A stretch of DNA of 64,000 bases, taken from the NCBI RefSeq assembly GCF_009827655.1, contig NZ_WTYV01000009.1:62001-126000 (forward strand), in the 5' to 3' direction. Every line of letters starts with the position of its first letter. Within the stretch, counting starts at the first letter, position 1. This document shows, in pieces, positions 1-64,000 of this stretch. A program made the translations under genes and the position numbers. Below the pieces are notes generated by a model. It saw nothing but the letters and a program-made list of their open reading frames with translations. It was not told the DNA's origin and made no database searches. Source of the stretch: Alteraurantiacibacter buctensis. GTDB lineage: Bacteria; Pseudomonadota; Alphaproteobacteria; Sphingomonadales; Sphingomonadaceae.

Positions 1-950
1 GTGATCAGCGCGGTCTTGGTGGCGATCAGCAGCACGGCAAAACCGGCCACTTCGAGCGGTCGCTGGGCAATGGCGGACAGGTCCAGCATCATGCCCACAG
101 CCAGGAAGAACAGGCCCAGCAGGATCGAGCGGAACGGCTCCACCGCGGCCTCCAGCTCGTGCCGGTAAGGCGTATCGGCCAGCATCACGCCGGCGATGAA
201 GGCCCCCAGCGCCAGCGACAGGCCCAGCATCTGCATGATCGCGGCGCTGGCCACCACGGTGAACAGGGCCGAGACGACGAACATCTCGCGCTCGCCCAGC
301 CGGGCGATCAGGCGGAACAGCGGGCGGATCAGGAAGCGGCCCGCCGCGATCAGCCCGGCGATGGCGGCCAGCGTCATCAGCGCCATCATCCAGCCGGTGG
401 GACCGCCGGCATCATCGGGGTTGCGGCTCATCGCGGAAACGATGGTGATCAGCGGGATGATCGACAGGTCCTGGAACAGCAGGATGGCAAAGGCGCGCTC
501 ACCAAAGGGGGTTTTCAGGCGGCCGGCCGATTGCAGCATCGGCAGCACCTGCGCGGTGGAACTGAGCGCCAGCGGCAGGCCGATGGCCAGCGCCGCCTCG
601 GTGGTGAACCCGCTCAGCGCCAGGATCGTGGCGGAAATGGCCAGGCCGCAGGCCACCACCTGCGCCCCGCCCAGCACGAAGATTTCCTTGCGCATCGACC
701 ACAGCCGCGCCGGGTTCAGTTCCAGCCCGACGATGAACAGCAGCATCACGATGCCCAGTTCGGCAAAGGCCACTTTCTGCTCGGCCCCGCCCACCAGGCC
801 CAGCACCTCGGGGCCGATGGTCACGCCCGCCAGCAGGTAGCCCAGCGTGGCACCCAGCCCCAGGCGCCGGAACAGCAACACGAAGCCCAGGGCAAAACCC
901 AGCATCAGCAAGCCGTCGCGCAACATCAGCGCGCCGCCGTGTTCTTCCAT
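1..950 (-). CDS. CPA2-family (Kef-type) monovalent cation:proton antiporter, partial
   Basis: Inner-membrane cation/H+ antiporter of the CPA2 family, the family that includes KefB and KefC. The reading frame starts at an ATG at 950 and stays open for 316 codons to the window edge, so the C-terminus is missing. The visible part is a chain of hydrophobic helices with family landmarks: [10 protein letters not shown] near residue 80, an [12 protein letters not shown] segment, and the [20 protein letters not shown] loop before a further helix pair. A C-terminal TrkA-N/RCK domain, if present, lies outside the window, so whether it is a glutathione-gated K+ efflux system cannot be decided. It is divergent from ispG, with about 100 bp between the starts. 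The family is secure; the ion is inference. Confidence 0.88.
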
Positions 951-1013
951 GGTGGTGATCCTTTCCGCCAACCCATGCCCCAAAGACCGTGCTTTGTCAT
1001 GCGGTCGCTGTCA

Positions 1014-1042
1014 TTGCTCCTTCGCGCGCGGCGGCCTATATC
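1014..1042 (+). promoter_or_regulatory. Candidate promoter of ispG (TTGCTC-17 bp-TATATC)
   Basis: A -35-like TTGCTC (1014-1019) and a -10-like TATATC (1037-1042) are separated by 17 bp. The predicted start site would fall at or within a few bases of the ispG ATG at 1050, so the message could be leaderless or nearly so. No Shine-Dalgarno is visible between the -10 element and the ATG. Inferred from sequence only. Confidence 0.35.
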
Positions 1043-1049
1043 GCGCACC

Positions 1050-2186
1050 ATGTCCTCATCAGTCAGACCGTGGCGCGACATCATGCGCCGTCAGAGCCGC
1101 CAGATCATGGTGGGCAAGGTGCCCGTTGGCGGCGATGCGCCGATCACCGTGCAGACCATGACCAACACGCCGACCGAGGACGTGGCCGCCACCATCGACC
1201 AGATCCGCCGGTGCGAGGATGCGGGGGCGGATATCATCCGCGTATCCTGCCCCACCGAGGAGTCGACGCGGCACTTCGACCAGATCACGCGGGCATCGAA
1301 CATCCCGATCGTGGCCGACATCCACTTCCACTACAAACGCGCGCTGGAAGCGGCAGACAAGGGCGCGGCCTGCCTGCGCATCAACCCCGGCAACATCGGT
1401 TCGGCCGACCGCGTGGCCGAAGTGGTCCGCGCCGCAAAGGCCAACGGCTGTGCCATCCGCATCGGGGTGAACGCCGGCAGCCTGGAAAAGGACCTGCTGG
1501 AAAAGTACGGCGAGCCGTGCCCCGAAGCGCTGGTGGAAAGCGCGCTGGACCACATCAAGCTGCTGCAGGACCACGATTTCCACGAATACAAGGTGGCGGT
1601 GAAGGCCAGTGACGTGTTCCTGGCCGTATCCGCCTACATGGGCCTGGCCGATGCGGTGGACTGCCCGCTGCACCTGGGCATCACCGAAGCCGGCGGCATG
1701 ATCGGCGGAACGGTCAAGTCCAGCATCGGCATCGGCAACCTGCTGTGGGCGGGCATCGGCGATACCATCCGCGTCTCGCTTTCCGCCGAGCCGGAGCAGG
1801 AAGTGCGCGTGGGGTTCGAGATCCTGAAGGCGCTGGGCCTGCGCACCCGCGGCGTGCGGGTCGTCTCGTGCCCCAGCTGCGCGCGGCAGGGTTTTGACGT
1901 GATCCGCACCGTGCAGACGCTGGAAGAGCGCCTGCAGCACATCAAGACGCCGATCAGCCTCTCAGTCTTGGGCTGCGTGGTCAACGGCCCGGGCGAAGCG
2001 CGCGAAACCGACATCGGCCTGACCGGCGGCGGCGCGGGCAAGCACATGGTCTACCTGTCCGGCGTGACCGACCACCATGTGCAGGATGCCGACATGGTCG
2101 AACACATCGTGCGCCTGGTGGAAGCCAAGGCGGCCGAGATGGAGGCCGAGATGAGCGACGCTGGGAACGCCGAAGCGGCGGAATGA
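1050..2186 (+). CDS. ispG: 4-hydroxy-3-methylbut-2-en-1-yl diphosphate synthase
   Basis: Cytosolic [4Fe-4S] enzyme of the MEP isoprenoid pathway, reducing MEcPP to HMBPP. The 378-residue product has the usual length. The N-terminal signature [16 protein letters not shown] and the motif QTMTNT are present. The cluster ligands lie in CPSCARQG and in CVVNGPGEA near the C-terminus. The ATG at 1050 was chosen because it sits just before the conserved [15 protein letters not shown] start; the frame stays open far upstream, but that stretch is antisense to the antiporter gene. The last four bases overlap the next gene (ATGA), so this is probably the first gene of an operon with the GNAT and thioredoxin-like genes. 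Confidence 0.96.
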
Positions 2187-2659
2187 CCCTCTCGATCCGC
2201 CCCGCCACCCGCGCCGACCTGCCGCTGATCGCCAGCCTGATCCGCGAACTGGCGGACTACGAGAAGCTGGCCCACGAGGTGCGGTTTGACGAGGCCGCGC
2301 TGGGCGAGCGGCTGTTTGGCGCGCGCCCCTATGCCGAGGTGCTGATCGGCGAAGTGGACGGCGTGGCGGAAGGGTTTGCCCTGTTCTTCCACAATTTCAG
2401 CACGTTCGAGGGCAAGCCCGGGGTCTACCTGGAAGACCTCTACGTGCGGCCGCAGGCACGCGGTGCCGGGCTTGGCAAGCTGATGCTGAAGGAACTCGCC
2501 CGGCTCGCGCTGGAGCGGGACTGCGCCCGGCTGGAATGGTGGGTGCTGGACTGGAACGCGCCGGCCATCGGCTTCTACCGGAAGCTGGGAGCCCGGCCGA
2601 TGGACGAATGGACCACCATGCGCGTGGACGGTGCGGCGCTGGCGGAGCTGGCGGCGTGA
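2183..2659 (+). CDS. GNAT-family N-acetyltransferase
   Basis: A 158-residue single-domain GNAT protein, expected to transfer an acetyl group from acetyl-CoA to an amine. The acetyl-CoA-binding motif A is visible as [19 protein letters not shown] (R-x-G-x-G type) around residues 80-100, followed by [23 protein letters not shown], the usual motif B region. The substrate cannot be told from the sequence; small stand-alone GNATs of this layout act on diamines, amino acids or proteins. The start overlaps the ispG stop by 4 nt and the stop overlaps the next GTG start, so the three genes are probably translationally coupled. Confidence 0.9.
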
Positions 2660-3180
2660 GGCGGCTGGCGCTGGCGCTGGCACTGGCCTCACCGCTGGCG
2701 GGCCAGCCCGCCGCCGCGCAGGACGCGCAGCAGGCCGTGGCAGGCCCCTTCGACGAGACTGCAGATGCCGGAGCCGCCCTGCTAGCAGCGCTGGAAAGGG
2801 TCCGGGGCCAATACATCATCGACAGCGAATTTGACGGCGAGCAGCGTGTCCTCGCCATCTTCGGGGCCAACTGGTGCCACGACAGCCGCGATCTTGTGAC
2901 CATGCTGCAGCGGCCGAGCATCGCCGCATTGCTGGCGCAGCAATACCAGGTGGTGCTGATCGATGCCGGCATGCCGCAGACCGGCAATGGCCGCAATATG
3001 GACCTCGCGTCGCGCCATGGCGTGGCCGATATCACCGGCACGCCGACCGTGCTGGTCCTCGACGGTCGCGGGCACCTGCTCAACAGCCCGGACAATGCAC
3101 GCGCCTGGCGCAACGCCTCCAGCCGCAGCGAGCGCGAGGTCTATCGCTTCCTGCGCCAGTACGCCAAGCGCCAGCGCTGA
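2656..3180 (+). CDS. Exported thioredoxin-like protein with a single-Cys WCHDSR motif
   Basis: A 174-residue protein with an N-terminal hydrophobic segment that reads as a signal peptide (cleavage probably after GQPAAAQ). A thioredoxin-fold domain follows: the strand VLAIFGANWCHDSRDL places one Cys where thioredoxins carry CxxC, and a cis-Pro element appears as ITGTPTVLVLDGRG. The second active-site Cys is missing, so a classical dithiol reductase is unlikely; monothiol chemistry or a binding role is possible. The GTG start at 2656 overlaps the GNAT stop (GTGA), and the frame's earlier region is only antisense-like sequence. It is probably the third gene of the ispG operon. The partner is not apparent. 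Confidence 0.8.
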   Translation: MRRLALALALASPLAGQPAAAQDAQQAVAGPFDETADAGAALLAALERVRGQYIIDSEFDGEQRVLAIFGANWCHDSRDLVTMLQRPSIAALLAQQYQVVLIDAGMPQTGNGRNMDLASRHGVADITGTPTVLVLDGRGHLLNSPDNARAWRNASSRSEREVYRFLRQYAKRQR

Positions 3181-3228
3181 CGCCGCTTTACCCCGCGGTA
3201 ACGCGCCCTGCCCTATGGTGGGCGCACA

Positions 3229-3765
3229 ATGGACCTGAAACTGCCCCTTGCCGCGGTGCTGATCACCGGCGCGGCCGCCGGCCTGCTGCTGCCGGAGCTG
3301 GGCAGCATGGCCCCGCAGGATGAGCCGCGCCTGCTCGATGCGCGGCAGGCCAGCCCCGCCTCCGCAAACGGCACGGACAGCGCCTGGGCCCAGGACGTGG
3401 TCCTTGCCCGCGAGGCCGACGGCCATTTCTACGCCGATGTTACTGTGGACGGGCAGAGCCTGCGGATGCTGGTGGATACCGGCGCCAGCGTCGTCGCGCT
3501 CACCGGCTCCGATGCCGAGGCGCTGGGCCTGACCTGGGACGAGGCCGACGTGACCCCGGTGGCGCAGGGTGCCTCAGGCCCGGTGCTGGGGGTCAACGTG
3601 ACCATTCCCGAACTGGCGCTGGGCGACCATGTGGCCGAAAACGTGCAGGCGCTGATCATCCCCGAAGGGCTGGTGGTCTCGCTGCTGGGCCAGTCGTTCC
3701 TGTCCACCCTGGGCCAGGTGCGGATGGACGGTGACCAGATGATCGTGGGCAATGGGGATGGCTGA
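3229..3765 (+). CDS. Membrane-anchored retropepsin-like aspartic protease
   Basis: A 178-residue protein with an N-terminal hydrophobic helix (about residues 5-22) that probably anchors it in the inner membrane with the rest in the periplasm. The catalytic motif MLVDTGASVVALT is the single-subunit D-T-G-A/S of clan AA proteases of the TIGR02281 type, followed by LGLTWDEADV and a closing LLGQSFLSTLGQVRMDGDQMIV segment typical of these folds. Such proteins are about half the size of pepsins and are expected to work as homodimers. Substrates of the bacterial family are mostly unknown. It lies 48 bp after the thioredoxin-like gene and may be in the same transcript. Confidence 0.85.
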   Translation: MDLKLPLAAVLITGAAAGLLLPELGSMAPQDEPRLLDARQASPASANGTDSAWAQDVVLAREADGHFYADVTVDGQSLRMLVDTGASVVALTGSDAEALGLTWDEADVTPVAQGASGPVLGVNVTIPELALGDHVAENVQALIIPEGLVVSLLGQSFLSTLGQVRMDGDQMIVGNGDG

Positions 3766-3783
3766 CATGGTGGAGAGCGCCCG

Positions 3784-4713
3784 ATGAACATGAGCAACCT
3801 GCTGCCCTATCGCTGGCGCGTGAAGCACCAGGCGGGCCGCCATAACGAGGCGATTGCCGGCGTGCTCGACACGCCGCCGCTGGTGCCGCGGCGCGACGGG
3901 CTGGTGCTGTTCTCGATGATCGGCACGGCGGTGGTCCTGCCCTATCTGGTGGCGGTGAAAAGCCTGTGGCAGCATCTCGGGCGCGGACGGGTGGCGATCC
4001 TCGACGATGGCACGCTGACCGCGCAGGACCGGGCGATCCTGGCCGCGCACCTGGGCGATCCGCAGATCCTGCGGATCGACGAGGTGCCGCAGGGCCCATT
4101 CCCCAAAGGCGGCTGCTGGGAACGGCTGCTGACCATCCTTGACCACCGCGCCGGGGAATACTGGCTGCAGCTTGACAGCGACACTGTGACGCTGGGCCCG
4201 GTGCCCGAACTGGAGCGCGCCGTGGCCAGCAACCGCAGCTTCACCATGCTGGGCGGCGACGACGTACCGACAGAGGCGCTGGACCTCAGCGAGTTCGTCC
4301 GCCGCTATTACCCCGATGGCCCGATGGACGGCCACGTGCAGAGCCGGGTGGAAAGCCGCCTGGCCACCCTGGCCCCGGACGCAGGCTGGAAATACATCCG
4401 CGGCTGTGCGGGCTTTGCCGGGTTTGCTGCGGGCAATGCCGGGCGCGACCTGGCGGCAGCCTTCCTGCGCCGCATGGCCACCGCCATCGGCAATGATGAC
4501 ACCGCCATCTGGGGCACCGAGCAAGTTGCCAGCAACTTCCTGGTGGCCAACGAGCCGGGGGCCGTGTGCCTGCCGCACGCCCGCTACCTCAACTACTGGG
4601 GCGAGCCCTGGGGGGAAGATGCTGCCTTCGTCCACTTCGTGGGCGCGCACCGGTATGACAACGGGGCCTACCTGGCCGCCAGCCGGCAGGCGATTGCCCA
4701 ACTCAAGAGATAA
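3784..4713 (+). CDS. Hypothetical protein with glycosyltransferase-like (GT-A) features
   Basis: A 309-residue soluble protein with no signal peptide. An early strand LVLFSMIGTAVVLPYLVAVKSL is followed by the segment GCWERLLTILDHRAGEY and then WLQLDSDTVTLGPVP, where the DSD at residues 131-133 looks like the DxD metal/nucleotide-sugar motif of GT-A glycosyltransferases. The later part has aromatic-rich stretches (LNYWGEPWGEDAAFVHFVG) as in some sugar transferases. I cannot assign a named family, so the function is inference. A GGAGAG Shine-Dalgarno 6 nt upstream supports the ATG at 3784. It sits 18 bp downstream of the protease gene and ends 6 bp from a convergent lipoprotein gene. Confidence 0.6.
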   Translation: MNMSNLLPYRWRVKHQAGRHNEAIAGVLDTPPLVPRRDGLVLFSMIGTAVVLPYLVAVKSLWQHLGRGRVAILDDGTLTAQDRAILAAHLGDPQILRIDEVPQGPFPKGGCWERLLTILDHRAGEYWLQLDSDTVTLGPVPELERAVASNRSFTMLGGDDVPTEALDLSEFVRRYYPDGPMDGHVQSRVESRLATLAPDAGWKYIRGCAGFAGFAAGNAGRDLAAAFLRRMATAIGNDDTAIWGTEQVASNFLVANEPGAVCLPHARYLNYWGEPWGEDAAFVHFVGAHRYDNGAYLAASRQAIAQLKR

Positions 4714-4719
4714 TGGGCT

Positions 4720-5283
4720 TCAGAAATAGATGTCGACGTAGTCGGTCAGCCCGTCGCACCATTCGAATTCGCGTAAGCGCCAGTAGGGGCGGTTCTGCGT
4801 AATGGCGAAGCGCCACACCTTGTCCGCGCTGCACTGGCGGCCCGGATCGGGGGCGTCGGTGATCTTTATCGTCCCGTCGAACAGGAAATAGTCCGCGCCC
4901 ACCTCGGTCACCGTGCCGTCCAGCGCCAGCCGGCCAGCGCCGGTGCGCGCCTGCTGGCTGCCGGTCAGCCGCCAGGCACCATCGGGCTGTACCGCAATCC
5001 GGGCCGCGCCGCGCCGGTCCCAGTCGATCCATTGCAGCGTCAGCCCCCTGTTGGCCCGCAGCCGCTGGGCCATCGCCGGATCATGGATCGTGGGCGCGGC
5101 GGGCAAGGGTGTTGCCGTGGGGGCCGGTGACGGGCTGGCCGGAGACGAGGGCGAAGATGGGCTTGGCAATGCGCTTACAGCCGGGGTTGGCGAGGCTGAC
5201 GGCTCGGACGCGGGCTGTGCGTCATCCGGGACATTGCAGGCGGCCAGCGCCAGCGGGGCGAGCAGGAGCAGGGCAAGACGCAT
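4720..5283 (-). CDS. Hypothetical lipoprotein with Pro/Ser-rich linker
   Basis: A 187-residue predicted lipoprotein. The signal peptide LLLLAPLALAAC ends in an LAAC lipobox. The next ~50 residues are a Pro/Ser/Ala-rich tether (SPSSPSSPASPSP), and the rest (about 75-187) is a compact domain that could match the AprI/Inh type (WRLTGSQQARTGAGRLALDG, FEWCDGLTDYVDIYF), although I would not assign it without a profile search. The ATG at 5283 was chosen because the signal peptide starts there; the open frame upstream is antisense to the L,D-transpeptidase gene. It is divergent from that gene, with 76 bp between the starts. Function unknown. Confidence 0.7.
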   Translation of the reverse strand: MRLALLLLAPLALAACNVPDDAQPASEPSASPTPAVSALPSPSSPSSPASPSPAPTATPLPAAPTIHDPAMAQRLRANRGLTLQWIDWDRRGAARIAVQPDGAWRLTGSQQARTGAGRLALDGTVTEVGADYFLFDGTIKITDAPDPGRQCSADKVWRFAITQNRPYWRLREFEWCDGLTDYVDIYF

Positions 5284-5359
5284 GGCCTGATAACCTTCGG
5301 CAATTGAGCGCGGTTCCATCGCGGACTGGACAGGTTCAGCCGGCCGGGCGCAATAGGGC

Positions 5360-6118
5360 ATGATGGACCGCCGCCGTTTCCTTGCCTGTGCCCTTGCCGC
5401 CGCGCCGCTGGGGGCAACACCGCTGCGCGTGGCCGCGCAGCCCGCGCCCTCCCCTCGCCACCGGGCGCTGCTGGACCTGGCGCGCGAGCAAGTGGCGCGG
5501 GCCGATGCCCACCTGTGGCGGCGTGACATGGCGGCGATTGCCGATTTCGGCCTGCATTCGGCGGAGAGCCGGTTCCACATCGTCAACCTGGAAAGCGGCA
5601 CCGTGCGCAGCCTGCTGGTGGCCCACGGCAGCGGCTCCGATCCGGAGCACGATGGCTGGCTGAACGCCTATTCCAACCTGGTCGATAGCTGGGCCACCAG
5701 CCGCGGGGCCTACCTCACCTGGGAGTGGTACGAGGGGATCTACGGCACCTCGATGCGGCTGACCGGGCTGGAGGCGGACAATTCCAACGTGTTCGACCGG
5801 GCGATCGTGATGCACGCCGCCACCTATGCCACCCCGGCCCACGTGGCACGCTGGGGCAAGGCGGGCCGGTCCAACGGGTGCTTTGCGCTCGATCCGGCGG
5901 AGCTTCCCGCTGCGCTCTACCAGCTTGGCGGCGGGCGCCTGATCTATGCCGATACCCTGGGCATCGGTGCCGATGGCACGCGCGGCGCGGTGCCGCCGCA
6001 ACCGCCGGTGGATTTCGAGAGCGCGATTGCCCTGCGTCGGGCGCAGGCGGCGGAACGGGCGGCCGAGCACGGCGGGGAAGTTCCCGACAGCAGTTCCGAT
6101 CCGGCAATTTTCAATTGA
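5360..6118 (+). CDS. Murein L,D-transpeptidase catalytic domain protein (YkuD_2 type)
   Basis: A 252-residue exported protein. The N-terminus MMDRRRFLACALAAAPLG has an RR pair before a hydrophobic stretch, resembling a Tat or Sec signal. The catalytic domain shows the family landmarks: VAHGSGSDPEHDGW, SRGAYLTWEWYEG, a GTSMRLTGLEADNSN loop, RAIVMHAATYAT with the His, and GRSNGCFAL with the catalytic Cys. This is the L,D-transpeptidase fold that cross-links or modifies peptidoglycan through meso-diaminopimelate. A second, different L,D-transpeptidase lies 500 bp downstream on the other strand. The stop codon overlaps the -35 box of the promoter at 6115. Confidence 0.85.
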   Translation: MMDRRRFLACALAAAPLGATPLRVAAQPAPSPRHRALLDLAREQVARADAHLWRRDMAAIADFGLHSAESRFHIVNLESGTVRSLLVAHGSGSDPEHDGWLNAYSNLVDSWATSRGAYLTWEWYEGIYGTSMRLTGLEADNSNVFDRAIVMHAATYATPAHVARWGKAGRSNGCFALDPAELPAALYQLGGGRLIYADTLGIGADGTRGAVPPQPPVDFESAIALRRAQAAERAAEHGGEVPDSSSDPAIFN

Positions 6119-6143
6119 CATTTTGAACCATATCGGTTATATG
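6115..6143 (+). promoter_or_regulatory. Near-consensus sigma-70-type promoter (TTGACA-17 bp-TATATG)
   Basis: A perfect TTGACA (6115-6120) and TATATG (6138-6143), five of six matches to TATAAT, are separated by exactly 17 bp. This is the best promoter match I see in the window. The -35 overlaps the stop of the upstream gene, and transcription would begin near 6150, at the base of a GCCTTCC/GGAAGGC hairpin. No protein gene on this strand follows for about 1.8 kb, so the likely product is an RNA. Confidence 0.6.
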
Positions 6144-6149
6144 CTTGCC

Positions 6150-6560
6150 GCCTTCCCCGGAAGGCCGGACCTACCGCCACCAGTCGACGGGTAGCGGGTG
6201 GGTTCGCCAAACCCAGCAACCGGTGCGCCGTGGCCGGCGGGTGCGACAAGCCCCAAGCCCTTCAAGGCAAACCAGTAATGCAGCGGGTGGATGGGTCTGC
6301 CGCTATCGCACCTGCAACCTGCCAGCGTGACAGGCAGGCTCTCCGGGAGGCGAACCGAGCAGCCGTTGGTGCGGGGGATCACCCGCAGGACCGGCAGGGA
6401 TGCCCCGTGCGAATCCCCCCTGCCGCCAGCCGCCGCCCGGTGGAACAGGGATGGAGCCGAACAGCCAGCGCGGGCGCAGCGCTGGCCCGGCCGCTCGCCT
6501 GACCAAGCTGCCCCTCGCCCCGCACGCCGTTACTGGCGGCGCACCGGTTGCCTGGGCCTT
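6150..6560 (+). ncRNA. Candidate structured non-coding RNA, class unknown
   Basis: This gene-free stretch lies between two L,D-transpeptidase genes, directly after a near-consensus promoter. It opens with a 7-bp hairpin (6150-6165). A long-range stem pairs 6212-6230 with 6537-6556: 14 contiguous pairs (CAACCGGTGCGCCG with CGGCGCACCGGTTG), then one bulged C and 5 more pairs. Inside it are local hairpins, including CCTGCC/GGCAGG near 6318-6338 and GGCAGGG/CCCTGCC near 6392-6424. No convincing ORF, no tmRNA tag (no AACGAC on either strand), no RNase P GAAAGTCC core and no B12 box were found. A GTGCGAATCC string at 6407 faintly recalls the cobalamin riboswitch core, but the rest is absent. Ends are approximate and no terminator is clear. 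Confidence 0.4.
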
Positions 6561-6614
6561 CCTTCGCGCGAAGCTGCGCCTTCCCCCGTCCAGCGATGTT
6601 GGATTACAGCGCTG

Positions 6615-7910
6615 CTAGAGCTGGCGCGTATCGGCCCGCGCCAGGCTGGCCAGCACCGGTGCATCGCGGTTGTAGATGTCGCCAAACTCCACCAGCTCGC
6701 CCGCATCGTTCACCCCCAGGGTGAAATAGGCGATGTAGACCGGGATCTGCCGTGGCAGCGGCACGCGGGTGTAATCGCCGCTGCGCGAAATCGCCATCGC
6801 CTCCTCCACCCCCGGCCCGCCGCCCAGGATCGACAGCGTCATGGCGAATTCCAGCGCCCGTTCCACCCGCACGCAGCCGTGGCTGAGCGCGCGGTTGGCC
6901 TGGTTGAACAGCCCCCGGCTGGGGGTGTCGTGCAGGAAGATCGCGTGACTGTTGGGCATGTCCAGCTTCATTAGGCCCAGCGAATTCCGCGGCCCCGGCT
7001 GCTGCACCACGCTGATCGCGCCCCCGCTGCGGGTGGCGGTATAGCCCATGGAGCGCGCCCAGGCGGGATTGGCCAGCACGCGGCGGCCCAGCCCTTCGCC
7101 CACCACGATCGATTGCGGCACGGTCCAGGTGGGGTTGAGGATCACCCCCTCCACCATCTCTGACAGTTGCGGGGTGGCGTTGCGCCCTGGCGTGCCCACG
7201 ATGGCGCGATAGGAATTGGCCGTCTGCCCGTTGATCGACAGGCGCACCATGTATTCCGGCACGTTGACCAGCACGTTGATGCCGCCCAGCTCGCGCGGGA
7301 GCCAGCGCCAGCGGTCCATGTTGGCGCGGATCAGCGCGCGGCGCCGGGTATCGGCGGCAGGCGTGGCGGCCAGTTCGGCACGCAGCGTGGCATAGTCCGG
7401 GTGCGCCGGGTTGAGGCCGCGCAGAACCCCCGCCACGTCGCCGCTGGCCAGCGCCCGTTCCAGCAGTTCAGGGGTTGGCAGCAGGCCCGCGTCGGGGTCT
7501 TCCATCAGGTAGGCGCGCCGGTCGGCCAGCGGGGTGTGGCCATCGCGCAGGTCTGCCGCCAGCCAGCCGAACACGGTGCCCGCCACGGCATCGAGGCGCG
7601 GCCCTTCCCCGGCGGCCAGGGCGGCGCGCAGTTCGTCCGGGCGATAGTCCGCCGGGTCCAGCCCTTCGGCGGCGATCCCCGCGATCACCTCCAGCAACTG
7701 CTGCGCGTGCTCCACCGGCCACGACAGGTCCCCCGCCACGCGCGGCGGGATCACCCGGCGGGCGGTGCCGGCGGGCAGTTGCGCGGCCATCACCATCACC
7801 GCATCGCTTTCCAGCACCGGCTGGTAGGCGATCGACTGGGCCGTGGCCAGCGCCGGCGCGGCGATGATCGCGGCGCCAAGGGCCAGGGCCAAGTGTCGGA
7901 GGTAAGCCAT
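6615..7910 (-). CDS. L,D-transpeptidase family protein (YcbB-like)
   Basis: A 431-residue exported protein with signal peptide LALALGAAIIAAPALATAQ. The N-terminal half is a scaffold domain as in YcbB-type enzymes (GLDPADYRPDELRAAL), followed by RWRWLPRELGGINVLVNVPEY, the usual entry to the catalytic domain, and the YkuD signature FLHDTPSRGLFNQ...LSHGCVRVERALEFA with catalytic His and Cys. It is expected to form 3-3 cross-links in the periplasm. The ATG at 7910 is preferred over one 36 nt upstream because it starts the signal peptide and follows an AAGGGA Shine-Dalgarno. It is divergent from the DMT transporter, with 96 bp between. Confidence 0.9.
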   Translation of the reverse strand: MAYLRHLALALGAAIIAAPALATAQSIAYQPVLESDAVMVMAAQLPAGTARRVIPPRVAGDLSWPVEHAQQLLEVIAGIAAEGLDPADYRPDELRAALAAGEGPRLDAVAGTVFGWLAADLRDGHTPLADRRAYLMEDPDAGLLPTPELLERALASGDVAGVLRGLNPAHPDYATLRAELAATPAADTRRRALIRANMDRWRWLPRELGGINVLVNVPEYMVRLSINGQTANSYRAIVGTPGRNATPQLSEMVEGVILNPTWTVPQSIVVGEGLGRRVLANPAWARSMGYTATRSGGAISVVQQPGPRNSLGLMKLDMPNSHAIFLHDTPSRGLFNQANRALSHGCVRVERALEFAMTLSILGGGPGVEEAMAISRSGDYTRVPLPRQIPVYIAYFTLGVNDAGELVEFGDIYNRDAPVLASLARADTRQL

Positions 7911-8006
7911 AAATCCCTTCCTGCGCCCGCACGGCGATTCGTGCAATGACAGCGGTCAAACGAAGCACGGCGTGACCGCGCGGGCCTACCCGGCTAGGGG
8001 CAGCAG

Positions 8007-8894
8007 ATGGACCGCCGCGCCACCCTCTATCCCATCCTGATGACCCTGCTGGGCGTGGGCTTCTTCTCGGTGATGGACGCGATGATGAAGGGCGCATCGC
8101 TGGCGATGGGGGCCTACAGCGCGCTGCTGTGGCGCTGCCTGATCGCGGTGGCCGGCACCCTGCCCGCCTGGCGGCTGGCGGGCGGCAAGTGGCCGGACCG
8201 GCCGACCATGCGCCTGCACATGCTGCGCGGCGCGGTGGGGGCGGGCATGGCGGTCACCTTCTTCTGGGGGCTGACCCGCCTGCCGATTGCCGAGGCCATT
8301 GCCATCAGCTTCATTGCCCCGCTGATCGCACTGTTCCTGGCCGCCGTGATGCTGGGCGAGACGATTGCCAGGGGCGCCATCGTCGCCTCGATCATGGGCC
8401 TGGCGGGCGTGGTGGTGATCGGGACGGCGCGGATGGGGGCCAGCCAGCCGGCCGACGGGGTGGGCTGGGGCATCGTGGCCGTGCTCGTCTCTGCCGTGCT
8501 CTATGCCTGGAACCTGATCCTGCAACGCCAGCAGAGCCTGGTGGCGGAGCCGCTGGAAGTGACCAGCTTCATGAGCCTGGGCATGACCCTGTGCCTGCTG
8601 CCCTTCGCCCCCTTCCTGGCCGTGCTGCCGCCCGATGGCTGGGCGCTGGCGACCGTGGCCGGGGCCGCCGCGCTGACCGTGCTGGCGGGCCTGTGCCTGG
8701 CCTGGGCCTACCGCCGCGCGGAAGCGCAGGTGCTGGTGCCGCTGGAATACAGCGCCTTCGTGTGGGCCGCGCTGATGGGCTGGCTGTTCTACCGCGAGGA
8801 ACTGACCCTCCCCACGCTGGCGGGCACGGCCCTGGTAGTGCTGGCCTGCTGGATCGCCGTACCCCGCCGCCACGTGGAGCAGACGGCGCTGTAA
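8007..8894 (+). CDS. DMT-superfamily transporter (EamA domains)
   Basis: A 295-residue polytopic inner-membrane protein with about ten hydrophobic helices arranged as two repeated EamA halves. The first half is typified by VMDAMMKGASLAMGAYSALLWRC and the second by ALLTVLAGLCLAWAYRRAEAQ-like sequence followed by EYSAFVWAALMGWLFYREEL, where helix 9 and the Y-S/E motif are family typical. DMT exporters move metabolites out of the cell; the substrate cannot be predicted. It starts 96 bp from the divergent L,D-transpeptidase gene and ends 3 bp from a convergent small gene. Confidence 0.88.
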   Translation: MDRRATLYPILMTLLGVGFFSVMDAMMKGASLAMGAYSALLWRCLIAVAGTLPAWRLAGGKWPDRPTMRLHMLRGAVGAGMAVTFFWGLTRLPIAEAIAISFIAPLIALFLAAVMLGETIARGAIVASIMGLAGVVVIGTARMGASQPADGVGWGIVAVLVSAVLYAWNLILQRQQSLVAEPLEVTSFMSLGMTLCLLPFAPFLAVLPPDGWALATVAGAAALTVLAGLCLAWAYRRAEAQVLVPLEYSAFVWAALMGWLFYREELTLPTLAGTALVVLACWIAVPRRHVEQTAL

Positions 8895-8897
8895 GCC

Positions 8898-9074
8898 TCA
8901 GTCCGCCGGGGAAGCCGCCTCCGTCGCGCTGTCCGCCGGCACCTCGTCCCCCAGCCCGCTGCCGTGCCATACCAGCCCCAGCGCGCCGCCAAGGAAGGCG
9001 GCCAGCACCAGCGCCAGCAGCATGGCGCGCACGCCCAGCCGGGGCTTGCGGGGATTGCTGCCGCTCCATTCCAT
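8898..9074 (-). CDS. Small single-pass membrane protein, hypothetical
   Basis: A 58-residue protein: a basic N-terminus (PRKPRLGVR), one hydrophobic helix AMLLALVLAAFLGGALGLVW, then a short acidic/Ala tail. The ATG at 9074 was chosen because the sequence upstream in frame is irregular and lacks hydrophobic or conserved features. No strong Shine-Dalgarno is visible. It is convergent with the DMT transporter (3 bp apart) and its upstream region faces the aconitase promoter region. No family is recognised and function is unknown. Confidence 0.5.
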   Translation of the reverse strand: MEWSGSNPRKPRLGVRAMLLALVLAAFLGGALGLVWHGSGLGDEVPADSATEAASPAD

Positions 9075-9243
9075 AGTCCGAAAAAGTCCCTGTCTGCGGC
9101 CCGCACGGCACCCTTTTGCCGAGTCTGCCCCTTGACCTGCGCTTCGCAAACGCGCAACCGGCCCGCAAGGGGGCAGGCGGTGATTAATTCCGCCCGTGAC
9201 CCGTCTTGACCATCGGCTTCAGCGGCAAAGGACCCATCCATCC

Positions 9244-11913
<2,670 letters not shown>

Positions 11914-11934
11914 GCGGGCAACACGCATGATGAC

Positions 11935-11974
11935 GGGGCGGGAGGCTGGCGCTTCCCGCCCCGTTGCGCTTTTT
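11935..11974 (+). terminator. Intrinsic terminator after acnA
   Basis: A perfect 9-bp stem, GGGGCGGGA (11935-11943) with TCCCGCCCC (11954-11962), is followed after 7 nt by five T residues (11970-11974). It lies 21 bp past the acnA stop and ends 16 bp before the next start. Confidence 0.75.
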
Positions 11975-11990
11975 GGGAGAGAAGGCTGCC

Positions 11991-12248
11991 ATGCCGGAAT
12001 TGCTGATCGAGGCTTGCGGCTGGCTGGGCGCGCTGCTGATCCTGGGGTCCTACATCCTCGTCTCGCTGGGCCGGCTTTCGGGCCGGTCGGCCGCGTTCCA
12101 GTGGCTCAACGTGGCGGGCGCGGCAGGCTTTGTGGTCAATTCGGGCTGGCACGGGGCAATCCCCTCCACCGCGCTAAACGTGGTGTGGATGGGCGTGGGC
12201 CTCGCCACCCTGTGGCGAATCGGGCGCGGGGCATCACCCGCCGCATAG
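11991..12248 (+). CDS. Small membrane protein, CBU_0592-like
   Basis: An 85-residue protein with three hydrophobic segments (LGALLILGSYILVSLG, FQWLNVAGAAGFVVNSG, and ALNVVWMGVGLATLW). The order, spacing and the W-x-N-x-x-G-A pattern resemble the small CBU_0592-type membrane proteins of proteobacteria, whose function is unknown. A GGGAGAGAAGG purine run just upstream supports the ATG at 11991. It follows the acnA terminator, so it is either expressed by readthrough or from its own promoter. Confidence 0.6.
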   Translation: MPELLIEACGWLGALLILGSYILVSLGRLSGRSAAFQWLNVAGAAGFVVNSGWHGAIPSTALNVVWMGVGLATLWRIGRGASPAA

Positions 12249-12288
12249 GCGCTTGACCTCGCCCGCCCGCCCCATCACCTAGGCGGCC

Positions 12289-13002
12289 ATGGCCAGCACC
12301 CCGCCCCCCTTCATCATCGGCCGCCCCGGCGTCGACCCGATGGCCGATCCTGTGAAACTGGCCCGCGCCGGGCGCGTCGTGGCCGAAAGGCTGCGCGCCA
12401 CGCCGGGCGTACTTGCGCCAGGTGGCAGCAAGGCGGACCTGTTCGTGCTGCCCGGCTTTCTCGATCCCGCCGAATGCGCCCGGCTGGTGCAGGTGGTGGA
12501 CAGCCGCATCGGCCCTTCCGAACTGTTCAAGGGCACCGAGATCGACGGCTTCCGCACCAGCTCCACCCACTATTTCGACAATGGCGATCCTGAGATCGAC
12601 GCGCTGCAGAAGCGCATCTGCGCCGCGCTGGGCCTGAGCCAGGCCCACGCCGAAGTGATGCAGGGCCAGCGCTACCTGCCCGGCCAGCAGTACAAACATC
12701 ACTACGACTATTTCACCGCAAGCCAGGCCTACTGGCAGCAGGAACGGCGGCGCGGCGGGCAGCGGACCTGGACGGCAATGGTGATCCTGGGCGTGCCCGA
12801 TGGCGGTGGCGAGACCGACTTTGCCAGCATTCCCGCCTGCATCGCGCCGCAGCCGGGCGCGCTGGTGACGTGGAACAACATGGACCCGGCGGGCCACCCC
12901 AACCCGCTGACGCTGCACGCCGGCATGCCGGTGCTGGCCGGGCGCAAGCACGTGATCACCCAGTGGTTCCGGCAGGAGGAATGGTCGCTCCACCTGCGCT
13001 GA
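12289..13002 (+). CDS. 2OG-Fe(II) oxygenase, prolyl 4-hydroxylase-like
   Basis: A 237-residue protein with the double-stranded beta-helix of the P4Hc family. The iron-binding H-x-D is in KHHYDYF near residue 130 and the distal His in GHPNPLTLHAG near residue 200, followed by GRKHVITQWFRQEEW, where the Lys after the distal motif would bind 2-oxoglutarate. RTSSTHYFDNGDPEIDALQKRI precedes the core, as in bacterial prolyl hydroxylases. The protein or small-molecule substrate is unknown. It is convergent with the PEP-CTERM gene across a shared terminator hairpin. Confidence 0.87.
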   Translation: MASTPPPFIIGRPGVDPMADPVKLARAGRVVAERLRATPGVLAPGGSKADLFVLPGFLDPAECARLVQVVDSRIGPSELFKGTEIDGFRTSSTHYFDNGDPEIDALQKRICAALGLSQAHAEVMQGQRYLPGQQYKHHYDYFTASQAYWQQERRRGGQRTWTAMVILGVPDGGGETDFASIPACIAPQPGALVTWNNMDPAGHPNPLTLHAGMPVLAGRKHVITQWFRQEEWSLHLR

Positions 13003-13021
13003 GCGGAACGGCCCAGACAGA

Positions 13022-13048
13022 AAAGGCGGCCCGCGATGGACCGCCTTT
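13022..13048. terminator. Bidirectional terminator between convergent genes
   Basis: The 8-bp stem AAAGGCGG (13022-13029) and CCGCCTTT (13041-13048) lies between the oxygenase stop (13002) and the PEP-CTERM gene stop (13077). A and T runs flank both sides, so it can act in both directions. Confidence 0.6.
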
Positions 13049-13076
13049 CCTCACCAAATATCGGTTCTGACGCGGC

Positions 13077-14189
13077 TCAGGCCGCCTTCTTCGCATCCTT
13101 GCGGCGGCGGCGGCGCAGGGCCAGCGCGCCCAAGCCCAGGCCGAACAGGCCCAGCATCCCCGGCTCCGGCACGTCCACGCCCGAGGTGGTGCCCGAAGAC
13201 CCGCTGGTCGACGAGCTGGAGCTGGACGAGGAGGAGCTGGACGAGGACGACGAGCTGGAGCTGCTCGACGAACCCGACGAGGAGCCGCTGGACGAGGAGG
13301 AGCCGGACGAGGAGGACGAAGACGAGCTGCTGCCGGTCGACGAGCTGCCGGTGGACGAGGTGACGTTGCCCGAGGAACAGCACCCGCCCGACGACGAGCT
13401 GGAGCTCGACGAGGAGGAGCTGGACGACGAGCTCGACGAACTGGACGACGAGCTGCTGGCGTTGTTGCCCGAGCTGGAGGTCACATTGCCCGAGCTGGTC
13501 GAGACATTGCCCGACGAACTGGACACGTTGCCGGTGCTCGACGTGACATTGCCCGAGGTGCTGGTGCTGGTGATGCCGCCGGTGCTGGTCGACACACCGC
13601 CCGTGGTGGTGCTGGTGGACGAGCCGCCGCTGCCGCCTGAGCTGGTCGAGGTGGACGAGCCGGTGGTGGAGTTGTCGATATCGATATCGATGTTGATGCC
13701 CGACGTAGTGCCGCTGGTGGTGCCACTGGTGCCCGAGGTGCTCGACGAGCCCGAGGTCGTGGTGGTGGTCGACAGGTCGATGTTGGCCGAACCGCCGCCG
13801 CCGCTGCCGCCGAAGAAGCCGCCGAAGAAGCCCCCGCCGAAACCGCCGCCGAAACCGCCCGAACCGCCGATCACGATCGGCTGGCCGCCGCCGCCACCGC
13901 TGATGCGCGAGCCCTGTTCCGGCAGCGGAAGGGCTGGCAGCGGCAGGGCCATCACTTCGGGTTCCGGCTCCACCTCGATCACGCGGCGGATGCGGCGCGT
14001 TTCGCGGCGCGGCTCGCGCTCGATGACGCGGCGTGCCACGCGGCGCTCCTTCACGTCGACCAGTTGCGGGCGGTTCTTGTAGTCCACGGTTGCCGCCTGC
14101 GGCTCGGCCACGTGCACCGCACCACCGGCCAGCAGCGCCGTACCAGCGGCGGCTGCCGACAACTTTGCGAGGGCCAATCTAATCGACAT
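13077..14189 (-). CDS. Ser/Gly-rich PEP-CTERM sorting-signal protein
   Basis: A 370-residue exported protein. Residues 1-35 are a signal peptide. A charged Arg/Glu stretch follows (VKERRVARRVIEREPRRETRRIRRVIEVEPEPEV), then Gly-rich repeats (GGFGGGFGGGFFGG) and a long Ser-dominated tract with irregular SSGNVTSSTGN-type units. The C-terminus has the tripartite PEP-CTERM signal: VPEPGMLG, a hydrophobic helix LFGLGLGALAL and an RRRRRKD basic end. Such proteins are sorted by exosortase and often glycosylated on the outer surface of biofilm-forming bacteria. No exosortase gene is in the window. Start at 14189 chosen by the signal peptide. The composition is extreme, so the exact repeat count is worth checking. 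Confidence 0.85.
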   Translation of the reverse strand: MSIRLALAKLSAAAAGTALLAGGAVHVAEPQAATVDYKNRPQLVDVKERRVARRVIEREPRRETRRIRRVIEVEPEPEVMALPLPALPLPEQGSRISGGGGGQPIVIGGSGGFGGGFGGGFFGGFFGGSGGGGSANIDLSTTTTTSGSSSTSGTSGTTSGTTSGINIDIDIDNSTTGSSTSTSSGGSGGSSTSTTTGGVSTSTGGITSTSTSGNVTSSTGNVSSSSGNVSTSSGNVTSSSGNNASSSSSSSSSSSSSSSSSSSSSSSGGCCSSGNVTSSTGSSSTGSSSSSSSSSGSSSSSGSSSGSSSSSSSSSSSSSSSSSSSSSTSGSSGTTSGVDVPEPGMLGLFGLGLGALALRRRRRKDAKKAA

Positions 14190-14430
14190 GCGCTGTCTCT
14201 CTTCCGCAATTCCCTGCAAACCCGTGGGGTCCAATGCCGACCGTGGGGTTCTTCCAAGCCTGCAAAAAGCGCGTCACATGCCGCAACGGCAATGGTGAAC
14301 GGGCCTGCAGAGCCACGGAATCGGCGATATTATGCGGGCAATCCGGCACTTGGCGCCGCATTGTCCCACAATGGAACCGAACGGCGGCTTTTGCCTGACA
14401 AAGGTTAAGGCCCGATTGGCCTGCTACCGG

Positions 14431-15483
14431 TCACTTGCCGGAGTCGAACAGGCCCTTTTGCGCCGGAAAGGGCGATTCGCCCGGCAGGGTAGCGGGCGGA
14501 TTCAGGCCCAGATGCGCCCAGCCGCGATCGTTCAGGCAGCGCCCGCGGGCGGTGCGGGCGATCAGGCCAAGCTGGATCAGGTAGGGCTCGATCACCTCTT
14601 CCACCGTGTCGCGCGGTTCGGACAGGCCGGCGGCCAGTGTTTCCACCCCCACCGGGCCGCCCTTGTAGATATCGGCGATCATGTGGAGGTAGCGCCGGTC
14701 CATCGCATCAAGGCCCAGCGCGTCGATCTCCAGCCGGGTCAGCGCGGCATCGGCCACGCGTGCATCCACTTCGCCCGCGCCCGCCACATGGGCAAAGTCG
14801 CGCACGCGGCGCAGCAGGCGGCCGGCCACGCGCGGCGTGCCCCGGCTGCGGCGGGCCACCTCGCGCGCGCCCGCGGGATTCATCTCAAGGCCCAGCAGCC
14901 GCGCGGCGCGGGTGACCACCTGCAGCAGCTCGTCCTCGGTATAGAATTGCAGCCGCACGGGGATGCCGAAGCGGTCACGCAGCGGCGTGGTCAGCAGCCC
15001 CTGCCGCGTGGTTGCGCCCACCAGCGTGAAGGGCGGCAGGTCGATGCGGACCGAGCGGGCCGACGGCCCCTCGCCGATGATCAGGTCCAGCGCACGGTCT
15101 TCCATCGCCGGGTAGAGCACTTCCTCGACCACGGGGTTGAGGCGGTGGATTTCGTCAATGAACAGCACGTCATGCGGTTCAAGGTTGGTCAGCAGCGCCG
15201 CCAGGTCGCCCGCCTTGGCGATGACGGGGCCGCTGGTGGCGCGGAAGCCCACGCCCAGTTCCCTGGCCACGATCTGCGCCAGCGTGGTCTTGCCCAGCCC
15301 CGGCGGGCCGAAGAACAGCACATGATCCATCGCCTCGCCCCGGCCCTTCGCCGCCTCGATAAACACCCGCAGGTTCTCGCGCGCCGAGGCCTGGCCGACG
15401 AATTCGGCGAGGCTTTTCGGGCGCAAGGCCGCGTCAGGGTCCTCGGGGAGGCGCTGGGGGGTGAGGTCAGGGTTGGTGGTCAT
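14431..15483 (-). CDS. ruvB: Holliday junction ATP-dependent branch-migration helicase RuvB
   Basis: The 350-residue AAA+ motor of the RuvAB complex, which drives branch migration of Holliday junctions. Walker A is [13 protein letters not shown] near residue 60, Walker B is [12 protein letters not shown], sensor 1 lies in [12 protein letters not shown], and the arginine-finger/winged-helix region contains [20 protein letters not shown]. Its ATG overlaps the stop of the preceding hypothetical gene (ATGA), so it is translated with a gene that separates it from ruvA. No ruvC is in the window. Confidence 0.97.
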
Positions 15484-15938
15484 CCGACCGAATACCCCAC
15501 ATCCTTCAACCGGGATGATGCAGCCGCCAATACTGGCGCATCAAACTTTTCGGGAAACTGCAATGCAATCGCTTCGAAAGACAAGTGGAGCATTTCCCGC
15601 TCTTGCAGCATCCTGAAGCCTTCAGAAGCCGGCCCCTGCACAAGATCAGCAACGCACTGTGTTACGCCCTGTCGTCCGATCTTCTGACGCGTTCTCGACA
15701 GGAGGATGGTCTTTCCCCGCTCCTGCTTGAGCACGTCTTCGAGAGCAAATATTGATTGCCAGACGGCGTATTCGATGGTCCCCGGCTGTTCTCCAGGGAG
15801 AATGCTGTAGAGCTTCAATCGTGCAGCCTGCGCTAGCTCGGGGACGTTCCTTTCGTCAGCATTCTTCGCAATCTGCCGAAGCTTCTTGGGGTCGCCGCAA
15901 GTAGAGACGAATTGCAGCATCTTCTGAACTTGGTCCAT
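15480..15938 (-). CDS. Hypothetical protein inserted between ruvA and ruvB
   Basis: A 152-residue soluble protein of no family I can name with confidence. Visible features are a basic/helical middle ([21 protein letters not shown]) and a C-terminal segment [20 protein letters not shown]. Its base composition is clearly lower in GC than ruvA and ruvB, with many A/T-rich codons (ATT, TCG, AAA) not used by neighbours. It overlaps ruvA at its start (TGATG; a GTG 3 nt earlier would give GTGA) and ruvB at its end (ATGA), so it fits tightly into the operon. I infer recent acquisition. Function unknown. Confidence 0.75.
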
Positions 15939-16540
15939 CACCCCGCCGCCCTCTTCAACGCCACCCGGATCACGTCGCCCTCGGCTGCACCCTCGCCCAG
16001 TTCCTCCACCGCGCGGGCCACGGCTTGCGCCGCCACGGCAGGCTTGAAGCCAAGGTTCTGCAGGGCGGAAACGGCATCGGCGTTCGCCCCGCCCCTCGGC
16101 ACGGGCACCGCGCCCGGCAGTGAACTGCCACCCGGCAACGCCCCGGCCTTGTCCTTCAACTCGTTGACGATCCGCCCGGCCAGCTTCGGGCCCACGCCGT
16201 TGGCCCGCGCCACGGTGGCGGCATCGCCGCGGGCGCAGGCATCGCGCAGGTCATCGGTGGACAGGGCCGAGAGGATCGCCAGCCCCACCTTGGACCCCAC
16301 GCCCTGCACCTGCGTCAGCAGGCGAAACCAGTCCCGCTCCCCCGCCGTGGCAAAGCCCAGCAGGCGCATGTCGTTCTCGCTCACCTGCAGGTCGGTGTAG
16401 AGGCGGCAGGCTTCCCCACGCTCGCCCAGGCTGGCCAGCGTGCGCGCGGAACAGTGGACGAGGTAGCCGACGCCGCCCACGTCGATCACCGCCCAATCCT
16501 CGCCCGTTTCGTCGAGCAGCCCCGTCAGCTTCGCGATCAT
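15938..16540 (-). CDS. ruvA: Holliday junction DNA-binding protein RuvA
   Basis: The 200-residue junction-binding subunit that loads RuvB onto Holliday junctions. The N-terminal OB-fold domain starts MIAKLTGLL and contains [13 protein letters not shown]. The helix-hairpin-helix pair follows ([20 protein letters not shown] and [19 protein letters not shown]). A C-terminal three-helix domain ([23 protein letters not shown]) contacts RuvB. The ATG at 16540 starts the standard MIAKL; an earlier in-frame start is unsupported by conservation. It is divergent from aroC with 80 bp between. Confidence 0.96.
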
Positions 16541-16620
16541 GCTTTGTTCCTGCCTGATTGCGCCCGCGTTGGCTAGAGCAATATGGACACTTGCCCACTC
16601 TTGCGCCAAGCAGCGGGCCC

Positions 16621-17688
16621 ATGAGCATGAACACCTTTGGCCGCGTTTTCCGCTTCACCACCTGGGGGGAGAGCCACGGCCCTGCCCTGGGCGCGGTGGT
16701 GGATGGCTGCCCGCCGCGGCTGGCGCTCAGCGAAACCGGCATCCAGCCGTGGCTGGACAAGCGCCGCCCCGGCACCAGCAAGTTCACCACCCAGCGCAAC
16801 GAGCCGGACCAGGTGCGCATCCTTTCCGGTGTATTCGAGGGCCAGACCACCGGCACGCCGATCAGCCTGATGATCGAGAATACCGACCAGCGCAGCAAGG
16901 ACTATGGCGAGATTGCCAAGGCCTATCGCCCCGGCCATGCCGACTACGCCTATGACGCGAAGTACGGCCATCGCGACTATCGCGGCGGCGGGCGCTCATC
17001 GGCGCGCGAAACGGCGGCGCGGGTGGCGGCAGGCGCAGTGGCGCGGCTGGTGATCCCGGAAGTGACCATAACCGGCTATGTCAGCCAGATCGGCGATGAC
17101 CGGATCGACATGGCCAATTTCGATGCCGCCGAAATCGGCAACAACCCGTTCTTCTGCCCTGATGCCGCCGCAGCCGAACGCTGGGCCAAGCTGGTGGACG
17201 AGGTGCGGCTGGCCGGATCATCGGTGGGCGCGGTGGTGGAATGCGTGGCCAGTGGTGTTCCCGCCGGCTGGGGCGCGCCGCTCTATGCCAAGCTGGATGC
17301 CGACCTGGCCAGTGCCATGATGGGCATCAACGCGGTGAAGGGCGTTGAGATCGGCGAAGGCTTTGCCGCCGCCACCTTGCGCGGGGAAGACAATGCCGAC
17401 GAGATGCGACCCGGTGCCGAAGGGCCGCAGTTCCTGGCCAACCATGCGGGCGGCATCGCCGGGGGCATCTCCACCGGCCAGCCGGTGGTGTGCCGGGTGG
17501 CCTTCAAGCCCACCAGTTCCATCCTGATCGAACGGCAGACGATCAACTCTGCCGGCGAGGCGGTGGACCTGCGCACCAAGGGCCGCCATGACCCCTGCGT
17601 GGGCATCCGCGGCGTGCCGGTGGTGGAAGCGATGATGGCGCTGGTGCTGGCCGATCACAAGCTGCTGCACCGCGCGCAGGTGGGCTAA
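16621..17688 (+). CDS. aroC: Chorismate synthase
   Basis: Last enzyme of the shikimate pathway, removing phosphate from EPSP to give chorismate with reduced FMN as catalyst. The 355-residue product carries the signature [17 protein letters not shown] at the N-terminus, [13 protein letters not shown] around residue 125 and a C-terminal [17 protein letters not shown]. The start at 16621 ([10 protein letters not shown]) matches the family; ATG 16627 is an alternative. It ends 2 bp from a convergent membrane-protein gene. Confidence 0.97.
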
Positions 17689-17689
17689 A

Positions 17690-18424
17690 TCAGCGGTAAT
17701 GCACCAGGCCCAGGATCGCGCCTGACAGGCTCTCGAACCAGGCGCTGCCGACCACGGTTTCCTGCACCGCGCCCTGCACGAAAATCCACGCCGCGCCAGC
17801 GATTGACCAGCGGTTGATCGCGCCCGTCGCCCGCTTCTCCTGCCACAGCAGCGCCGCGGCCATGGTCCACAGCGTCAGGTACAGCCAGAAGGCGGGCACC
17901 GGATCGTCCAGCCCCAGCGCATTGGCCCAGAAGCGGTTCACACCCGGGGGGATCACCGGCAGCATGGCATACATCACCATGCGCTTGTGAACCTGCGGGG
18001 CACGTGCCCGGTGGCGGATCGCCACGGTGAACATCCAGGTGAAGCCCGCGAAGGCCAGCAGGCCCAGGTAAAGCCCATCCGTCCCGCCCGGCCTTCCCGC
18101 CGCCCAGCCCTTGTTGCTGGCGATAAGCTGCATCGACAAGCCCATCAGCATGATCGCGGCGGCATGGGCCACGCCCCACATGCCGAGGGAGCGGTGCAGC
18201 TTCACGTTCCCCGCGCTGACCAGCCCGGTCTGGACCAGCAACAGCAGCATCCACGAAATAAACACCAGCCCGTGCAGGTGGACGATCGGCGGCGCGGGCG
18301 GGAAGTCGCCCCGCAGCGCCGGGATGGCCGAATGGATGCCGAACCCGGCAAAGACGAAGAAGCACATCGCCAGCACCAGCCAGAAGAAGAACGTTGGCCG
18401 GAAGCGGCGCGGCGTATCGGTCAT
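17690..18424 (-). CDS. Hypothetical six-helix membrane protein
   Basis: A 244-residue polytopic membrane protein with about six helices. Recognisable stretches are FFFWLVLAMCFFVFAGFGIHS, VHLHGLVFISWMLLLLVQTGLV, a conserved-looking H-x-x-LG-x-WG segment (LHRSLGMWGVAHAAAI) and KRMVMYAMLPVIPPGVNRFW. The paired His positions recall heme- or quinone-associated membrane proteins, but I cannot assign a family. The ATG at 18424 was chosen because the sequence from there starts a normal basic-then-hydrophobic order. It is convergent with aroC. Confidence 0.65.
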   Translation of the reverse strand: MTDTPRRFRPTFFFWLVLAMCFFVFAGFGIHSAIPALRGDFPPAPPIVHLHGLVFISWMLLLLVQTGLVSAGNVKLHRSLGMWGVAHAAAIMLMGLSMQLIASNKGWAAGRPGGTDGLYLGLLAFAGFTWMFTVAIRHRARAPQVHKRMVMYAMLPVIPPGVNRFWANALGLDDPVPAFWLYLTLWTMAAALLWQEKRATGAINRWSIAGAAWIFVQGAVQETVVGSAWFESLSGAILGLVHYR

Positions 18425-18511
18425 GGCTCGCCCCCTCCCCCAAGGGCTCCGCGGCAGATTAGCGGGCGCCTTGCGGCTGTCCACCACGCTTCGCCGCATA
18501 ATCGCCCCAGT

Positions 18512-18544
18512 CGATCAAACCAATCGCAACTTGTCGCTTTATCG
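18512..18544. promoter_or_regulatory. Inverted CGATCAA/TTTATCG element upstream of ahpC
   Basis: CGATCAA (18512-18518) and TTTATCG (18538-18544) form an inverted pair about 70 bp before the ahpC ATG. A comparable pair, with different spacing, precedes katG (CGATCAA 20997-21003 and TTAATCG 21014-21020). A shared peroxide regulator such as OxyR is the natural guess, but the sites do not match a known consensus and no regulator is in the window. Weak evidence. Confidence 0.25.
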
Positions 18545-18610
18545 CAGCAAAAAGGCCTCTATCTGGGCAGCACCGAACATCCGGGGCAACCACACAAGGA
18601 GACGCATTTC

Positions 18611-19174
18611 ATGGGTATCATCGGCAGCAAGCTGCAGCCGTTCTCGGCCACCTCGTTCAAGGATGGCAAGTTCGTCGACATCACCGAGGCCGACGCACTG
18701 GGCAAGTGGGCCGTGTGGTTCTTCTATCCGGCGGACTTCACCTTCGTCTGCCCGACCGAGCTGGAAGACCTGGCCGACAGCTATGCCGACCTGCAGGCAA
18801 TGGGCGTGGAAGTGTTCGCCGTGTCGACCGACACCCACTTCAGCCACAAGGCCTGGCACGATACCTCGCCGGCCATCGGCAAGATCAAGTACCACATGGT
18901 GGGCGACCAGAACCACACCCTGTCCCTGGCGTTCAACAACCTGCGCGATGGCGTGGGCCTGGCCGACCGCGGCACCTTCGTGACCGATCCCGAAGGCGTG
19001 CTGCAGCTGGTGGAAGTGACCCCCGAAGGCGTGGGCCGCAACGCTGCCGAACTGGTGCGCAAGATCAAGGCCGCCAAGTACTGGCAGGAGCACCCCGGCC
19101 AGGTGTGCCCGGCCAAGTGGGAAGAGGGCAGCGAAACCCTTGCCCCGTCGATTGACCTCGTCGGCAAGATCTAA
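18611..19174 (+). CDS. ahpC: Alkyl hydroperoxide reductase subunit C (peroxiredoxin)
   Basis: A 187-residue typical 2-Cys peroxiredoxin that reduces H2O2 and organic hydroperoxides in the cytosol. The peroxidatic Cys47 is in FTFVCPTELEDL, the active-site Thr/Arg framework follows (STDTHFSHKAWHD), and the resolving Cys166 is in QVCPAKW. AhpF would recycle it. An AAGGAG Shine-Dalgarno 8 nt upstream supports the ATG at 18611. It is followed by ahpF after a hairpin-rich 130-bp spacer and then by katG, giving a peroxide-defence block. Confidence 0.97.
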   Translation: MGIIGSKLQPFSATSFKDGKFVDITEADALGKWAVWFFYPADFTFVCPTELEDLADSYADLQAMGVEVFAVSTDTHFSHKAWHDTSPAIGKIKYHMVGDQNHTLSLAFNNLRDGVGLADRGTFVTDPEGVLQLVEVTPEGVGRNAAELVRKIKAAKYWQEHPGQVCPAKWEEGSETLAPSIDLVGKI

Positions 19175-19200
19175 GCCCGACGCGACAGACTAACCGAGAA

Positions 19201-19281
19201 ACCCGTCCCCCCAGACGGGTCGCACGAACGGTCCGGGGTTCTTCCATCCCCCACCCCCCCGGAAGGCCCCGGGCCGTTTTT
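19201..19281 (+). terminator. Hairpins with T tract between ahpC and ahpF
   Basis: Two hairpins lie between the genes: ACCCGT/ACGGGT (19201-19220) and a stronger stem ACGG-t-CCGGGG paired with CCCCGG-g-CCGT (19228-19277) followed by five T residues. This looks like a partial intrinsic terminator that would reduce readthrough so that ahpC is made in excess over ahpF, as is common for this pair. Whether ahpF has its own promoter is not clear. Confidence 0.55.
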
Positions 19282-19304
19282 GCCTTTTTCCGAAGGAATC
19301 CGCC

Positions 19305-20900
19305 ATGCTCGATGCCACGATGACCCAGCAACTGAAGCAATACCTGGAGCTGCTGCGCGAGCCGATCGAGCTGGTGGCGAGCCTGGACGACTCCAAGCGC
19401 TCGGCCGAAACCCGCGAGCTGCTGGGCGAGATTGCCGCGCTGAGCGACAAGGTTTCCGCCAGCTTCGATGGCGCCGACGCCCGCAAGCCCAGCTTCGTGA
19501 TCCGCCGCGCCAGCGATGCGGCCAAGTGGGTGCGCTTTGCCGGCCTGCCGATGGGGCACGAATTCACCAGCCTGGTGCTGGCCCTGCTGTGGGCCGGCGG
19601 CCACCCGCCCAAGGTGGAGCAGGCCGTGCTGGACCAGATCGCCGCGCTGGAAGGCGCCTACCAGTTCGAGATGTACTTCAGCCTGTCGTGCCACAACTGC
19701 CCGGACGTGGTGCAGGCGCTGACGCTGATGGCGCTCAACAACCCGCGCATCGAGGCAACGCTGATCGAGGGCGGCACCTTCCAGGCGGAGGTGGATGCCC
19801 GCAACGTGATGGCCGTGCCCGCCACCTTCCTCAATGGCGAGATGTTCGCCAGCGGCAAGATGAGCGTGGAGGAAGTCCTCGCCAAGCTGGATGGCAATGC
19901 CAGCGCCCGCGCGGCGGCCAAGCTGGCGGAGAAGGAACCGTTCGAAGTGCTGGTGGTGGGCGGCGGCCCGGCCGGCGCGGCGGCGGCAATCTATACCGCG
20001 CGCAAGGGTTTCAGCACCGGCATCGCGGCCGAGCGGCTGGGCGGCCAGGTGCTCGATACCATGGGTATCGAGAACTTCATCTCCGTACCCTATACCGAAG
20101 GCCCCAAGCTGGCGGCGCAACTGGAAGCCCACGTTGGCGAATACGACATCGACGTGATGAAGCTGGCCACCGCCACCCGGTTGATCCCGGCCACCGAGGC
20201 CGGCGGCTATCACACGGTGGAGTTCGACAACGGCGCCACCCTGAAAGGCCGCAGCGTGGTCATCTCCACCGGCGCGCGCTGGCGCAACCTGGGCGTGCCG
20301 GGCGAGTTCGAATACCGCAACCGGGGCGTGGCCTATTGCCCGCACTGCGATGGCCCGCTGTTCAAGGGCAAGCGCGTGGCGGTGATCGGCGGCGGCAACT
20401 CCGGCGTGGAAGCGGCGATCGACCTGGCGGGCATCGTGGGCCACGTGACGCTGATCGAGTTCGACCACCAGTTGCGGGCGGACGAGGTGCTGCAGAGGAA
20501 GCTGCGCTCGATGCCCAATGTCACGATCATCGTCTCGGCCCAGACCACCGAGGTAACCGGAGATGGCGAGCGGGTTTCGGGGCTGGTCTACAAGGACCGC
20601 ACCAACGACAGCGTCCACACGGTGGAGCTGGAGGGCGTGTTCGTGCAGATCGGGCTGGTACCCAACACCGAGTGGCTGAAGGACAGCGGCATCGCCCTGT
20701 CGAAGCACGGCGAGGTGGAGATCGACCACAAGGCCGCCACGTCGCTCCCCGGCGTGTTCGCGGCGGGGGACTGTACCACGGTGCCCTACAAGCAGATCAT
20801 CGTGGCGATGGGCGAAGGCAGCAAAGCGGCCCTCAGCGCTTTCGACTACCTGATCCGCACCCCCGCGCCCGTGGTGGCGGAGGCGGCGCAGGCTGCCTGA
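19305..20900 (+). CDS. ahpF: Alkyl hydroperoxide reductase subunit F
   Basis: A 531-residue FAD/NADH disulfide reductase that recycles AhpC. The N-terminal double-thioredoxin domain has the redox pair SCHNCPDV near residue 130. The thioredoxin-reductase-like part has the FAD-binding [21 protein letters not shown], the active-site [11 protein letters not shown] near residue 345 and the NAD-binding [13 protein letters not shown]. The ATG at 19305 follows a GAAGGA Shine-Dalgarno. A GC-rich stem-loop (CGGCCCCGC 20926-20934 with GCGGGGCCG 20948-20956) follows the stop. Confidence 0.97.
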
Positions 20901-20925
20901 GCCTGTCCGTTTCCCGGAGCGACTG

Positions 20926-20956
20926 CGGCCCCGCATCCAGCCCGGAAGCGGGGCCG
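20926..20956 (+). terminator. Stem-loop downstream of ahpF
   Basis: CGGCCCCGC (20926-20934) pairs with GCGGGGCCG (20948-20956), 9 bp with a 13-nt loop. Only a weak T run follows, so termination may be partial or need Rho. Confidence 0.4.
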
Positions 20957-20986
20957 TTGTGCGTTTGCGGACAGTCATCGGAATAA

Positions 20987-23311
<2,325 letters not shown>

Positions 23312-23367
23312 GTCCGGCCAGCCAGTAAGGCGCAGCGGGCCCCTACCTGCCCTGCAGCGCCCCAGGG

Positions 23368-23392
23368 AGCCCCCGGCAGCGATGCCGGGGGC
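23368..23392. terminator. Palindromic terminator between katG and the Smr gene
   Basis: AGCCCCCGGCA (23368-23378) pairs with TGCCGGGGGCT (23383-23393) around a 4-nt loop, an 11-bp GC-rich stem between convergent genes. It can serve both strands, though the T tract is short. Confidence 0.55.
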
Positions 23393-23404
23393 TTACCCTT
23401 TGGA

Positions 23405-23980
23405 TCAGGCCCTGCGGCGGCGCAGGATCAGGTAGAGCGCGCCTTCCCCGCCGTGGCGGCGCTGCGCGGCACGCACGGCGGCGATGTCCGATCCGTGCGG
23501 GCCGGCGGCCAGCCAGTCGAGCACCTTGGCGCGGATTGCCCCGCGCTGCTCGCCCCGGTCGGCAGCGGCCACCGGGCGCGGCTTCCCGGTGATCAGCAGC
23601 ACCACCCGGGCGCCCATGGCCTTGGCCTGGGTGAGTCCGTGATCCAGCCGGATATGTGCCTGCTCCAGGTTGCAGCCGTGCAGGTCCAGCGTGAAATCGG
23701 GGCTGGTTGATTGCCGCGCCAGGCGGCGTTCCCAGTGGCTGTCCAGCCCGGGCCCGGATGGCGGTGGGGCCGGAGCAGGGGGTGGCGGAGGCGGCGGAGG
23801 CACGCGGCCCTTGATCTTCTTGGGTAACGGCGGCGGGGCGGCCCCCTCGCTGGAAACCGCAGCCAGCGGGTCAGCGGCCCTTTTGGCCACGCGGGTCGGA
23901 TCCAGCGGCTTCACCGTTGCCGCCACGCGTGACCACAGCGCGGCCTCTTCGGCACTGAGGCCCCGCGGCGGCTTGCTCAC
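23405..23980 (-). CDS. Smr domain protein (Smr/MutS2-type)
   Basis: A 191-residue cytosolic protein. The first half is a Pro-rich, unstructured linker (PPPPPPPPAPAPPPSG). The second half is the Smr domain: DFTLDLHGCNLEQAHIRLDHGL with the LDLHG motif, VVLLITGKPR, and a final YLILRRR. Stand-alone Smr proteins are linked to nuclease or RNA-processing activity. The GTG start at 23980 overlaps the mltA stop by 4 nt (GTGA), so the two genes are probably translationally coupled, and no functional link between them is evident. Confidence 0.85.
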   Translation of the reverse strand: MSKPPRGLSAEEAALWSRVAATVKPLDPTRVAKRAADPLAAVSSEGAAPPPLPKKIKGRVPPPPPPPPAPAPPPSGPGLDSHWERRLARQSTSPDFTLDLHGCNLEQAHIRLDHGLTQAKAMGARVVLLITGKPRPVAAADRGEQRGAIRAKVLDWLAAGPHGSDIAAVRAAQRRHGGEGALYLILRRRRA

Positions 23981-25188
23981 CGCACGCCCAGCCGGTCCAG
24001 CGTGCCGCGTGGCAGCAGCAGGGTGGCCTGGCCGCGCGCGCTCATGCCGCCCGCCACGGTCCGCGCCCGCTCGCCTGCGCCCCAGAAGGTATCGAACCGG
24101 TTGGGCCCGCGGATCGCCCCGCCGGTATCCTGCGCCACCCACAGGCCGCGCGCCTCGGGCCGGTCGGTGGAGAGGAACACCGGCGCGCCATAGGGCACGA
24201 ATTTCGGGTCCACCGCCACGCTGCTTTCGGCGCGCACCGGCACGCCGATGGAGCCGATCGGGCCGATCTGCGCCTCGGGCCCGTCCAGCACGCGGAAGAA
24301 CACCCAGCTGGCATTCTCGCGCATCAGCGCCGCGCCTTCGGCGGGATGCTCGCGGATGTATTGCAGGATACCCTGCATCGATCCCGAATACTGCCCCGGC
24401 CCGCTGCCAATCAGCCCGCGCTCGCGCATCAGGCCGCCGATGCCGGTATAGGAATGGCCGTTCTGCCCGGCATAGCCGATGCGGATCACCTCGCCCTCCG
24501 GCGTCAGCAGCCGGCCCGATCCCTGCACCTGCAGGAAGAAGAATTCCGCCGCGTCCGCCGCCCAGCCAATCTCCAGCCCGCGCCCCGCCAGCGCCCCGTC
24601 GGCGATCTGGGCGTGGGTATAATAATCGACGCAGCGGCCCTGCTCGTCGAACCGGCCCAGCGGGGCGCGTCCGGTGCGCTCGCGCTCAGGGATATCGTCG
24701 CGCCAGCAGCGCACCAGGTCGGGCGGCAGGGCATAGACCGGCACGGCGAAGCCCGGGCGGCGGGTGCGCGATCCGGCAATCTCGGGTTCGAAATAGCCGG
24801 TGGCATAGGCCGCCCCGTCACCCACGCGCACCGCCTCGAAATAGGTCTGGAAGAAAGCGGACGCCCGGTCGCGCGGCCAGCCCGGCGCATTGGCACAGGC
24901 AAAATTCCAGTCTGCCGGGCGGGTGAGGCCGCTTTCGTCCGGGCGGCTGGTGAGGACCGAGCAGCTCGTCTGGAAGGCGTCCAGCGCGGCGGCACTGTCA
25001 CGCGGCAGCAGGCCCATGCTTTCCACCGTTGGCCCGCGCGCCACGCCCAGCAGCGCGGCGGTGGTGGCGGTGGCGGGTGACGGCGTGGGCGTGGGTCGCG
25101 GGCCGGGAATGCTGACGCAGGCGGCAAGCAGGCCCAGGCCAGCCGCCAAGGCCAGCGTCCGTGGCTGCCGAAATGCCTTGCCGATCAT
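23977..25188 (-). CDS. mltA: Membrane-bound lytic murein transglycosylase A
   Basis: A 403-residue lipoprotein that cleaves peptidoglycan glycan strands, releasing 1,6-anhydro-muropeptides at the inner face of the outer membrane. The signal peptide ends in LLAAC, the lipobox. A Pro/Thr tether follows, then the MltA domain with FEAVRVGDGAAYATGYFEPEIAG and, near the C-terminus, the 3D-domain signature VAQDTGGAIRGPNRFDTFWGAG with the catalytic Asp. The ATG at 25188 is well placed before the signal peptide. It lies downstream of the Tim44-like gene. Confidence 0.93.
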   Translation of the reverse strand: MIGKAFRQPRTLALAAGLGLLAACVSIPGPRPTPTPSPATATTAALLGVARGPTVESMGLLPRDSAAALDAFQTSCSVLTSRPDESGLTRPADWNFACANAPGWPRDRASAFFQTYFEAVRVGDGAAYATGYFEPEIAGSRTRRPGFAVPVYALPPDLVRCWRDDIPERERTGRAPLGRFDEQGRCVDYYTHAQIADGALAGRGLEIGWAADAAEFFFLQVQGSGRLLTPEGEVIRIGYAGQNGHSYTGIGGLMRERGLIGSGPGQYSGSMQGILQYIREHPAEGAALMRENASWVFFRVLDGPEAQIGPIGSIGVPVRAESSVAVDPKFVPYGAPVFLSTDRPEARGLWVAQDTGGAIRGPNRFDTFWGAGERARTVAGGMSARGQATLLLPRGTLDRLGVR

Positions 25189-25227
25189 GTCGTTACGCTC
25201 CCCTGCCGAATAGCGGGGAGAGAACTA

Positions 25228-25887
25228 TCAGCCTTCGTCGGTCTCGTCGACCAGCCAGGCGGGATCGTTGCTGGTAACCCGGCGGCTGAAAGTCCACACG
25301 TCGCGGCTTTCCACCGCATCGTCCAGCGAGCCGGCGACCATGTTGCCATCGGCGTCGCGGGTGAGCGCGGCGATATCGGACACGAAGCTGACCGCAATGC
25401 GCGCGGTCTGGCCGTTCAGTTCGGCAGCGTGGATCGACACGTCCTCGATCCGGATCAGGCGGTTTTCCAGCACGTGGCCGGCAGCCTCACGCTCGGCAAT
25501 CGCGGCGTCGAAGCCCTGGTACACGTCATCGTCGCACAGCTCGCGCAGCGTCTCGCGGTCGCCACGCCAGAAGGCTTCCAGCACCATGCCATAGGCGCCA
25601 CGCGCGCCTTCCATGAAGCCGATCAGGTCAAACCGCCGGTCAGCCCCGGCGATATCGCGCAGGCCGCGCTCGATCGCGGGCGAGAAACCGCTGATCGCTC
25701 GCTCGTTGCGCGGCGCTTCCTGCAGGCCGGCTGCGGCGGGCTGGGCTACCGGCTGCTTGTCATCCCCGCGCTCGTAACCGCCGGGGACGATCTCCTCCTC
25801 ATGCTCGGCGCGGCGGCCCAGCACGGAATAGAGCCGCATGCCTAGGAAGGCGGCGACCATGGCGAGGATGACGATTTCATAAATCAC
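25228..25887 (-). CDS. Tim44/TimA-type membrane-anchored protein
   Basis: A 219-residue protein with an N-terminal hydrophobic helix (IYEIVILAMVAAFLGMRLYSVLG) and a basic-to-acidic linker, then the Tim44-like domain (SPAIERGLRDIAGADRRFDLIGFMEGARGAYGMVLEAFWRGDRETLREL). In alphaproteobacteria this family is a membrane-bound putative adaptor related to the mitochondrial import-motor subunit. The GTG at 25887 (GTGATTTATG) was chosen because the conserved MIYEIV N-terminus starts there and GGGAA lies upstream; an earlier ATG would add about 48 unrelated residues. It is divergent from secB. Confidence 0.85.
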   Translation of the reverse strand: MIYEIVILAMVAAFLGMRLYSVLGRRAEHEEEIVPGGYERGDDKQPVAQPAAAGLQEAPRNERAISGFSPAIERGLRDIAGADRRFDLIGFMEGARGAYGMVLEAFWRGDRETLRELCDDDVYQGFDAAIAEREAAGHVLENRLIRIEDVSIHAAELNGQTARIAVSFVSDIAALTRDADGNMVAGSLDDAVESRDVWTFSRRVTSNDPAWLVDETDEG

Positions 25888-26184
25888 AGGCAATTCCCGA
25901 TTCGCCTGGCCGGACAGGAAGCTGGCCGGTTTCGGCTTCAGACATGAATGTGGCCCAGATAGGCCCGAATTACAAATGGACAACGGTCCATGGGGCAAAC
26001 TGGGTCCGCGACCGTCCCGAAAGTGCAACATATCGCGCTAACAGGGGCTGAACGCCACCCTCGCGTCGGGCCCCGTTGCTACGCCCGCGCCCCGGTGCTA
26101 GGCGCACCGGCCTGATTACCCAGCCAACCGGCGCAAGGCGGACCCGGTCCGCCCACGCCCCCAGTGACACGAAGAGAGCGATCC
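25888..26184. other. Tim44-like/secB divergent intergenic region
   Basis: About 297 bp between the Tim44-like start and the secB start. It must hold promoters for both genes, but I see no clear consensus elements, repeats, hairpins with T tracts or small ORFs. A ribosome-binding purine run (GAAGAGAG) precedes secB. Confidence 0.4.
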
Positions 26185-26709
26185 ATGGCCGAAGAAGGCA
26201 CCACCCCCGAAGCGACTCCTGCCCAGGCCGTGAACGGCGCCGACAACCTGCCGGTTGCCGGCCTGCTGAGCCAGTACGTGAAGGACCTCTCGGTCGAAAA
26301 CCCCCACGCACCTGACAGCTTCGGCTGGAATTCGCAGCCGCAGATGGACGTGCAGTTCAACATCGGGGCGAAGAAGATCAGCGACGAGGTGAGCGAGGTC
26401 GAGCTGAAGGTGACCTGCACCGCCAAGGCCGAACAGGGCGTGGCCTATATCGTGGACCTGGCCTTCTGCGGCCTGGTGGGTATGCGCAACATGCCGGAAG
26501 ACCAGATGCACGCCTTCACCTATGCCGAAGCGCCGCGCATCCTGTTCCCCTTCGCCCGCCGCATCGTGGCCGATGCCGTGCGCGATGCCGGCTTTGCCCC
26601 GCTGCTGCTTGATCCGATCGACTTCAACGGCCTCTACGTGCAGCAGCTGGCCGCCAAGCGGTCGGCCGACGGCACGACCGACCCGATCCAGGTCAACCCC
26701 GGCAACTGA
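26185..26709 (+). CDS. secB: Protein-export chaperone SecB
   Basis: A 174-residue tetrameric chaperone that keeps preproteins unfolded and hands them to SecA. The conserved core is visible: YVKDLSVENPHAPDSF, VQFNIGAKKISDEVSEVELKVTC, a pocket-lining VAYIVDLAFCGLVGM, and the C-terminal LFPFARRIVADAVRDAGFAPLLLDPIDFNGLY. The ATG at 26185 was chosen from the start of the acidic N-terminal tail; a start 21 nt upstream is possible. It sits 45 bp upstream of murJ. Confidence 0.95.
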   Translation: MAEEGTTPEATPAQAVNGADNLPVAGLLSQYVKDLSVENPHAPDSFGWNSQPQMDVQFNIGAKKISDEVSEVELKVTCTAKAEQGVAYIVDLAFCGLVGMRNMPEDQMHAFTYAEAPRILFPFARRIVADAVRDAGFAPLLLDPIDFNGLYVQQLAAKRSADGTTDPIQVNPGN

Positions 26710-26754
26710 TCCTGCCGGGGCCAGAGGGCAAACCGGCATGGGTCTCGTGCGGCC

Positions 26755-28320
26755 ATGAGTCTGGTCAAACACGTCGGCACCATCGGCGGGCTGACCATGG
26801 TCAGCCGCGTGGCCGGCATGGCGCGCGAGATGATCTTTGCCCGCGTGCTGGGCGCCAACGAGGTGACGGATGCCTGGTTCCAGGCCTTCATCATCCCCAA
26901 CGTGTTCCGCCGCCTGTTTGCCGAAGGGGCCTTTTCCGCCGCCTTCGTGCCGATGTTCTCGAAGAAGCTGCACGGCGAAGGCGGGCTGGAAGCGGCCCGC
27001 AGCTTCAGCGATGACGTGCTCTCGGTGTTCCTGCCGGTGCTGCTGGCGCTGACAGCGTTGTTCGAGCTCGCCATGCCGGGGGTGATCTGGCTGCTGGCCG
27101 ACAAGCCGGTGAATCCGGCGGAGTTCGACTATTCGGTCGCCTTCGCGCGGATCATGTTCCCCTATATCCTCCTGATCAGCGTGGTCACGCTGCTGACCGG
27201 GATGCTCAACTCCGTCTCGCGGTTTGCGCCGGGGGCGAGCTTTCCGATTATCCTCAACCTGGTGCTGATCGCCGCCCTGCTGGGGGCCGAGGCGCTGTTC
27301 ACCAGCCAGGCGGCCGTGGAGGAGGTTGGCCTGGCCATTGCCCTGGCCGTGCCCGTGGCCGGGCTGGCCCAGCTGGCCTGGCTCTATTTCTGGGCGCGCC
27401 GCGCCGGGTTCCGCCCGCACATCCGCCGCCCCCGCCTGACGCCGGAGGTCAAGCGGCTGGGCATCATTGCCCTGCCTGCCGCCATCGGCGGCGGGGCCTA
27501 CCAGATCAACACGCTGCTGCAGGTCTATTTCCTCAACCAGCTCGAAGGCAGCGCGGTGAGCTGGATGAACTATGCCGACCGGCTGAACCAGCTGCCGCTG
27601 GGGATCATCGGCATAGCGCTCTCCACGGCGATCCTGCCCACGCTGTCGCGCTTCATCGGCGGGGACAACCACGAAGGCGCGGTGCGCGTGCAGAGCGACG
27701 CGATCGAGCTGGGAATGCTGCTGACCCTGCCAGCCACCGTGGCGCTGGCGGTGTGCGGGATTCCCTTCGTCACCATGATCTTCCAGGGCGGCCGGTTCGA
27801 TCTGGCCGATGCCGCCGCCACCGGACAGGTGCTGGCGGCGCTGGTGCTGGGCCTGCCGGCCTATGTGCTGGTGAAAGTGCTGGTGCCCAATTTCTACGCC
27901 CGCTCGGACACGCGCACCCCGGTCTATGCCGCGCTGGTGGCGCTGCTGCTGTTCGTGGGTTTCAACGTGGTCATGCTGGATACCATGGGCGCGGTGGGCG
28001 TGGCCCTGGCCAGCGCGCTGGGAGCCTGGCTCAACGCCGCCTACCTCTATGTCGTAATGGTGCACCGCGGCTACTACCGCGGAAGCTGGGCCCTGCTGGG
28101 CAGGCTTGCCCGCCAGTTGCTGGCGGCCCTGGCCATGGGCTTGGCCTTGTGGCAGGCCAATGGCCTGCTGGCCGGGTACTACTCCGCCGGCCTGTTCGAA
28201 CGCCTGTTTGCCCTGCTGGTGCTGGTTATCGCATCGGTGGTGGTCTATTTCGGCGTCGCCTACCTGATTGGCGCGGTCGACCGGCAGCGCCTTGCCACCC
28301 TGACAACCAAGAAAGCCTGA
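26755..28320 (+). CDS. murJ: Lipid II flippase MurJ
   Basis: A 521-residue polytopic inner-membrane protein with about 14 helices that flips lipid II to the periplasm for peptidoglycan synthesis. The N-terminus shows the MVSRVAGMAREMIFARVLGANEVTDAWFQAFIIPNVFRRLFAEGAF signature, and later motifs include YADRLNQLPLGIIGIALSTAILPTLSR. The essential arginines of the family fall in the cited N-terminal stretch. It is followed 5 bp later by trpS and both may be co-transcribed. Confidence 0.96.
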   Translation: MSLVKHVGTIGGLTMVSRVAGMAREMIFARVLGANEVTDAWFQAFIIPNVFRRLFAEGAFSAAFVPMFSKKLHGEGGLEAARSFSDDVLSVFLPVLLALTALFELAMPGVIWLLADKPVNPAEFDYSVAFARIMFPYILLISVVTLLTGMLNSVSRFAPGASFPIILNLVLIAALLGAEALFTSQAAVEEVGLAIALAVPVAGLAQLAWLYFWARRAGFRPHIRRPRLTPEVKRLGIIALPAAIGGGAYQINTLLQVYFLNQLEGSAVSWMNYADRLNQLPLGIIGIALSTAILPTLSRFIGGDNHEGAVRVQSDAIELGMLLTLPATVALAVCGIPFVTMIFQGGRFDLADAAATGQVLAALVLGLPAYVLVKVLVPNFYARSDTRTPVYAALVALLLFVGFNVVMLDTMGAVGVALASALGAWLNAAYLYVVMVHRGYYRGSWALLGRLARQLLAALAMGLALWQANGLLAGYYSAGLFERLFALLVLVIASVVVYFGVAYLIGAVDRQRLATLTTKKA

Positions 28321-28325
28321 CAACC

Positions 28326-29360
28326 ATGCGCGTCGTTTCCGGAATCCAGCCCACGGGCTCGCTTCACCTGGGCAATTACCTGGGCGCGATCCGCAACTGG
28401 GTGCGGATGCAGGATGGCATGGAGCCGGGTTCCCAGTGCCTGTTCTTCCTGGCTGACCTGCACGCCATCTCGATGCCGCACAACCCGGCGGAACTGCGCG
28501 CTGCCACGCTGGAGATGACCGCAGCGCTGGTGGCCTGCGGGATCGATCCCGCCCGCTCGATCCTGTTCAACCAGGCGCAGGTACCGCAGCATTCCGAACT
28601 GCAGTGGCTGCTGAACGGCACGGCCCGGATGGGCTGGCTGAACCGCATGACCCAGTGGAAGGACAAGGCCGGCAAGAACCGCGAGGGGCAGTCGGTCGCC
28701 CTGTTCACCTATCCCGTGCTGCAGGCGGCCGACGTGCTGCTGTACCAGGCCACCCACGTCCCGGTGGGCGAGGACCAGAAGCAGCACCTGGAGCTGGCGC
28801 GCGACATCGCGCAGAAGTTCAATGTGGACTATTGCGGTCTGGGCAGCGGGCTGGAGGATACCCCCGTGTTCACCCTGCCCGAGCCGATCGTGCCGCCTGA
28901 AGCGGCCCGCATCATGTCTTTGCGTGACGGCACGGCCAAGATGAGCAAGTCCGACCCCAGTGACATGAGCCGCATCAACCTGGCCGACGATGCCGATGCG
29001 ATGGCGGCCAAGATCAAGAAGGCCAAGACCGATCCCGGACTGCTGCCGTCCGAATTGGCCGGACTGGCGGGGCGGCCGGAGGCGCTGAACCTGGTCTCGA
29101 TCTTCGCCGCGCTGGAAGGCTCCACCCCCGATGCCGTGCTGGCCCGCTTTGCCGGCCAGGGCTTCGGCGCGTTCAAGCCGGCCATGGCGGAACTGGTGGT
29201 GGAGACGCTGGGCCCGATCCGCCAGCGCTTCGTGGAACTGAAGGAAGACCGCGAATCGCTCGATGCCATCCTGGCGCGCGGCGCAGCCCAGGCCCGCGCC
29301 ATCGGTGGACCTACGCTGACCGCGGCCTACAACGCGCTGGGGCTGGTGCGCGGCGGCTGA
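28326..29360 (+). CDS. trpS: Tryptophan--tRNA ligase
   Basis: A 344-residue class I aminoacyl-tRNA synthetase charging tRNA-Trp. The HIGH-like motif is TGSLHLGNYLGA at residues 10-20 and the KMSKS motif is AKMSKSDPSD near residue 205. The QAADVLLYQATHVPVGEDQKQHLELARDIA segment is the standard Rossmann core. It follows murJ with a 5-bp gap; its stop is followed by about 170 bp without an evident terminator before a lipoprotein gene. Confidence 0.97.
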   Translation: MRVVSGIQPTGSLHLGNYLGAIRNWVRMQDGMEPGSQCLFFLADLHAISMPHNPAELRAATLEMTAALVACGIDPARSILFNQAQVPQHSELQWLLNGTARMGWLNRMTQWKDKAGKNREGQSVALFTYPVLQAADVLLYQATHVPVGEDQKQHLELARDIAQKFNVDYCGLGSGLEDTPVFTLPEPIVPPEAARIMSLRDGTAKMSKSDPSDMSRINLADDADAMAAKIKKAKTDPGLLPSELAGLAGRPEALNLVSIFAALEGSTPDAVLARFAGQGFGAFKPAMAELVVETLGPIRQRFVELKEDRESLDAILARGAAQARAIGGPTLTAAYNALGLVRGG

Positions 29361-29533
29361 TCCGGCTGCCGTTTTCCGGGGCACTTCCCTGACAAAGAAC
29401 GGTTTTCTTCCGGTCGCCATTCAAACACGGTTCAGCCCGCGCTTGCTATTGCGGCCAACATACGAAAACCTGCGCGCACGCTGGGTGCTGCCAGGCGGGG
29501 CCAGACCCCACTCGTGATTGGGAAGAAAAGACG

Positions 29534-30238
29534 ATGTCGCATGTATCCAAGATGAGCAGGGGCGCGAAGATCCTCGCCGGCGTGGTGGCGCTGGCCGGTC
29601 TTGCTGCCTGCGCCACGCCGTTCCGCGCCGATGTGTCGCGGTTCGAAAGCCAACTCCCCGCACCCCAGGGGCAGACCTTTGCCGTGGTGGCCGACGATCC
29701 GGAACTGGCCGGTGGCCTCGAATTCGCCCAGTATGCCGACCGGGTGGAGGAACGCCTGTCCGCGCTCGGTTATCGCGAGGCCAGCTCGCCCGAGAACGCC
29801 ACCCTCCTCGTCCGCTTCGATTATGGCGTGGACAACGGGCGCGAGCGGGTGCGCAGCACGGGCTATCGCGATCCGTTCTACGATCCGTGGTTCAGCTACC
29901 AGCCTGTGCTCTATCGTGACCGGCGCGGCAACGCCCGCATCGCCTATGTGCCCGGCAGCCGCTGGGGCTATGGCTTCTACGATCCGTTCTTCGACCGGGG
30001 CGGGGTGGAAAGCTACACCGTCTACACCAGTGGCGTATCGATGAAGATCGATGATCGCGCCACCGGCCAGCGCCTGTTCGAAGGCCAGGCCGAGGCGGTC
30101 AGCCGCTCGAACCGCCTGCAGTACCTGGTGCCCAACCTGGTTGAGGCGCTGTTCACCGATTTCCCGGGCAACTCGGGCGAGACGGTGCGCATCTCGATCG
30201 CCGAGGAAGACCAGCCGGTGCGGCGCAACCAGCGCTGA
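29534..30238 (+). CDS. DUF4136-type lipoprotein
   Basis: A 234-residue lipoprotein with signal peptide ending VALAGLAAC (lipobox LAAC). The body shows the DUF4136-like arrangement: FAVVADDPELAGGLEFAQYADRVEERLSALGYR, then ATLLVRFDYGVDNG and a Tyr/Arg/Phe-rich region, and a C-terminal SGVSMKIDDRATGQRLFEGQAEAVSRS. The family is common in proteobacterial envelopes and its biochemical role is unknown. It is followed by an esterase gene 105 bp downstream. Confidence 0.83.
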   Translation: MSHVSKMSRGAKILAGVVALAGLAACATPFRADVSRFESQLPAPQGQTFAVVADDPELAGGLEFAQYADRVEERLSALGYREASSPENATLLVRFDYGVDNGRERVRSTGYRDPFYDPWFSYQPVLYRDRRGNARIAYVPGSRWGYGFYDPFFDRGGVESYTVYTSGVSMKIDDRATGQRLFEGQAEAVSRSNRLQYLVPNLVEALFTDFPGNSGETVRISIAEEDQPVRRNQR

Positions 30239-30342
30239 TCCGCTTGCCGCAAGCATGATCGGGCGGGCCAGCCGAAGGGTTGGCCCGCCTTTTCTTTTGC
30301 GCACGGCTGGGGCACTCTGTGGCCACAACCAGGGAGAGACAT

Positions 30343-31293
30343 ATGCGGCATAAGGTATTGGGCGCGGCGCTGGCGCTGGTTCTGGCAGGGTGCGCGGCGA
30401 CCGGGGATGGCGTCCGGACCGCCTGGCCGGGCGTTCCCGCCGACCGGGTCGAACGCATCCGTGCGCTGGGCCCCGTGATCGACGCCGCCAGCTTCGCGAT
30501 CTATGCCGACATGGTCGATGCCCCGCCCTATGACGACGTCACCGTTACCGCCAACGTAGCCTTCGGGCCGGACCCCTTGCAGAAGCTGGATGTCTACACC
30601 CTCAACGCCGCGCCGGCGGGCGAGCGGCGCCCCGTGCTGCTGTTCGTCCACGGCGGCGGCTTCGTTGGCGGCAGCAAGGCGGGCAACGGCTATTACCCGC
30701 AGAACGTCACCGCCTGGGCAGCGCGCAACGGCTATGTGGGCGTGAACATGGATTACCGGCTGGCCCCTGCCGCCAAGTGGCCCGCCGGGCGCGATGACAT
30801 TGCCGCCGCCATCGCCTGGGTGCGCGCCAACATCGCGCAGCATGGCGGCGATCCGGACACCGTGGTGCTGTGGGGCCATTCGGCGGGTGCCAGCCACGTG
30901 GCGGACTATGTCTCGCACACCGGCCTCCAGAGGGCGGAGGCGGCTTCGGTCAAGGGCGCGATCCTGCTCTCGCCTGCCTACCCGCCGCCGCCGGGCAACG
31001 TTACCCATCCCTATTATGGCGACGACCGGAGCCTGCAGGAGCAGAGCCTGGCGATCGACCGGCTGGGGGCCACCCGCGTGCCGCTGCTGCTGGCCTATGC
31101 CCAGCACGATCCCCAGCCCTATGTGGATTTTGCCCGCGCGGTGGAAAGCGAACTGTGCACCGCCTGGAGCCGCCGCAATTGCCCGCGCATGGTCTACCTG
31201 CCCGATCATAACCACCTGAGCGAGGGGGCCAGTGTGGGATCGGTGGACGAAAGCCTGAGCGGCCCGGTGCTGCAATGGCTGCGGGGGCTGTAA
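30343..31293 (+). CDS. Lipoprotein-type alpha/beta hydrolase (HSL-like esterase)
   Basis: A 316-residue exported esterase-like protein. The signal peptide ends LVLAGC (lipobox). An HGGG oxyanion element FVHGGGFVGGSK is followed by the nucleophile elbow VLWGHSAGASH (Ser in GHSAG), and the catalytic Asp/His lie near the C-terminus (LLAYAQHDPQ and PDHNHLS). These features fit the hormone-sensitive-lipase-like alpha/beta hydrolase group, acting on a small ester. The start at 30343 was chosen to place the signal peptide at the N-terminus. It is convergent with the regulator gene, 3 bp away. Confidence 0.85.
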   Translation: MRHKVLGAALALVLAGCAATGDGVRTAWPGVPADRVERIRALGPVIDAASFAIYADMVDAPPYDDVTVTANVAFGPDPLQKLDVYTLNAAPAGERRPVLLFVHGGGFVGGSKAGNGYYPQNVTAWAARNGYVGVNMDYRLAPAAKWPAGRDDIAAAIAWVRANIAQHGGDPDTVVLWGHSAGASHVADYVSHTGLQRAEAASVKGAILLSPAYPPPPGNVTHPYYGDDRSLQEQSLAIDRLGATRVPLLLAYAQHDPQPYVDFARAVESELCTAWSRRNCPRMVYLPDHNHLSEGASVGSVDESLSGPVLQWLRGL

Positions 31294-31296
31294 GCT

Positions 31297-32301
31297 TCAG
31301 CCCGCGGCCGCAGCACGGCGGGCGCGCCAGCCCTCCGCCAGCACGATTCCGCTGACGAACAGCGCGGCCTCGGCAGCGGTGGCAGCCGTGGCGGCCGGTC
31401 CGCTGGCCAGCGCGCCCACGGCCAGCCCGGATTCCGGAAAGCGGCCCTGAAGCTGGGCCAGGCTGCCACCGAGCATCCGGCCGCCGGCCAGCGCGATCAG
31501 CAGGCCGGCCAGGCCGCCTGCCAGGCTGGCCGCCAAGGCAGCGGCAACAGGTCGCAGGCGCGCGGCCAGCAGCACGGCCAACGCCACCGCCGCGCCCAGC
31601 ACCAGCCCTTCGAGCAAGCCGGTAACCGGGCCGATCCTCGCCCCGGTAAGCACTGCGATCCCGTCTGTCCCCAGCAGGCGGCCCACCGCGCCTGCCACCA
31701 TGCCGCCGCCAGTTCCCCCGGCAACCAGGGCAGCGGCTGACCGGGGCACCAGCATCCGCGCCAGCGCCATGCCCAGGCCCACGCCAGCACCGCCCATCAC
31801 CCCCAGCGTCAGGCCGAGGCCGGCCAGCACCGGCAGCACGTTCGCCGTGCCCGAACCGGCCAGCAGGCCGTAAGCCAGCCCGCCCAGCGCGCCTGCCGCA
31901 CCCCCGCCCGCAGCAGCGGCAGCGGCCAGTCCGCCTTGACGCTCCGGCTTCTGGGTGACGGCGAGCGGCGCGGCGGCGCCTGCGAAGGAAACCTCGGCCA
32001 CGAAGCGATAGCCATGCTTGGGCACGGTCTCGATGAACTGCGCGGCCCCCGCTCGCTCGCCCAGGGCACGGCGCAGGGTGCGGATGCACTGGGTCAGCGC
32101 CTCGTCGGTCACCGGAATGCCACGCCAGACCTCGTCCATGAAGCGCTGCTTCGTCACCAGTTCGCCCGGATGGGCCAGCAGCAGGCCAAGGGCATCGAAA
32201 TAGCGGCTGCCCAGGTCCACCGGCTGGCCCGCCCGCGTCAGGCGACGGTTCGCCGGATCGAAGGCAAAATCGCCGAAATGCAGCATGGGGGGGTTAGCCA
32301 T
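31297..32301 (-). CDS. ToxR/CadC-type winged-helix regulator with membrane C-terminus
   Basis: A 334-residue protein. Residues about 8-105 are an OmpR/PhoB-type winged-helix DNA-binding domain: FDPANRRLTRAGQPVDLGSRYFDALGLLLAHPGELVTKQRFMDEVW...TLRRALGE and the wing KHGYRFVAEVSF. After a short linker (AVTQKPERQGG) the remaining ~200 residues are a series of Gly/Ala-rich hydrophobic helices. No receiver domain or sensor kinase is present, so it resembles ToxR/CadC one-component membrane regulators. It is divergent from the membrane protein at 32423, the obvious candidate target. Confidence 0.85.
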   Translation of the reverse strand: MANPPMLHFGDFAFDPANRRLTRAGQPVDLGSRYFDALGLLLAHPGELVTKQRFMDEVWRGIPVTDEALTQCIRTLRRALGERAGAAQFIETVPKHGYRFVAEVSFAGAAAPLAVTQKPERQGGLAAAAAAGGGAAGALGGLAYGLLAGSGTANVLPVLAGLGLTLGVMGGAGVGLGMALARMLVPRSAAALVAGGTGGGMVAGAVGRLLGTDGIAVLTGARIGPVTGLLEGLVLGAAVALAVLLAARLRPVAAALAASLAGGLAGLLIALAGGRMLGGSLAQLQGRFPESGLAVGALASGPAATAATAAEAALFVSGIVLAEGWRARRAAAAG

Positions 32302-32422
32302 GCCGGCAGCTATGCCACGCTGCGCGCGGTTGGGAAGCTTTTCGCCGATTGCTCAGGAATTGCTCATGCCGCTCACCACGCAAAGCGGCACACGCCGGGC
32401 CTTGCTGAACGGAGACCCGACC

Positions 32423-32992
32423 ATGACCGACCGACCGAACAAGATGCTGACCGGCTGGCGCATCGCCGGCTGGGGCGCGCTGGCCGCGCTGCTGGCCCTG
32501 CCCGCCATCGCCATGCGGATGACACCCGAAGTGTATTGGACCGGATCGGACTTCCTGTTTGCCGGTGTCCTGCTGGGCGTGCTGGGTGCAGGCACCGAAC
32601 TGGCGATCGTCGTGGGCCGGTCCGCTCCGCACAAGGTGGGCATCGCCATCGCGGTGCTGGCCCTGTTCCTGACCGTGTGGATCAACGGCGCGGTGGGGAT
32701 GCTGGGCAGCGAGGACGAGCCGACCAACCTGGCCTTCATCGGCATGGCCCTGGCGGGCGTCACCGTGGGGCTGGCGTTGCGATTCCGCCCCGCCGCCATG
32801 CGCTGGGTGATGGGCGGCATCTCTGTCGGCCAGTTCGCCGTGGGCCTGGTGGCCATGCTGTGGACCATGCCGGGCCATGCGGTGGAATGGGGGGTGCTGG
32901 CCTTCTTCGCGCTTATCTGGGGTGCCTCGGCCTGGTGCTTCCGGCTGGCCGCAGCGCGCGGGCGGCTAGAGCCCCGCGTGACCGCCGGTTGA
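32423..32992 (+). CDS. Hypothetical membrane protein divergent from the regulator
   Basis: A 189-residue polytopic membrane protein with about five hydrophobic helices ([52 protein letters not shown], a further helix and [19 protein letters not shown]). An ACGGAGACCCGACC stretch upstream supports the ATG at 32423. No family is recognised. It is divergent from the ToxR-like gene with about 120 bp between, and its last 27 bp overlap the 3' end of dut on the other strand. A regulator-target pair is inference. Confidence 0.6.
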
Positions 32993-33436
32993 GCCAAAGC
33001 CGCCGGCCCCGCGCATCGTTTCGTCCAGTTCCTCCACCTCGTCCCACCGGGCGAGGGTGACGGGGGAGACAACCAACTGGGCGATCCGGTCACCGCGCTG
33101 GATCGGGAAGTTGTCCGGCGAATGGTTGATCAGGATCACCTTCACCTCGCCGCGATAGTCGCTGTCGACCGTGCCCGGCGTGTTGGGCACGGTAATGCCG
33201 TGCTTCAGCGCCAGGCCGGAACGGGGGCGCACCTGGATCTCGTAGCCGGGCGGAATGGCCACGGCAAAGCCGGTGGCCACCGCATGGCGGGCACCGGGCC
33301 GCAGGATCAGCTCCTCGGCGGACACCACGTCCATCCCCGCCGCGCCGGGCGTGGCATAGGCGGGCAGCGGCAGGCCGTGGCCGTGCGGCAGGCGCTTGAG
33401 GCGCACCGGCACGTGGGACAGCAGCGGATCAGCCAT
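32966..33436 (-). CDS. dut: dUTP diphosphatase
   Basis: A 156-residue trimeric dUTPase that hydrolyses dUTP to dUMP, preventing uracil incorporation. All five motifs are visible: [32 protein letters not shown] and GAGGFGSTG at the C-terminus. It overlaps coaBC by 8 bp, so the pair is probably co-translated in the ubiE-ubiB-(membrane protein)-coaBC-dut run. Its 3' end overlaps the convergent membrane-protein gene by 27 bp. Confidence 0.97.
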
Positions 33437-35120
33437 GCACCTTCTCCAGTTGCTCGGCGATTTCCTGCACCAGGCGCGCGGCCACCTGGTCCTTGGTCAG
33501 GTCTTCCCAGTCATCCGCCTTGCGTTCGCGGATCACGTGCACCTTGTTGCGATCGCCGCCCATCACGTCACCCGAAACATCGTTGGCCACGATCCAGTCG
33601 ACGCCCTTGCTCTTGCGCTTCTTGCGGGCATTTTCGACCACGTTCTCGGTCTCGGCGGCAAAGCCGATGAGGAGATCGGGCCGCTTGGAATTGGCCGCCA
33701 CCATGGCCAGGATATCGGGATTCTCGGTGAGCATGAGGGCCGGCGGGGCAGACCCGCGCTTCTTGATCTTTTCCTGCTGGTAATCGCGCGGGCGCCAGTC
33801 GGCCACGGCGGCCACCATCACCGCGCAATCGGCGGGCAGCGCTTCCTTGACCGCCCTGGCCATTTCCTCGGCGCTTTCCACGTCGATCCGGTCAACCCCC
33901 GGCGGGGTGGGCAGGTTAACGGGGCCGGAAACGAGCGTGACCCGCGCGCCCGCAGCCGCAGCTGCGGCAGCGATGGCGAAGCCCTGCTTGCCGCTGGAAC
34001 GGTTGGCCAGGTAGCGCACCGGATCGATCGCCTCGTGCGTAGGGCCGGCGGTGATCAGCAGGTGCTTGCCATGCAGCGGACGATGGTCGGTGGCGGCGAA
34101 TTCGGGCTGGCCCGACAGCGGATCGGCGGCAACGGCCTTGGCCATGGCGGGGGGAGGTGTGGGGGCAAGCGAGGGGGCCAGCGGAGCAACCGGCGCGGCG
34201 GCTTCCTCGCCCTCGAACGGCTGCGGCGCCGCCTGGCGGGCGTTGACCTCGTGGTTGATCGCCTCGCGGTCGGTGGGCGGGGCGGCCACGGCCTTGCCCT
34301 TGGTCGCCAGGACCGGGCCGCCCAGCGCGGGATCGGGCTCGGGCAGATCTGGTCCGCCGTCGGACAGTTCTGCCGCCTCGGGCAGGTCGTCCATGTCGAT
34401 GCCCGCCTCGTCCATGTCGATGCGGTGCGGGGTGGTGCGCTGGATCAGTGAGCCGAGCAGGCTGGAAAGCGCGCCGCCTTCCGCCGCCACGCTTTCTCCG
34501 TCCTCGCCCTCGGGCACTTCGTCCTCGGCCATGCGGCGCAAGTAGGCAGCCACCTGGTCGTGCCCCGCATCGCCGGGATCGAGGCCGAGCATGTCGGCAA
34601 TTTCCAGCCAGACCATCTCAGGTTCGGGCAGGCGGCCGGGGCCGAATTCGCCGCAGGCCATCTCGCCCTCGTCGGGCAGCATCACCCGCATGCCGCTGTC
34701 GGCCAGCCACTGGACGTTGCGCTGGGTCGCCTCGTGCAACCACATGCGCACGTTCATGGCCGGCACGCAGAGCACCGGCTTGTCGGTCGCCAGCAGCAGC
34801 GTGGTGGCAAGATCGTCGGCGATGCCTGCGGCCATCCTGGCCATCAGGTCCGCAGTCGCCGGGCACACCACCACCAGGTCGGCCTGGCGGGATAACTGGA
34901 TATGGCCGATCTCGGCTTCGTTCTTCAGGTCCCACAGGCTGGTGTGGACCTGGTTGCCGGAGAGTGCAGCCAGCGCCATCGGGGTGACGAACTGCGCGCC
35001 CCCGTTGGTCAGCACGCAGGTGACATCGGCCCCGCCCTTGCGGATCAGGCGCACCAGTTCGCACGCCTTGTAGGCCGCGATGCCGCCCCCCACCACCAGC
35101 AGGACACGCGGGTTCGTCAT
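33429..35120 (-). CDS. coaBC: Bifunctional phosphopantothenoylcysteine decarboxylase/synthetase
   Basis: Coenzyme A biosynthesis enzyme with two active domains. The CoaC flavoprotein part opens [18 protein letters not shown], with EIGHIQLSR (active-site His), PAMNVRMW and the flap [14 protein letters not shown]. The CoaB synthetase part starts [29 protein letters not shown]. Between them is an acidic and proline-rich segment of about 130 residues that is not in the usual ~400-residue enzyme. The ATG at 35120 is chosen because the flavoprotein fold begins there; an ATG at 35162 follows a better GGGAAGGG Shine-Dalgarno and would add 14 residues. Confidence 0.92.
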
Positions 35121-35207
35121 CGGTTCTGCGCGGCCCTCTCGCTGGATCAGTTGCTGCAACATGGCCCTTCCCGGCACTTTACCGGAGCCTGCCATGACGC
35201 ATCTTGG

Positions 35208-36326
35208 TTAAGATAGGCTTTTAGGCCCTTTGACTGCAACCCTCGCCAGTTCCCACAACGCACGGGGCAACAGGGCGAAGCCGATGGCATAGGCCGGCAG
35301 CACCAGCAGCACCCAGTAGTTGTTGTTGGTGCGGGCAAACAACGCCAGCATCAGGAAATAGCCTAGGAACCACAGGCTGGCGAACAGACCCAGCCTTCCC
35401 CCCAGCGCCGCCCAGCCCACCAGCGGCAGCATGGCCAGCGGCGCGGCAATCCACGGCTTGATCATCACCAGCGCGGTCAGCTTGGCCATGGCGTAGAACG
35501 GCAGGCGCGGACCGTTGAGCGCATCCCAGCCGGGGGAATCGAGATCGCCCGGCTGCACGTTGGCCGCCACCGCCTGGGCATGCAGCATCATGCCCACGGC
35601 AAACAGCGCCACCACGCCCAGCGCCGCCGCTACGCCCTTCCAGTTGCGATCGAAGGCGACAAACACCGCCCACAGCAGGATGAAGGGCAGCACCAGTTCG
35701 CGCACGGCCAGCGCCAGTGCCCCCAGCAGCAGCACCGGCCACATCTTGCCGTCTTGTCGCACCAGCGCCAGGGCGATGGCCAGCAGCAAGCCGGCAAACA
35801 CCTCGTGAAACAGCATGGCGCTTTCGCGGAACAGGGTGATGCCGAAGATCGCCATCGCCACCACGGCCAGCCCCCGCTCCGCTATGGACACGCCAGCCTT
35901 GTCCAGCCGCCACAGCCACAGCGCCAGGCACACCACGAACAGCCCGCCGCTGACGATCTTGCCGCCCTGCTTGCCAAGCATGGCGGTGAGCGTGGCCAGC
36001 GTGGGCGGGCGCACGGTGACGAAGGGCTTGGTGGGATAGCGGTGCTGGCGCTGTTCATCCAGCGAGGCGACGTAGAAGCTCTCCCCTTCCGCCACCCGGC
36101 GGGTGACACGGCGATAGAGCTCCACGTCGCCGATCGAGTCCTTGGGCCGGGCCGCCACCCGCGCTTTCTCGGCCACGTCGAGCTGGCTGGTGGCGTGGAC
36201 CATCCAGCCCAGCGACATCACGATCACCAGCAGGGCGGCAATCGCCCCCCAGCGCGGCAAGCGCAGGAACGGGCGGCCAAGGGCGGTCCACCAGCCCACG
36301 GGATCCTTGAGAAGGGTCGGGTTCAT
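35208..36326 (-). CDS. Hypothetical polytopic membrane protein (GT-C-like)
   Basis: A 372-residue membrane protein with about nine to ten hydrophobic helices. A soluble loop between helices 1 and 2 contains RRVAEGESFYVASLDEQRQHRYPTKPFVTVRPPTLATL. This arrangement (helix, loop with YPxKPF/RPP, then multiple helices) resembles GT-C-type glycosyltransferases or GT87-like membrane proteins, but I cannot name the family firmly. It lies inside an otherwise conserved ubiB-coaBC-dut order, separating ubiB from coaBC. Function unknown. Confidence 0.6.
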   Translation of the reverse strand: MNPTLLKDPVGWWTALGRPFLRLPRWGAIAALLVIVMSLGWMVHATSQLDVAEKARVAARPKDSIGDVELYRRVTRRVAEGESFYVASLDEQRQHRYPTKPFVTVRPPTLATLTAMLGKQGGKIVSGGLFVVCLALWLWRLDKAGVSIAERGLAVVAMAIFGITLFRESAMLFHEVFAGLLLAIALALVRQDGKMWPVLLLGALALAVRELVLPFILLWAVFVAFDRNWKGVAAALGVVALFAVGMMLHAQAVAANVQPGDLDSPGWDALNGPRLPFYAMAKLTALVMIKPWIAAPLAMLPLVGWAALGGRLGLFASLWFLGYFLMLALFARTNNNYWVLLVLPAYAIGFALLPRALWELARVAVKGPKSLS

Positions 36327-36393
36327 GAACGAGCTGACTGGACCGGCGGCGGTAACGTTTCAATGGCGCGCGCGGGCGATTTGCACAGCTGCG

Positions 36394-37950
36394 CTATTGC
36401 AGCCAGCCCAGCGTGCCAGCGCCCCATGCGGCCAGGCCACCCGCCAGCGCGGCTGCCAGGTAGCCGGCCCACCTGCTGCGGCGGCTGGAGCGGCGCTGCC
36501 ACACCAGTTCCACGTCCGGCAGCGGCGGCGGCTCGGGCGCGCCGCCCTTGGGCGGATACATCTCTTCCAGCCGGCGGATCAGCGCGGGCACGCGCAGCAA
36601 CGTTTCGGTATCCTGCTTGATCCGGTCGGCAATCGCCGCCTCCGGCCCCAGTTCGTCGCGGATCCAGCTATGCACGAAGGGGGCGGACACGTCCCACATG
36701 TTGATCTGCGGATCGAGCTGGGTGGCGATCCCCTCGACCATCACCATGGTCTTCTGCAGCAGCAGCAGGTGCGGCTGGGTCTGCATGTCGAAATCGCGGG
36801 TGATGGCGAACAGGCCGTCGAGCATCTGGCCGACGCTCAGCTCGCTCACCGGCTTGCCGCGCATCGGCTCGCCCACGGCGCGCAGCGCGGTCGCGAACTC
36901 GTCGACCGAGTGATAGCTGGGCACGTACTGCGCCTCGAAATGGATCTCGGCCACGCGGCGATAGTTGCCCGTGGTCAGGCCATAGAGGATTTCCGCCAGC
37001 CACTGGCGGGCGCGCCGGTCGATCCGGCCCATGATGCCGAAATCGATCGCCACGATGGTGCCGTCATCCGCCACGAACAGGTTGCCCTGGTGCATGTCGG
37101 CATGGAAGAACCCGGCGCTGATCGCCTGGTTGAGGAACGCCAGCACCAGCCGCCGCGCCAGGTCGGGCAGGTCATGCCCGGCAGCCCTCAGCGCCTCTAC
37201 ATTGCTGATCTTGATGCCGTCGACCCACTCGATGGTCATCACGCGGCCGTTGGTGCGGTCCCAGTCGATGGCGGGGATGCGGTACTGCGGAATGGCCCGC
37301 ATGAACTCGGCCAGCTCGGAAGCGGAGGCGGCTTCGCGGCGCAGGTCCAGTTCGCGGTTGGTCCAGCGCTTGAAATTGGCAATGGTCAGCCGTGGGCGCA
37401 GCCGCTGGGCTTCGCCACCCATGGCTTCCAGGTGCGCGGCGGCCCATTCGTAGGTTACGATATCGCGGGCGAACTTCTCGCGGATGCCGGGGCGCAGCAC
37501 CTTGATCGCCACCTTGCGGCCATCGGTGGTTACGCCCTGGTGGACCTGCGCGATGCTTGCCGCGCCCACCGGATCGGGGTCGACATGGGTGAACAGGGCT
37601 TCCAGCGGGGCTTCGAAGCTGGCTTCGATCTGCGCGCGGATCGCCTCGAACGGCACCGGCGGCAGGTTGTCCTGCAGGGTCAGCAGGTTGCGCGCGGCTT
37701 CCTCGCCCACCAGGTCGGGGCGGGTGGCCAGCGTCTGCCCCAGCTTGATTGCCGCGGGCCCGATTTGCTGGAAGGCAGTGGCATAGTCCGGCACGCGCGG
37801 CTGGCGGGTGCCGAAGCGGGCCAGCCGCACCAGCCGCCGCACCGGCGCAGGGGTGTTGGGATCGCCCTCGATCCCACGCAGCGCGCCGTGTTTGGCCAGC
37901 GTCCGGCCCCAGCCGAGCAGCCGCAGGATATGCGTGGAAGGACGGGTCAA
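36394..37950 (-). CDS. ubiB: Ubiquinone biosynthesis atypical kinase UbiB
   Basis: A 518-residue ABC1/ADCK-family kinase-like protein needed for ubiquinone assembly. The family KxGQ motif is in AIKLGQTLATRPDLVG, the ATP site has an Ala-rich P-loop-like turn GAASIAQVHQG, and the catalytic core ends with GFFHADMHQGNLFVADDGTIVAIDFGIMG. The C-terminus has a hydrophobic membrane segment (WAGYLAAALAGGLAAWGAGTLGW). It starts 1 bp after ubiE ends, so the two are co-transcribed. Confidence 0.95.
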   Translation of the reverse strand: MTRPSTHILRLLGWGRTLAKHGALRGIEGDPNTPAPVRRLVRLARFGTRQPRVPDYATAFQQIGPAAIKLGQTLATRPDLVGEEAARNLLTLQDNLPPVPFEAIRAQIEASFEAPLEALFTHVDPDPVGAASIAQVHQGVTTDGRKVAIKVLRPGIREKFARDIVTYEWAAAHLEAMGGEAQRLRPRLTIANFKRWTNRELDLRREAASASELAEFMRAIPQYRIPAIDWDRTNGRVMTIEWVDGIKISNVEALRAAGHDLPDLARRLVLAFLNQAISAGFFHADMHQGNLFVADDGTIVAIDFGIMGRIDRRARQWLAEILYGLTTGNYRRVAEIHFEAQYVPSYHSVDEFATALRAVGEPMRGKPVSELSVGQMLDGLFAITRDFDMQTQPHLLLLQKTMVMVEGIATQLDPQINMWDVSAPFVHSWIRDELGPEAAIADRIKQDTETLLRVPALIRRLEEMYPPKGGAPEPPPLPDVELVWQRRSSRRSRWAGYLAAALAGGLAAWGAGTLGWLQ

Positions 37951-37951
37951 C

Positions 37952-38686
37952 TCAGACCTTCCACCCCGAATGGATGTTGACCGCGCCGCCCAGGATCTTC
38001 TCGACCCGCGTGTTCACGAAACCCGCCGCGCGGATCATCGCCTCGAATTCCAGCGGCTTGGGAAAGCGGCGGATCGACTCGGCGAGGTAGCGATAGCTGT
38101 CCTCGTCGTCCGCGATCAGCTTGCCGATCTTGGGCATCAGCTTGTGCGAATAGAGGTCGTAGACCTCCCTGAAACCCGGCCAGTCGGTGCTGGAAAACTC
38201 CAGGCAGAAGAACCGCCCGCCGAACTTCAGTACCCGGTGCGCTTCCTTCAGCGCGGCGGGGATGTTGGTCACGTTGCGGATGCCGAAAGCGATGGTGTAG
38301 GCATCGAACACCCGGTCCTCGAAGGTCAGGGCCTCGGCGTTCTGGCGGCTCCACACCAGGCCATCGATGCCGCGCTGCATCGCGCGTTCGATACCCACAT
38401 CCAGCATGTCCTGGTTGATGTCCGACACGGTGACGCTGGCCCCGCGTTCTTCCATGCGGAAGGCGATGTCGCCCGTGCCGCCAGCCATGTCAAGGATCGC
38501 CTCGCCCGGCTGCGGTTTCACCCGCCGCACGAAGCGGTCCTTCCACAGGCGATGCATGCCGGCGGACATGGCATCGTTCATCACATCGTACTTGGCCGCC
38601 ACGCTGGAGAAGACCGCGCCCACGCGCTGCGTCTTCTCGGCGGGCGAAACCTCTTCGTAGCCGAAGGAAACCGTGTCGTTGCTCAT
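37952..38686 (-). CDS. ubiE: Demethylmenaquinone/2-polyprenyl benzoquinol methyltransferase
   Basis: A 244-residue SAM-dependent C-methyltransferase of ubiquinone (and menaquinone) synthesis. The SAM-binding motif I is ILDMAGGTGDIAFRM, followed by VTVSDINQDMLDVG and the post-motif FDAYTIAFGIRNVTNI; the C-terminal RFPKPLEFEAMIRAAGF and GGAVNIHSGWKV are typical of UbiE. It is the first gene of the ubiE-ubiB-coaBC-dut run and is upstream of a convergent DUF1993 region only by strand order. Confidence 0.96.
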   Translation of the reverse strand: MSNDTVSFGYEEVSPAEKTQRVGAVFSSVAAKYDVMNDAMSAGMHRLWKDRFVRRVKPQPGEAILDMAGGTGDIAFRMEERGASVTVSDINQDMLDVGIERAMQRGIDGLVWSRQNAEALTFEDRVFDAYTIAFGIRNVTNIPAALKEAHRVLKFGGRFFCLEFSSTDWPGFREVYDLYSHKLMPKIGKLIADDEDSYRYLAESIRRFPKPLEFEAMIRAAGFVNTRVEKILGGAVNIHSGWKV

Positions 38687-38734
38687 GCGCTGCGCCTTAG
38701 CGACTGCCTTGAGGCCGCGCCAGCGAAAGCCGCC

Positions 38735-39253
38735 TCAGGCTGCCGGCGGGGCGAACATGTGGCCCGCCAGATGGGCCAGGTAGTCCTGCTTGCCGACGTT
38801 CACCCCGTTTGCCCGCAGGATGGCATAGGCCATGCTGGCGTGGAAATAGACGTTGGGCAGCACGAACCCGTTCAGGTAGGTCGCGCCATCGAAGCGGATG
38901 CCGCCGCCGTTGGGGAACCTGATCTCGATCTCGCGCCCGATCCCGGCGTCCACTGCCGCCGGGTCCAGTCCTTGCAGAAAGGCGATGGTCTTGTCGCAGC
39001 GCTCCTTCAGTTCGGCAAAGCTGGCCTCGGTATCGGGCATCGAGGGGGCCTCGGCCCCGGCCAGCCGCGCGCCGCAACCCTTGGCGCTGTCGGAAACGAG
39101 CTGGATCTGCTTGGGCAGCGGGTACATGTCGGGCGCCAGCCGCGCTTCCAGCAGCGTGGCCTCGTCGCCCTGCTCGGCCGCCTTGTCCAGCCAGGCCTTG
39201 ATGTTGGTGAGCATGGCGATGAGCACGGGCACGCTGGACTGGTAGGCTGACAT
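38735..39253 (-). CDS. DUF1993 domain protein
   Basis: A 172-residue soluble protein whose whole length matches the DUF1993 pattern: VPVLIAMLTNIKAWLDKAAEQ at the N-terminus, LLEARLAPDMYPLPKQIQLVSD, then LNGFVLPNVYFHASMAYAILRANGVNVGKQDYL near the C-terminus. The helical fold recalls DinB-type four-helix proteins; no metal-binding set is certain. It is on the minus strand just before mutM, with no shared operon evident, and its function is unknown. Confidence 0.8.
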   Translation of the reverse strand: MSAYQSSVPVLIAMLTNIKAWLDKAAEQGDEATLLEARLAPDMYPLPKQIQLVSDSAKGCGARLAGAEAPSMPDTEASFAELKERCDKTIAFLQGLDPAAVDAGIGREIEIRFPNGGGIRFDGATYLNGFVLPNVYFHASMAYAILRANGVNVGKQDYLAHLAGHMFAPPAA

Positions 39254-39344
39254 GGCTTGGATCCCTCTCGTCTTGGTGGCGGATAGCTAGGGGCCTGCAG
39301 CGGCATGGACAAGACCGGTCTTGGGTCTTACCTCCCGCCCCGTC

Positions 39345-40160
39345 ATGCCCGAACTGCCCGAAGTCGAAACCACCGTGCGCGGCCTTGCCCGCTTCCTCGA
39401 TGGCGAGCGGCTGGAAGCGGTGCGACAGAACCGGCCGGACATGCGCTTTCCCTTCCCCGCGGGCCTGGTCCAGAGCCTCACCGGCGCGCGGGTGACGGGG
39501 CTTGGCCGCCGCGCGAAATATGGCCTGATCCACACCGATCGCGAGACCACGCTGGTGTTCCACCTGGGCATGAGCGGATCGTGGCGGATCAACCCCGCCG
39601 CACCGGACAAGCACGACCACCTGGTGCTGGAAACCCCCGACCACCGCTTTCATCTGAACGACCCGCGCCGGTTCGGCTTTGTCGACCTGGTCGATACCCG
39701 CCTGCTGGACGCATGGCCCGCCTTCGCCGTGATGGGGCCGGAGCCGTTGGGCGATGGGCTGACAGCCGCTCACCTGAAGGCCGCCTTCACCGGTCGCAAG
39801 CAGGCGGTGAAGCTGCTGCTGCTTGACCAGCGGATCGTGGCTGGCCTGGGCAATATCTACGTGTGCGAGGCGCTGCACATGGCCGGCATCGATCCGCGCA
39901 AGGCGGCCGGCCGCGTCTCGCTGGCGGCGCTCACCCGGCTGGTGCCCGCGATCCGCGCGGTGCTGGAACAGTCGATCCGCGATGGTGGCTCCACCTTGCG
40001 CGATTATGTCCAGCCCGATGGCGAACTGGGCTATTTCGCCACCCGCTTCGCCGTCTACGGGCGCGAGGGGCAGGCCTGCCAGAAGGACGATGGCGGGGTG
40101 ATCCGGCGGATCGTGCAGGGCGGGCGCAGCACCTGGTTCTGCCCCCGGTGCCAGAAGTAG
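39345..40160 (+). CDS. mutM: Formamidopyrimidine-DNA glycosylase
   Basis: A 271-residue bifunctional DNA glycosylase/AP lyase that removes 8-oxoG and formamidopyrimidines. After Met removal, the catalytic N-terminal Pro and Glu are in MPELPEVETTV. LGRRAKYGLIH carries the conserved Lys, and the H2TH region includes QRIVAGLGNIYVCEAL. The C-terminal zinc finger reads ACQKDDGGVIRRIVQGGRSTWFCPRCQ. The last CxxC is normal, but the first pair has only one Cys, and an Asp sits where the second Cys is expected. Start chosen at the universal MPELPEVE. Confidence 0.95.
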   Translation: MPELPEVETTVRGLARFLDGERLEAVRQNRPDMRFPFPAGLVQSLTGARVTGLGRRAKYGLIHTDRETTLVFHLGMSGSWRINPAAPDKHDHLVLETPDHRFHLNDPRRFGFVDLVDTRLLDAWPAFAVMGPEPLGDGLTAAHLKAAFTGRKQAVKLLLLDQRIVAGLGNIYVCEALHMAGIDPRKAAGRVSLAALTRLVPAIRAVLEQSIRDGGSTLRDYVQPDGELGYFATRFAVYGREGQACQKDDGGVIRRIVQGGRSTWFCPRCQK

Positions 40161-40295
40161 CCGCCCGGGGGTGGTTCGGCGTTGACGATTCGCCCCGTCG
40201 CCGCTAAGGGCCGCGCTTTCCGGCGGGCAACCGCCTTCTGCGATTTGTGAAACAAAGACCGGCCGCGCCAGCGGCGCGACAGTTTAAGGACGACC

Positions 40296-40556
40296 ATGGC
40301 CAATACGCCGCAAGCCAAGAAGCGCATCCGCCGCAACGAGAAGCGCGCCGAGATCAACGGTGCCCGCATGAGCCGCATCCGCACCTTCGTGAAGAAGGTG
40401 GAACTGGCCTGCGCCGATGGCGACAAGACCGCCGCTGCCGAAGCCCTGAAGGCTGCCCAGCCGGAACTGGCGCGCGGCGTGGCCCGCGGCGTGCTGCACA
40501 AGAACACCGCCTCGCGCAAGCTCAGCCGCCTGACCAAGCGAGTCGCCGGCCTCTGA
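40296..40556 (+). CDS. rpsT: Small ribosomal subunit protein bS20
   Basis: An 86-residue basic ribosomal protein that binds 16S rRNA. The N-terminus [33 protein letters not shown] and the Leu/Lys-rich helical C-terminus ([23 protein letters not shown]) are classic. The terminator hairpin at 40638-40666 lies downstream. In sphingomonads rpsT commonly precedes dnaA, as here. Confidence 0.97.
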
Positions 40557-40569
40557 GCTTCGCCGGGCT

Positions 40570-40757
40570 GATTCGGGGCCGCTGATTCGGCCCCGGATGG
40601 CAGCCCCGGCAGAACACAATCGGAACAAACCGCATCAAGGTCGCCGGCAAAACCGGCGGCCTTTTTCGCATCCGCGGTGCAGGCCGGTTGTGCAATGCGG
40701 AAAGTGTCGGATTTTCCACGATTCGCGGCTTTGTCACATAAGTTTGTCATAGGAATC
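40570..40757 (+). promoter_or_regulatory. Cluster of GANTC sites upstream of dnaA
   Basis: GATTC at 40570-40574, 40584-40588 and 40720-40724 and GAATC at 40753-40757. GANTC is the CcrM methylation site of alphaproteobacteria, and methylation of such sites modulates the dnaA promoter in Caulobacter. Whether the sites are methylated or regulatory here is inference. Confidence 0.35.
40638..40666 (+). terminator. Intrinsic terminator after rpsT
   Basis: AGG-t-CGCCGG (40638-40647) pairs with CCGGCG-g-CCT (40653-40662), followed by a run of T residues (40662-40666). It lies about 80 bp past the rpsT stop. Confidence 0.7.
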
Positions 40758-41118
40758 ATGGGGTTGAACGCACGCCTGCGGGGTTGCGGGGTGTCAACAC
40801 CCATTATTTATTTAAATTTTGTGGCAGCCCTCTTCCCCCGCTCGCAGCGATCTGCATAACTGCTTTTGCCAGCCGGGCCGACCGGTCACAGGCAGGCAGT
40901 ACTGACATTCGCACGAACAGGCTCTGCAGGCGCTTCAACAGGAAGCTTCTGCGGTGGGGAAACTGTTTTGCAGCGGCGGATGGCAGCTTTTTTGATGGCG
41001 TTAAGGCTCATGCAGGGGGGGCCGAGCGGCAATTCGGACGGGGATAGTCGAGGCAATGATCAGAGTGGGACCGCAATCGGGGCGTGGCCAGGACAAACGC
41101 GAAGGGGCAGCCGACAAA

Positions 41119-42522
41119 ATGGAAGACCAGGAAGCCCTCGCCCTGCAGGCGGATTGGGCCGATATCAGCCAGGGCCTGCGCAAGGACCTCGGCAACCAGC
41201 TCTACACCCAGTGGATCCGCCCGATCCAGCTGGGCAGCTTCAACGCGCAGACCGGCACGCTGGAGCTGTTCCTGCCCACCGAATTCGCCGCCAACTGGGT
41301 CAACGACCGGTTCCATGACCGGCTGAGCCTGGCCTGGAAGATCGCCCGCAGCGAAGTGCGCCAGCTGTCCATCAAGGTGCAGCCGGGCCGCCGCAAGCTG
41401 GCCGACATCGACCTGCGCGGCGAGGACGGCTTCGGCCACCGCGCCGCCAACGATGCCACGCTGGCGATGGAATCGATCGGCGAGGACGGCTTCACCTCGT
41501 CCGTTGGCCTGGACCCCACGCAGACCTTTGCCGCCTTCGTCACCGGCACCACCAACGTGCTGGCCAAGAACGCCGCCGAGCGCATGGCGCGGACCGAGAA
41601 GCCGCAGTTCTCGCCGCTCTACCTGAAGGCCGCCACCGGCCAGGGCAAGACGCACCTGCTTCACGCCATCGGCCACTCCTACCTGCAGGCCCACCCCCGC
41701 GCGCGCATCTTCTACTGCAGCGCCGAGCGCTTCATGGTCGAATTCGTCCAGGCGCTGAAGAGCGGCGAGATGATGGAGTTCAAGTCGCGCCTGCGGGGTT
41801 TCGACCTGCTGCTGGTGGACGATATCCAGTTCATCATCGGCAAGGCCAGCGCGCAGGAAGAACTGCTCTACACGATTGATGCCCTGCTGGCCGAAGGCAA
41901 GCGGCTGGTCTTCGCCGCCGACCGCGCGCCGCAGGCGCTGGACGGGGTGGAACCGCGCCTCCTCTCGCGCCTGTCGATGGGCCTGGTGGCCGACATCCAG
42001 CCCGCCGATATCGAGCTGCGCCGCCAGATCCTCGAATCGAAGCTGACTCGCTTTGCCCCGCTGGATGTGCCGGCCGACGTGATCGAGTTCCTGGCCCGCA
42101 CGATCAACCGCAACGTGCGCGAGCTGGTGGGCGGCCTCAACAAGCTGGTCGCCTATGCCCAGCTGACCGGGCAGGACGTGTCGCTCCAGTTGGCCGAAGA
42201 GCAACTGACCGACATCCTTTCCGCCAACCGCCGCCGGATCACCATCGACGAGATCCAGCGTACCGTGTGCCAGTTCTACCGCATCGACCGTGCGGAGATG
42301 AGCAGCAAGCGCCGCGCCCGCGCCGTGGTCCGCCCGCGGCAGGTGGCGATGTATCTCGCCAAGGTGCTGACACCCCGCTCCTATCCGGAGATCGGCCGCA
42401 AGTTCGGCGGGCGCGACCACTCCACCGTGATCCATGCGGTGCGGCTGATCGAAGACCTGAGGAAGCGCGATGCGGACATGGACGGCGACGTGCGCAGCCT
42501 GCTGCGGCAACTGGAGAGCTGA
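41119..42522 (+). CDS. dnaA: Chromosomal replication initiator protein DnaA
   Basis: A 467-residue initiator AAA+ ATPase that opens oriC. Domain I begins DWADISQGLRKDLGNQLYTQWIRPIQLG. The Walker A is GQGKTHLLHAIG, Walker B is LLLVDDIQFIIG, and the C-terminal helix-turn-helix signature GGRDHSTVIHAVRLIEDLRKRD is intact. The ATG at 41119 gives the usual length; an ATG at 41056 is in frame but adds 21 poorly conserved residues. No DnaA boxes are in the flanking region that I can see. Confidence 0.96.
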   Translation: MEDQEALALQADWADISQGLRKDLGNQLYTQWIRPIQLGSFNAQTGTLELFLPTEFAANWVNDRFHDRLSLAWKIARSEVRQLSIKVQPGRRKLADIDLRGEDGFGHRAANDATLAMESIGEDGFTSSVGLDPTQTFAAFVTGTTNVLAKNAAERMARTEKPQFSPLYLKAATGQGKTHLLHAIGHSYLQAHPRARIFYCSAERFMVEFVQALKSGEMMEFKSRLRGFDLLLVDDIQFIIGKASAQEELLYTIDALLAEGKRLVFAADRAPQALDGVEPRLLSRLSMGLVADIQPADIELRRQILESKLTRFAPLDVPADVIEFLARTINRNVRELVGGLNKLVAYAQLTGQDVSLQLAEEQLTDILSANRRRITIDEIQRTVCQFYRIDRAEMSSKRRARAVVRPRQVAMYLAKVLTPRSYPEIGRKFGGRDHSTVIHAVRLIEDLRKRDADMDGDVRSLLRQLES

Positions 42523-42529
42523 GGTTTTC

Positions 42530-42606
42530 GCCCACCCCCAACCCCTCCCGCTTGCGGGAGGGGAGCGAGACTTGGCAGCTTGCTGCCTGGTCGCAGCGGG
42601 GTGGGC
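42530..42606. repeat. 77-bp modular palindromic repeat downstream of dnaA
   Basis: Terminal 9-bp inverted repeats GCCCACCCC (42530-42538) and GGGGTGGGC (42598-42606) enclose two hairpins: CCCCTCCCG/CGGGAGGGG (42542-42563) and GGCAGC/GCTGCC (42574-42587). The modular layout suggests a dispersed intergenic element of the REP kind. No second copy is obvious in this window. Confidence 0.6.
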
Positions 42607-42689
42607 TTCCACACACAGCCAATATCCCATCCCCAGCCATGTCCACATGGCTGTCGACAGCCTGCGCACAGCCTGCCAACAGGCTGTCC

Positions 42690-43457
42690 ATGACCTTGTC
42701 CCCGGATCGTCTGGACCGCTTCGCCCGCCACATCGTGCTGCCGGAGATCGGCGGCGCGGGGCAGGTGAAGCTGGCGGGCAGCCATGTGCTGCTGGCGGGC
42801 CTTGGCGGCATCGGTGCGCCGGCCCTGCAGTTCCTCGCCGCCGCCGGGGTGGGCAAGCTGACGCTGGTGGATAACGACAGCGTCGACACCACCAACCTGC
42901 AACGCCAGACGATCTATACCGAGCGCGACGTGGGCCACGGCAAGGCGGTGGCCGCGCGGCAGTGGGTGGCCAACTTCGACCGCGCGCTGGACGTGACCAT
43001 CTCCGATGCCCGCATCACGGCGGACAGCGCCCCCGGCATGATCGAGGGGGTGGACCTGGTGCTGGACGGCACCGACAACTTCGCCACCCGCCTGGCCATG
43101 GCCGATGCCTGCGTGGCCGAGCGGGTGCCGCTGCTGTCGGCTGCCGTGGGCCGCTTCCAGGGGCAGGTCGGCGCCTTTGCCGGGCACCTCGTGTCTTCGC
43201 CCTGCTACCGCTGCTACGTCGGCGACGCCTTCGATGCCGAGGACTGCGATACCTGCGCGGCAGACGGGATGCTGGGTGCCATGTCCGGCTGGACCGCCAG
43301 CTTTGCCGCCATGCAGGCCATCCGCGTCCTCATCGCCCCGCAGATGGGTGAACCGCAGTGGGGCCAGCTCCACATCCTCGACGGCCTGAAGCCGGGGATG
43401 CGCACGCTGAAGATCGCCAAGGACCCGGCGTGCAAGGCCTGTGGTCACGCGGCCTGA
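42690..43457 (+). CDS. ThiF/MoeB-type E1-like enzyme
   Basis: A 255-residue HesA/MoeB/ThiF-family adenylyltransferase that activates a sulfur-carrier protein's C-terminus. The nucleotide-binding loop is HVLLAGLGGIGAPALQFLAAAG, with DRFARHIVLPEIGG before it and LVLDGTDNFATRLAMADAC after. Zinc ligands are PCYRCY near residue 175 and ACKACG at the C-terminus. The partner (molybdopterin- or thiamine-type) cannot be decided from sequence; no moaD or thiS gene is in the window. Start at 42690 gives the family N-terminus. Confidence 0.87.
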   Translation: MTLSPDRLDRFARHIVLPEIGGAGQVKLAGSHVLLAGLGGIGAPALQFLAAAGVGKLTLVDNDSVDTTNLQRQTIYTERDVGHGKAVAARQWVANFDRALDVTISDARITADSAPGMIEGVDLVLDGTDNFATRLAMADACVAERVPLLSAAVGRFQGQVGAFAGHLVSSPCYRCYVGDAFDAEDCDTCAADGMLGAMSGWTASFAAMQAIRVLIAPQMGEPQWGQLHILDGLKPGMRTLKIAKDPACKACGHAA

Positions 43458-43527
43458 ACCGTTGCGGCAGAAACCGCTTCGCACCCTGACCGGTTTGTGA
43501 CACCTTCCCCATCGGGGAGGGTCATGG

Positions 43528-44823
43528 ATGACCGATACGATCGAGCGGCCCTTCGGCCTGTGGACCGCCACCGCGCTGGTGGTGGGCGGGATGATCGGCG
43601 GGGGCATCTTTGCCCTGCCCGCCAGCCTCGCCCCCTATGGCTGGACCGGCCTCATCGCCTGGCTGGCGGCGGGCGCGGGGGCATTGCTGATTGCCTGGCT
43701 GATTGTTGCCCTCACCGCCCGGCGGCCGACCGAACCCAGCATCGTCACCAACTGCGGCGATATCCTGGGCCTGCTGCCAGGGCGACTGCTGGCATGGATC
43801 TACTGGCTGACCATCGTCACCACCCTGCCGGTGCTGGGAATGACGGCAACGGCCTATCTCCTGCACCTGTTTCCTGCCGCGCCGCAGGGGGTATGGGTAG
43901 AGGTGATCGGCGGCACGCTGATCCTGCTGGCGCTGACGGCCCTGAACCTGCGCGGCGTGCGCGAAGCCGGGGTGTTCCAGGTAGTGACCACCGTGCTGAA
44001 ACTGCTGCCGCTGGTGCTGGTGGTGGCAATCACCGCATGGCTGGCGGCTGCCGAGCCCACGGCCTTCACCCGCAGCGAGGCTGCCCCCGTCAGTCCCGCG
44101 CTGCTGACCCCGGCGCTGGGGCTGGTGTTCTTCGCCATGCTGAACCTGGAGAACGCCGGCATGCTGGCCGAGCGGGTGCGCGATCCGGCGCGCAACGTGG
44201 CCCGCGCCACGGTGTTGGGCATCGTGGGCGTGCTGCTGGTCTATGCCACGGTCAGCACGGGGATCGTCGCCACCACGCCGCAGGCCGAGCTGGCCGCCAG
44301 TTCCGCGCCGGTTGCCCTGTTCGTCAGCCGCAACCTGGGGCCCTGGGCGGGTGACGCGGTAGCCTTGTTCGCCGCGATCAGCGCCATCGGCTGCCTCAAC
44401 GTGCTGGTGCTGATGCTGGGCGAGGTACCGCTGGGCATGGTGCGTGACGGGCAGTTGCCCGACTGGGTGGCTCCGCTGAACCCGCGCGGCGTGGCTGCCC
44501 GCCCGCTGCTGGCGGGCCTGGCGCTGGGGCTGGCGCTGATGTGGGGCAGCGTCACCGGCATGGGTAGCCGGGTGCTGGAATTCATGCTGCTGCTGACCAC
44601 GGCCTCCGCCATCTGGTTCTACATCGGCATTGCCGCCGCCGCGATTCTGGTCAGGCTGCTGCGCCCTGTAGCCGTGCTGGCGATCGGCTTCTGCTTGTGG
44701 GTGCTCTATGGCACCGGGATCGAGGCGGGGGGGCTGGGCCTGGCGCTGATGCTGGCGGGCATACCGCTGCACTACGCCATCGGCGGGCGCACCCGGCAGC
44801 GGAACACCGCGCCCGCCGGTTGA
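43528..44823 (+). CDS. APC-superfamily amino acid permease
   Basis: A 431-residue inner-membrane transporter with about twelve helices. The first helix contains the substrate-binding glycine-rich turn GGMIGGGIFALPASLAPYG, as in APA-type arginine/agmatine antiporters and related permeases. The two halves (TM1-5, TM6-10 pseudo-repeat) are apparent, with NLRGVREAGVFQVVTTVLKLLPLVL in the middle. Substrate is not predictable; a basic amino acid or polyamine is plausible. It lies between the E1-like gene and an esterase with no operon evidence. Confidence 0.85.
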   Translation: MTDTIERPFGLWTATALVVGGMIGGGIFALPASLAPYGWTGLIAWLAAGAGALLIAWLIVALTARRPTEPSIVTNCGDILGLLPGRLLAWIYWLTIVTTLPVLGMTATAYLLHLFPAAPQGVWVEVIGGTLILLALTALNLRGVREAGVFQVVTTVLKLLPLVLVVAITAWLAAAEPTAFTRSEAAPVSPALLTPALGLVFFAMLNLENAGMLAERVRDPARNVARATVLGIVGVLLVYATVSTGIVATTPQAELAASSAPVALFVSRNLGPWAGDAVALFAAISAIGCLNVLVLMLGEVPLGMVRDGQLPDWVAPLNPRGVAARPLLAGLALGLALMWGSVTGMGSRVLEFMLLLTTASAIWFYIGIAAAAILVRLLRPVAVLAIGFCLWVLYGTGIEAGGLGLALMLAGIPLHYAIGGRTRQRNTAPAG

Positions 44824-44879
44824 CCCGGCCTTTTGTCAGAGTAGTGTTGCAGCAAACAGACCCGAGGGGATTTGCCGCC

Positions 44880-45803
44880 ATGTTCTCGCTTCACCGTTTC
44901 GCCGCCATGCTGTTGCCGTTGGCCACTGTGTCCCTGCCTGGCGTAGCCTTGGCGCAGGAGGCAATGACGGCGATTGCCGAACCGGCCCAGCCGACCGCGA
45001 TTTCCCTGGGTACCGGCCGGTTGCCCGATGCGCAGAACGGCGAAAGCTGGCACATGCAATACGGCAGCCATTTCGCTCGCAACGTGGTGGAAGCGACGCT
45101 GACGCCGTTCCTGCCAGAAGACGGACGCGGCAGCGGCGCGGCCGTGATCGTGGCTCCCGGCGGGGGTTTCATCACCCTGTCGATGGAAAACGAAGGCTGG
45201 GACGTGGCCCGTGCGCTGGCGGCCCGCGGCGTGGCGGCTTTCGTACTGAAATACCGGCTGCGCCAGTCGCCGGGCGAACTGGCCGCTTTCGATGCCTCGA
45301 TGCGCACCGTGCTCACCACCACCCGCATCGGCAATCTCAGCGTGGCCGAGGCAGCCGCCAACAGCCCGGCGCAACTGGCCGATTCGCGCGCCGCCTTTGC
45401 CCTGGTGCGCGCCCGTGCTGGCGAATGGGGCGTGGACCCGGACCGCATCGGCATGATCGGCTTTTCCGCCGGAGCCATGCTGACCATGGCGACATACGTG
45501 GGCGTTGATGATGCGCGGCCTGCGTTCCTGGGCAATATCTATGGCCCCATGGCGGCCATGCCGGTGCCCGCCGATGCCCCGCCGATGTTCGTTGCCCTGG
45601 CGGCGGACGATCCTCTGTTTGCCGGGGGCGGCTTCGGAATCGTCGAAAGCTGGCGCAATGCCGGGCGGCCGGTGGAATTCCACCTCTATGAGCAGGGCGG
45701 CCACGGCTTCGGCATGTACCAGAAGACCACCACCAGCACGGGCTGGTTCCCCGCCTTTGCCGACTGGCTGTGGATGCACGGCTTCCTGACCAGGCGCGAT
45801 TGA
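44880..45803 (+). CDS. Alpha/beta hydrolase (acetylesterase-like)
   Basis: A 307-residue exported hydrolase. A signal peptide (LLPLATVSLPGVALAQ) is followed by an alpha/beta core with VIVAPGGGFITLSMENEG near residue 90, the nucleophile GFSAGAML near residue 200, an Asp in ALAADDPLFAGG and a His in YEQGGHGFGMY. This is the pattern of carbohydrate acetylesterases and the BD-FAE group; the substrate is unknown. The ATG at 44880 begins the signal peptide. Confidence 0.85.
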   Translation: MFSLHRFAAMLLPLATVSLPGVALAQEAMTAIAEPAQPTAISLGTGRLPDAQNGESWHMQYGSHFARNVVEATLTPFLPEDGRGSGAAVIVAPGGGFITLSMENEGWDVARALAARGVAAFVLKYRLRQSPGELAAFDASMRTVLTTTRIGNLSVAEAAANSPAQLADSRAAFALVRARAGEWGVDPDRIGMIGFSAGAMLTMATYVGVDDARPAFLGNIYGPMAAMPVPADAPPMFVALAADDPLFAGGGFGIVESWRNAGRPVEFHLYEQGGHGFGMYQKTTTSTGWFPAFADWLWMHGFLTRRD

Positions 45804-45864
45804 GGGGGGATTAGGCACGGGGCGCTGCTTGCGCTAAGGCCTCTCACGCTTAGGGGAAACGCGC

Positions 45865-46197
45865 ATGGCAAAGAAGAGCAAGGACCGCTGGGGCATCGAG
45901 GAAGACGAGCCCGAAGCCGCAACCGAAGCGCCGATCTGCTGGCTGTGCGGGCGCGTAACGGGTGAAACCGTGGTCTGGCACCACCCCATTCCCAAGAGCC
46001 GTGGCGGCCGCGAGACGGTGCCGATGCACCCGGTGTGCCAGAACTTCCTGATCGCCAATTTCACCACCAGCGAATTGCAGCGCCACGGGATGGATGCCGG
46101 CAGCCTGCTGGCCGATCCCGCCGTGGCCAAGTTCGTCAGCTGGGTGGCAAACAAGGACCCGGACTTCACCGCCCCGCTGGCCAGGAAACAGCGCTAG
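45865..46197 (+). CDS. Small HNH-type protein
   Basis: A 110-residue protein with a basic/acidic N-terminus (MAKKSKDRWGIEEDEPEA) and an HNH-like zinc motif: ICWLCGRVTGETVVWHHPIPKSRGGRETVPMHPVCQNF, i.e. CxxC, HH, PKSxGG, and HPVC. The length and layout match small stand-alone HNH proteins, some of which are nucleases. Whether this one cuts DNA is unknown. It starts 62 bp after the esterase and 25 bp before the TSUP transporter. Confidence 0.78.
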   Translation: MAKKSKDRWGIEEDEPEAATEAPICWLCGRVTGETVVWHHPIPKSRGGRETVPMHPVCQNFLIANFTTSELQRHGMDAGSLLADPAVAKFVSWVANKDPDFTAPLARKQR

Positions 46198-46221
46198 CCA
46201 GCCTGTTGGCCCGGAACACCC

Positions 46222-47010
46222 ATGGACATCGGTTTTGACCTGATCGCCGCCCTGATGGTGGCCGCCTTTGTGGCGGGCATGATTGATGCCATTGCCGGTG
46301 GCGGCGGGCTGATCACCATTCCCGCCCTGCTGGCAGCCGGCGTGCCCCCGGTGGCCGCGATTGCCACAAACAAGCTGCAAAGCACCATCGGCACCGGCGG
46401 GGCAGTGATCGCCTTTGCGCGCCGCGGGCATATCGACTGGCGCAAGTTTGCCGTGCCGATAGCGGCCTCGTTCGCGGGCTCTGCCGTGGGCGCCTTCATC
46501 CTGACGCGGATCGATTCCACCTTCCTGTCGGCCCTGCTGCCGGCTCTGCTCATCGCCATGGCCTTGTATTACTGCTTCGCGCCCCGGATGTCCGACGCTG
46601 ACCGGCACAGCCGCGCCGGGCCGTTAGCGCTGGCGGGCGTAGCCATGGTGATCGGCTGCTATGACGGGTTCTTCGGCCCTGGCACCGGATCATTCTTCAC
46701 CACGGCGCTGGTGGCCGTGTTCGGCCTTGGCCTGATCCGCGCGGTCGCCCATGCCAAGGTGCTGAACCTGGCCAGCAATGTCGCCGGCCTGGCAGTGCTG
46801 GTGGCGGGTGGCCATGTGCTGTGGATCATCGGGCTGGCAATGGCCGTGGGCAGCGCCGCCGGCGGCCAGGCAGGTGCCCACTTCGCCATGCGCTTCGGAG
46901 CGGGGATTGCCCGCCCCCTGCTGATCGTTTCGTCACTGGCGCTGACGGCAAGGCTGCTGGCTGATCCCGCCAATCCGCTGACCGCAATGGTCCTTGGCTG
47001 GGTGGGTTGA
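46222..47010 (+). CDS. TSUP-family (TauE/SafE) transporter
   Basis: A 262-residue polytopic membrane protein with about eight helices of the sulfite/organosulfonate exporter family. The N-terminal signature FVAGMIDAIAGGGGLITIPALLAAGVPPVAAIATNKLQSTIGTGGAV and the matching C-terminal half (GCYDGFFGPGTGSFFTTALVAVFG) show the pseudo-duplicated fold. Substrate is unknown (sulfite, sulfonates or related anions in known members). It is convergent with cobB across about 18 bp. Confidence 0.88.
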   Translation: MDIGFDLIAALMVAAFVAGMIDAIAGGGGLITIPALLAAGVPPVAAIATNKLQSTIGTGGAVIAFARRGHIDWRKFAVPIAASFAGSAVGAFILTRIDSTFLSALLPALLIAMALYYCFAPRMSDADRHSRAGPLALAGVAMVIGCYDGFFGPGTGSFFTTALVAVFGLGLIRAVAHAKVLNLASNVAGLAVLVAGGHVLWIIGLAMAVGSAAGGQAGAHFAMRFGAGIARPLLIVSSLALTARLLADPANPLTAMVLGWVG

Positions 47011-47027
47011 CCGGGCCTGCGGGCCAA

Positions 47028-47732
47028 TCAGCCAGCCAGCATCTCCTCCACCCAGGCGGGCACGATCTCGCTGGCCTTGCCCAGCCGGGTTTCGCTGAAC
47101 ACGCGGCTGCCCAGGCTCTCCTCCAGGTTCAGTTCCAGCGTGCGCGCCCCGGCCCTGCCCGCTTCCTGCACGAAGCCCGCTGCCGGATAGACCGCGCCGC
47201 TGGTGCCGATGGAGACGAACAGGTCGCACCCCGCGATCGCGCGGTAGATCCGCTCCATCCGGTAGGGCATTTCGCCAAACCACACGATGTCAGGGCGCAG
47301 GCTGGCCATGCCGCAGGATGGGCACGGCGGATTGTTTCGCAAGGTGCCTGTCCAGCGGTGGCGGGCATCGCAATTTGTGCACCAGGCCGAGAGCGCCTCG
47401 CCATGCATGTGCAGCACGCGGGCCGCGCCGCCGCGTTCGTGCAGGTCATCGATGTTCTGGGTGACGATCAGCAGGTCACCCCGTTTCCACCCCATGTCCA
47501 GCCGCCCCAGCGCCAGGTGCGCGGCATTGGGGTTGGCCGCGCGGACTTGGGCGCGCCGTTCGTCATAGAAGCGCTGCACCAGGTCCGGATCGCGCCGAAA
47601 GCCCTGCGGGGTGGCCACCTGCTCAACCGGGTGATCTTCCCACAGGCCATCATCGGCACGGAAGGTGCGCAGCCCGCTCTCGGCGCTGATCCCCGCGCCG
47701 GTCAGGATCACGATGTTGCGTATATCGGTCAT
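47028..47732 (-). CDS. cobB: NAD-dependent protein deacylase (sirtuin, CobB)
   Basis: A 234-residue class III sirtuin that removes acyl groups from lysines using NAD. The NAD-binding site starts ILTGAGISAESGLRTFRADDGLWED; the catalytic His is in TQNIDDLHERGGAARVLHMHGEA, and the zinc ligands are CTNC and CPSC. The Tyr/Arg in FYDERRAQV mark the desuccinylase-type subgroup. The ATG at 47732 is the usual start; ATG 47741 is an alternative. It is divergent from dapB with 35 bp between. Confidence 0.93.
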   Translation of the reverse strand: MTDIRNIVILTGAGISAESGLRTFRADDGLWEDHPVEQVATPQGFRRDPDLVQRFYDERRAQVRAANPNAAHLALGRLDMGWKRGDLLIVTQNIDDLHERGGAARVLHMHGEALSAWCTNCDARHRWTGTLRNNPPCPSCGMASLRPDIVWFGEMPYRMERIYRAIAGCDLFVSIGTSGAVYPAAGFVQEAGRAGARTLELNLEESLGSRVFSETRLGKASEIVPAWVEEMLAG

Positions 47733-47767
47733 GTCGACCATGAAGCACCGCAAAGGGAATAGATCAA

Positions 47768-48496
47768 ATGGCACGCATCGGGATCATCGGCAGCGCGGGG
47801 CGCATGGGGCAGGCGCTGGCCGATGCCATCGAGGCTGCCGGGCACGAAGTCAGCGGCGGCGTGGACCGGGGCGAGAACGTGGCGGGCCTGGCTGACCAGT
47901 CGGATGCGCTGGTCGATTTCTCCGCGCCCCCGGCGCTTAACGACAACCTGCACGCCGCCATCGGCGCAGGGATTCCCATCCTGGTCGGCACCACGGGCCT
48001 TGATGCCAACCACCACGAGGCGATCGACAATGCCGCGCGCGTGGTGCCGGTGCTGCAGACCGGCAACACTTCGCTGGGCGTGACCCTGCTGGCGCACCTG
48101 GTGCAGGAAGCCGCCAGCCGCCTGGGGCCGGACTGGGATATCGAGATCGTCGAAATGCACCACCGGATGAAGGTGGATGCCCCCAGCGGCACGGCGATCC
48201 TGCTGGGTGAGGCGGCGGCCAGGGGGCGCGGCATATCGCTGGCCGATCACACCGAATCAGGCCGCCACGGCCACACCGGCCGCCGGGCCGAAGGCGCCAT
48301 TGGCTTTGCCGCCCTGCGCGGCGGCACCGTGGCGGGCGAACACCTGGTCCATTTCGCGGGAGATCACGAACGCATCACCCTCACCCACCTGGCTGAAAAC
48401 CGCATGATCTTCGCCCGCGGCGCGGTGAAGGGAGTGGAGTGGCTGATCGGGCGCGAGCCGGGTCGCTATACGATGGGGCAGGTACTGGGGCTTTGA
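47768..48496 (+). CDS. dapB: 4-hydroxy-tetrahydrodipicolinate reductase
   Basis: A 242-residue enzyme of lysine and meso-diaminopimelate synthesis, reducing HTPA to tetrahydrodipicolinate. The NAD(P)-binding N-terminus IGIIGSAGRMGQALADAIEAAGHEV and the substrate motif EIVEMHHRMKVDAPSGTA with the catalytic His-His are intact. It is followed by nth 5 bp later and is divergent from cobB. Together with dapE it supplies the peptidoglycan cross-link residue. Confidence 0.96.
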   Translation: MARIGIIGSAGRMGQALADAIEAAGHEVSGGVDRGENVAGLADQSDALVDFSAPPALNDNLHAAIGAGIPILVGTTGLDANHHEAIDNAARVVPVLQTGNTSLGVTLLAHLVQEAASRLGPDWDIEIVEMHHRMKVDAPSGTAILLGEAAARGRGISLADHTESGRHGHTGRRAEGAIGFAALRGGTVAGEHLVHFAGDHERITLTHLAENRMIFARGAVKGVEWLIGREPGRYTMGQVLGL

Positions 48497-48501
48497 CCCG
48501 A

Positions 48502-49152
48502 ATGACCAAGGCCGAAATCTTCGAATTCTTCCGCCGCCTGGCCGAGGACAATCCCGATCCGCAGACCGAGCTGGAATATGGCAACGCCTACCAGTTGCTG
48601 GTGGCCGTTACCCTTTCGGCCCAGGCGACCGATGTGGGGGTGAACAAGGCCACCCGCGCGCTGTTCGCCAGGGTGCAGACCCCGCAGCAGATGCTCGACC
48701 TGGGCGAGGATGGCTTGAAGGAGCACATCAAGACCATCGGCCTGTTCAACTCCAAGGCGAAGAACGTGATGGCGATGGCGCGCCTGCTGGTCGACAACTT
48801 CGGCGGGGAAGTGCCCAGCACGCGCGAGGAGCTCGTCACCCTACCCGGCGTGGGCCGCAAGACGGCGAACGTGGTGCTCAACTGCTGGTTCGGGCAGGAA
48901 ACCTTCGCAGTCGATACGCACATCTTCCGCGTAGGCAACCGCACCGGGCTGGCCAAGGGCAAGACGCCGGACCAGGTGGAGACCAAGCTGGAGAAGGCCG
49001 TCCCCCAGCCCTTCCGCCTGGGCGCGCACCACTGGCTGATCCTGCACGGCCGCTATGTGTGCAAGGCGCGCACGCCCGAATGCTGGCGCTGCCCGGTGGT
49101 GGACCTGTGCCGGTTCAAGCAGAAGGTGCTGGAACCGCCGAAGGGGCGGTGA
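48502..49152 (+). CDS. nth: Endonuclease III
   Basis: A 216-residue DNA glycosylase/AP lyase that repairs oxidised pyrimidines. The helix-hairpin-helix LVTLPGVGRKTANVVLNCWFG carries the catalytic Lys, the Asp lies in VDTHIFRVGNR, and the [4Fe-4S] ligands appear as CKARTPECWRCPVVDLC. The ATG at 48502 was chosen because the conserved core follows directly. It ends 0 bp from the convergent symporter. Confidence 0.96.
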   Translation: MTKAEIFEFFRRLAEDNPDPQTELEYGNAYQLLVAVTLSAQATDVGVNKATRALFARVQTPQQMLDLGEDGLKEHIKTIGLFNSKAKNVMAMARLLVDNFGGEVPSTREELVTLPGVGRKTANVVLNCWFGQETFAVDTHIFRVGNRTGLAKGKTPDQVETKLEKAVPQPFRLGAHHWLILHGRYVCKARTPECWRCPVVDLCRFKQKVLEPPKGR

Positions 49153-50481
49153 TCAGGTTCCCGCCAGCTCGGGCGGCGCAACATCCCCGCTCTTGGCGCT
49201 GATCACGGTCGCGGCCACCAGGTCCCCCACCACGTTCACCGTGGTCCGGCACATGTCGAGAAAGCGGTCCACCCCCAGGATCAGGCCGATGCCTTCGGGC
49301 GGCACGCCCACGCCCGCCAGGATCAGGGCGATCACCGGCAGGGTGCCGCCGGGCACGCCTGCGGTGCCGATTCCGGCCAGGATGCACAGGAACATCACGA
49401 AGAGCTGGTCGCCCAGCCCCAGGTCCACGCCGAAGAACTGGGCCAGGAACAGCACGGTCACCCCTTCGAACATGGCCGAGCCGTTCTGGTTGGCCGTGGC
49501 CCCGATGGTCAGCACGAAACGGCTGATCTGCGGCGGCAGCTTCAGTTCGGTCTGGGCGATGCGCAGCGCGGTGGGCAGCGTGGCGTTGGAACTGGCGGTG
49601 GAGAAGGCCATCAGGCTGGCCTCACGCGTCTCCCTGAAGAAGGCGACGGGGCTCTTCTTCGCAATGAACTTCAGCAGCAGCGAGAACACGCCGAACATCT
49701 GCAAGCCCAGCGCCAGCAGCACCACGCCCACGAAGGCCGCCAGCTTGAACAGCAGGTCCCAGCCGAACTGGGCGGAAAGGTTGAACATGAAGCAGAAGAT
49801 AGCGATGGGGGCCAACTGGATGACGAAGCCGATCAGCTTCATCGCCACTTCGAACACGCCTTCGATCGCATCCTTCAGCACCGCCGTGCGCCGCGTCTCC
49901 ACCACCAGCAGGCCGATGCCGAAGAACAGCGCGAAGAACATCACCGCCAGGATGTCATTCTGGCTCATCGCCGCGACCACGTTGTTGGGCACGATGGAGA
50001 GCAGCGCTTCCACCCCGGTCTTGGCCTCGGCCCCCGCCTGCACGATGGCCCCGGCATTCTCGCGCCCCTGGTCCAGCAGGTCCTGCGCTGCCGCCGGATC
50101 GACCCCGCCGCCGGGGCGCAGCACATTGACGCAGGCCAGCGCCACGGCAACCGAGATGCTGGAGACGACCACCGTGTAGACCAGCGTGCGGATGCCCACG
50201 GCCTTCAGCTTGCGGATCTCGCCCATGTCGGCAATGCCCACCACCAGCGCGGAAAACAACAGCGGGATCACCAACATGAACAGCAGGCGCAGGAACACCT
50301 GGCCGATGGGTCCGGTGACATAGGTGACCAGGGTATCCACCCAGGCCGCATCACGCGCGAAGGTATAGGCCAGCAGGCCCGCCACCAGACCGGTGACGAA
50401 GCCGATCAGGATGCGCCATTGCAGGCGGTTGCTGTGCGGCGGCGCGGCGGGGGCGGCGATTTCGGCGGTGTCTGCGGTCAT
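49153..50481 (-). CDS. Dicarboxylate/amino acid:cation symporter (DAACS)
   Basis: A 442-residue inner-membrane symporter of the GltP/DctA family. Typical segments are VIPLLFSALVVGIADMGEIRKLKAVG, the serine-rich hairpin AFSTASSNATLPTALR (the SSSST-like substrate loop) and the NQNGSAMFEGVTVLFLAQFFGVDL cation/substrate segment. Substrates in the family are C4-dicarboxylates or glutamate/aspartate with Na+ or H+. It shares a palindromic repeat region (50505-50610) with dapE's 3' side and is convergent with nth. Confidence 0.9.
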   Translation of the reverse strand: MTADTAEIAAPAAPPHSNRLQWRILIGFVTGLVAGLLAYTFARDAAWVDTLVTYVTGPIGQVFLRLLFMLVIPLLFSALVVGIADMGEIRKLKAVGIRTLVYTVVVSSISVAVALACVNVLRPGGGVDPAAAQDLLDQGRENAGAIVQAGAEAKTGVEALLSIVPNNVVAAMSQNDILAVMFFALFFGIGLLVVETRRTAVLKDAIEGVFEVAMKLIGFVIQLAPIAIFCFMFNLSAQFGWDLLFKLAAFVGVVLLALGLQMFGVFSLLLKFIAKKSPVAFFRETREASLMAFSTASSNATLPTALRIAQTELKLPPQISRFVLTIGATANQNGSAMFEGVTVLFLAQFFGVDLGLGDQLFVMFLCILAGIGTAGVPGGTLPVIALILAGVGVPPEGIGLILGVDRFLDMCRTTVNVVGDLVAATVISAKSGDVAPPELAGT

Positions 50482-50504
50482 AAACCCCGGCTCCTCATTG
50501 TTCT

Positions 50505-50610
50505 CGTCACCCTGAATTCGGCTCAGGGTCCATCAGTCCGCAGTAACTGTGCTGGCTTCTGACAACTGAGCTAGCCGCCTGATGGATGCTGAAACAAGTT
50601 CAGCATGACG
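50505..50610. repeat. Nested inverted repeat with compensated hairpins
   Basis: A 32-bp left arm (50505-50536) and right arm (50579-50610) match as inverted copies with several differences. Each arm contains its own hairpin: CCCTGA/TCAGGG in the left, TGCTGA/TCAGCA in the right. The differences between arms are paired changes that keep both small hairpins. The element sits between the symporter start (50481) and the dapE stop (50617). Confidence 0.65.
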
Positions 50611-50616
50611 AACCGG

Positions 50617-51777
50617 TTATGACAATGCCGCCAGCACGATCCGCCGGTAAATCCGCGTAAGGGCGTAGAGATCGTCCAGCGCCACGGCCTCGTCACGCTT
50701 GTGCATGGTGGCGTTGCACAGGCCGAATTCGATCACCGGGGCGATGCTCTTCAGGAACCGCGCGTCGGATGTGCCGCCCGAGGTCGAGGGTTCGGGGATC
50801 AGGCCCGTCTCGGCCTCCACCGCCGCCGCGATCATGGCGGAGAACTCGCCCGGCGGGGTCAGGAACGGTTCGCCATAGATCTTCGGACGCGCGACCGCCC
50901 CGTGGCGGGCGGCGATCTCTTCCAGGCGGGCGCACAGGCCGGCACCCGAATGGGTATCGTTGAAGCGGATCGAGATGCGCCCCATCCCGCGATGGGGAAT
51001 GACGTTGGTGGCCTTGTTGCCTACCGTGATCTCGGTGATTTCCAGGTTGCTTGGCTGGAACCAGTCGGTGCCGTGGTCCAGTTCCATAGCGTCAAGGTCG
51101 GCCAGCAGCGCCACCAGCCGGGGCAGCGGATTATCGGCCAGGTGCGGATAGGCGACGTGTCCCTCGCGCCCCTCCACGGTGAACCAGGCGTTGATCGATC
51201 CGCGGCGGCCGATCTTCATCATGTCGCCCAGTCGGTGAACGCTGGTGGGTTCGCCCACCAGGATCAGGTCGGGCTTTTCGCCCAGCTGCGCCATCCGCTC
51301 CATCAGTGCGCGGGTGCCGTGCTGCGCCTCGCCCTCCTCGTCGCCGGTGATGATCAGGCTGATCGTGCCGGCATCGGCGGGAATATCGGCCAGGGCAGCG
51401 ACCATGCACGCGATGGCCCCCTTCATGTCCACCGCGCCGCGCCCGTAGAGCAGGTTGCCGCGCACTTCGGGCTGGAAGGCATGGGCAGTCCACCCCTCGC
51501 CCGCCGGGACCACGTCCAAGTGCCCGGCAAAGCCGAAGTGGCGGCTGCCCGCCGGGCCGTGCCGCACGGCGAACAGGTTCTCCACCGGCCCTTCGTGGCC
51601 AGTGGCATCCTGCCCCTCGATCCAGCGGTGCACGGTGAACCCCAGCGGCTCCACCATTGCCTGCAAGGCATCGAACACGCCGCCGGTGGCCGGGGTAACG
51701 CTGGGACAGGCGATCAGGCGCCCCGTCAACGCGACGGGGTCCAAATCGACCGGATCGGACGGCGGAAAATCGGTCAT
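50617..51777 (-). CDS. dapE: Succinyl-diaminopimelate desuccinylase
   Basis: A 386-residue M20-family zinc hydrolase of the lysine/DAP pathway. Metal-site motifs are FAGHLDVVPAG near residue 80, GRGAVDMKGAIA and GDEEGEAQHGT (the catalytic Glu), and a C-terminal GGTSDARF. The enzyme splits N-succinyl-LL-DAP. It starts 10 bp after the dnaB stop, so they may share a transcript. Its start codon is ATG at 51777. Confidence 0.95.
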   Translation of the reverse strand: MTDFPPSDPVDLDPVALTGRLIACPSVTPATGGVFDALQAMVEPLGFTVHRWIEGQDATGHEGPVENLFAVRHGPAGSRHFGFAGHLDVVPAGEGWTAHAFQPEVRGNLLYGRGAVDMKGAIACMVAALADIPADAGTISLIITGDEEGEAQHGTRALMERMAQLGEKPDLILVGEPTSVHRLGDMMKIGRRGSINAWFTVEGREGHVAYPHLADNPLPRLVALLADLDAMELDHGTDWFQPSNLEITEITVGNKATNVIPHRGMGRISIRFNDTHSGAGLCARLEEIAARHGAVARPKIYGEPFLTPPGEFSAMIAAAVEAETGLIPEPSTSGGTSDARFLKSIAPVIEFGLCNATMHKRDEAVALDDLYALTRIYRRIVLAALS

Positions 51778-51787
51778 GGATGGCGGC

Positions 51788-53311
51788 CTAGTCGTAATCG
51801 TCGCGCTGGTATTCGGGCGCCAGGTCCATGAACTTGGTGAACTCGCTGACGAACTTCAATTGCACGTTGCCGGTGGAACCGTGGCGCTGCTTGGCCACGA
51901 TCACGGTTGCCTTGTTGACCACTTCCAGGTGCCGCTGCATCCAGGTGTCATACTTGGCCACGGCATCGGCGCTGCTGGTTTCGGTGGGATCGTCTGGCTT
52001 GGCGGCATTGTGGTAATATTCCTCGCGGAAGATGAACCACACCATGTCGGCGTCCTGCTCGATCGAACCCGATTCGCGCAGGTCCGACAGTTGTGGCCGC
52101 TTGTCCTCGCGGCTTTCGACCGCGCGGGATAGCTGCGAGAGCGCAATCACGGGGACGGATAGCTCCTTGGCCAGAGTCTTCAGGCCGCGGCTGATCTCGG
52201 AAATCTCGTTCACGCGGTTGTCGTTGGCGCGGCCCGACCCTTGCAGCAGTTGCAGGTAGTCGATCACGATCAGGCCGATATCGTGCCGCCGCTTCAGCCG
52301 CCGCGCGCGGGTGCGCAGCGCGCCGATGGTGAGAGCCGGGGTATCGTCGATGTACAGCGGCAGGTCGTTCAGCGTCTGGCTGGCGCGGCTGATGCGCTGG
52401 AAATCGTCGTGGCTGATCTTGCCCATGCGCAGCCGCTCGCTGCTGATTTCGGCCTGTTCTGCCAGGATACGCGTGGCGAGCTGGTCGGCGCTCATTTCCA
52501 GGCTGAAGAAGGCGGTGGGCGCGCCGACCGACTTGCTCATGTCTATCCCATCCTTCAGGTCGCGCCGATAGCGGTCTGCGCAGTTGAAGGCGATGTTGGT
52601 GGCGAGCGATGTCTTGCCCATGGCGGGGCGGCCGGCCAGGATAATGAGGTCGCTGTCGTGCAGGCCGCCGATCTTGCCGTTGAGGTCGGACAGGCCGGTA
52701 GTGCGGCCGGAGATATGGCCGCCGGAATTCAGCGCCTTCTCGATCTGCTGGATGGCGGTGAGGCTGGACTGGCGGAAGGCCTGCGCCTCGTTGCCTTCGG
52801 ATGCCCCTTCGGCCACGCGGTAGAGCGCGGCTTCGGCCCGCTCGATCTGGCGCAGCGGCTCCACTTCCTCGGATGTGTCGAGCGCGCTTTCCACCAGTTC
52901 GCGCCCCACGCTCACCAGTTCGCGCAGCAGCGCCAGGTCATAGATCTGCTGGGCCAGTTCGCGCGGGGCCAGCAGGCCCTGCCCATCGGCCGTAAGCTGC
53001 GCCAGGTAACCGGTGCCGCCAAGCTGGGCCAGCGCCTCGTCCCCGTCGAAATAGGGTTTGAGAGTGACCGGGGTGACTACCATCTGACGGTCCACCAGGG
53101 TCACGACCCGCTCATAGATGCGCTGGTGCAGCGGCACGAAGAAATGCTCGGCACGCAAGGGGGCTACCAGCTCCTCCAGCACGCGGTTGTCGATCAGCAC
53201 CGCGCCCAGGAAGGCGGCCTCCGCCTCAAGGTTCGCCGGCAGGGCGCGGCCCTGGACAGCCCCGGCGGCGGGGGCGACGGGGGATCGGATCAGCAGGTCT
53301 TCATCGGCCAT
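51788..53311 (-). CDS. dnaB: Replicative DNA helicase DnaB
   Basis: A 507-residue hexameric replicative helicase. The N-terminal domain opens LPANLEAEAAFLGAVLIDNRVLEEL, and the RecA-like C-terminal domain has Walker A LAGRPAMGKTSLATN, the TLNDLPLYIDDTPAL motif and DIGLIVIDYLQLLQGSG. The ATG at 53311 (MADEDLLIRS) is the start; the upstream in-frame extension is irregular. It is divergent from the UPF0262 gene. Confidence 0.96.
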   Translation of the reverse strand: MADEDLLIRSPVAPAAGAVQGRALPANLEAEAAFLGAVLIDNRVLEELVAPLRAEHFFVPLHQRIYERVVTLVDRQMVVTPVTLKPYFDGDEALAQLGGTGYLAQLTADGQGLLAPRELAQQIYDLALLRELVSVGRELVESALDTSEEVEPLRQIERAEAALYRVAEGASEGNEAQAFRQSSLTAIQQIEKALNSGGHISGRTTGLSDLNGKIGGLHDSDLIILAGRPAMGKTSLATNIAFNCADRYRRDLKDGIDMSKSVGAPTAFFSLEMSADQLATRILAEQAEISSERLRMGKISHDDFQRISRASQTLNDLPLYIDDTPALTIGALRTRARRLKRRHDIGLIVIDYLQLLQGSGRANDNRVNEISEISRGLKTLAKELSVPVIALSQLSRAVESREDKRPQLSDLRESGSIEQDADMVWFIFREEYYHNAAKPDDPTETSSADAVAKYDTWMQRHLEVVNKATVIVAKQRHGSTGNVQLKFVSEFTKFMDLAPEYQRDDYD

Positions 53312-53447
53312 GGCCGCCTGATGCGCCTTGCCGGGCGGGGCCGCAAGCGCCGTGGCGGGAAAAGCGCCGGTCGGCCCCTGTGGATAGCGGGGATGATCGC
53401 ATTCGCATTTGCAGCATAGGGTTTCATCTGCAACAAGCCGCGCTGTC

Positions 53448-53954
53448 ATGGCCTGCACTGCCGCGCCCGAACCCAACGCTGACCGCATCGCCAGCATCAC
53501 GCTGGACGAGACGACGATCATCGCCCGCAACGCGGAAGTGGAGGGCGAGCGCGCTGCTGCCGTGGCCGCCCTGGTGGAGGACAACGCGTTCCGCCCGCTG
53601 TGGGCCGTGGCCAAGGGGCATCACGGGCCCTGGCACCTGCACCTGTCGGTGATCGACGGGATGCTGGCGGTGCAGGTGCGTGACCGCGATGGCACCGATG
53701 GCGGCACGGTGGGCCTGGGGATGGCCCGCCTGCGCCGCGTGATCCGCGAGTATTTCGCCATCTGCGACAGCTATTTCATGGCCCTGCGCCGCGCGACCGC
53801 CGCCGAGATCGAGACGCTGGACATGACCCGGCGGGCCATCCACGATCGCGGCACGCGCCACCTGCTGCACATCCTGGAAGGCAAGATCGTGACCGATTTT
53901 GCCACCGCAAGGCGGCTTTTCACGCTGATCTGCGTGCTGCATAGCAAGCCCTGA
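53448..53954 (+). CDS. UPF0262 family protein
   Basis: A 168-residue protein with the UPF0262 pattern: RIASITLDETTIIARNAEVEGERAAAVAALVEDNAF and a C-terminal half RLRRVIREYFAICDSYFMALRRATAAEIETLDMTRRAIHDRG. The family is found mainly in alphaproteobacteria and is uncharacterised. It is divergent from dnaB and is followed 30 bp later by the GH25-like gene, possibly in one transcript. The ATG at 53448 gives the family start. Confidence 0.87.
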   Translation: MACTAAPEPNADRIASITLDETTIIARNAEVEGERAAAVAALVEDNAFRPLWAVAKGHHGPWHLHLSVIDGMLAVQVRDRDGTDGGTVGLGMARLRRVIREYFAICDSYFMALRRATAAEIETLDMTRRAIHDRGTRHLLHILEGKIVTDFATARRLFTLICVLHSKP

Positions 53955-53984
53955 GGGACGGGACGGGACGGGTCGCACGGAATC

Positions 53985-54710
53985 ATGGGCAGGAAGAAGG
54001 CATATCGCTGGCGCTGGCGCGTGGCCGCGGCCCTGCTGCTGGTCGTGCTGGTGGGCGGGGCCTGGGCCTGGTGGCAGGCGCAGCACTGGACCCCGGCCCG
54101 CGAGAAATACGCGGTGCAGGGCGTGCTGGTCGGCGCGGCTGACGGGCCGGTGGATTTCCGCGCGCTGGCCGCCGTGGGGGCCCAGTTCGTCTACCTGGAA
54201 GCCAGCCAGGGGGGCGAGCACCGGGACGCCCGCTTTGCCGCCAACCTTGCCGCCCTTGGCGAAGCCGGCCTGCCCTTCGGCGTGGTCCACGAATACGACC
54301 CCTGCGTTCCGGCAGAGCGGCAGGCGGCCAACTTCGTCACCATCGTGCCGCGCGGTGCCGGGCCTGCCCAGGGCCATGCCAGCCCCGCCCTGCTGCCGCC
54401 GGTCATCGCGCTCGACAAGCCCGCCAGCGCCTGCGGCGATCCGGCGATCGAGAACGGTGTGGAGGCCGAGCTGACCACTTTCCTCAACCAGGTGGAAGGC
54501 CACGCCGGCCAGCCAGCGATCCTGCGCCTGTCCGAGCGTTTCCAGGCCGAAACCGGCATGGCCGCGCGGATCGAGCGCAACCTGTGGCTGGAAGGCGGCT
54601 GGCTGGAGCCGGAGTATGCCGGCCGCCCCTTCACTCTGTGGACCGCCAATCCGGAGCTGGCTACGGAGGTGACCGAGCGCCCCGTTCGCTGGGTCGTCGC
54701 GCAGCAATAG
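53985..54710 (+). CDS. GH25-like (lysozyme-fold) membrane-anchored protein, active site degenerate
   Basis: A 241-residue protein with an N-terminal helix (AAALLLVVLVGGAWAWW) anchoring a periplasmic TIM-barrel of the GH25 type. Family-like strands are VQGVLVGAADGPVDFRALAAVGAQFVYLEASQGGEHRDARFAANLAALGEAGLPFGVVHEY. However, active-site residues are not where expected: the first-strand Asp of GH25 (GVDVS) is Leu, the TEG-type turn reads ASQGG, and the DxE strand reads VIALDKP. I infer a catalytically inactive or repurposed protein. It follows the UPF0262 gene and precedes cdd by 11 bp. Confidence 0.7.
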   Translation: MGRKKAYRWRWRVAAALLLVVLVGGAWAWWQAQHWTPAREKYAVQGVLVGAADGPVDFRALAAVGAQFVYLEASQGGEHRDARFAANLAALGEAGLPFGVVHEYDPCVPAERQAANFVTIVPRGAGPAQGHASPALLPPVIALDKPASACGDPAIENGVEAELTTFLNQVEGHAGQPAILRLSERFQAETGMAARIERNLWLEGGWLEPEYAGRPFTLWTANPELATEVTERPVRWVVAQQ

Positions 54711-54721
54711 GGAGCCGCTAC

Positions 54722-55141
54722 TTGGCCGGAACATTGCAACCTGCCGCCCTGCTTGAAGCCGCCCGCGAAGCGGCGGCGCAGGCCTATGCCCCCTATTCGC
54801 AGTTCCGCGTGGGAGCGGCGCTGCTGTTCACCGATGGCGCGGTGATCACCGGCAGCAACGTGGAGAACGCCAGTTACGGCCTGTCGCTGTGCGCCGAGAC
54901 GGTGGCCGTGGCAAAAGCGATGGCCGAAGGGCGGCGCGGCGGGCTGAAGGCGGTGGCCGTGACCACGCCCGACGGCGCGACGATCAGCCCCTGCGGCCGC
55001 TGCCGCCAAGTGCTGAACGAGATTGCCAGCCTTGACGGGGCCGACCCGCTGGTGGTGGGCGAAGGCACCGGCGGCGTGCGCCAGTGGACGCTGAAAGGCC
55101 TGCTGCCCGACGGGTTCGGCCCGGATTCGCTGGGCGGCTGA
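54722..55141 (+). CDS. cdd: Cytidine deaminase
   Basis: A 139-residue zinc hydrolase that converts cytidine and deoxycytidine to uridine forms. The zinc-binding motifs are LCAETVAVAKA (C-A-E) and SPCGRCRQVL (P-C-x-x-C); YAPYSQFRVGAAL and GSNVENASYG complete the signature. The start is taken as TTG at 54722 because a GGGAG Shine-Dalgarno lies 7 nt upstream and no ATG fits before the first conserved residues. It follows the GH25-like gene by 11 bp. Confidence 0.93.
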   Translation: MAGTLQPAALLEAAREAAAQAYAPYSQFRVGAALLFTDGAVITGSNVENASYGLSLCAETVAVAKAMAEGRRGGLKAVAVTTPDGATISPCGRCRQVLNEIASLDGADPLVVGEGTGGVRQWTLKGLLPDGFGPDSLGG

Positions 55142-55156
55142 CCGACAGCGGGCCGG

Positions 55157-56101
55157 TTATCCGGCCTTGCTGTCCTTCAGCCGCTCGAACCACAGCTTGC
55201 GGAAGGCCAGCGTGGGGGCATCGGTGCGGACCGACTTTTCCTGGCCCGCCGGCGGCACCATCGGCGGATCGCTGGTTTCCAGCACGGCCTGGTCCTCGCG
55301 CGCGATGCGACCGTTGCTCCACGCGAATAGCGGGTTGAACAGGCGCGGGCGCAGGAAGTCGCGCACGGTGTAGATGTCCATCGAGGTATGGGTATCGCTT
55401 TCCGGCAGGCACACGGCCAGCATCCGGAAGGTCCTCCCCGGCGGATCGATGAACAGTTCCATCATGTTTGGAAAGCGATAGTCCAGCCGTGCCGTGCCCT
55501 CGCGCGCTTCCACCGTGTTCTCGATACGCGCGCCATAGTCCACCGGCGTCCAGCGCACGTCCATCCGGCGGGTAGCAACAAGCTTCGCCAGCCCCCGCCC
55601 GATGCTGCCCTTGTGGACGAAGGGCAGGTGCGGCGAATCGAGCATGTTCTCCATCGCCCGCGTCCAGTGGACCGCCCAGCGCACGCTCTGCCCGCACAAT
55701 ACCACGCGCGGATCGGCGAGCGTGGGGCTGACCTGCGGCTCGTCCTGCGGATCGAGCCCGGTGTAGAGCCACACCAGCCCGCCCGCCTCGCGCACCGGCA
55801 GCGCGGTGGCGGAGAGCGCTTCCAGCTTGGCGTCGGGGTTCCACGGCACCCGCGTGCAGGCCCCGCTGGCATCAAAGCACCAGCCGTGAAACGGGCATTC
55901 CACCACGCCATCGCGAAGCTTGCCGAGTGACAGGGCCACGCCGCGATGCGGGCACCGGTCGCGCAGCGCGCCAAGAGTGCCGGCGGCGTCGCGGAACAGC
56001 ACCACCCCTTCCCCCGCCACCTGCCGCGCGTGCAACTTGCCAGGCGCGAAATCGCGCGCCAGCCCGATCACCGTCCAGACATTGGCGAACCCGTTGAACA
56101 T
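55157..56101 (-). CDS. Rieske [2Fe-2S] domain oxygenase-like protein
   Basis: A 314-residue protein with an N-terminal Rieske domain: RCPHRGVALSLGKLRDGVVECPFHGWCFD gives the C-x-H and C-x-x-H cluster ligands. The C-terminal half (residues 115-314) has the Rieske oxygenase catalytic layout, with MENMLDSPHLPFVHKGS as the likely mononuclear-iron region (two His, Asp). Such proteins hydroxylate or demethylate aromatic or other substrates with a partner reductase; none is in the window. It is downstream of rpoZ beyond a strong terminator. Confidence 0.88.
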   Translation of the reverse strand: MFNGFANVWTVIGLARDFAPGKLHARQVAGEGVVLFRDAAGTLGALRDRCPHRGVALSLGKLRDGVVECPFHGWCFDASGACTRVPWNPDAKLEALSATALPVREAGGLVWLYTGLDPQDEPQVSPTLADPRVVLCGQSVRWAVHWTRAMENMLDSPHLPFVHKGSIGRGLAKLVATRRMDVRWTPVDYGARIENTVEAREGTARLDYRFPNMMELFIDPPGRTFRMLAVCLPESDTHTSMDIYTVRDFLRPRLFNPLFAWSNGRIAREDQAVLETSDPPMVPPAGQEKSVRTDAPTLAFRKLWFERLKDSKAG

Positions 56102-56134
56102 CGCGTCAAAAGTATCGCGCGGCAGGCCAAAAGC

Positions 56135-56170
56135 AAAGGGCTGCGGAAGTTCGCACTTCCGCAGCCCTTT
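56135..56170 (-). terminator. Strong intrinsic terminator between rpoZ and the Rieske gene
   Basis: A perfect 15-bp stem, AAAGGGCTGCGGAAG (56135-56149) with CTTCCGCAGCCCTTT (56156-56170), around a 6-nt loop. On the minus strand it follows the rpoZ stop by about 24 bp. Transcription of the Rieske gene would need its own promoter between the stem and 56101. Confidence 0.8.
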
Positions 56171-56193
56171 CGCATATAGGCAATGCCGGCGGA

Positions 56194-56538
56194 TCAGCCG
56201 TCGTAGTCGCCACCCAGCGAGGTCGAGCGGGTGGGCGCGGCGGCGCTGAGGCGCATGGCTTCGGCCGACTGGCTGAGCGAGCCGATATCGTCCGCCTCGT
56301 CATCTTCATCAGGCAGGAAGTTCTGCAGGCTCTGCACCAGCGATTCCTTCAGATCCTTCGGGCGGATCGTCTGTTCCGCGATCTCGCGCAGGGCCACCAC
56401 CGGGTTCTTGTCCCGGTCACGATCGATGGTCAGCTCACCACCGCCCGAAATCTCGCGCGCACGCTGGGCAGCCAGCAGCACCAGATCGAACCGGTTGGGG
56501 ACCTTGTCGACGCAATCTTCGACGGTAACGCGCGCCAT
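56194..56538 (-). CDS. rpoZ: DNA-directed RNA polymerase subunit omega
   Basis: A 114-residue omega subunit, which helps assemble RNA polymerase. The conserved core [31 protein letters not shown] and the [12 protein letters not shown] segment are present. The C-terminus has an acidic stretch ([12 protein letters not shown]) and a low-complexity tail. It ends about 24 bp before a strong terminator and is divergent from the lipoprotein at 56680. Confidence 0.95.
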
Positions 56539-56679
56539 ATGGGCACTCCAATCAATGAATCAGCAGCTTGTGCGGAAAGGCCACGCCGATAGGCAGGTGT
56601 GGCCCGAATGTCAATCTTTGCGCCTTTCCCCCGCCGCCTTTGACATTTTGTCAGGCTTTGGTGCTATCTGGCTTTCGAG

Positions 56680-57222
56680 ATGGAGAGGGTTGGCTGCATC
56701 GACTGGCTTGCGGGCCGCAGCAGACGCTGGGCAGTGCCGCTGGGCGCGGCGCTGGTGCTGGCCGGTTGCGCGCGCGATCCCACCCCGGCCGAGCCGGAAG
56801 AGCAGACCGCCGTGTTCACCCGCGCGGATGACCTGCCGGTCTTCACGCTGGAGCCGGTGACAGCCTTCGAGCAGGACAATTTCGAGCTGGCCGGCGACAA
56901 GCGCTGCAGCTTTGCCACCAGCCCTGCGCTGCCGCCGCTGGTGCTGGCCACCGGCTACCTGCGCCGGCCTCAGGCCCGGGTGGACGTGCTGGTCAAATAC
57001 GGCGGCCAGGTGGTGGAGGCGCACCTGCGCACGCCCGGCGGCTTCGATGCCATCACCCGCGAGGCCACTTTCGACACCGGCGGCATGGTGATCGACGTGG
57101 CCCGGATCGACGTGGAGCCCGACGGCAGCGGCAAGGCCGCCCCCGGTCGCGCCCTGCTGCGCGTGACCATGGCCGGCCAGGAAGAGCAGATCATCGACGG
57201 CTACTGGCTGTGCACTGCCTAG
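56680..57222 (+). CDS. Hypothetical lipoprotein
   Basis: A 180-residue lipoprotein. The signal peptide VPLGAALVLAGC ends in an LAGC lipobox preceded by an Arg-rich n-region. The mature part has RCSFATSPALPPLVLATGYLRR and ends DGYWLCTA, with no recognisable domain. It is divergent from rpoZ and ends 22 bp from a convergent GST gene. Function unknown. Confidence 0.65.
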   Translation: MERVGCIDWLAGRSRRWAVPLGAALVLAGCARDPTPAEPEEQTAVFTRADDLPVFTLEPVTAFEQDNFELAGDKRCSFATSPALPPLVLATGYLRRPQARVDVLVKYGGQVVEAHLRTPGGFDAITREATFDTGGMVIDVARIDVEPDGSGKAAPGRALLRVTMAGQEEQIIDGYWLCTA

Positions 57223-57243
57223 CCCACCGATCACGCAGGAAAT

Positions 57244-57909
57244 TCAGCGCGCTGCCACCTCGAACTGGCTGATGGTCCAATCCTCGGCCTCGGCGCTGGC
57301 GATCCATTCGCGCAGCCACGCGTGTTCCCACACTGCTTCCATATAGGCCTGGGCAAAGCCTGGCACCGTGATGCCATAGGTGATGAAACGGCTGACCACC
57401 GGGGCATAGAAGATGTCCGCCGCGCAGAATGTCCCGAACAGGAACGGGCCACCCTGGCCAAAACGGGCGCGCGCTTCCGCCCACAGGCCCAGGATGCGCA
57501 CGATGTCGGCGCGTACTTCGTCCGGCAGGTCGGCCAGCCGGGTGTGCAGGCGGATGTTCATCGGCAGGCTGCGGCGCAGCGGCAGGTAGCTGCTGTGCAT
57601 CTCCGCCACCATCGCCCGGGCCATGGCGCGCGGGGCATCGGGCTTGGGCCAGAACCGGTCGCGGCCCACCCTGTCGGCCAGGTATTCCATGATCGCCAGG
57701 CTGTCCCACACGACCACATCGCCGTCCCACAGCACCGGAACCTTGCCGCCCGACGGCTGGAACTCGCCCGCCGCGCGCTTCATCTCCTCCCAGTCCTCGC
57801 CGTAGAGCGGAACTGCCAGTTCCTCGAACGGCAGGCCTGACTGCTTCGCCGCCAGCCACCCGCGCAGCGACCAGCTGGAATAGTTCCGGTTGCCGACAAT
57901 CAGTTTCAT
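57244..57909 (-). CDS. Glutathione S-transferase family protein
   Basis: A 221-residue GST-type protein. The thioredoxin-fold N-domain shows KLIVGNRNYSSWSLRGWLAAK, then FQPSGGKVPVLWDGDVVVWDSLAIMEYLADRVG with the cis-Pro V-P-V-L-W motif and the Asp-Ser glutathione contact. The alpha-helical C-domain follows (LGLWAEARARFGQGGPFLFGTFCAADIFYAPVVSRF). Substrate not evident. The ATG at 57909 is the family start; upstream frame is irregular. It is convergent with the lipoprotein. Confidence 0.9.
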   Translation of the reverse strand: MKLIVGNRNYSSWSLRGWLAAKQSGLPFEELAVPLYGEDWEEMKRAAGEFQPSGGKVPVLWDGDVVVWDSLAIMEYLADRVGRDRFWPKPDAPRAMARAMVAEMHSSYLPLRRSLPMNIRLHTRLADLPDEVRADIVRILGLWAEARARFGQGGPFLFGTFCAADIFYAPVVSRFITYGITVPGFAQAYMEAVWEHAWLREWIASAEAEDWTISQFEVAAR

Positions 57910-58102
57910 CGTGCCTCCCTGCTGGCCACGGGCAAGCCCTATGCGTTCATGCGCGGGGTGTCGACCCTGAACGGGCCGCAATAGGGTTAAGGCCAGCCAC
58001 CTAATCGCGCCGCTGGCAGGGGTTTGTTTACCATCTTGCGGCTAGGAATTGTGCCGCAGGCCCCAGATTGGCCCTGCGCAAAAGTGAACAGGGTCCCGGC
58101 GA

Positions 58103-60427
58103 ATGCCTGAAGGCAAGGAACGCATGGGCGCCACGGAGCGCATCAGCCACGCCACCTGGGCGGGCCTGGTGGCGCTTGTCCTGTCGATATCCACGGTCCT
58201 GCTGCCGCTCGACGAAATGACCTGGATGCTGCAGTCGCGCATCGCCAACTTCCCGGTTTCCGGCGACATTGTCTACATCGGCTCGGTCGACGACCTGACC
58301 GACCCTGACGAGCCGGAGCGCCGCGTGGAGCTGGCCGAGGCGCTGGATTCGCTCCGCCAAACAGGAGTGGACCAGGTCTACGTCGACCTGGCCTTTTCGC
58401 GTCCATCGCGAGCTTTGGCAGACCAACGACTGAACCAGGCCCTGCTCGCCTTCAACGGTCGCGCCTTTCTGGTGCGAACCGCCACCGACGATGCCAGCGG
58501 CAGACCGGCGTTTTTGGAAAACGTGCCTGCAGTGGGTATCGGTATTCCTCAGGTAAGCACCTATCGCTGGCGCAATTTCATGGGCTACACTTGGGAGTTG
58601 CGGGAAACCAATCGGGCGTTGGAAGAGCAATTGCCGTCGCTCCACGTCGCACTTGCAGGGCGCAGCACCGGGCGCGAACGCAACCAAATCTTCTATGGTT
58701 TCGATCGCAGCTCAATTCCTACCTACCGGCTCGAAAATATTACGCACGGCACCGGGCCGTTGGGTGCGCGCACCATTCCAGTGGAGGAACTGCGCGGCAA
58801 GAAAGTAGTGATTGGCTATTTCGAGCGCAGCGATGGCCAGGTCTTCAAGATTCCCGGCCACCAAGGCGTTCCCGCCACCTTCATCGACATATACGGTGCG
58901 GAAACGCTGAAGGCCGGCTTCACGCGCTCAGTCAGCAGTTGGACCGGGGCGCTAGTGATGCTGCTGGGCCTGATCCTGCTGGTGCGGGTGCCGCGCCGCC
59001 GCGTGCGCTATGCAGGCTATGCTCTTTTGGCTCTGGCACTGCCCGTGGCAACGCTGGTTGGCGCGCAGACCGCGGTTCCGGTCAGTCTGTCCGGTGCCCT
59101 CGTCCTGCTCGGCATGTTCTCGATCCTGCGCCTGCGATCTCTATGGCAACAGACCTTGCGCCTGATCGATCCGGAAACCCGCTTGCCCACCTTTGCCGCG
59201 ATGGAAACCGCCAGCGACCTGGTGGACGGATCGCAGGCCATTATCGTCGCGCGCATCCACCGGTTCGAGGAAGTGCGCCGCACCCTGCCCAAGGAACTGC
59301 ACGCCGAATACATGCTGCGGCTGATCGCGCGGCTGAAGGCGGCCAAGCGCGATGCGGTGATCTATGCCGGGCCGGGGCACCTGATCGCCTGGACCTTCCC
59401 CGAGAAGGAACCGGCGCTGGTGCGTGAGCATCTTGAGGGCCTGCGGGCCCTGTTCTCGTCACCGCTGCTGGTGGGCGACAACCAGGTGGACGTGCGTATC
59501 ACCTTTGGCGTGGACATCACCCCCAGCCCCAACGTCGCCCGTCGCCTGGCGGCGGCGATCGACGCCGCCGAACGCACCACCGAGACCTACGAGCCCATCG
59601 TCATCGCCGAATCGACCAGCGACGAGGACCTGATCTGGAACATCTCGCTCCAGGCGCGGATCGATGCGGCGCTGGCCAATGGCGAGATCTACATGATCTA
59701 CCAGCCCAAGGTGCTGGTGCAGACCGGCGAGATCGTAGGCGTGGAATCGCTGGTGCGCTGGCGCGACCCCGTGAAGGGCCTGATCCCGCCGGACAGCTTC
59801 ATCCGCCAGTGCGAGAACGCCGGACGGATGGGCCACCTGACCCGCCACGCGCTGACTGAGGCGTGCCAGGCGGGCAACCGCTTTGCCGAGGCCGGGCTGC
59901 ATATCCCGGTGGCGGTCAACATCTCATCTACCCTGGTCCACGAACCGCAGATCGTCGCCATGGTCAGCGAAGTGCTGCACGGGACCGGCTTCGATCCCCG
60001 CCGGCTGACGCTGGAGATCACCGAGACCTACCGCATCTCGGACTTCGACCGCGCGGCCGAGGTGCTGGGCGACCTGGCAGCCCTTGGCCCCAAGATCTCG
60101 ATGGACGATTTCGGCGTCGGTGCCGCCAGCCTGGAAGCGCTGCAGCGCCTGCCGTTTGGCGAACTCAAGATCGACCGCCTGTTCATCGCCGCGATGAAGG
60201 ACGATGCCAAGGCCTACGCAATCGTCCGTAACGTGCTGCAAATGGGCAAGGATCTGCGAATCATCGTGGTGGCCGAAGGGGTCGAAAACGCAGCTACGTT
60301 AACCAAATTACGCGATGCGGGGTGCCTTGTGGCCCAGGGATTCGGCATTTCCCGGCCCGTTCCATTCGATGAAATCCTGCAATTCCAGAAGCTTAGACCT
60401 GAAGACCGATTAACAAAGATGGTTTAG
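58103..60427 (+). CDS. CHASE2-GGDEF(degenerate)-EAL c-di-GMP phosphodiesterase
   Basis: A 774-residue membrane sensor protein. The N-terminal CHASE2 domain (residues 30-270) lies between helix LVALVLSISTVLLPL and the helical region GALVMLLGLILLVRVPRRRVRYAGYALLALALPVATLVGAQ. The GGDEF-like region (about 355-500) has GPGHL where GGDEF would be, so it is probably not a cyclase. The EAL domain carries ESL at residues 548-550, VAVNIS, ITET, DDFGVGAASLEAL, KIDRLF and a final VAQGFG, i.e. the catalytic set. The likely activity is breakdown of c-di-GMP in response to periplasmic signals. Start at 58103. Confidence 0.9.
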   Translation: MPEGKERMGATERISHATWAGLVALVLSISTVLLPLDEMTWMLQSRIANFPVSGDIVYIGSVDDLTDPDEPERRVELAEALDSLRQTGVDQVYVDLAFSRPSRALADQRLNQALLAFNGRAFLVRTATDDASGRPAFLENVPAVGIGIPQVSTYRWRNFMGYTWELRETNRALEEQLPSLHVALAGRSTGRERNQIFYGFDRSSIPTYRLENITHGTGPLGARTIPVEELRGKKVVIGYFERSDGQVFKIPGHQGVPATFIDIYGAETLKAGFTRSVSSWTGALVMLLGLILLVRVPRRRVRYAGYALLALALPVATLVGAQTAVPVSLSGALVLLGMFSILRLRSLWQQTLRLIDPETRLPTFAAMETASDLVDGSQAIIVARIHRFEEVRRTLPKELHAEYMLRLIARLKAAKRDAVIYAGPGHLIAWTFPEKEPALVREHLEGLRALFSSPLLVGDNQVDVRITFGVDITPSPNVARRLAAAIDAAERTTETYEPIVIAESTSDEDLIWNISLQARIDAALANGEIYMIYQPKVLVQTGEIVGVESLVRWRDPVKGLIPPDSFIRQCENAGRMGHLTRHALTEACQAGNRFAEAGLHIPVAVNISSTLVHEPQIVAMVSEVLHGTGFDPRRLTLEITETYRISDFDRAAEVLGDLAALGPKISMDDFGVGAASLEALQRLPFGELKIDRLFIAAMKDDAKAYAIVRNVLQMGKDLRIIVVAEGVENAATLTKLRDAGCLVAQGFGISRPVPFDEILQFQKLRPEDRLTKMV

Positions 60428-60429
60428 GC

Positions 60430-60458
60430 TTTACAAATAAGCTTGGTTAACAGATATG
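60430..60458 (+). promoter_or_regulatory. Promoter candidate for the micro-ORF (TTTACA-17 bp-GATATG)
   Basis: TTTACA (60430-60435) and GATATG (60453-60458) are separated by 17 bp. The -35-like box directly follows the stop of the EAL gene, and the predicted start is about 20 bp before the micro-ORF Shine-Dalgarno. The -10 is weak. Confidence 0.4.
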
Positions 60459-60486
60459 TAGTCCGTCTTAACTAAGGAGACGGACC

Positions 60487-60531
60487 ATGGGTCGCGGTTT
60501 TTGGGATTGGCTCCTGGGGGGCCGCGGTTAA
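60487..60531 (+). CDS. 14-residue micro-ORF (MGRGFWDWLLGGRG)
   Basis: An AAGGAGA Shine-Dalgarno (60474-60480) lies an ideal 6-7 nt before an ATG that opens 14 codons and a TAA, encoding MGRGFWDWLLGGRG. The peptide is amphipathic with two Trp residues in FWDWLL and glycines at both ends. A promoter candidate is upstream and an intrinsic terminator downstream (60559-60583), so the unit looks self-contained. The next gene on either side is in another transcript (engB is on the opposite strand). No homologue is known to me; if translated it is a new small protein. If not, the transcript could be a small RNA. Confidence 0.45.
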   Translation: MGRGFWDWLLGGRG

Positions 60532-60558
60532 TCCGCAAGCCTTTTTGTAAAATATGAG

Positions 60559-60583
60559 AGGGCACCTCCGGGTGCCCTTTTTT
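60559..60583 (+). terminator. Intrinsic terminator of the micro-ORF unit
   Basis: AGGGCACC (60559-60566) pairs with GGTGCCCT (60571-60578) around TCCG, an 8-bp stem followed by six T residues to 60583. It is also close to the engB stop on the other strand and may protect that end too. Confidence 0.75.
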
Positions 60584-60601
60584 ATTGCCTGAAACGCAGG
60601 C

Positions 60602-61276
60602 TCAGCCGCGCACGTCGGCCAGGATGGCGGCGCGCAGTTCGGCAATGCCCATCCCGTGTTCGGACGAGGTGACCGCAATCTGCGGGTGCGCGGCCACGTG
60701 GCGGCGGGCTTCCTGCACGGTCGCCTCGGTAACCTTGGCCAGCTCGCTCGCCTTGATCTTGTCGGCCTTGGTCAGCACCAGTCGATAACCCACGGCCGCT
60801 TCGTCGAGCATCTTCATCATCTCGCGGTCGCTGTCCTTCAGGCCGTGGCGCGAATCGACCAGCAGCATGGTGCGCTTCAGCGGCACCCGCCCGCGCAGGA
60901 AGCTGCGGACCAGCCCGCGCCACTTCTCGACCACCTTCAGCGGGGCCTTGGCAAAGCCGTAGCCCGGCATGTCGACCAGGCGGAACACCACCGGATCGCC
61001 CACGTCGAAGAAATTGAGTTCCTGCGTGCGGCCCGGCGTTACCGAGGCGCGGGCGATGGCCTTGCGGCCTGTCACCGCGTTGATCAGGCTGCTCTTGCCC
61101 ACGTTGGACCGGCCGGCAAAGGCGATCTCCGGAAAGTCCGGCGGGGGCAGGAACTGCAGTTGCGGGGCGGACAGCAGGAAGGTGACCGGGCCTGAAAACA
61201 GGCGCCGGGCTTCCTCCACCAGCTCCGCATCGGCGGGGCCGGCTTCGGGCGCTTTGTCGGGGGCGGAGCCGGTCAT
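60602..61276 (-). CDS. engB: Ribosome biogenesis GTP-binding protein EngB
   Basis: A 224-residue GTPase (YihA/YsxC) that aids large-subunit assembly. The G1 motif is AFAGRSNVGKSSLINAVTG, G2/T in TPGRTQELNFF, G3 is VDMPGYGFAKA, and G4 is LTKADKIK. The start ATG overlaps the yidC stop (ATGA), so translation is coupled. The N-terminal ~20 residues are acidic and variable. Confidence 0.96.
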   Translation of the reverse strand: MTGSAPDKAPEAGPADAELVEEARRLFSGPVTFLLSAPQLQFLPPPDFPEIAFAGRSNVGKSSLINAVTGRKAIARASVTPGRTQELNFFDVGDPVVFRLVDMPGYGFAKAPLKVVEKWRGLVRSFLRGRVPLKRTMLLVDSRHGLKDSDREMMKMLDEAAVGYRLVLTKADKIKASELAKVTEATVQEARRHVAAHPQIAVTSSEHGMGIAELRAAILADVRG

Positions 61277-63006
61277 CCCTTCTCCGGCGTGGCGGTCGCC
61301 ATCTGCGCCTTCAACTGCGGGTGGCGCGAATAGAGGTACTTCTGCTGCGCCAGCGTCAGGATGTTCGAGGTGATCCAGTAGATCAGCAGGCCCGCGGCGA
61401 ACGGGGCCATCACGAACATCATCATCCACGGCATGATCATGAAGACCTGCTGCTGCATCGGGTCCATGGCCGCCGGGTTCAGCTTGAACTGCAGCCACAT
61501 GGTCACGCCCAGCAGGATCGCCAGCGGGCCGATGGCGAGGAAGCTGGCGGGGGTGAAATCGAGCAGGCCGAACAGGTTCAGCACGTGCAGCGGATCGGGC
61601 GCGGACAGGTCCTTGATCCACGAATAGAACGGCTGGTGGCGCATCTCCACGGCCACCCGCAGCGCCTTGTACAGGGCAAAGAAGATCGGCATCTGCAGGA
61701 AGATCGGCAGGCAGCCCGCCAGCGGGTTGATCTTCTCTTCCTTGTACAGCCGCGCCATTTCCTGCTGCAGTTGCGGCTTGTCATCCTTGTAGCGTTCCTG
61801 CAGCGCCTTCATCTTGGGCTGCACAGCGCGCATCTGGGCCATCGAGGCGAACTGCTTGTTGGCGATGGGGAACATCACCAGCCGCACGATCAGCGTCAGG
61901 CAGATGATGGCCAGGCCGAAGTTGCCCACCAGGCCGAAGAGGAACAGCAGGAACTGTTCCATCGGCTTGACGATGAAGCGGAACCAGCCCCAGTCGATCG
62001 CCAGGCCGAAGCGCTCCACGCCCTGCGCCTCATAAGCGTTGAGCACGGCGCTTTCCTTGGCCCCCGCGAACAGGCGGGTGGTGCGCACCACCTTGCGCCC
62101 GGCGGGCACGTTGACCGCATCGTACAGCAGCACGGCGGCATACTTGTCCTGCCCCGCTTCGGAGAACGAGATCTGCGTATCGGCCCCGTTCTGCGGGATC
62201 AGGGCGGACATCCAGTAGATGTCGGTGAAGCCCACCCACCCCGGACGGCCCGGCAGGTTGAGCGGGCCGGCATTGTTGGCCTGCCGCTGGCGGGCCAGTT
62301 CCTCGCTCACTTCCTCGTAGTCCCAGTCGAAATCGACCGCGCCGTCGACGGCGGCAATGGGGCCGGAGTGGACGTTGAAGTTGCTGGGATCGGCGGTCAG
62401 GCTGGTGCGGTTGATCAGCGCGCGCGGGCGCAGGGCCACGGTGCCGGTGCCCAGGTTGCTGACCGCCTGCTCCACGGTGATCATGTAGTCTTCGTCGATG
62501 CGATAGGTCAGCTCGAACAGCTGGCCCTGGCCGTTGTTCCAGGAGAGCTTGACCGGCGTGGCCGGGGTCAGCGTGCCCCCGGCGCTGGTCCACAGGGTCT
62601 GCGGGCCGGGCACGGCCACGCCCTCGCCCACCCAGTCGAAGCGGGCAAAGTGCTGCTTGTCGGTGCCCAGCGGGGCCATGAACTGCACCGGGCCGCTGTC
62701 ACGCTCGATCGTCTCGCGGTGGTTGCGGAACTCGATATCGTCCACCCGTGCGCCGACCAGGTTGATCGAGCCTTCCAGTTCCGGCGCATCGATCTTCACG
62801 CGGCTCGGGCTGGCCAGCTCGGTCGCCAGGGTGCGCGTCACCTCGGCCTCGGCGGCGGGCGATTCCACGGTCTCCTGCGAGGTGACGGCGGCCTGGGCCA
62901 CCGGCACTTCCTCGGGCGGATACAGCTTCACCATGAGGAACTGCCAGCCCAGGAACAGGGCAAGGCTCAGCACGATGGCGAGGATGAGGTTACGCTGGTT
63001 GCTCAA
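61273..63006 (-). CDS. yidC: Membrane protein insertase YidC
   Basis: A 577-residue Oxa1/Alb3-type insertase. The first helix [21 protein letters not shown] is followed by a large periplasmic P1 domain (about 55-350) and the C-terminal helices with [54 protein letters not shown], the conserved cytoplasmic/hydrophobic core. It works with Sec or alone on small membrane proteins. It is downstream of yidD and upstream of engB. Confidence 0.97.
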   Translation of the reverse strand: [577 protein letters not shown]

Positions 63007-63057
63007 GTGAGATTCCCGTCCGGCAAGTCTGTGTTCCGTAGCCCCGGGCGGTGCCGT

Positions 63058-63267
63058 TCACGGTACGGGGTCATATCCGTGTCCCCCCCAAGGGTGGCAG
63101 CGCAATAGACGCTTGGCCGCCATCCATCCACCCCTGATTGCACCATGCTTCTCCAGCGCCTCGATGGCATAGGCGCTGCAGCTTGGCTGGTAGCGGCACG
63201 ATGGCGGCAATACCCGGCTGGGGCCAAGCTGCCAGGCCCGCGCGACCAGGATCAGCACCCGCTTCAC
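63058..63267 (-). CDS. yidD: Membrane protein insertion efficiency factor YidD
   Basis: A 69-residue small protein that assists YidC. The family signature is clear: W-Q-L...[53 protein letters not shown] with the two conserved Cys (PSC x4 PSC) and the HPWGGxGYDPVP end. Its start overlaps the rnpA stop (ATGA), so these two are translationally coupled. Confidence 0.95.
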
Positions 63268-63656
63268 CGGCCGTGCACCTTCGTGCCGACAGGTCGGCGC
63301 GGGCGGCTTTTCTCGCCCTTCCCTTCGCGCGCGGCGGCCAGGGCATAGCCCAGTTCCGCCTGCATCCGGGCAAAGTCCCGCTCGATCCCGCCTTCACGGC
63401 CGATCAGCACGTGGTCATGGTCGGGCAGGCCCAGGTCGGGCAGCGCGGCGCGCAGCAGTTCGCGGAAGCGGCGCTTCATGCGGTTGCGGACCACGGCGTT
63501 GCCGATCTTCTTGGTAACGGTGATGCCATAGCGCGTGCCCGCCCCGCCGTTGGGCCGGGTCAGCAGCACGAAACCGGGCCGCGCATTGCGCAGGCCCTGA
63601 TTCGCGGCGACGAAATCCGCGCGCTTGGTGAGAACGGTCAAATCCACGCTGGCCAT
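63264..63656 (-). CDS. rnpA: Ribonuclease P protein component
   Basis: A 130-residue protein subunit of RNase P, which binds the RNA and matures tRNA 5' ends. The conserved basic motif [23 protein letters not shown] (RNR region) is intact, with [13 protein letters not shown] near the N-terminus. The ATG at 63656 gives a normal length; upstream in-frame residues are irregular. It is downstream of rpmH past two hairpins and upstream of yidD. Confidence 0.95.
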
Positions 63657-63670
63657 TATAGGAACGAAAA

Positions 63671-63770
63671 CGGGCTGCGTTAAGCAGCCCGCAAGGCCAA
63701 ACGGCCGCCCGCAGCGCAGGTCAGCCTTGCTGACCGGGAGCGAGGATGTCACGCGCCCGGATGGGCGCGT
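63671..63770 (-). terminator. Two hairpins between rpmH and rnpA
   Basis: ACGCGCCC/GGGCGCGT (63751-63770) lies just after the rpmH stop, and CGGGCTGC/GCAGCCCG (63671-63691) sits 14 bp before the rnpA start with TTTTCG after it on the minus strand. They may be terminators, attenuators or processing stems setting the rpmH to rnpA ratio. Confidence 0.5.
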
Positions 63771-63779
63771 GCAAAATGA

Positions 63780-63914
63780 TCAGGCGCAGAGCGTCTTGCG
63801 GCCGCGACGGCGGCGCGCGCGCAGGATCTTGCGGCCACCCGGGGTGGCCTTGCGGGCGAAGAAGCCGTGGCGGCGAGCACGCACCAGGTTGCTCGGCTGG
63901 AAAGTGCGCTTCAT
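63780..63914 (-). CDS. rpmH: Large ribosomal subunit protein bL34
   Basis: A 44-residue basic ribosomal protein with the full L34 sequence pattern: [21 protein letters not shown], then [19 protein letters not shown] and LCA at the end. An AAGGTAG purine stretch upstream serves as Shine-Dalgarno. It heads the rpmH-rnpA-yidD-yidC-engB series on the minus strand, the usual order of alphaproteobacteria. Confidence 0.97.
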
Positions 63915-64000
63915 GATTCGGACTACCTTAGCAAATGTCTAAAACAATTACGGCCGCCAGCACGGGCGGCCACAGATGGGCGCGCGTTAGTTGACGGTTG

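Follow-up and report, generated by a model that had tools for sequence, protein, structure and literature searches.

A predicted microprotein family near-constantly paired with a predicted membrane c-di-GMP phosphodiesterase in Sphingomonadaceae

Directly behind a gene for a CHASE2-GGDEF-EAL protein of Alteraurantiacibacter buctensis lies a very short open reading frame with its own promoter-like block, ribosome-binding site and terminator-like hairpin. This raises the question whether the micro-ORF is a gene in its own right and, if so, what its product serves for. The window, i.e. the whole stretch of DNA that was analysed, comprises 64,000 nucleotides, and the positions of the relevant features are listed in Table 1. 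A first-pass annotation of the site had described a self-contained transcription unit for a free-standing very small protein or, alternatively, a small RNA with a spurious ORF. The EAL stop codon, the TTTACA motif, the strong Shine-Dalgarno (SD) sequence, the ORF and the hairpin with six T residues were all found where it had placed them. The ORF itself consists of ATG plus 13 codons and not of ATG plus 14, and a 9-bp leader hairpin overlapping the SD sequence had been missed. The observation as such is confirmed, and the earlier interpretation is partly supported.

Table 1. Features of the micro-ORF locus, given as positions in the window.
Feature	Position	Strand	Basis or remark
CHASE2 - degenerate GGDEF - EAL protein gene, 774 aa	58103..60427	+	stop at 60427; Pfam EAL 3e-60, CHASE2 2.4e-8
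Conserved promoter/operator block (ATGGTTTA..TTTACAAA..GGTTAAC..)	60419..60458	+	leader conservation in the genus
TTTACA	60430-60435	+	read from sequence; 17-nt spacer to GATATG
GGTTAA	60445-60450	+	invariant in the own genus, 40/40 leaders
GATATG, weak -10 candidate	60453-60458	+	read from sequence
Leader hairpin overlapping the SD sequence, 9 bp	arms 60461-60469 / 60477-60485	+	single-sequence RNA folding vs shuffled upstream arms
SD sequence AAGGAG, 7 nt 5' of ATG	60474-60479	+	read from sequence
Micro-ORF MGRGFWDWLLGGRG, 14 residues with Met	60487..60531; ATG 60487, TAA 60529-60531	+	selection and conservation
Rho-independent terminator-like hairpin	60559..60583; 8-bp hairpin 60559-60578, six T 60578-60583	possibly bidirectional	sequence and scans

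Conservation of the reading frame was considered at first within the genus of the window. An SD-led ORF of 13-17 residues follows the EAL gene in 40 of 40 genomes, and its length differs by whole codons only. A recognisable peptide core, mostly [FI]WDWL[FL]GG, is present in 39 of these ORFs; four variants show VWDR in place of WDW, and three have Tyr for the first Trp. The sole member without the core (G028) reads MRDILNTIIGGSR and has lost Trp, and the unit remains. On the DNA level, a 171-base query matched the region (E < 0.01) in 23 of 37 own-genus genomes and in none of 24 genomes from other families of the order.

The comparison of synonymous and nonsynonymous changes that the first-pass annotation had proposed was carried out, and synonymous changes were favoured (pN/pS 0.224-0.243 in the own genus). 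The lower value was obtained over 10 core codons of 25 distinct own-genus sequences, for which the other two frames gave 0.86 and 1.92; none of 500 column shuffles reached it, the lowest being 0.293. For 39 distinct sequences, representing every own-genus genome except G028, which was left out because it has no core to align, pN/pS was 0.243 (other frames 0.96 and 1.64), again with 0/500 shuffles as low. Over the whole set of 63 distinct core sequences the ratio was 0.28, as against 0.75 and 0.72 in the other frames; the sequences of all these sets are related and not independent, but each contrast between frames is drawn within one and the same set. In addition, an SD-led ORF of 10-45 aa with the pattern [FILVMWYR]Wx[WYLV] occurred in 78 of 86 real regions, which had been picked as homologues, in 267 of 8600 dinucleotide shuffles and in 1 of 86 reverse complements. 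An SD-like sequence precedes each of the 86 curated members. Purifying selection on the amino acids, by which bacterial microproteins are recognised, was thus detected. Judged by these sequence comparisons, the micro-ORF is a protein-coding gene, and it is presumably translated. The free-standing very small protein of the first-pass annotation is borne out in this respect: the peptide frame is kept in the own genus and in other genera, so that the loss of the frame in relatives, which by that annotation would have spoken against it, was not observed.

Upstream of the micro-ORF, the EAL gene is its constant neighbour. When 46 distinct fragments from the upstream side of homologous loci were scored against the known EAL catalytic motifs, the ExLxR, E..E, DDFG-type, K and EGVE motifs were kept in 46/46, N in 45 and Q in 41, and the GGDEF signature was found in 0/46. 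By established domain knowledge, the combination of CHASE2, an EAL domain with kept catalytic-type motifs and a GGDEF domain lacking its signature leads to the prediction of a membrane c-di-GMP phosphodiesterase. A protein search detected the EAL gene in all 40 own-genus genomes. The N-terminal 466 residues of the protein matched 53 of 149 genomes of the family at E <= 1e-15, and at this threshold the gene was absent from the other 96. Of 118 genomes of the order, 23 matched at E <= 1e-8, all of them in the own family. At one place (G007:C3:114011-115407) the reading frame of the EAL gene is broken in two, due to a frameshift or an assembly error, with the micro-ORF intact behind it. A flagellar link was considered and dropped: in a cross-count made by hand from two tables for the same 149 genomes, flagellin genes were present in 33/53 genomes with the EAL gene and in 66/96 without it, and hence no commoner in the former.

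How closely do both genes belong together outside the own genus? A pattern search of 298 family genomes matched 102, ordinary genes included, and after the matches had been sorted by eye for frame, 13 other-genus genomes with the same kind of micro-ORF were obtained; the EAL gene lies directly upstream in 13/13. Candidates L074-L078 and L082 from this search were dropped since no homologue was found, L077 being only a 7-aa ORF without EAL gene. As choice by motif was to be avoided, a search starting from the enzyme was adopted, and a micro-ORF was found behind the EAL gene in 48 of 50 sampled other-genus genomes. Among these 48 members, 40 contain WxW, four [WY]x[WY] and four isolated Trp only. 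The ORFs comprise 11-38 residues, mostly with the core [FI]W[DE]W[LI][FL]GG, and the start codon lies 48-187 nt past the EAL stop, where measured. The exception is the micro-ORF of G180 (MGWFWRFLGGGGTDSAGGQA), which is displaced by an insertion and begins 1066 nt from the EAL stop; between the EAL stop (at 319 of locus L099) and the micro-ORF a transposase-like ORF was recognised by eye. A further other-genus member (G117) has kept the leader and the unit, and its peptide has diverged to VIDLIAIALGSRRGS with loss of the Trp residues. G202 shows an EAL match without micro-ORF; this match is weak and may represent a paralogue. Secondary or weak CHASE2-EAL places (L144-L150, L220, L221) carried such an ORF in 0/9 cases.

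Searches that started from the peptide led to the same neighbour. A codon scan for FWDWL[FL]GG in 84,980 named species genomes yielded 23 stretches, 20 of which are micro-ORFs; the EAL gene is located upstream of 19 of them, and the 20th (L162) sits at the edge of its available stretch. The remaining three stretches sit in frames of 598, 738 and 72 codons. One of these 20 micro-ORFs (L157) belongs to a metagenome bin titled Rhodospirillales, in which it is paired with the EAL gene; its peptide equals the one of the family genome G136, and the bin is perhaps mislabelled or mixed. A profile of 24 members matched 21 of the 149 family genomes at E < 1e-3, and the EAL gene adjoined in 21/21. Since part of these loci had gone into the profile and many short forms escape it, the absence of unlinked copies holds only as far as its sensitivity reaches. 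At E 0.01-0.1 the matches include unlinked ones, for most of which the frame is 90-369 aa long and for one (G194) 35 aa. In the class-wide search with the profile, two of 289 genomes matched, both of the own genus. Plasmid copies were not accepted, as tblastn with one 23-aa member gave three matches with E values of 4 to 8, taken as chance. As far as searched, the microproteins do not extend beyond the Sphingomonadaceae (as defined by GTDB), to which the window belongs.

At one locus of the own genus (L218, genome G414) a second whole unit follows the first in tandem at 510-680, made up of a separate TTTACAA..GATTAACG block, a hairpin of CTCTCC/GGAGAG, an SD sequence, MRIWDWLFHRGTR and a separate terminator. 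No other second copy turned up within 600 nt among the 104 members, where the flank reaches that far. Duplication can take in the entire unit, and its parts are retained in either copy.

The unit is furnished with candidate control signals, among them a conserved TTTAC block. The distance from TTTAC to the ATG is 55-59 nt in 38 of 40 own-genus loci, and in 35 of 64 other members it is 53-70 nt; because of the spacing kept in the own genus, a promoter or operator at this block is likely. The first-pass annotation had proposed a TTTACA-17-GATATG promoter. Its TTTACA part stands as a conserved block, whereas GATATG is a poor -10 hexamer that agrees with TATAAT in three of six positions, and a consensus scan of the window from 59500 to 62000 reported no sigma-70-type promoter. 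The own genome contains the combination TTTACAAA-N5-8-GGTTAAY a single time, and a GGTTAA or TTAACC half-site was found in 82 of 86 leaders, where about 8 would be expected. The full CtrA site is described as TTAA-N7-TTAA (PMC8921679, as far as the source was available). It was found in 0/25 own-genus leaders, in which the TTAA spacings N19 (14/25) and N10 (8/25) are commoner, and in 7 of 61 other leaders against 0.4 expected. Membership in the CtrA regulon was not adopted, as the full site is absent in the own genus, and is kept as a lead because half-sites of the GGTTAA type are near-universal.

A leader hairpin overlapping the SD sequence was predicted in 39 of 40 own-genus leaders, where shuffling of the upstream arms gave an expectation of 24.0 (mean energy -10.2 vs -4.0 kcal/mol), and in 59 of 64 other members against 49.4 expected. 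Pairing of the SD sequence exceeded the shuffle mean in 76 of 86 leaders; in the window itself it is about level with the shuffles (0.59 vs 0.57). RNAalifold found neither a consensus structure nor pairs in the 40 own-genus leaders, and as the leader alignment thus gave no covarying pairs, the within-sequence shuffles were relied on. The hairpin is less certain than the ORF, its selection as a peptide, the linkage, the terminator and the conserved block, which stand out in the compared sequences. With a transcription start about 35 nt past TTTACA, the short transcript would lack part of the 5' arm. A terminator-like structure is present within 110 nt in 95 of 104 members, 40/40 in the own genus, as compared with 1-2 in shuffles. 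With a block and a terminator of its own the unit does look self-contained, as the first-pass annotation had stated, but it is not independent of its surroundings because it is tied to the upstream phosphodiesterase gene.

These observations are probably best explained by a lineage-specific microprotein that works with, and most likely on, the adjoining phosphodiesterase, although we hold this with some reserve. The micro-ORF and the upstream gene would form a two-gene module, in which the micro-ORF may be expressed from its own promoter-like block (TTTACAAA, GGTTAA) and regulated by the leader hairpin over the ribosome site. With this block, the hairpin and a separate terminator, the dose of the microprotein would probably be set apart from that of the enzyme. 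The aromatic core ([FI]W[DE]W[LI][FL]GG), which follows the basic tail in long members, would most likely bind the phosphodiesterase or the adjoining membrane, and candidate contacts on the enzyme would be the membrane, linker or degenerate GGDEF part. Such binding would tune the hydrolysis of c-di-GMP, in either direction. An enzyme modulator fits because the microprotein is fixed beside one enzyme and has its own transcription signals and a leader hairpin; adjacency of the genes is no proof that the two products touch. More tentatively, and short of an even chance in our estimation, the family of 11-38 residues may serve one membrane c-di-GMP phosphodiesterase as its dedicated subunit or switch, separately transcribed and gated by a hairpin, and thereby a layer of c-di-GMP control that has so far gone unrecognised.

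The family is found neither in the protein-family libraries nor in the literature searched. Pfam and NCBIfam gave 0 families each at E up to 10 for five long members of at least 20 aa, a length that the member of the window does not reach. Neither an FWDWL text nor a Sphingomonadaceae microprotein was found in a literature search with thin coverage of subscription papers and bioRxiv preprints. Genes of 11-17 codons fall below the usual size limit of annotation pipelines; to our knowledge, few of them are conserved past one genus, and the present family ranks among the shortest conserved bacterial genes. Small regulatory proteins such as AcrZ, MgtS and CydX bind to membrane enzymes or transporters and mostly consist of a single transmembrane helix with some 30 residues or more. 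The micro-ORF product resembles them as a very small protein kept beside, or acting on, one larger membrane protein, but its members of 11-38 aa include short forms too short for a membrane span, and they possess an aromatic-acidic-aromatic core. The partner gene belongs to the same class as the GGDEF-EAL hybrid phosphodiesterases of Alphaproteobacteria, for which control by a sensory input domain is usual; the accessible part of a survey of these hybrids does not mention a microprotein partner (PMC9756655). A microprotein kept over many genera of one family and tied to one orthologous enzyme offers a concrete, testable partner. If it does tune the phosphodiesterase, it would show a way in which control can be exerted on a c-di-GMP enzyme that has no known ligand; other signalling enzymes may then hide micro-subunits just past their stop codons.

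Among the other explanations, a free-acting peptide, be it membrane-active, toxin-like or a signal, that stands beside the EAL gene by shared ancestry and does not act on its product, is unlikely but deserves to be weighed. The Trp-rich core and the separate promoter block would suit it, as would the basic tail of long members: 35 of 104 members have at least 19 aa with a mean net charge of +2.3, and in long members a Lys/Arg-rich N-terminus is followed by an RGFWDWLFGG-like core. Type I toxins are hydrophobic membrane-spanning peptides with an antisense RNA, and the length of the short members seems insufficient for a span. Inherited neighbourhood is at odds with the linkage to the EAL gene in 48 of the 50 sampled other-genus genomes, while the gene on the other side, engB, was not found in the examined flanks of 13 other-genus loci; nor did an unlinked copy appear at E < 1e-3 or in the codon-pattern scan.

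Alternatively, translation of the ORF together with the terminator could stabilise or pace the EAL mRNA as a 3' end element, in which the peptide itself is of minor importance. No terminator was seen in the short gap between both genes, so the micro-ORF is probably also carried on the EAL mRNA by readthrough, and the two members that keep the unit without Trp core (G117, G028) would be in line with this. Selection acts at the level of the residues, however, and the duplicate of L218 has the same core although it lies farther from the EAL gene, and we regard such an element as improbable.

A small regulatory RNA of about 110 nt (promoter, hairpin, terminator) that acts by base-pairing and contains the ORF only incidentally would agree with the compactness of the unit, its end in a terminator, a leader hairpin above expectation and, again, the persistence of the unit in G117 and G028. 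It is very improbable all the same: the conserved and selected peptide frame disfavours the spurious ORF that the first-pass annotation had left as an alternative, with substitutions favouring synonymous positions and length shifting by whole codons, and the hairpin arms and loop vary among own-genus members. Rfam 15 gave no family at the gathering score in the window, and 11 homologous loci gave only an unrelated tRNA; the best match below threshold was Atu_C8 with 20.9 bits of the 50 required.

The first gene 3' of the unit, which we take to encode an engB/yihA-type GTPase, lies on the minus strand from 60602 onwards and is convergent. Of eight own-genus genomes inspected, seven have an engB-like gene as convergent neighbour, and none was seen in the examined flank of the eighth (G010). 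Directly 3' of the terminator the window has no evident gene on the same strand, as the first-pass annotation had noticed, and without such a structural gene its statement that this is no leader peptide of a known kind is upheld. We give hardly any credence to an attenuator leader, i.e. a Trp-sensing or arrest peptide, even though the peptide size, two Trp codons and a terminator directly behind recall one and the likewise 14-aa peTrpL of Sinorhizobium acts in trans (PMC7298713, as far as accessible), because a downstream gene to be regulated is missing, engB is convergent, the micro-ORF sits behind and not before its constant partner gene, and the Asp or Glu found between both Trp residues in 73 of 88 WxW members is not needed for Trp sensing. 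According to the accessible part of that source, peTrpL of S. meliloti is the attenuator leader of trpE(G), its RNA (rnTrpL) begins at the ATG, and termination yields a short RNA (PMC7298713). Both cases share a 14-aa Trp-containing peptide and a short terminated unit in an alphaproteobacterium, and homology is not claimed; unlike peTrpL as described there (PMC7298713), the micro-ORF is not associated with a trp operon, its leader contains an SD sequence and a hairpin, its peptide core is WDW, and its fixed neighbour codes for a predicted c-di-GMP phosphodiesterase.

The terminator hairpin was reported on the minus strand only in the consensus scan from 59500 to 62000, and its plus-strand form passes a separate terminator scan. 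Three genes follow in a row on the minus strand from 60602 to 63752, convergent with the micro-ORF unit; named from their sequences, these are presumably engB-like, yidC-like and rnpA-like genes, and this row perhaps shares the terminator with the micro-ORF unit.
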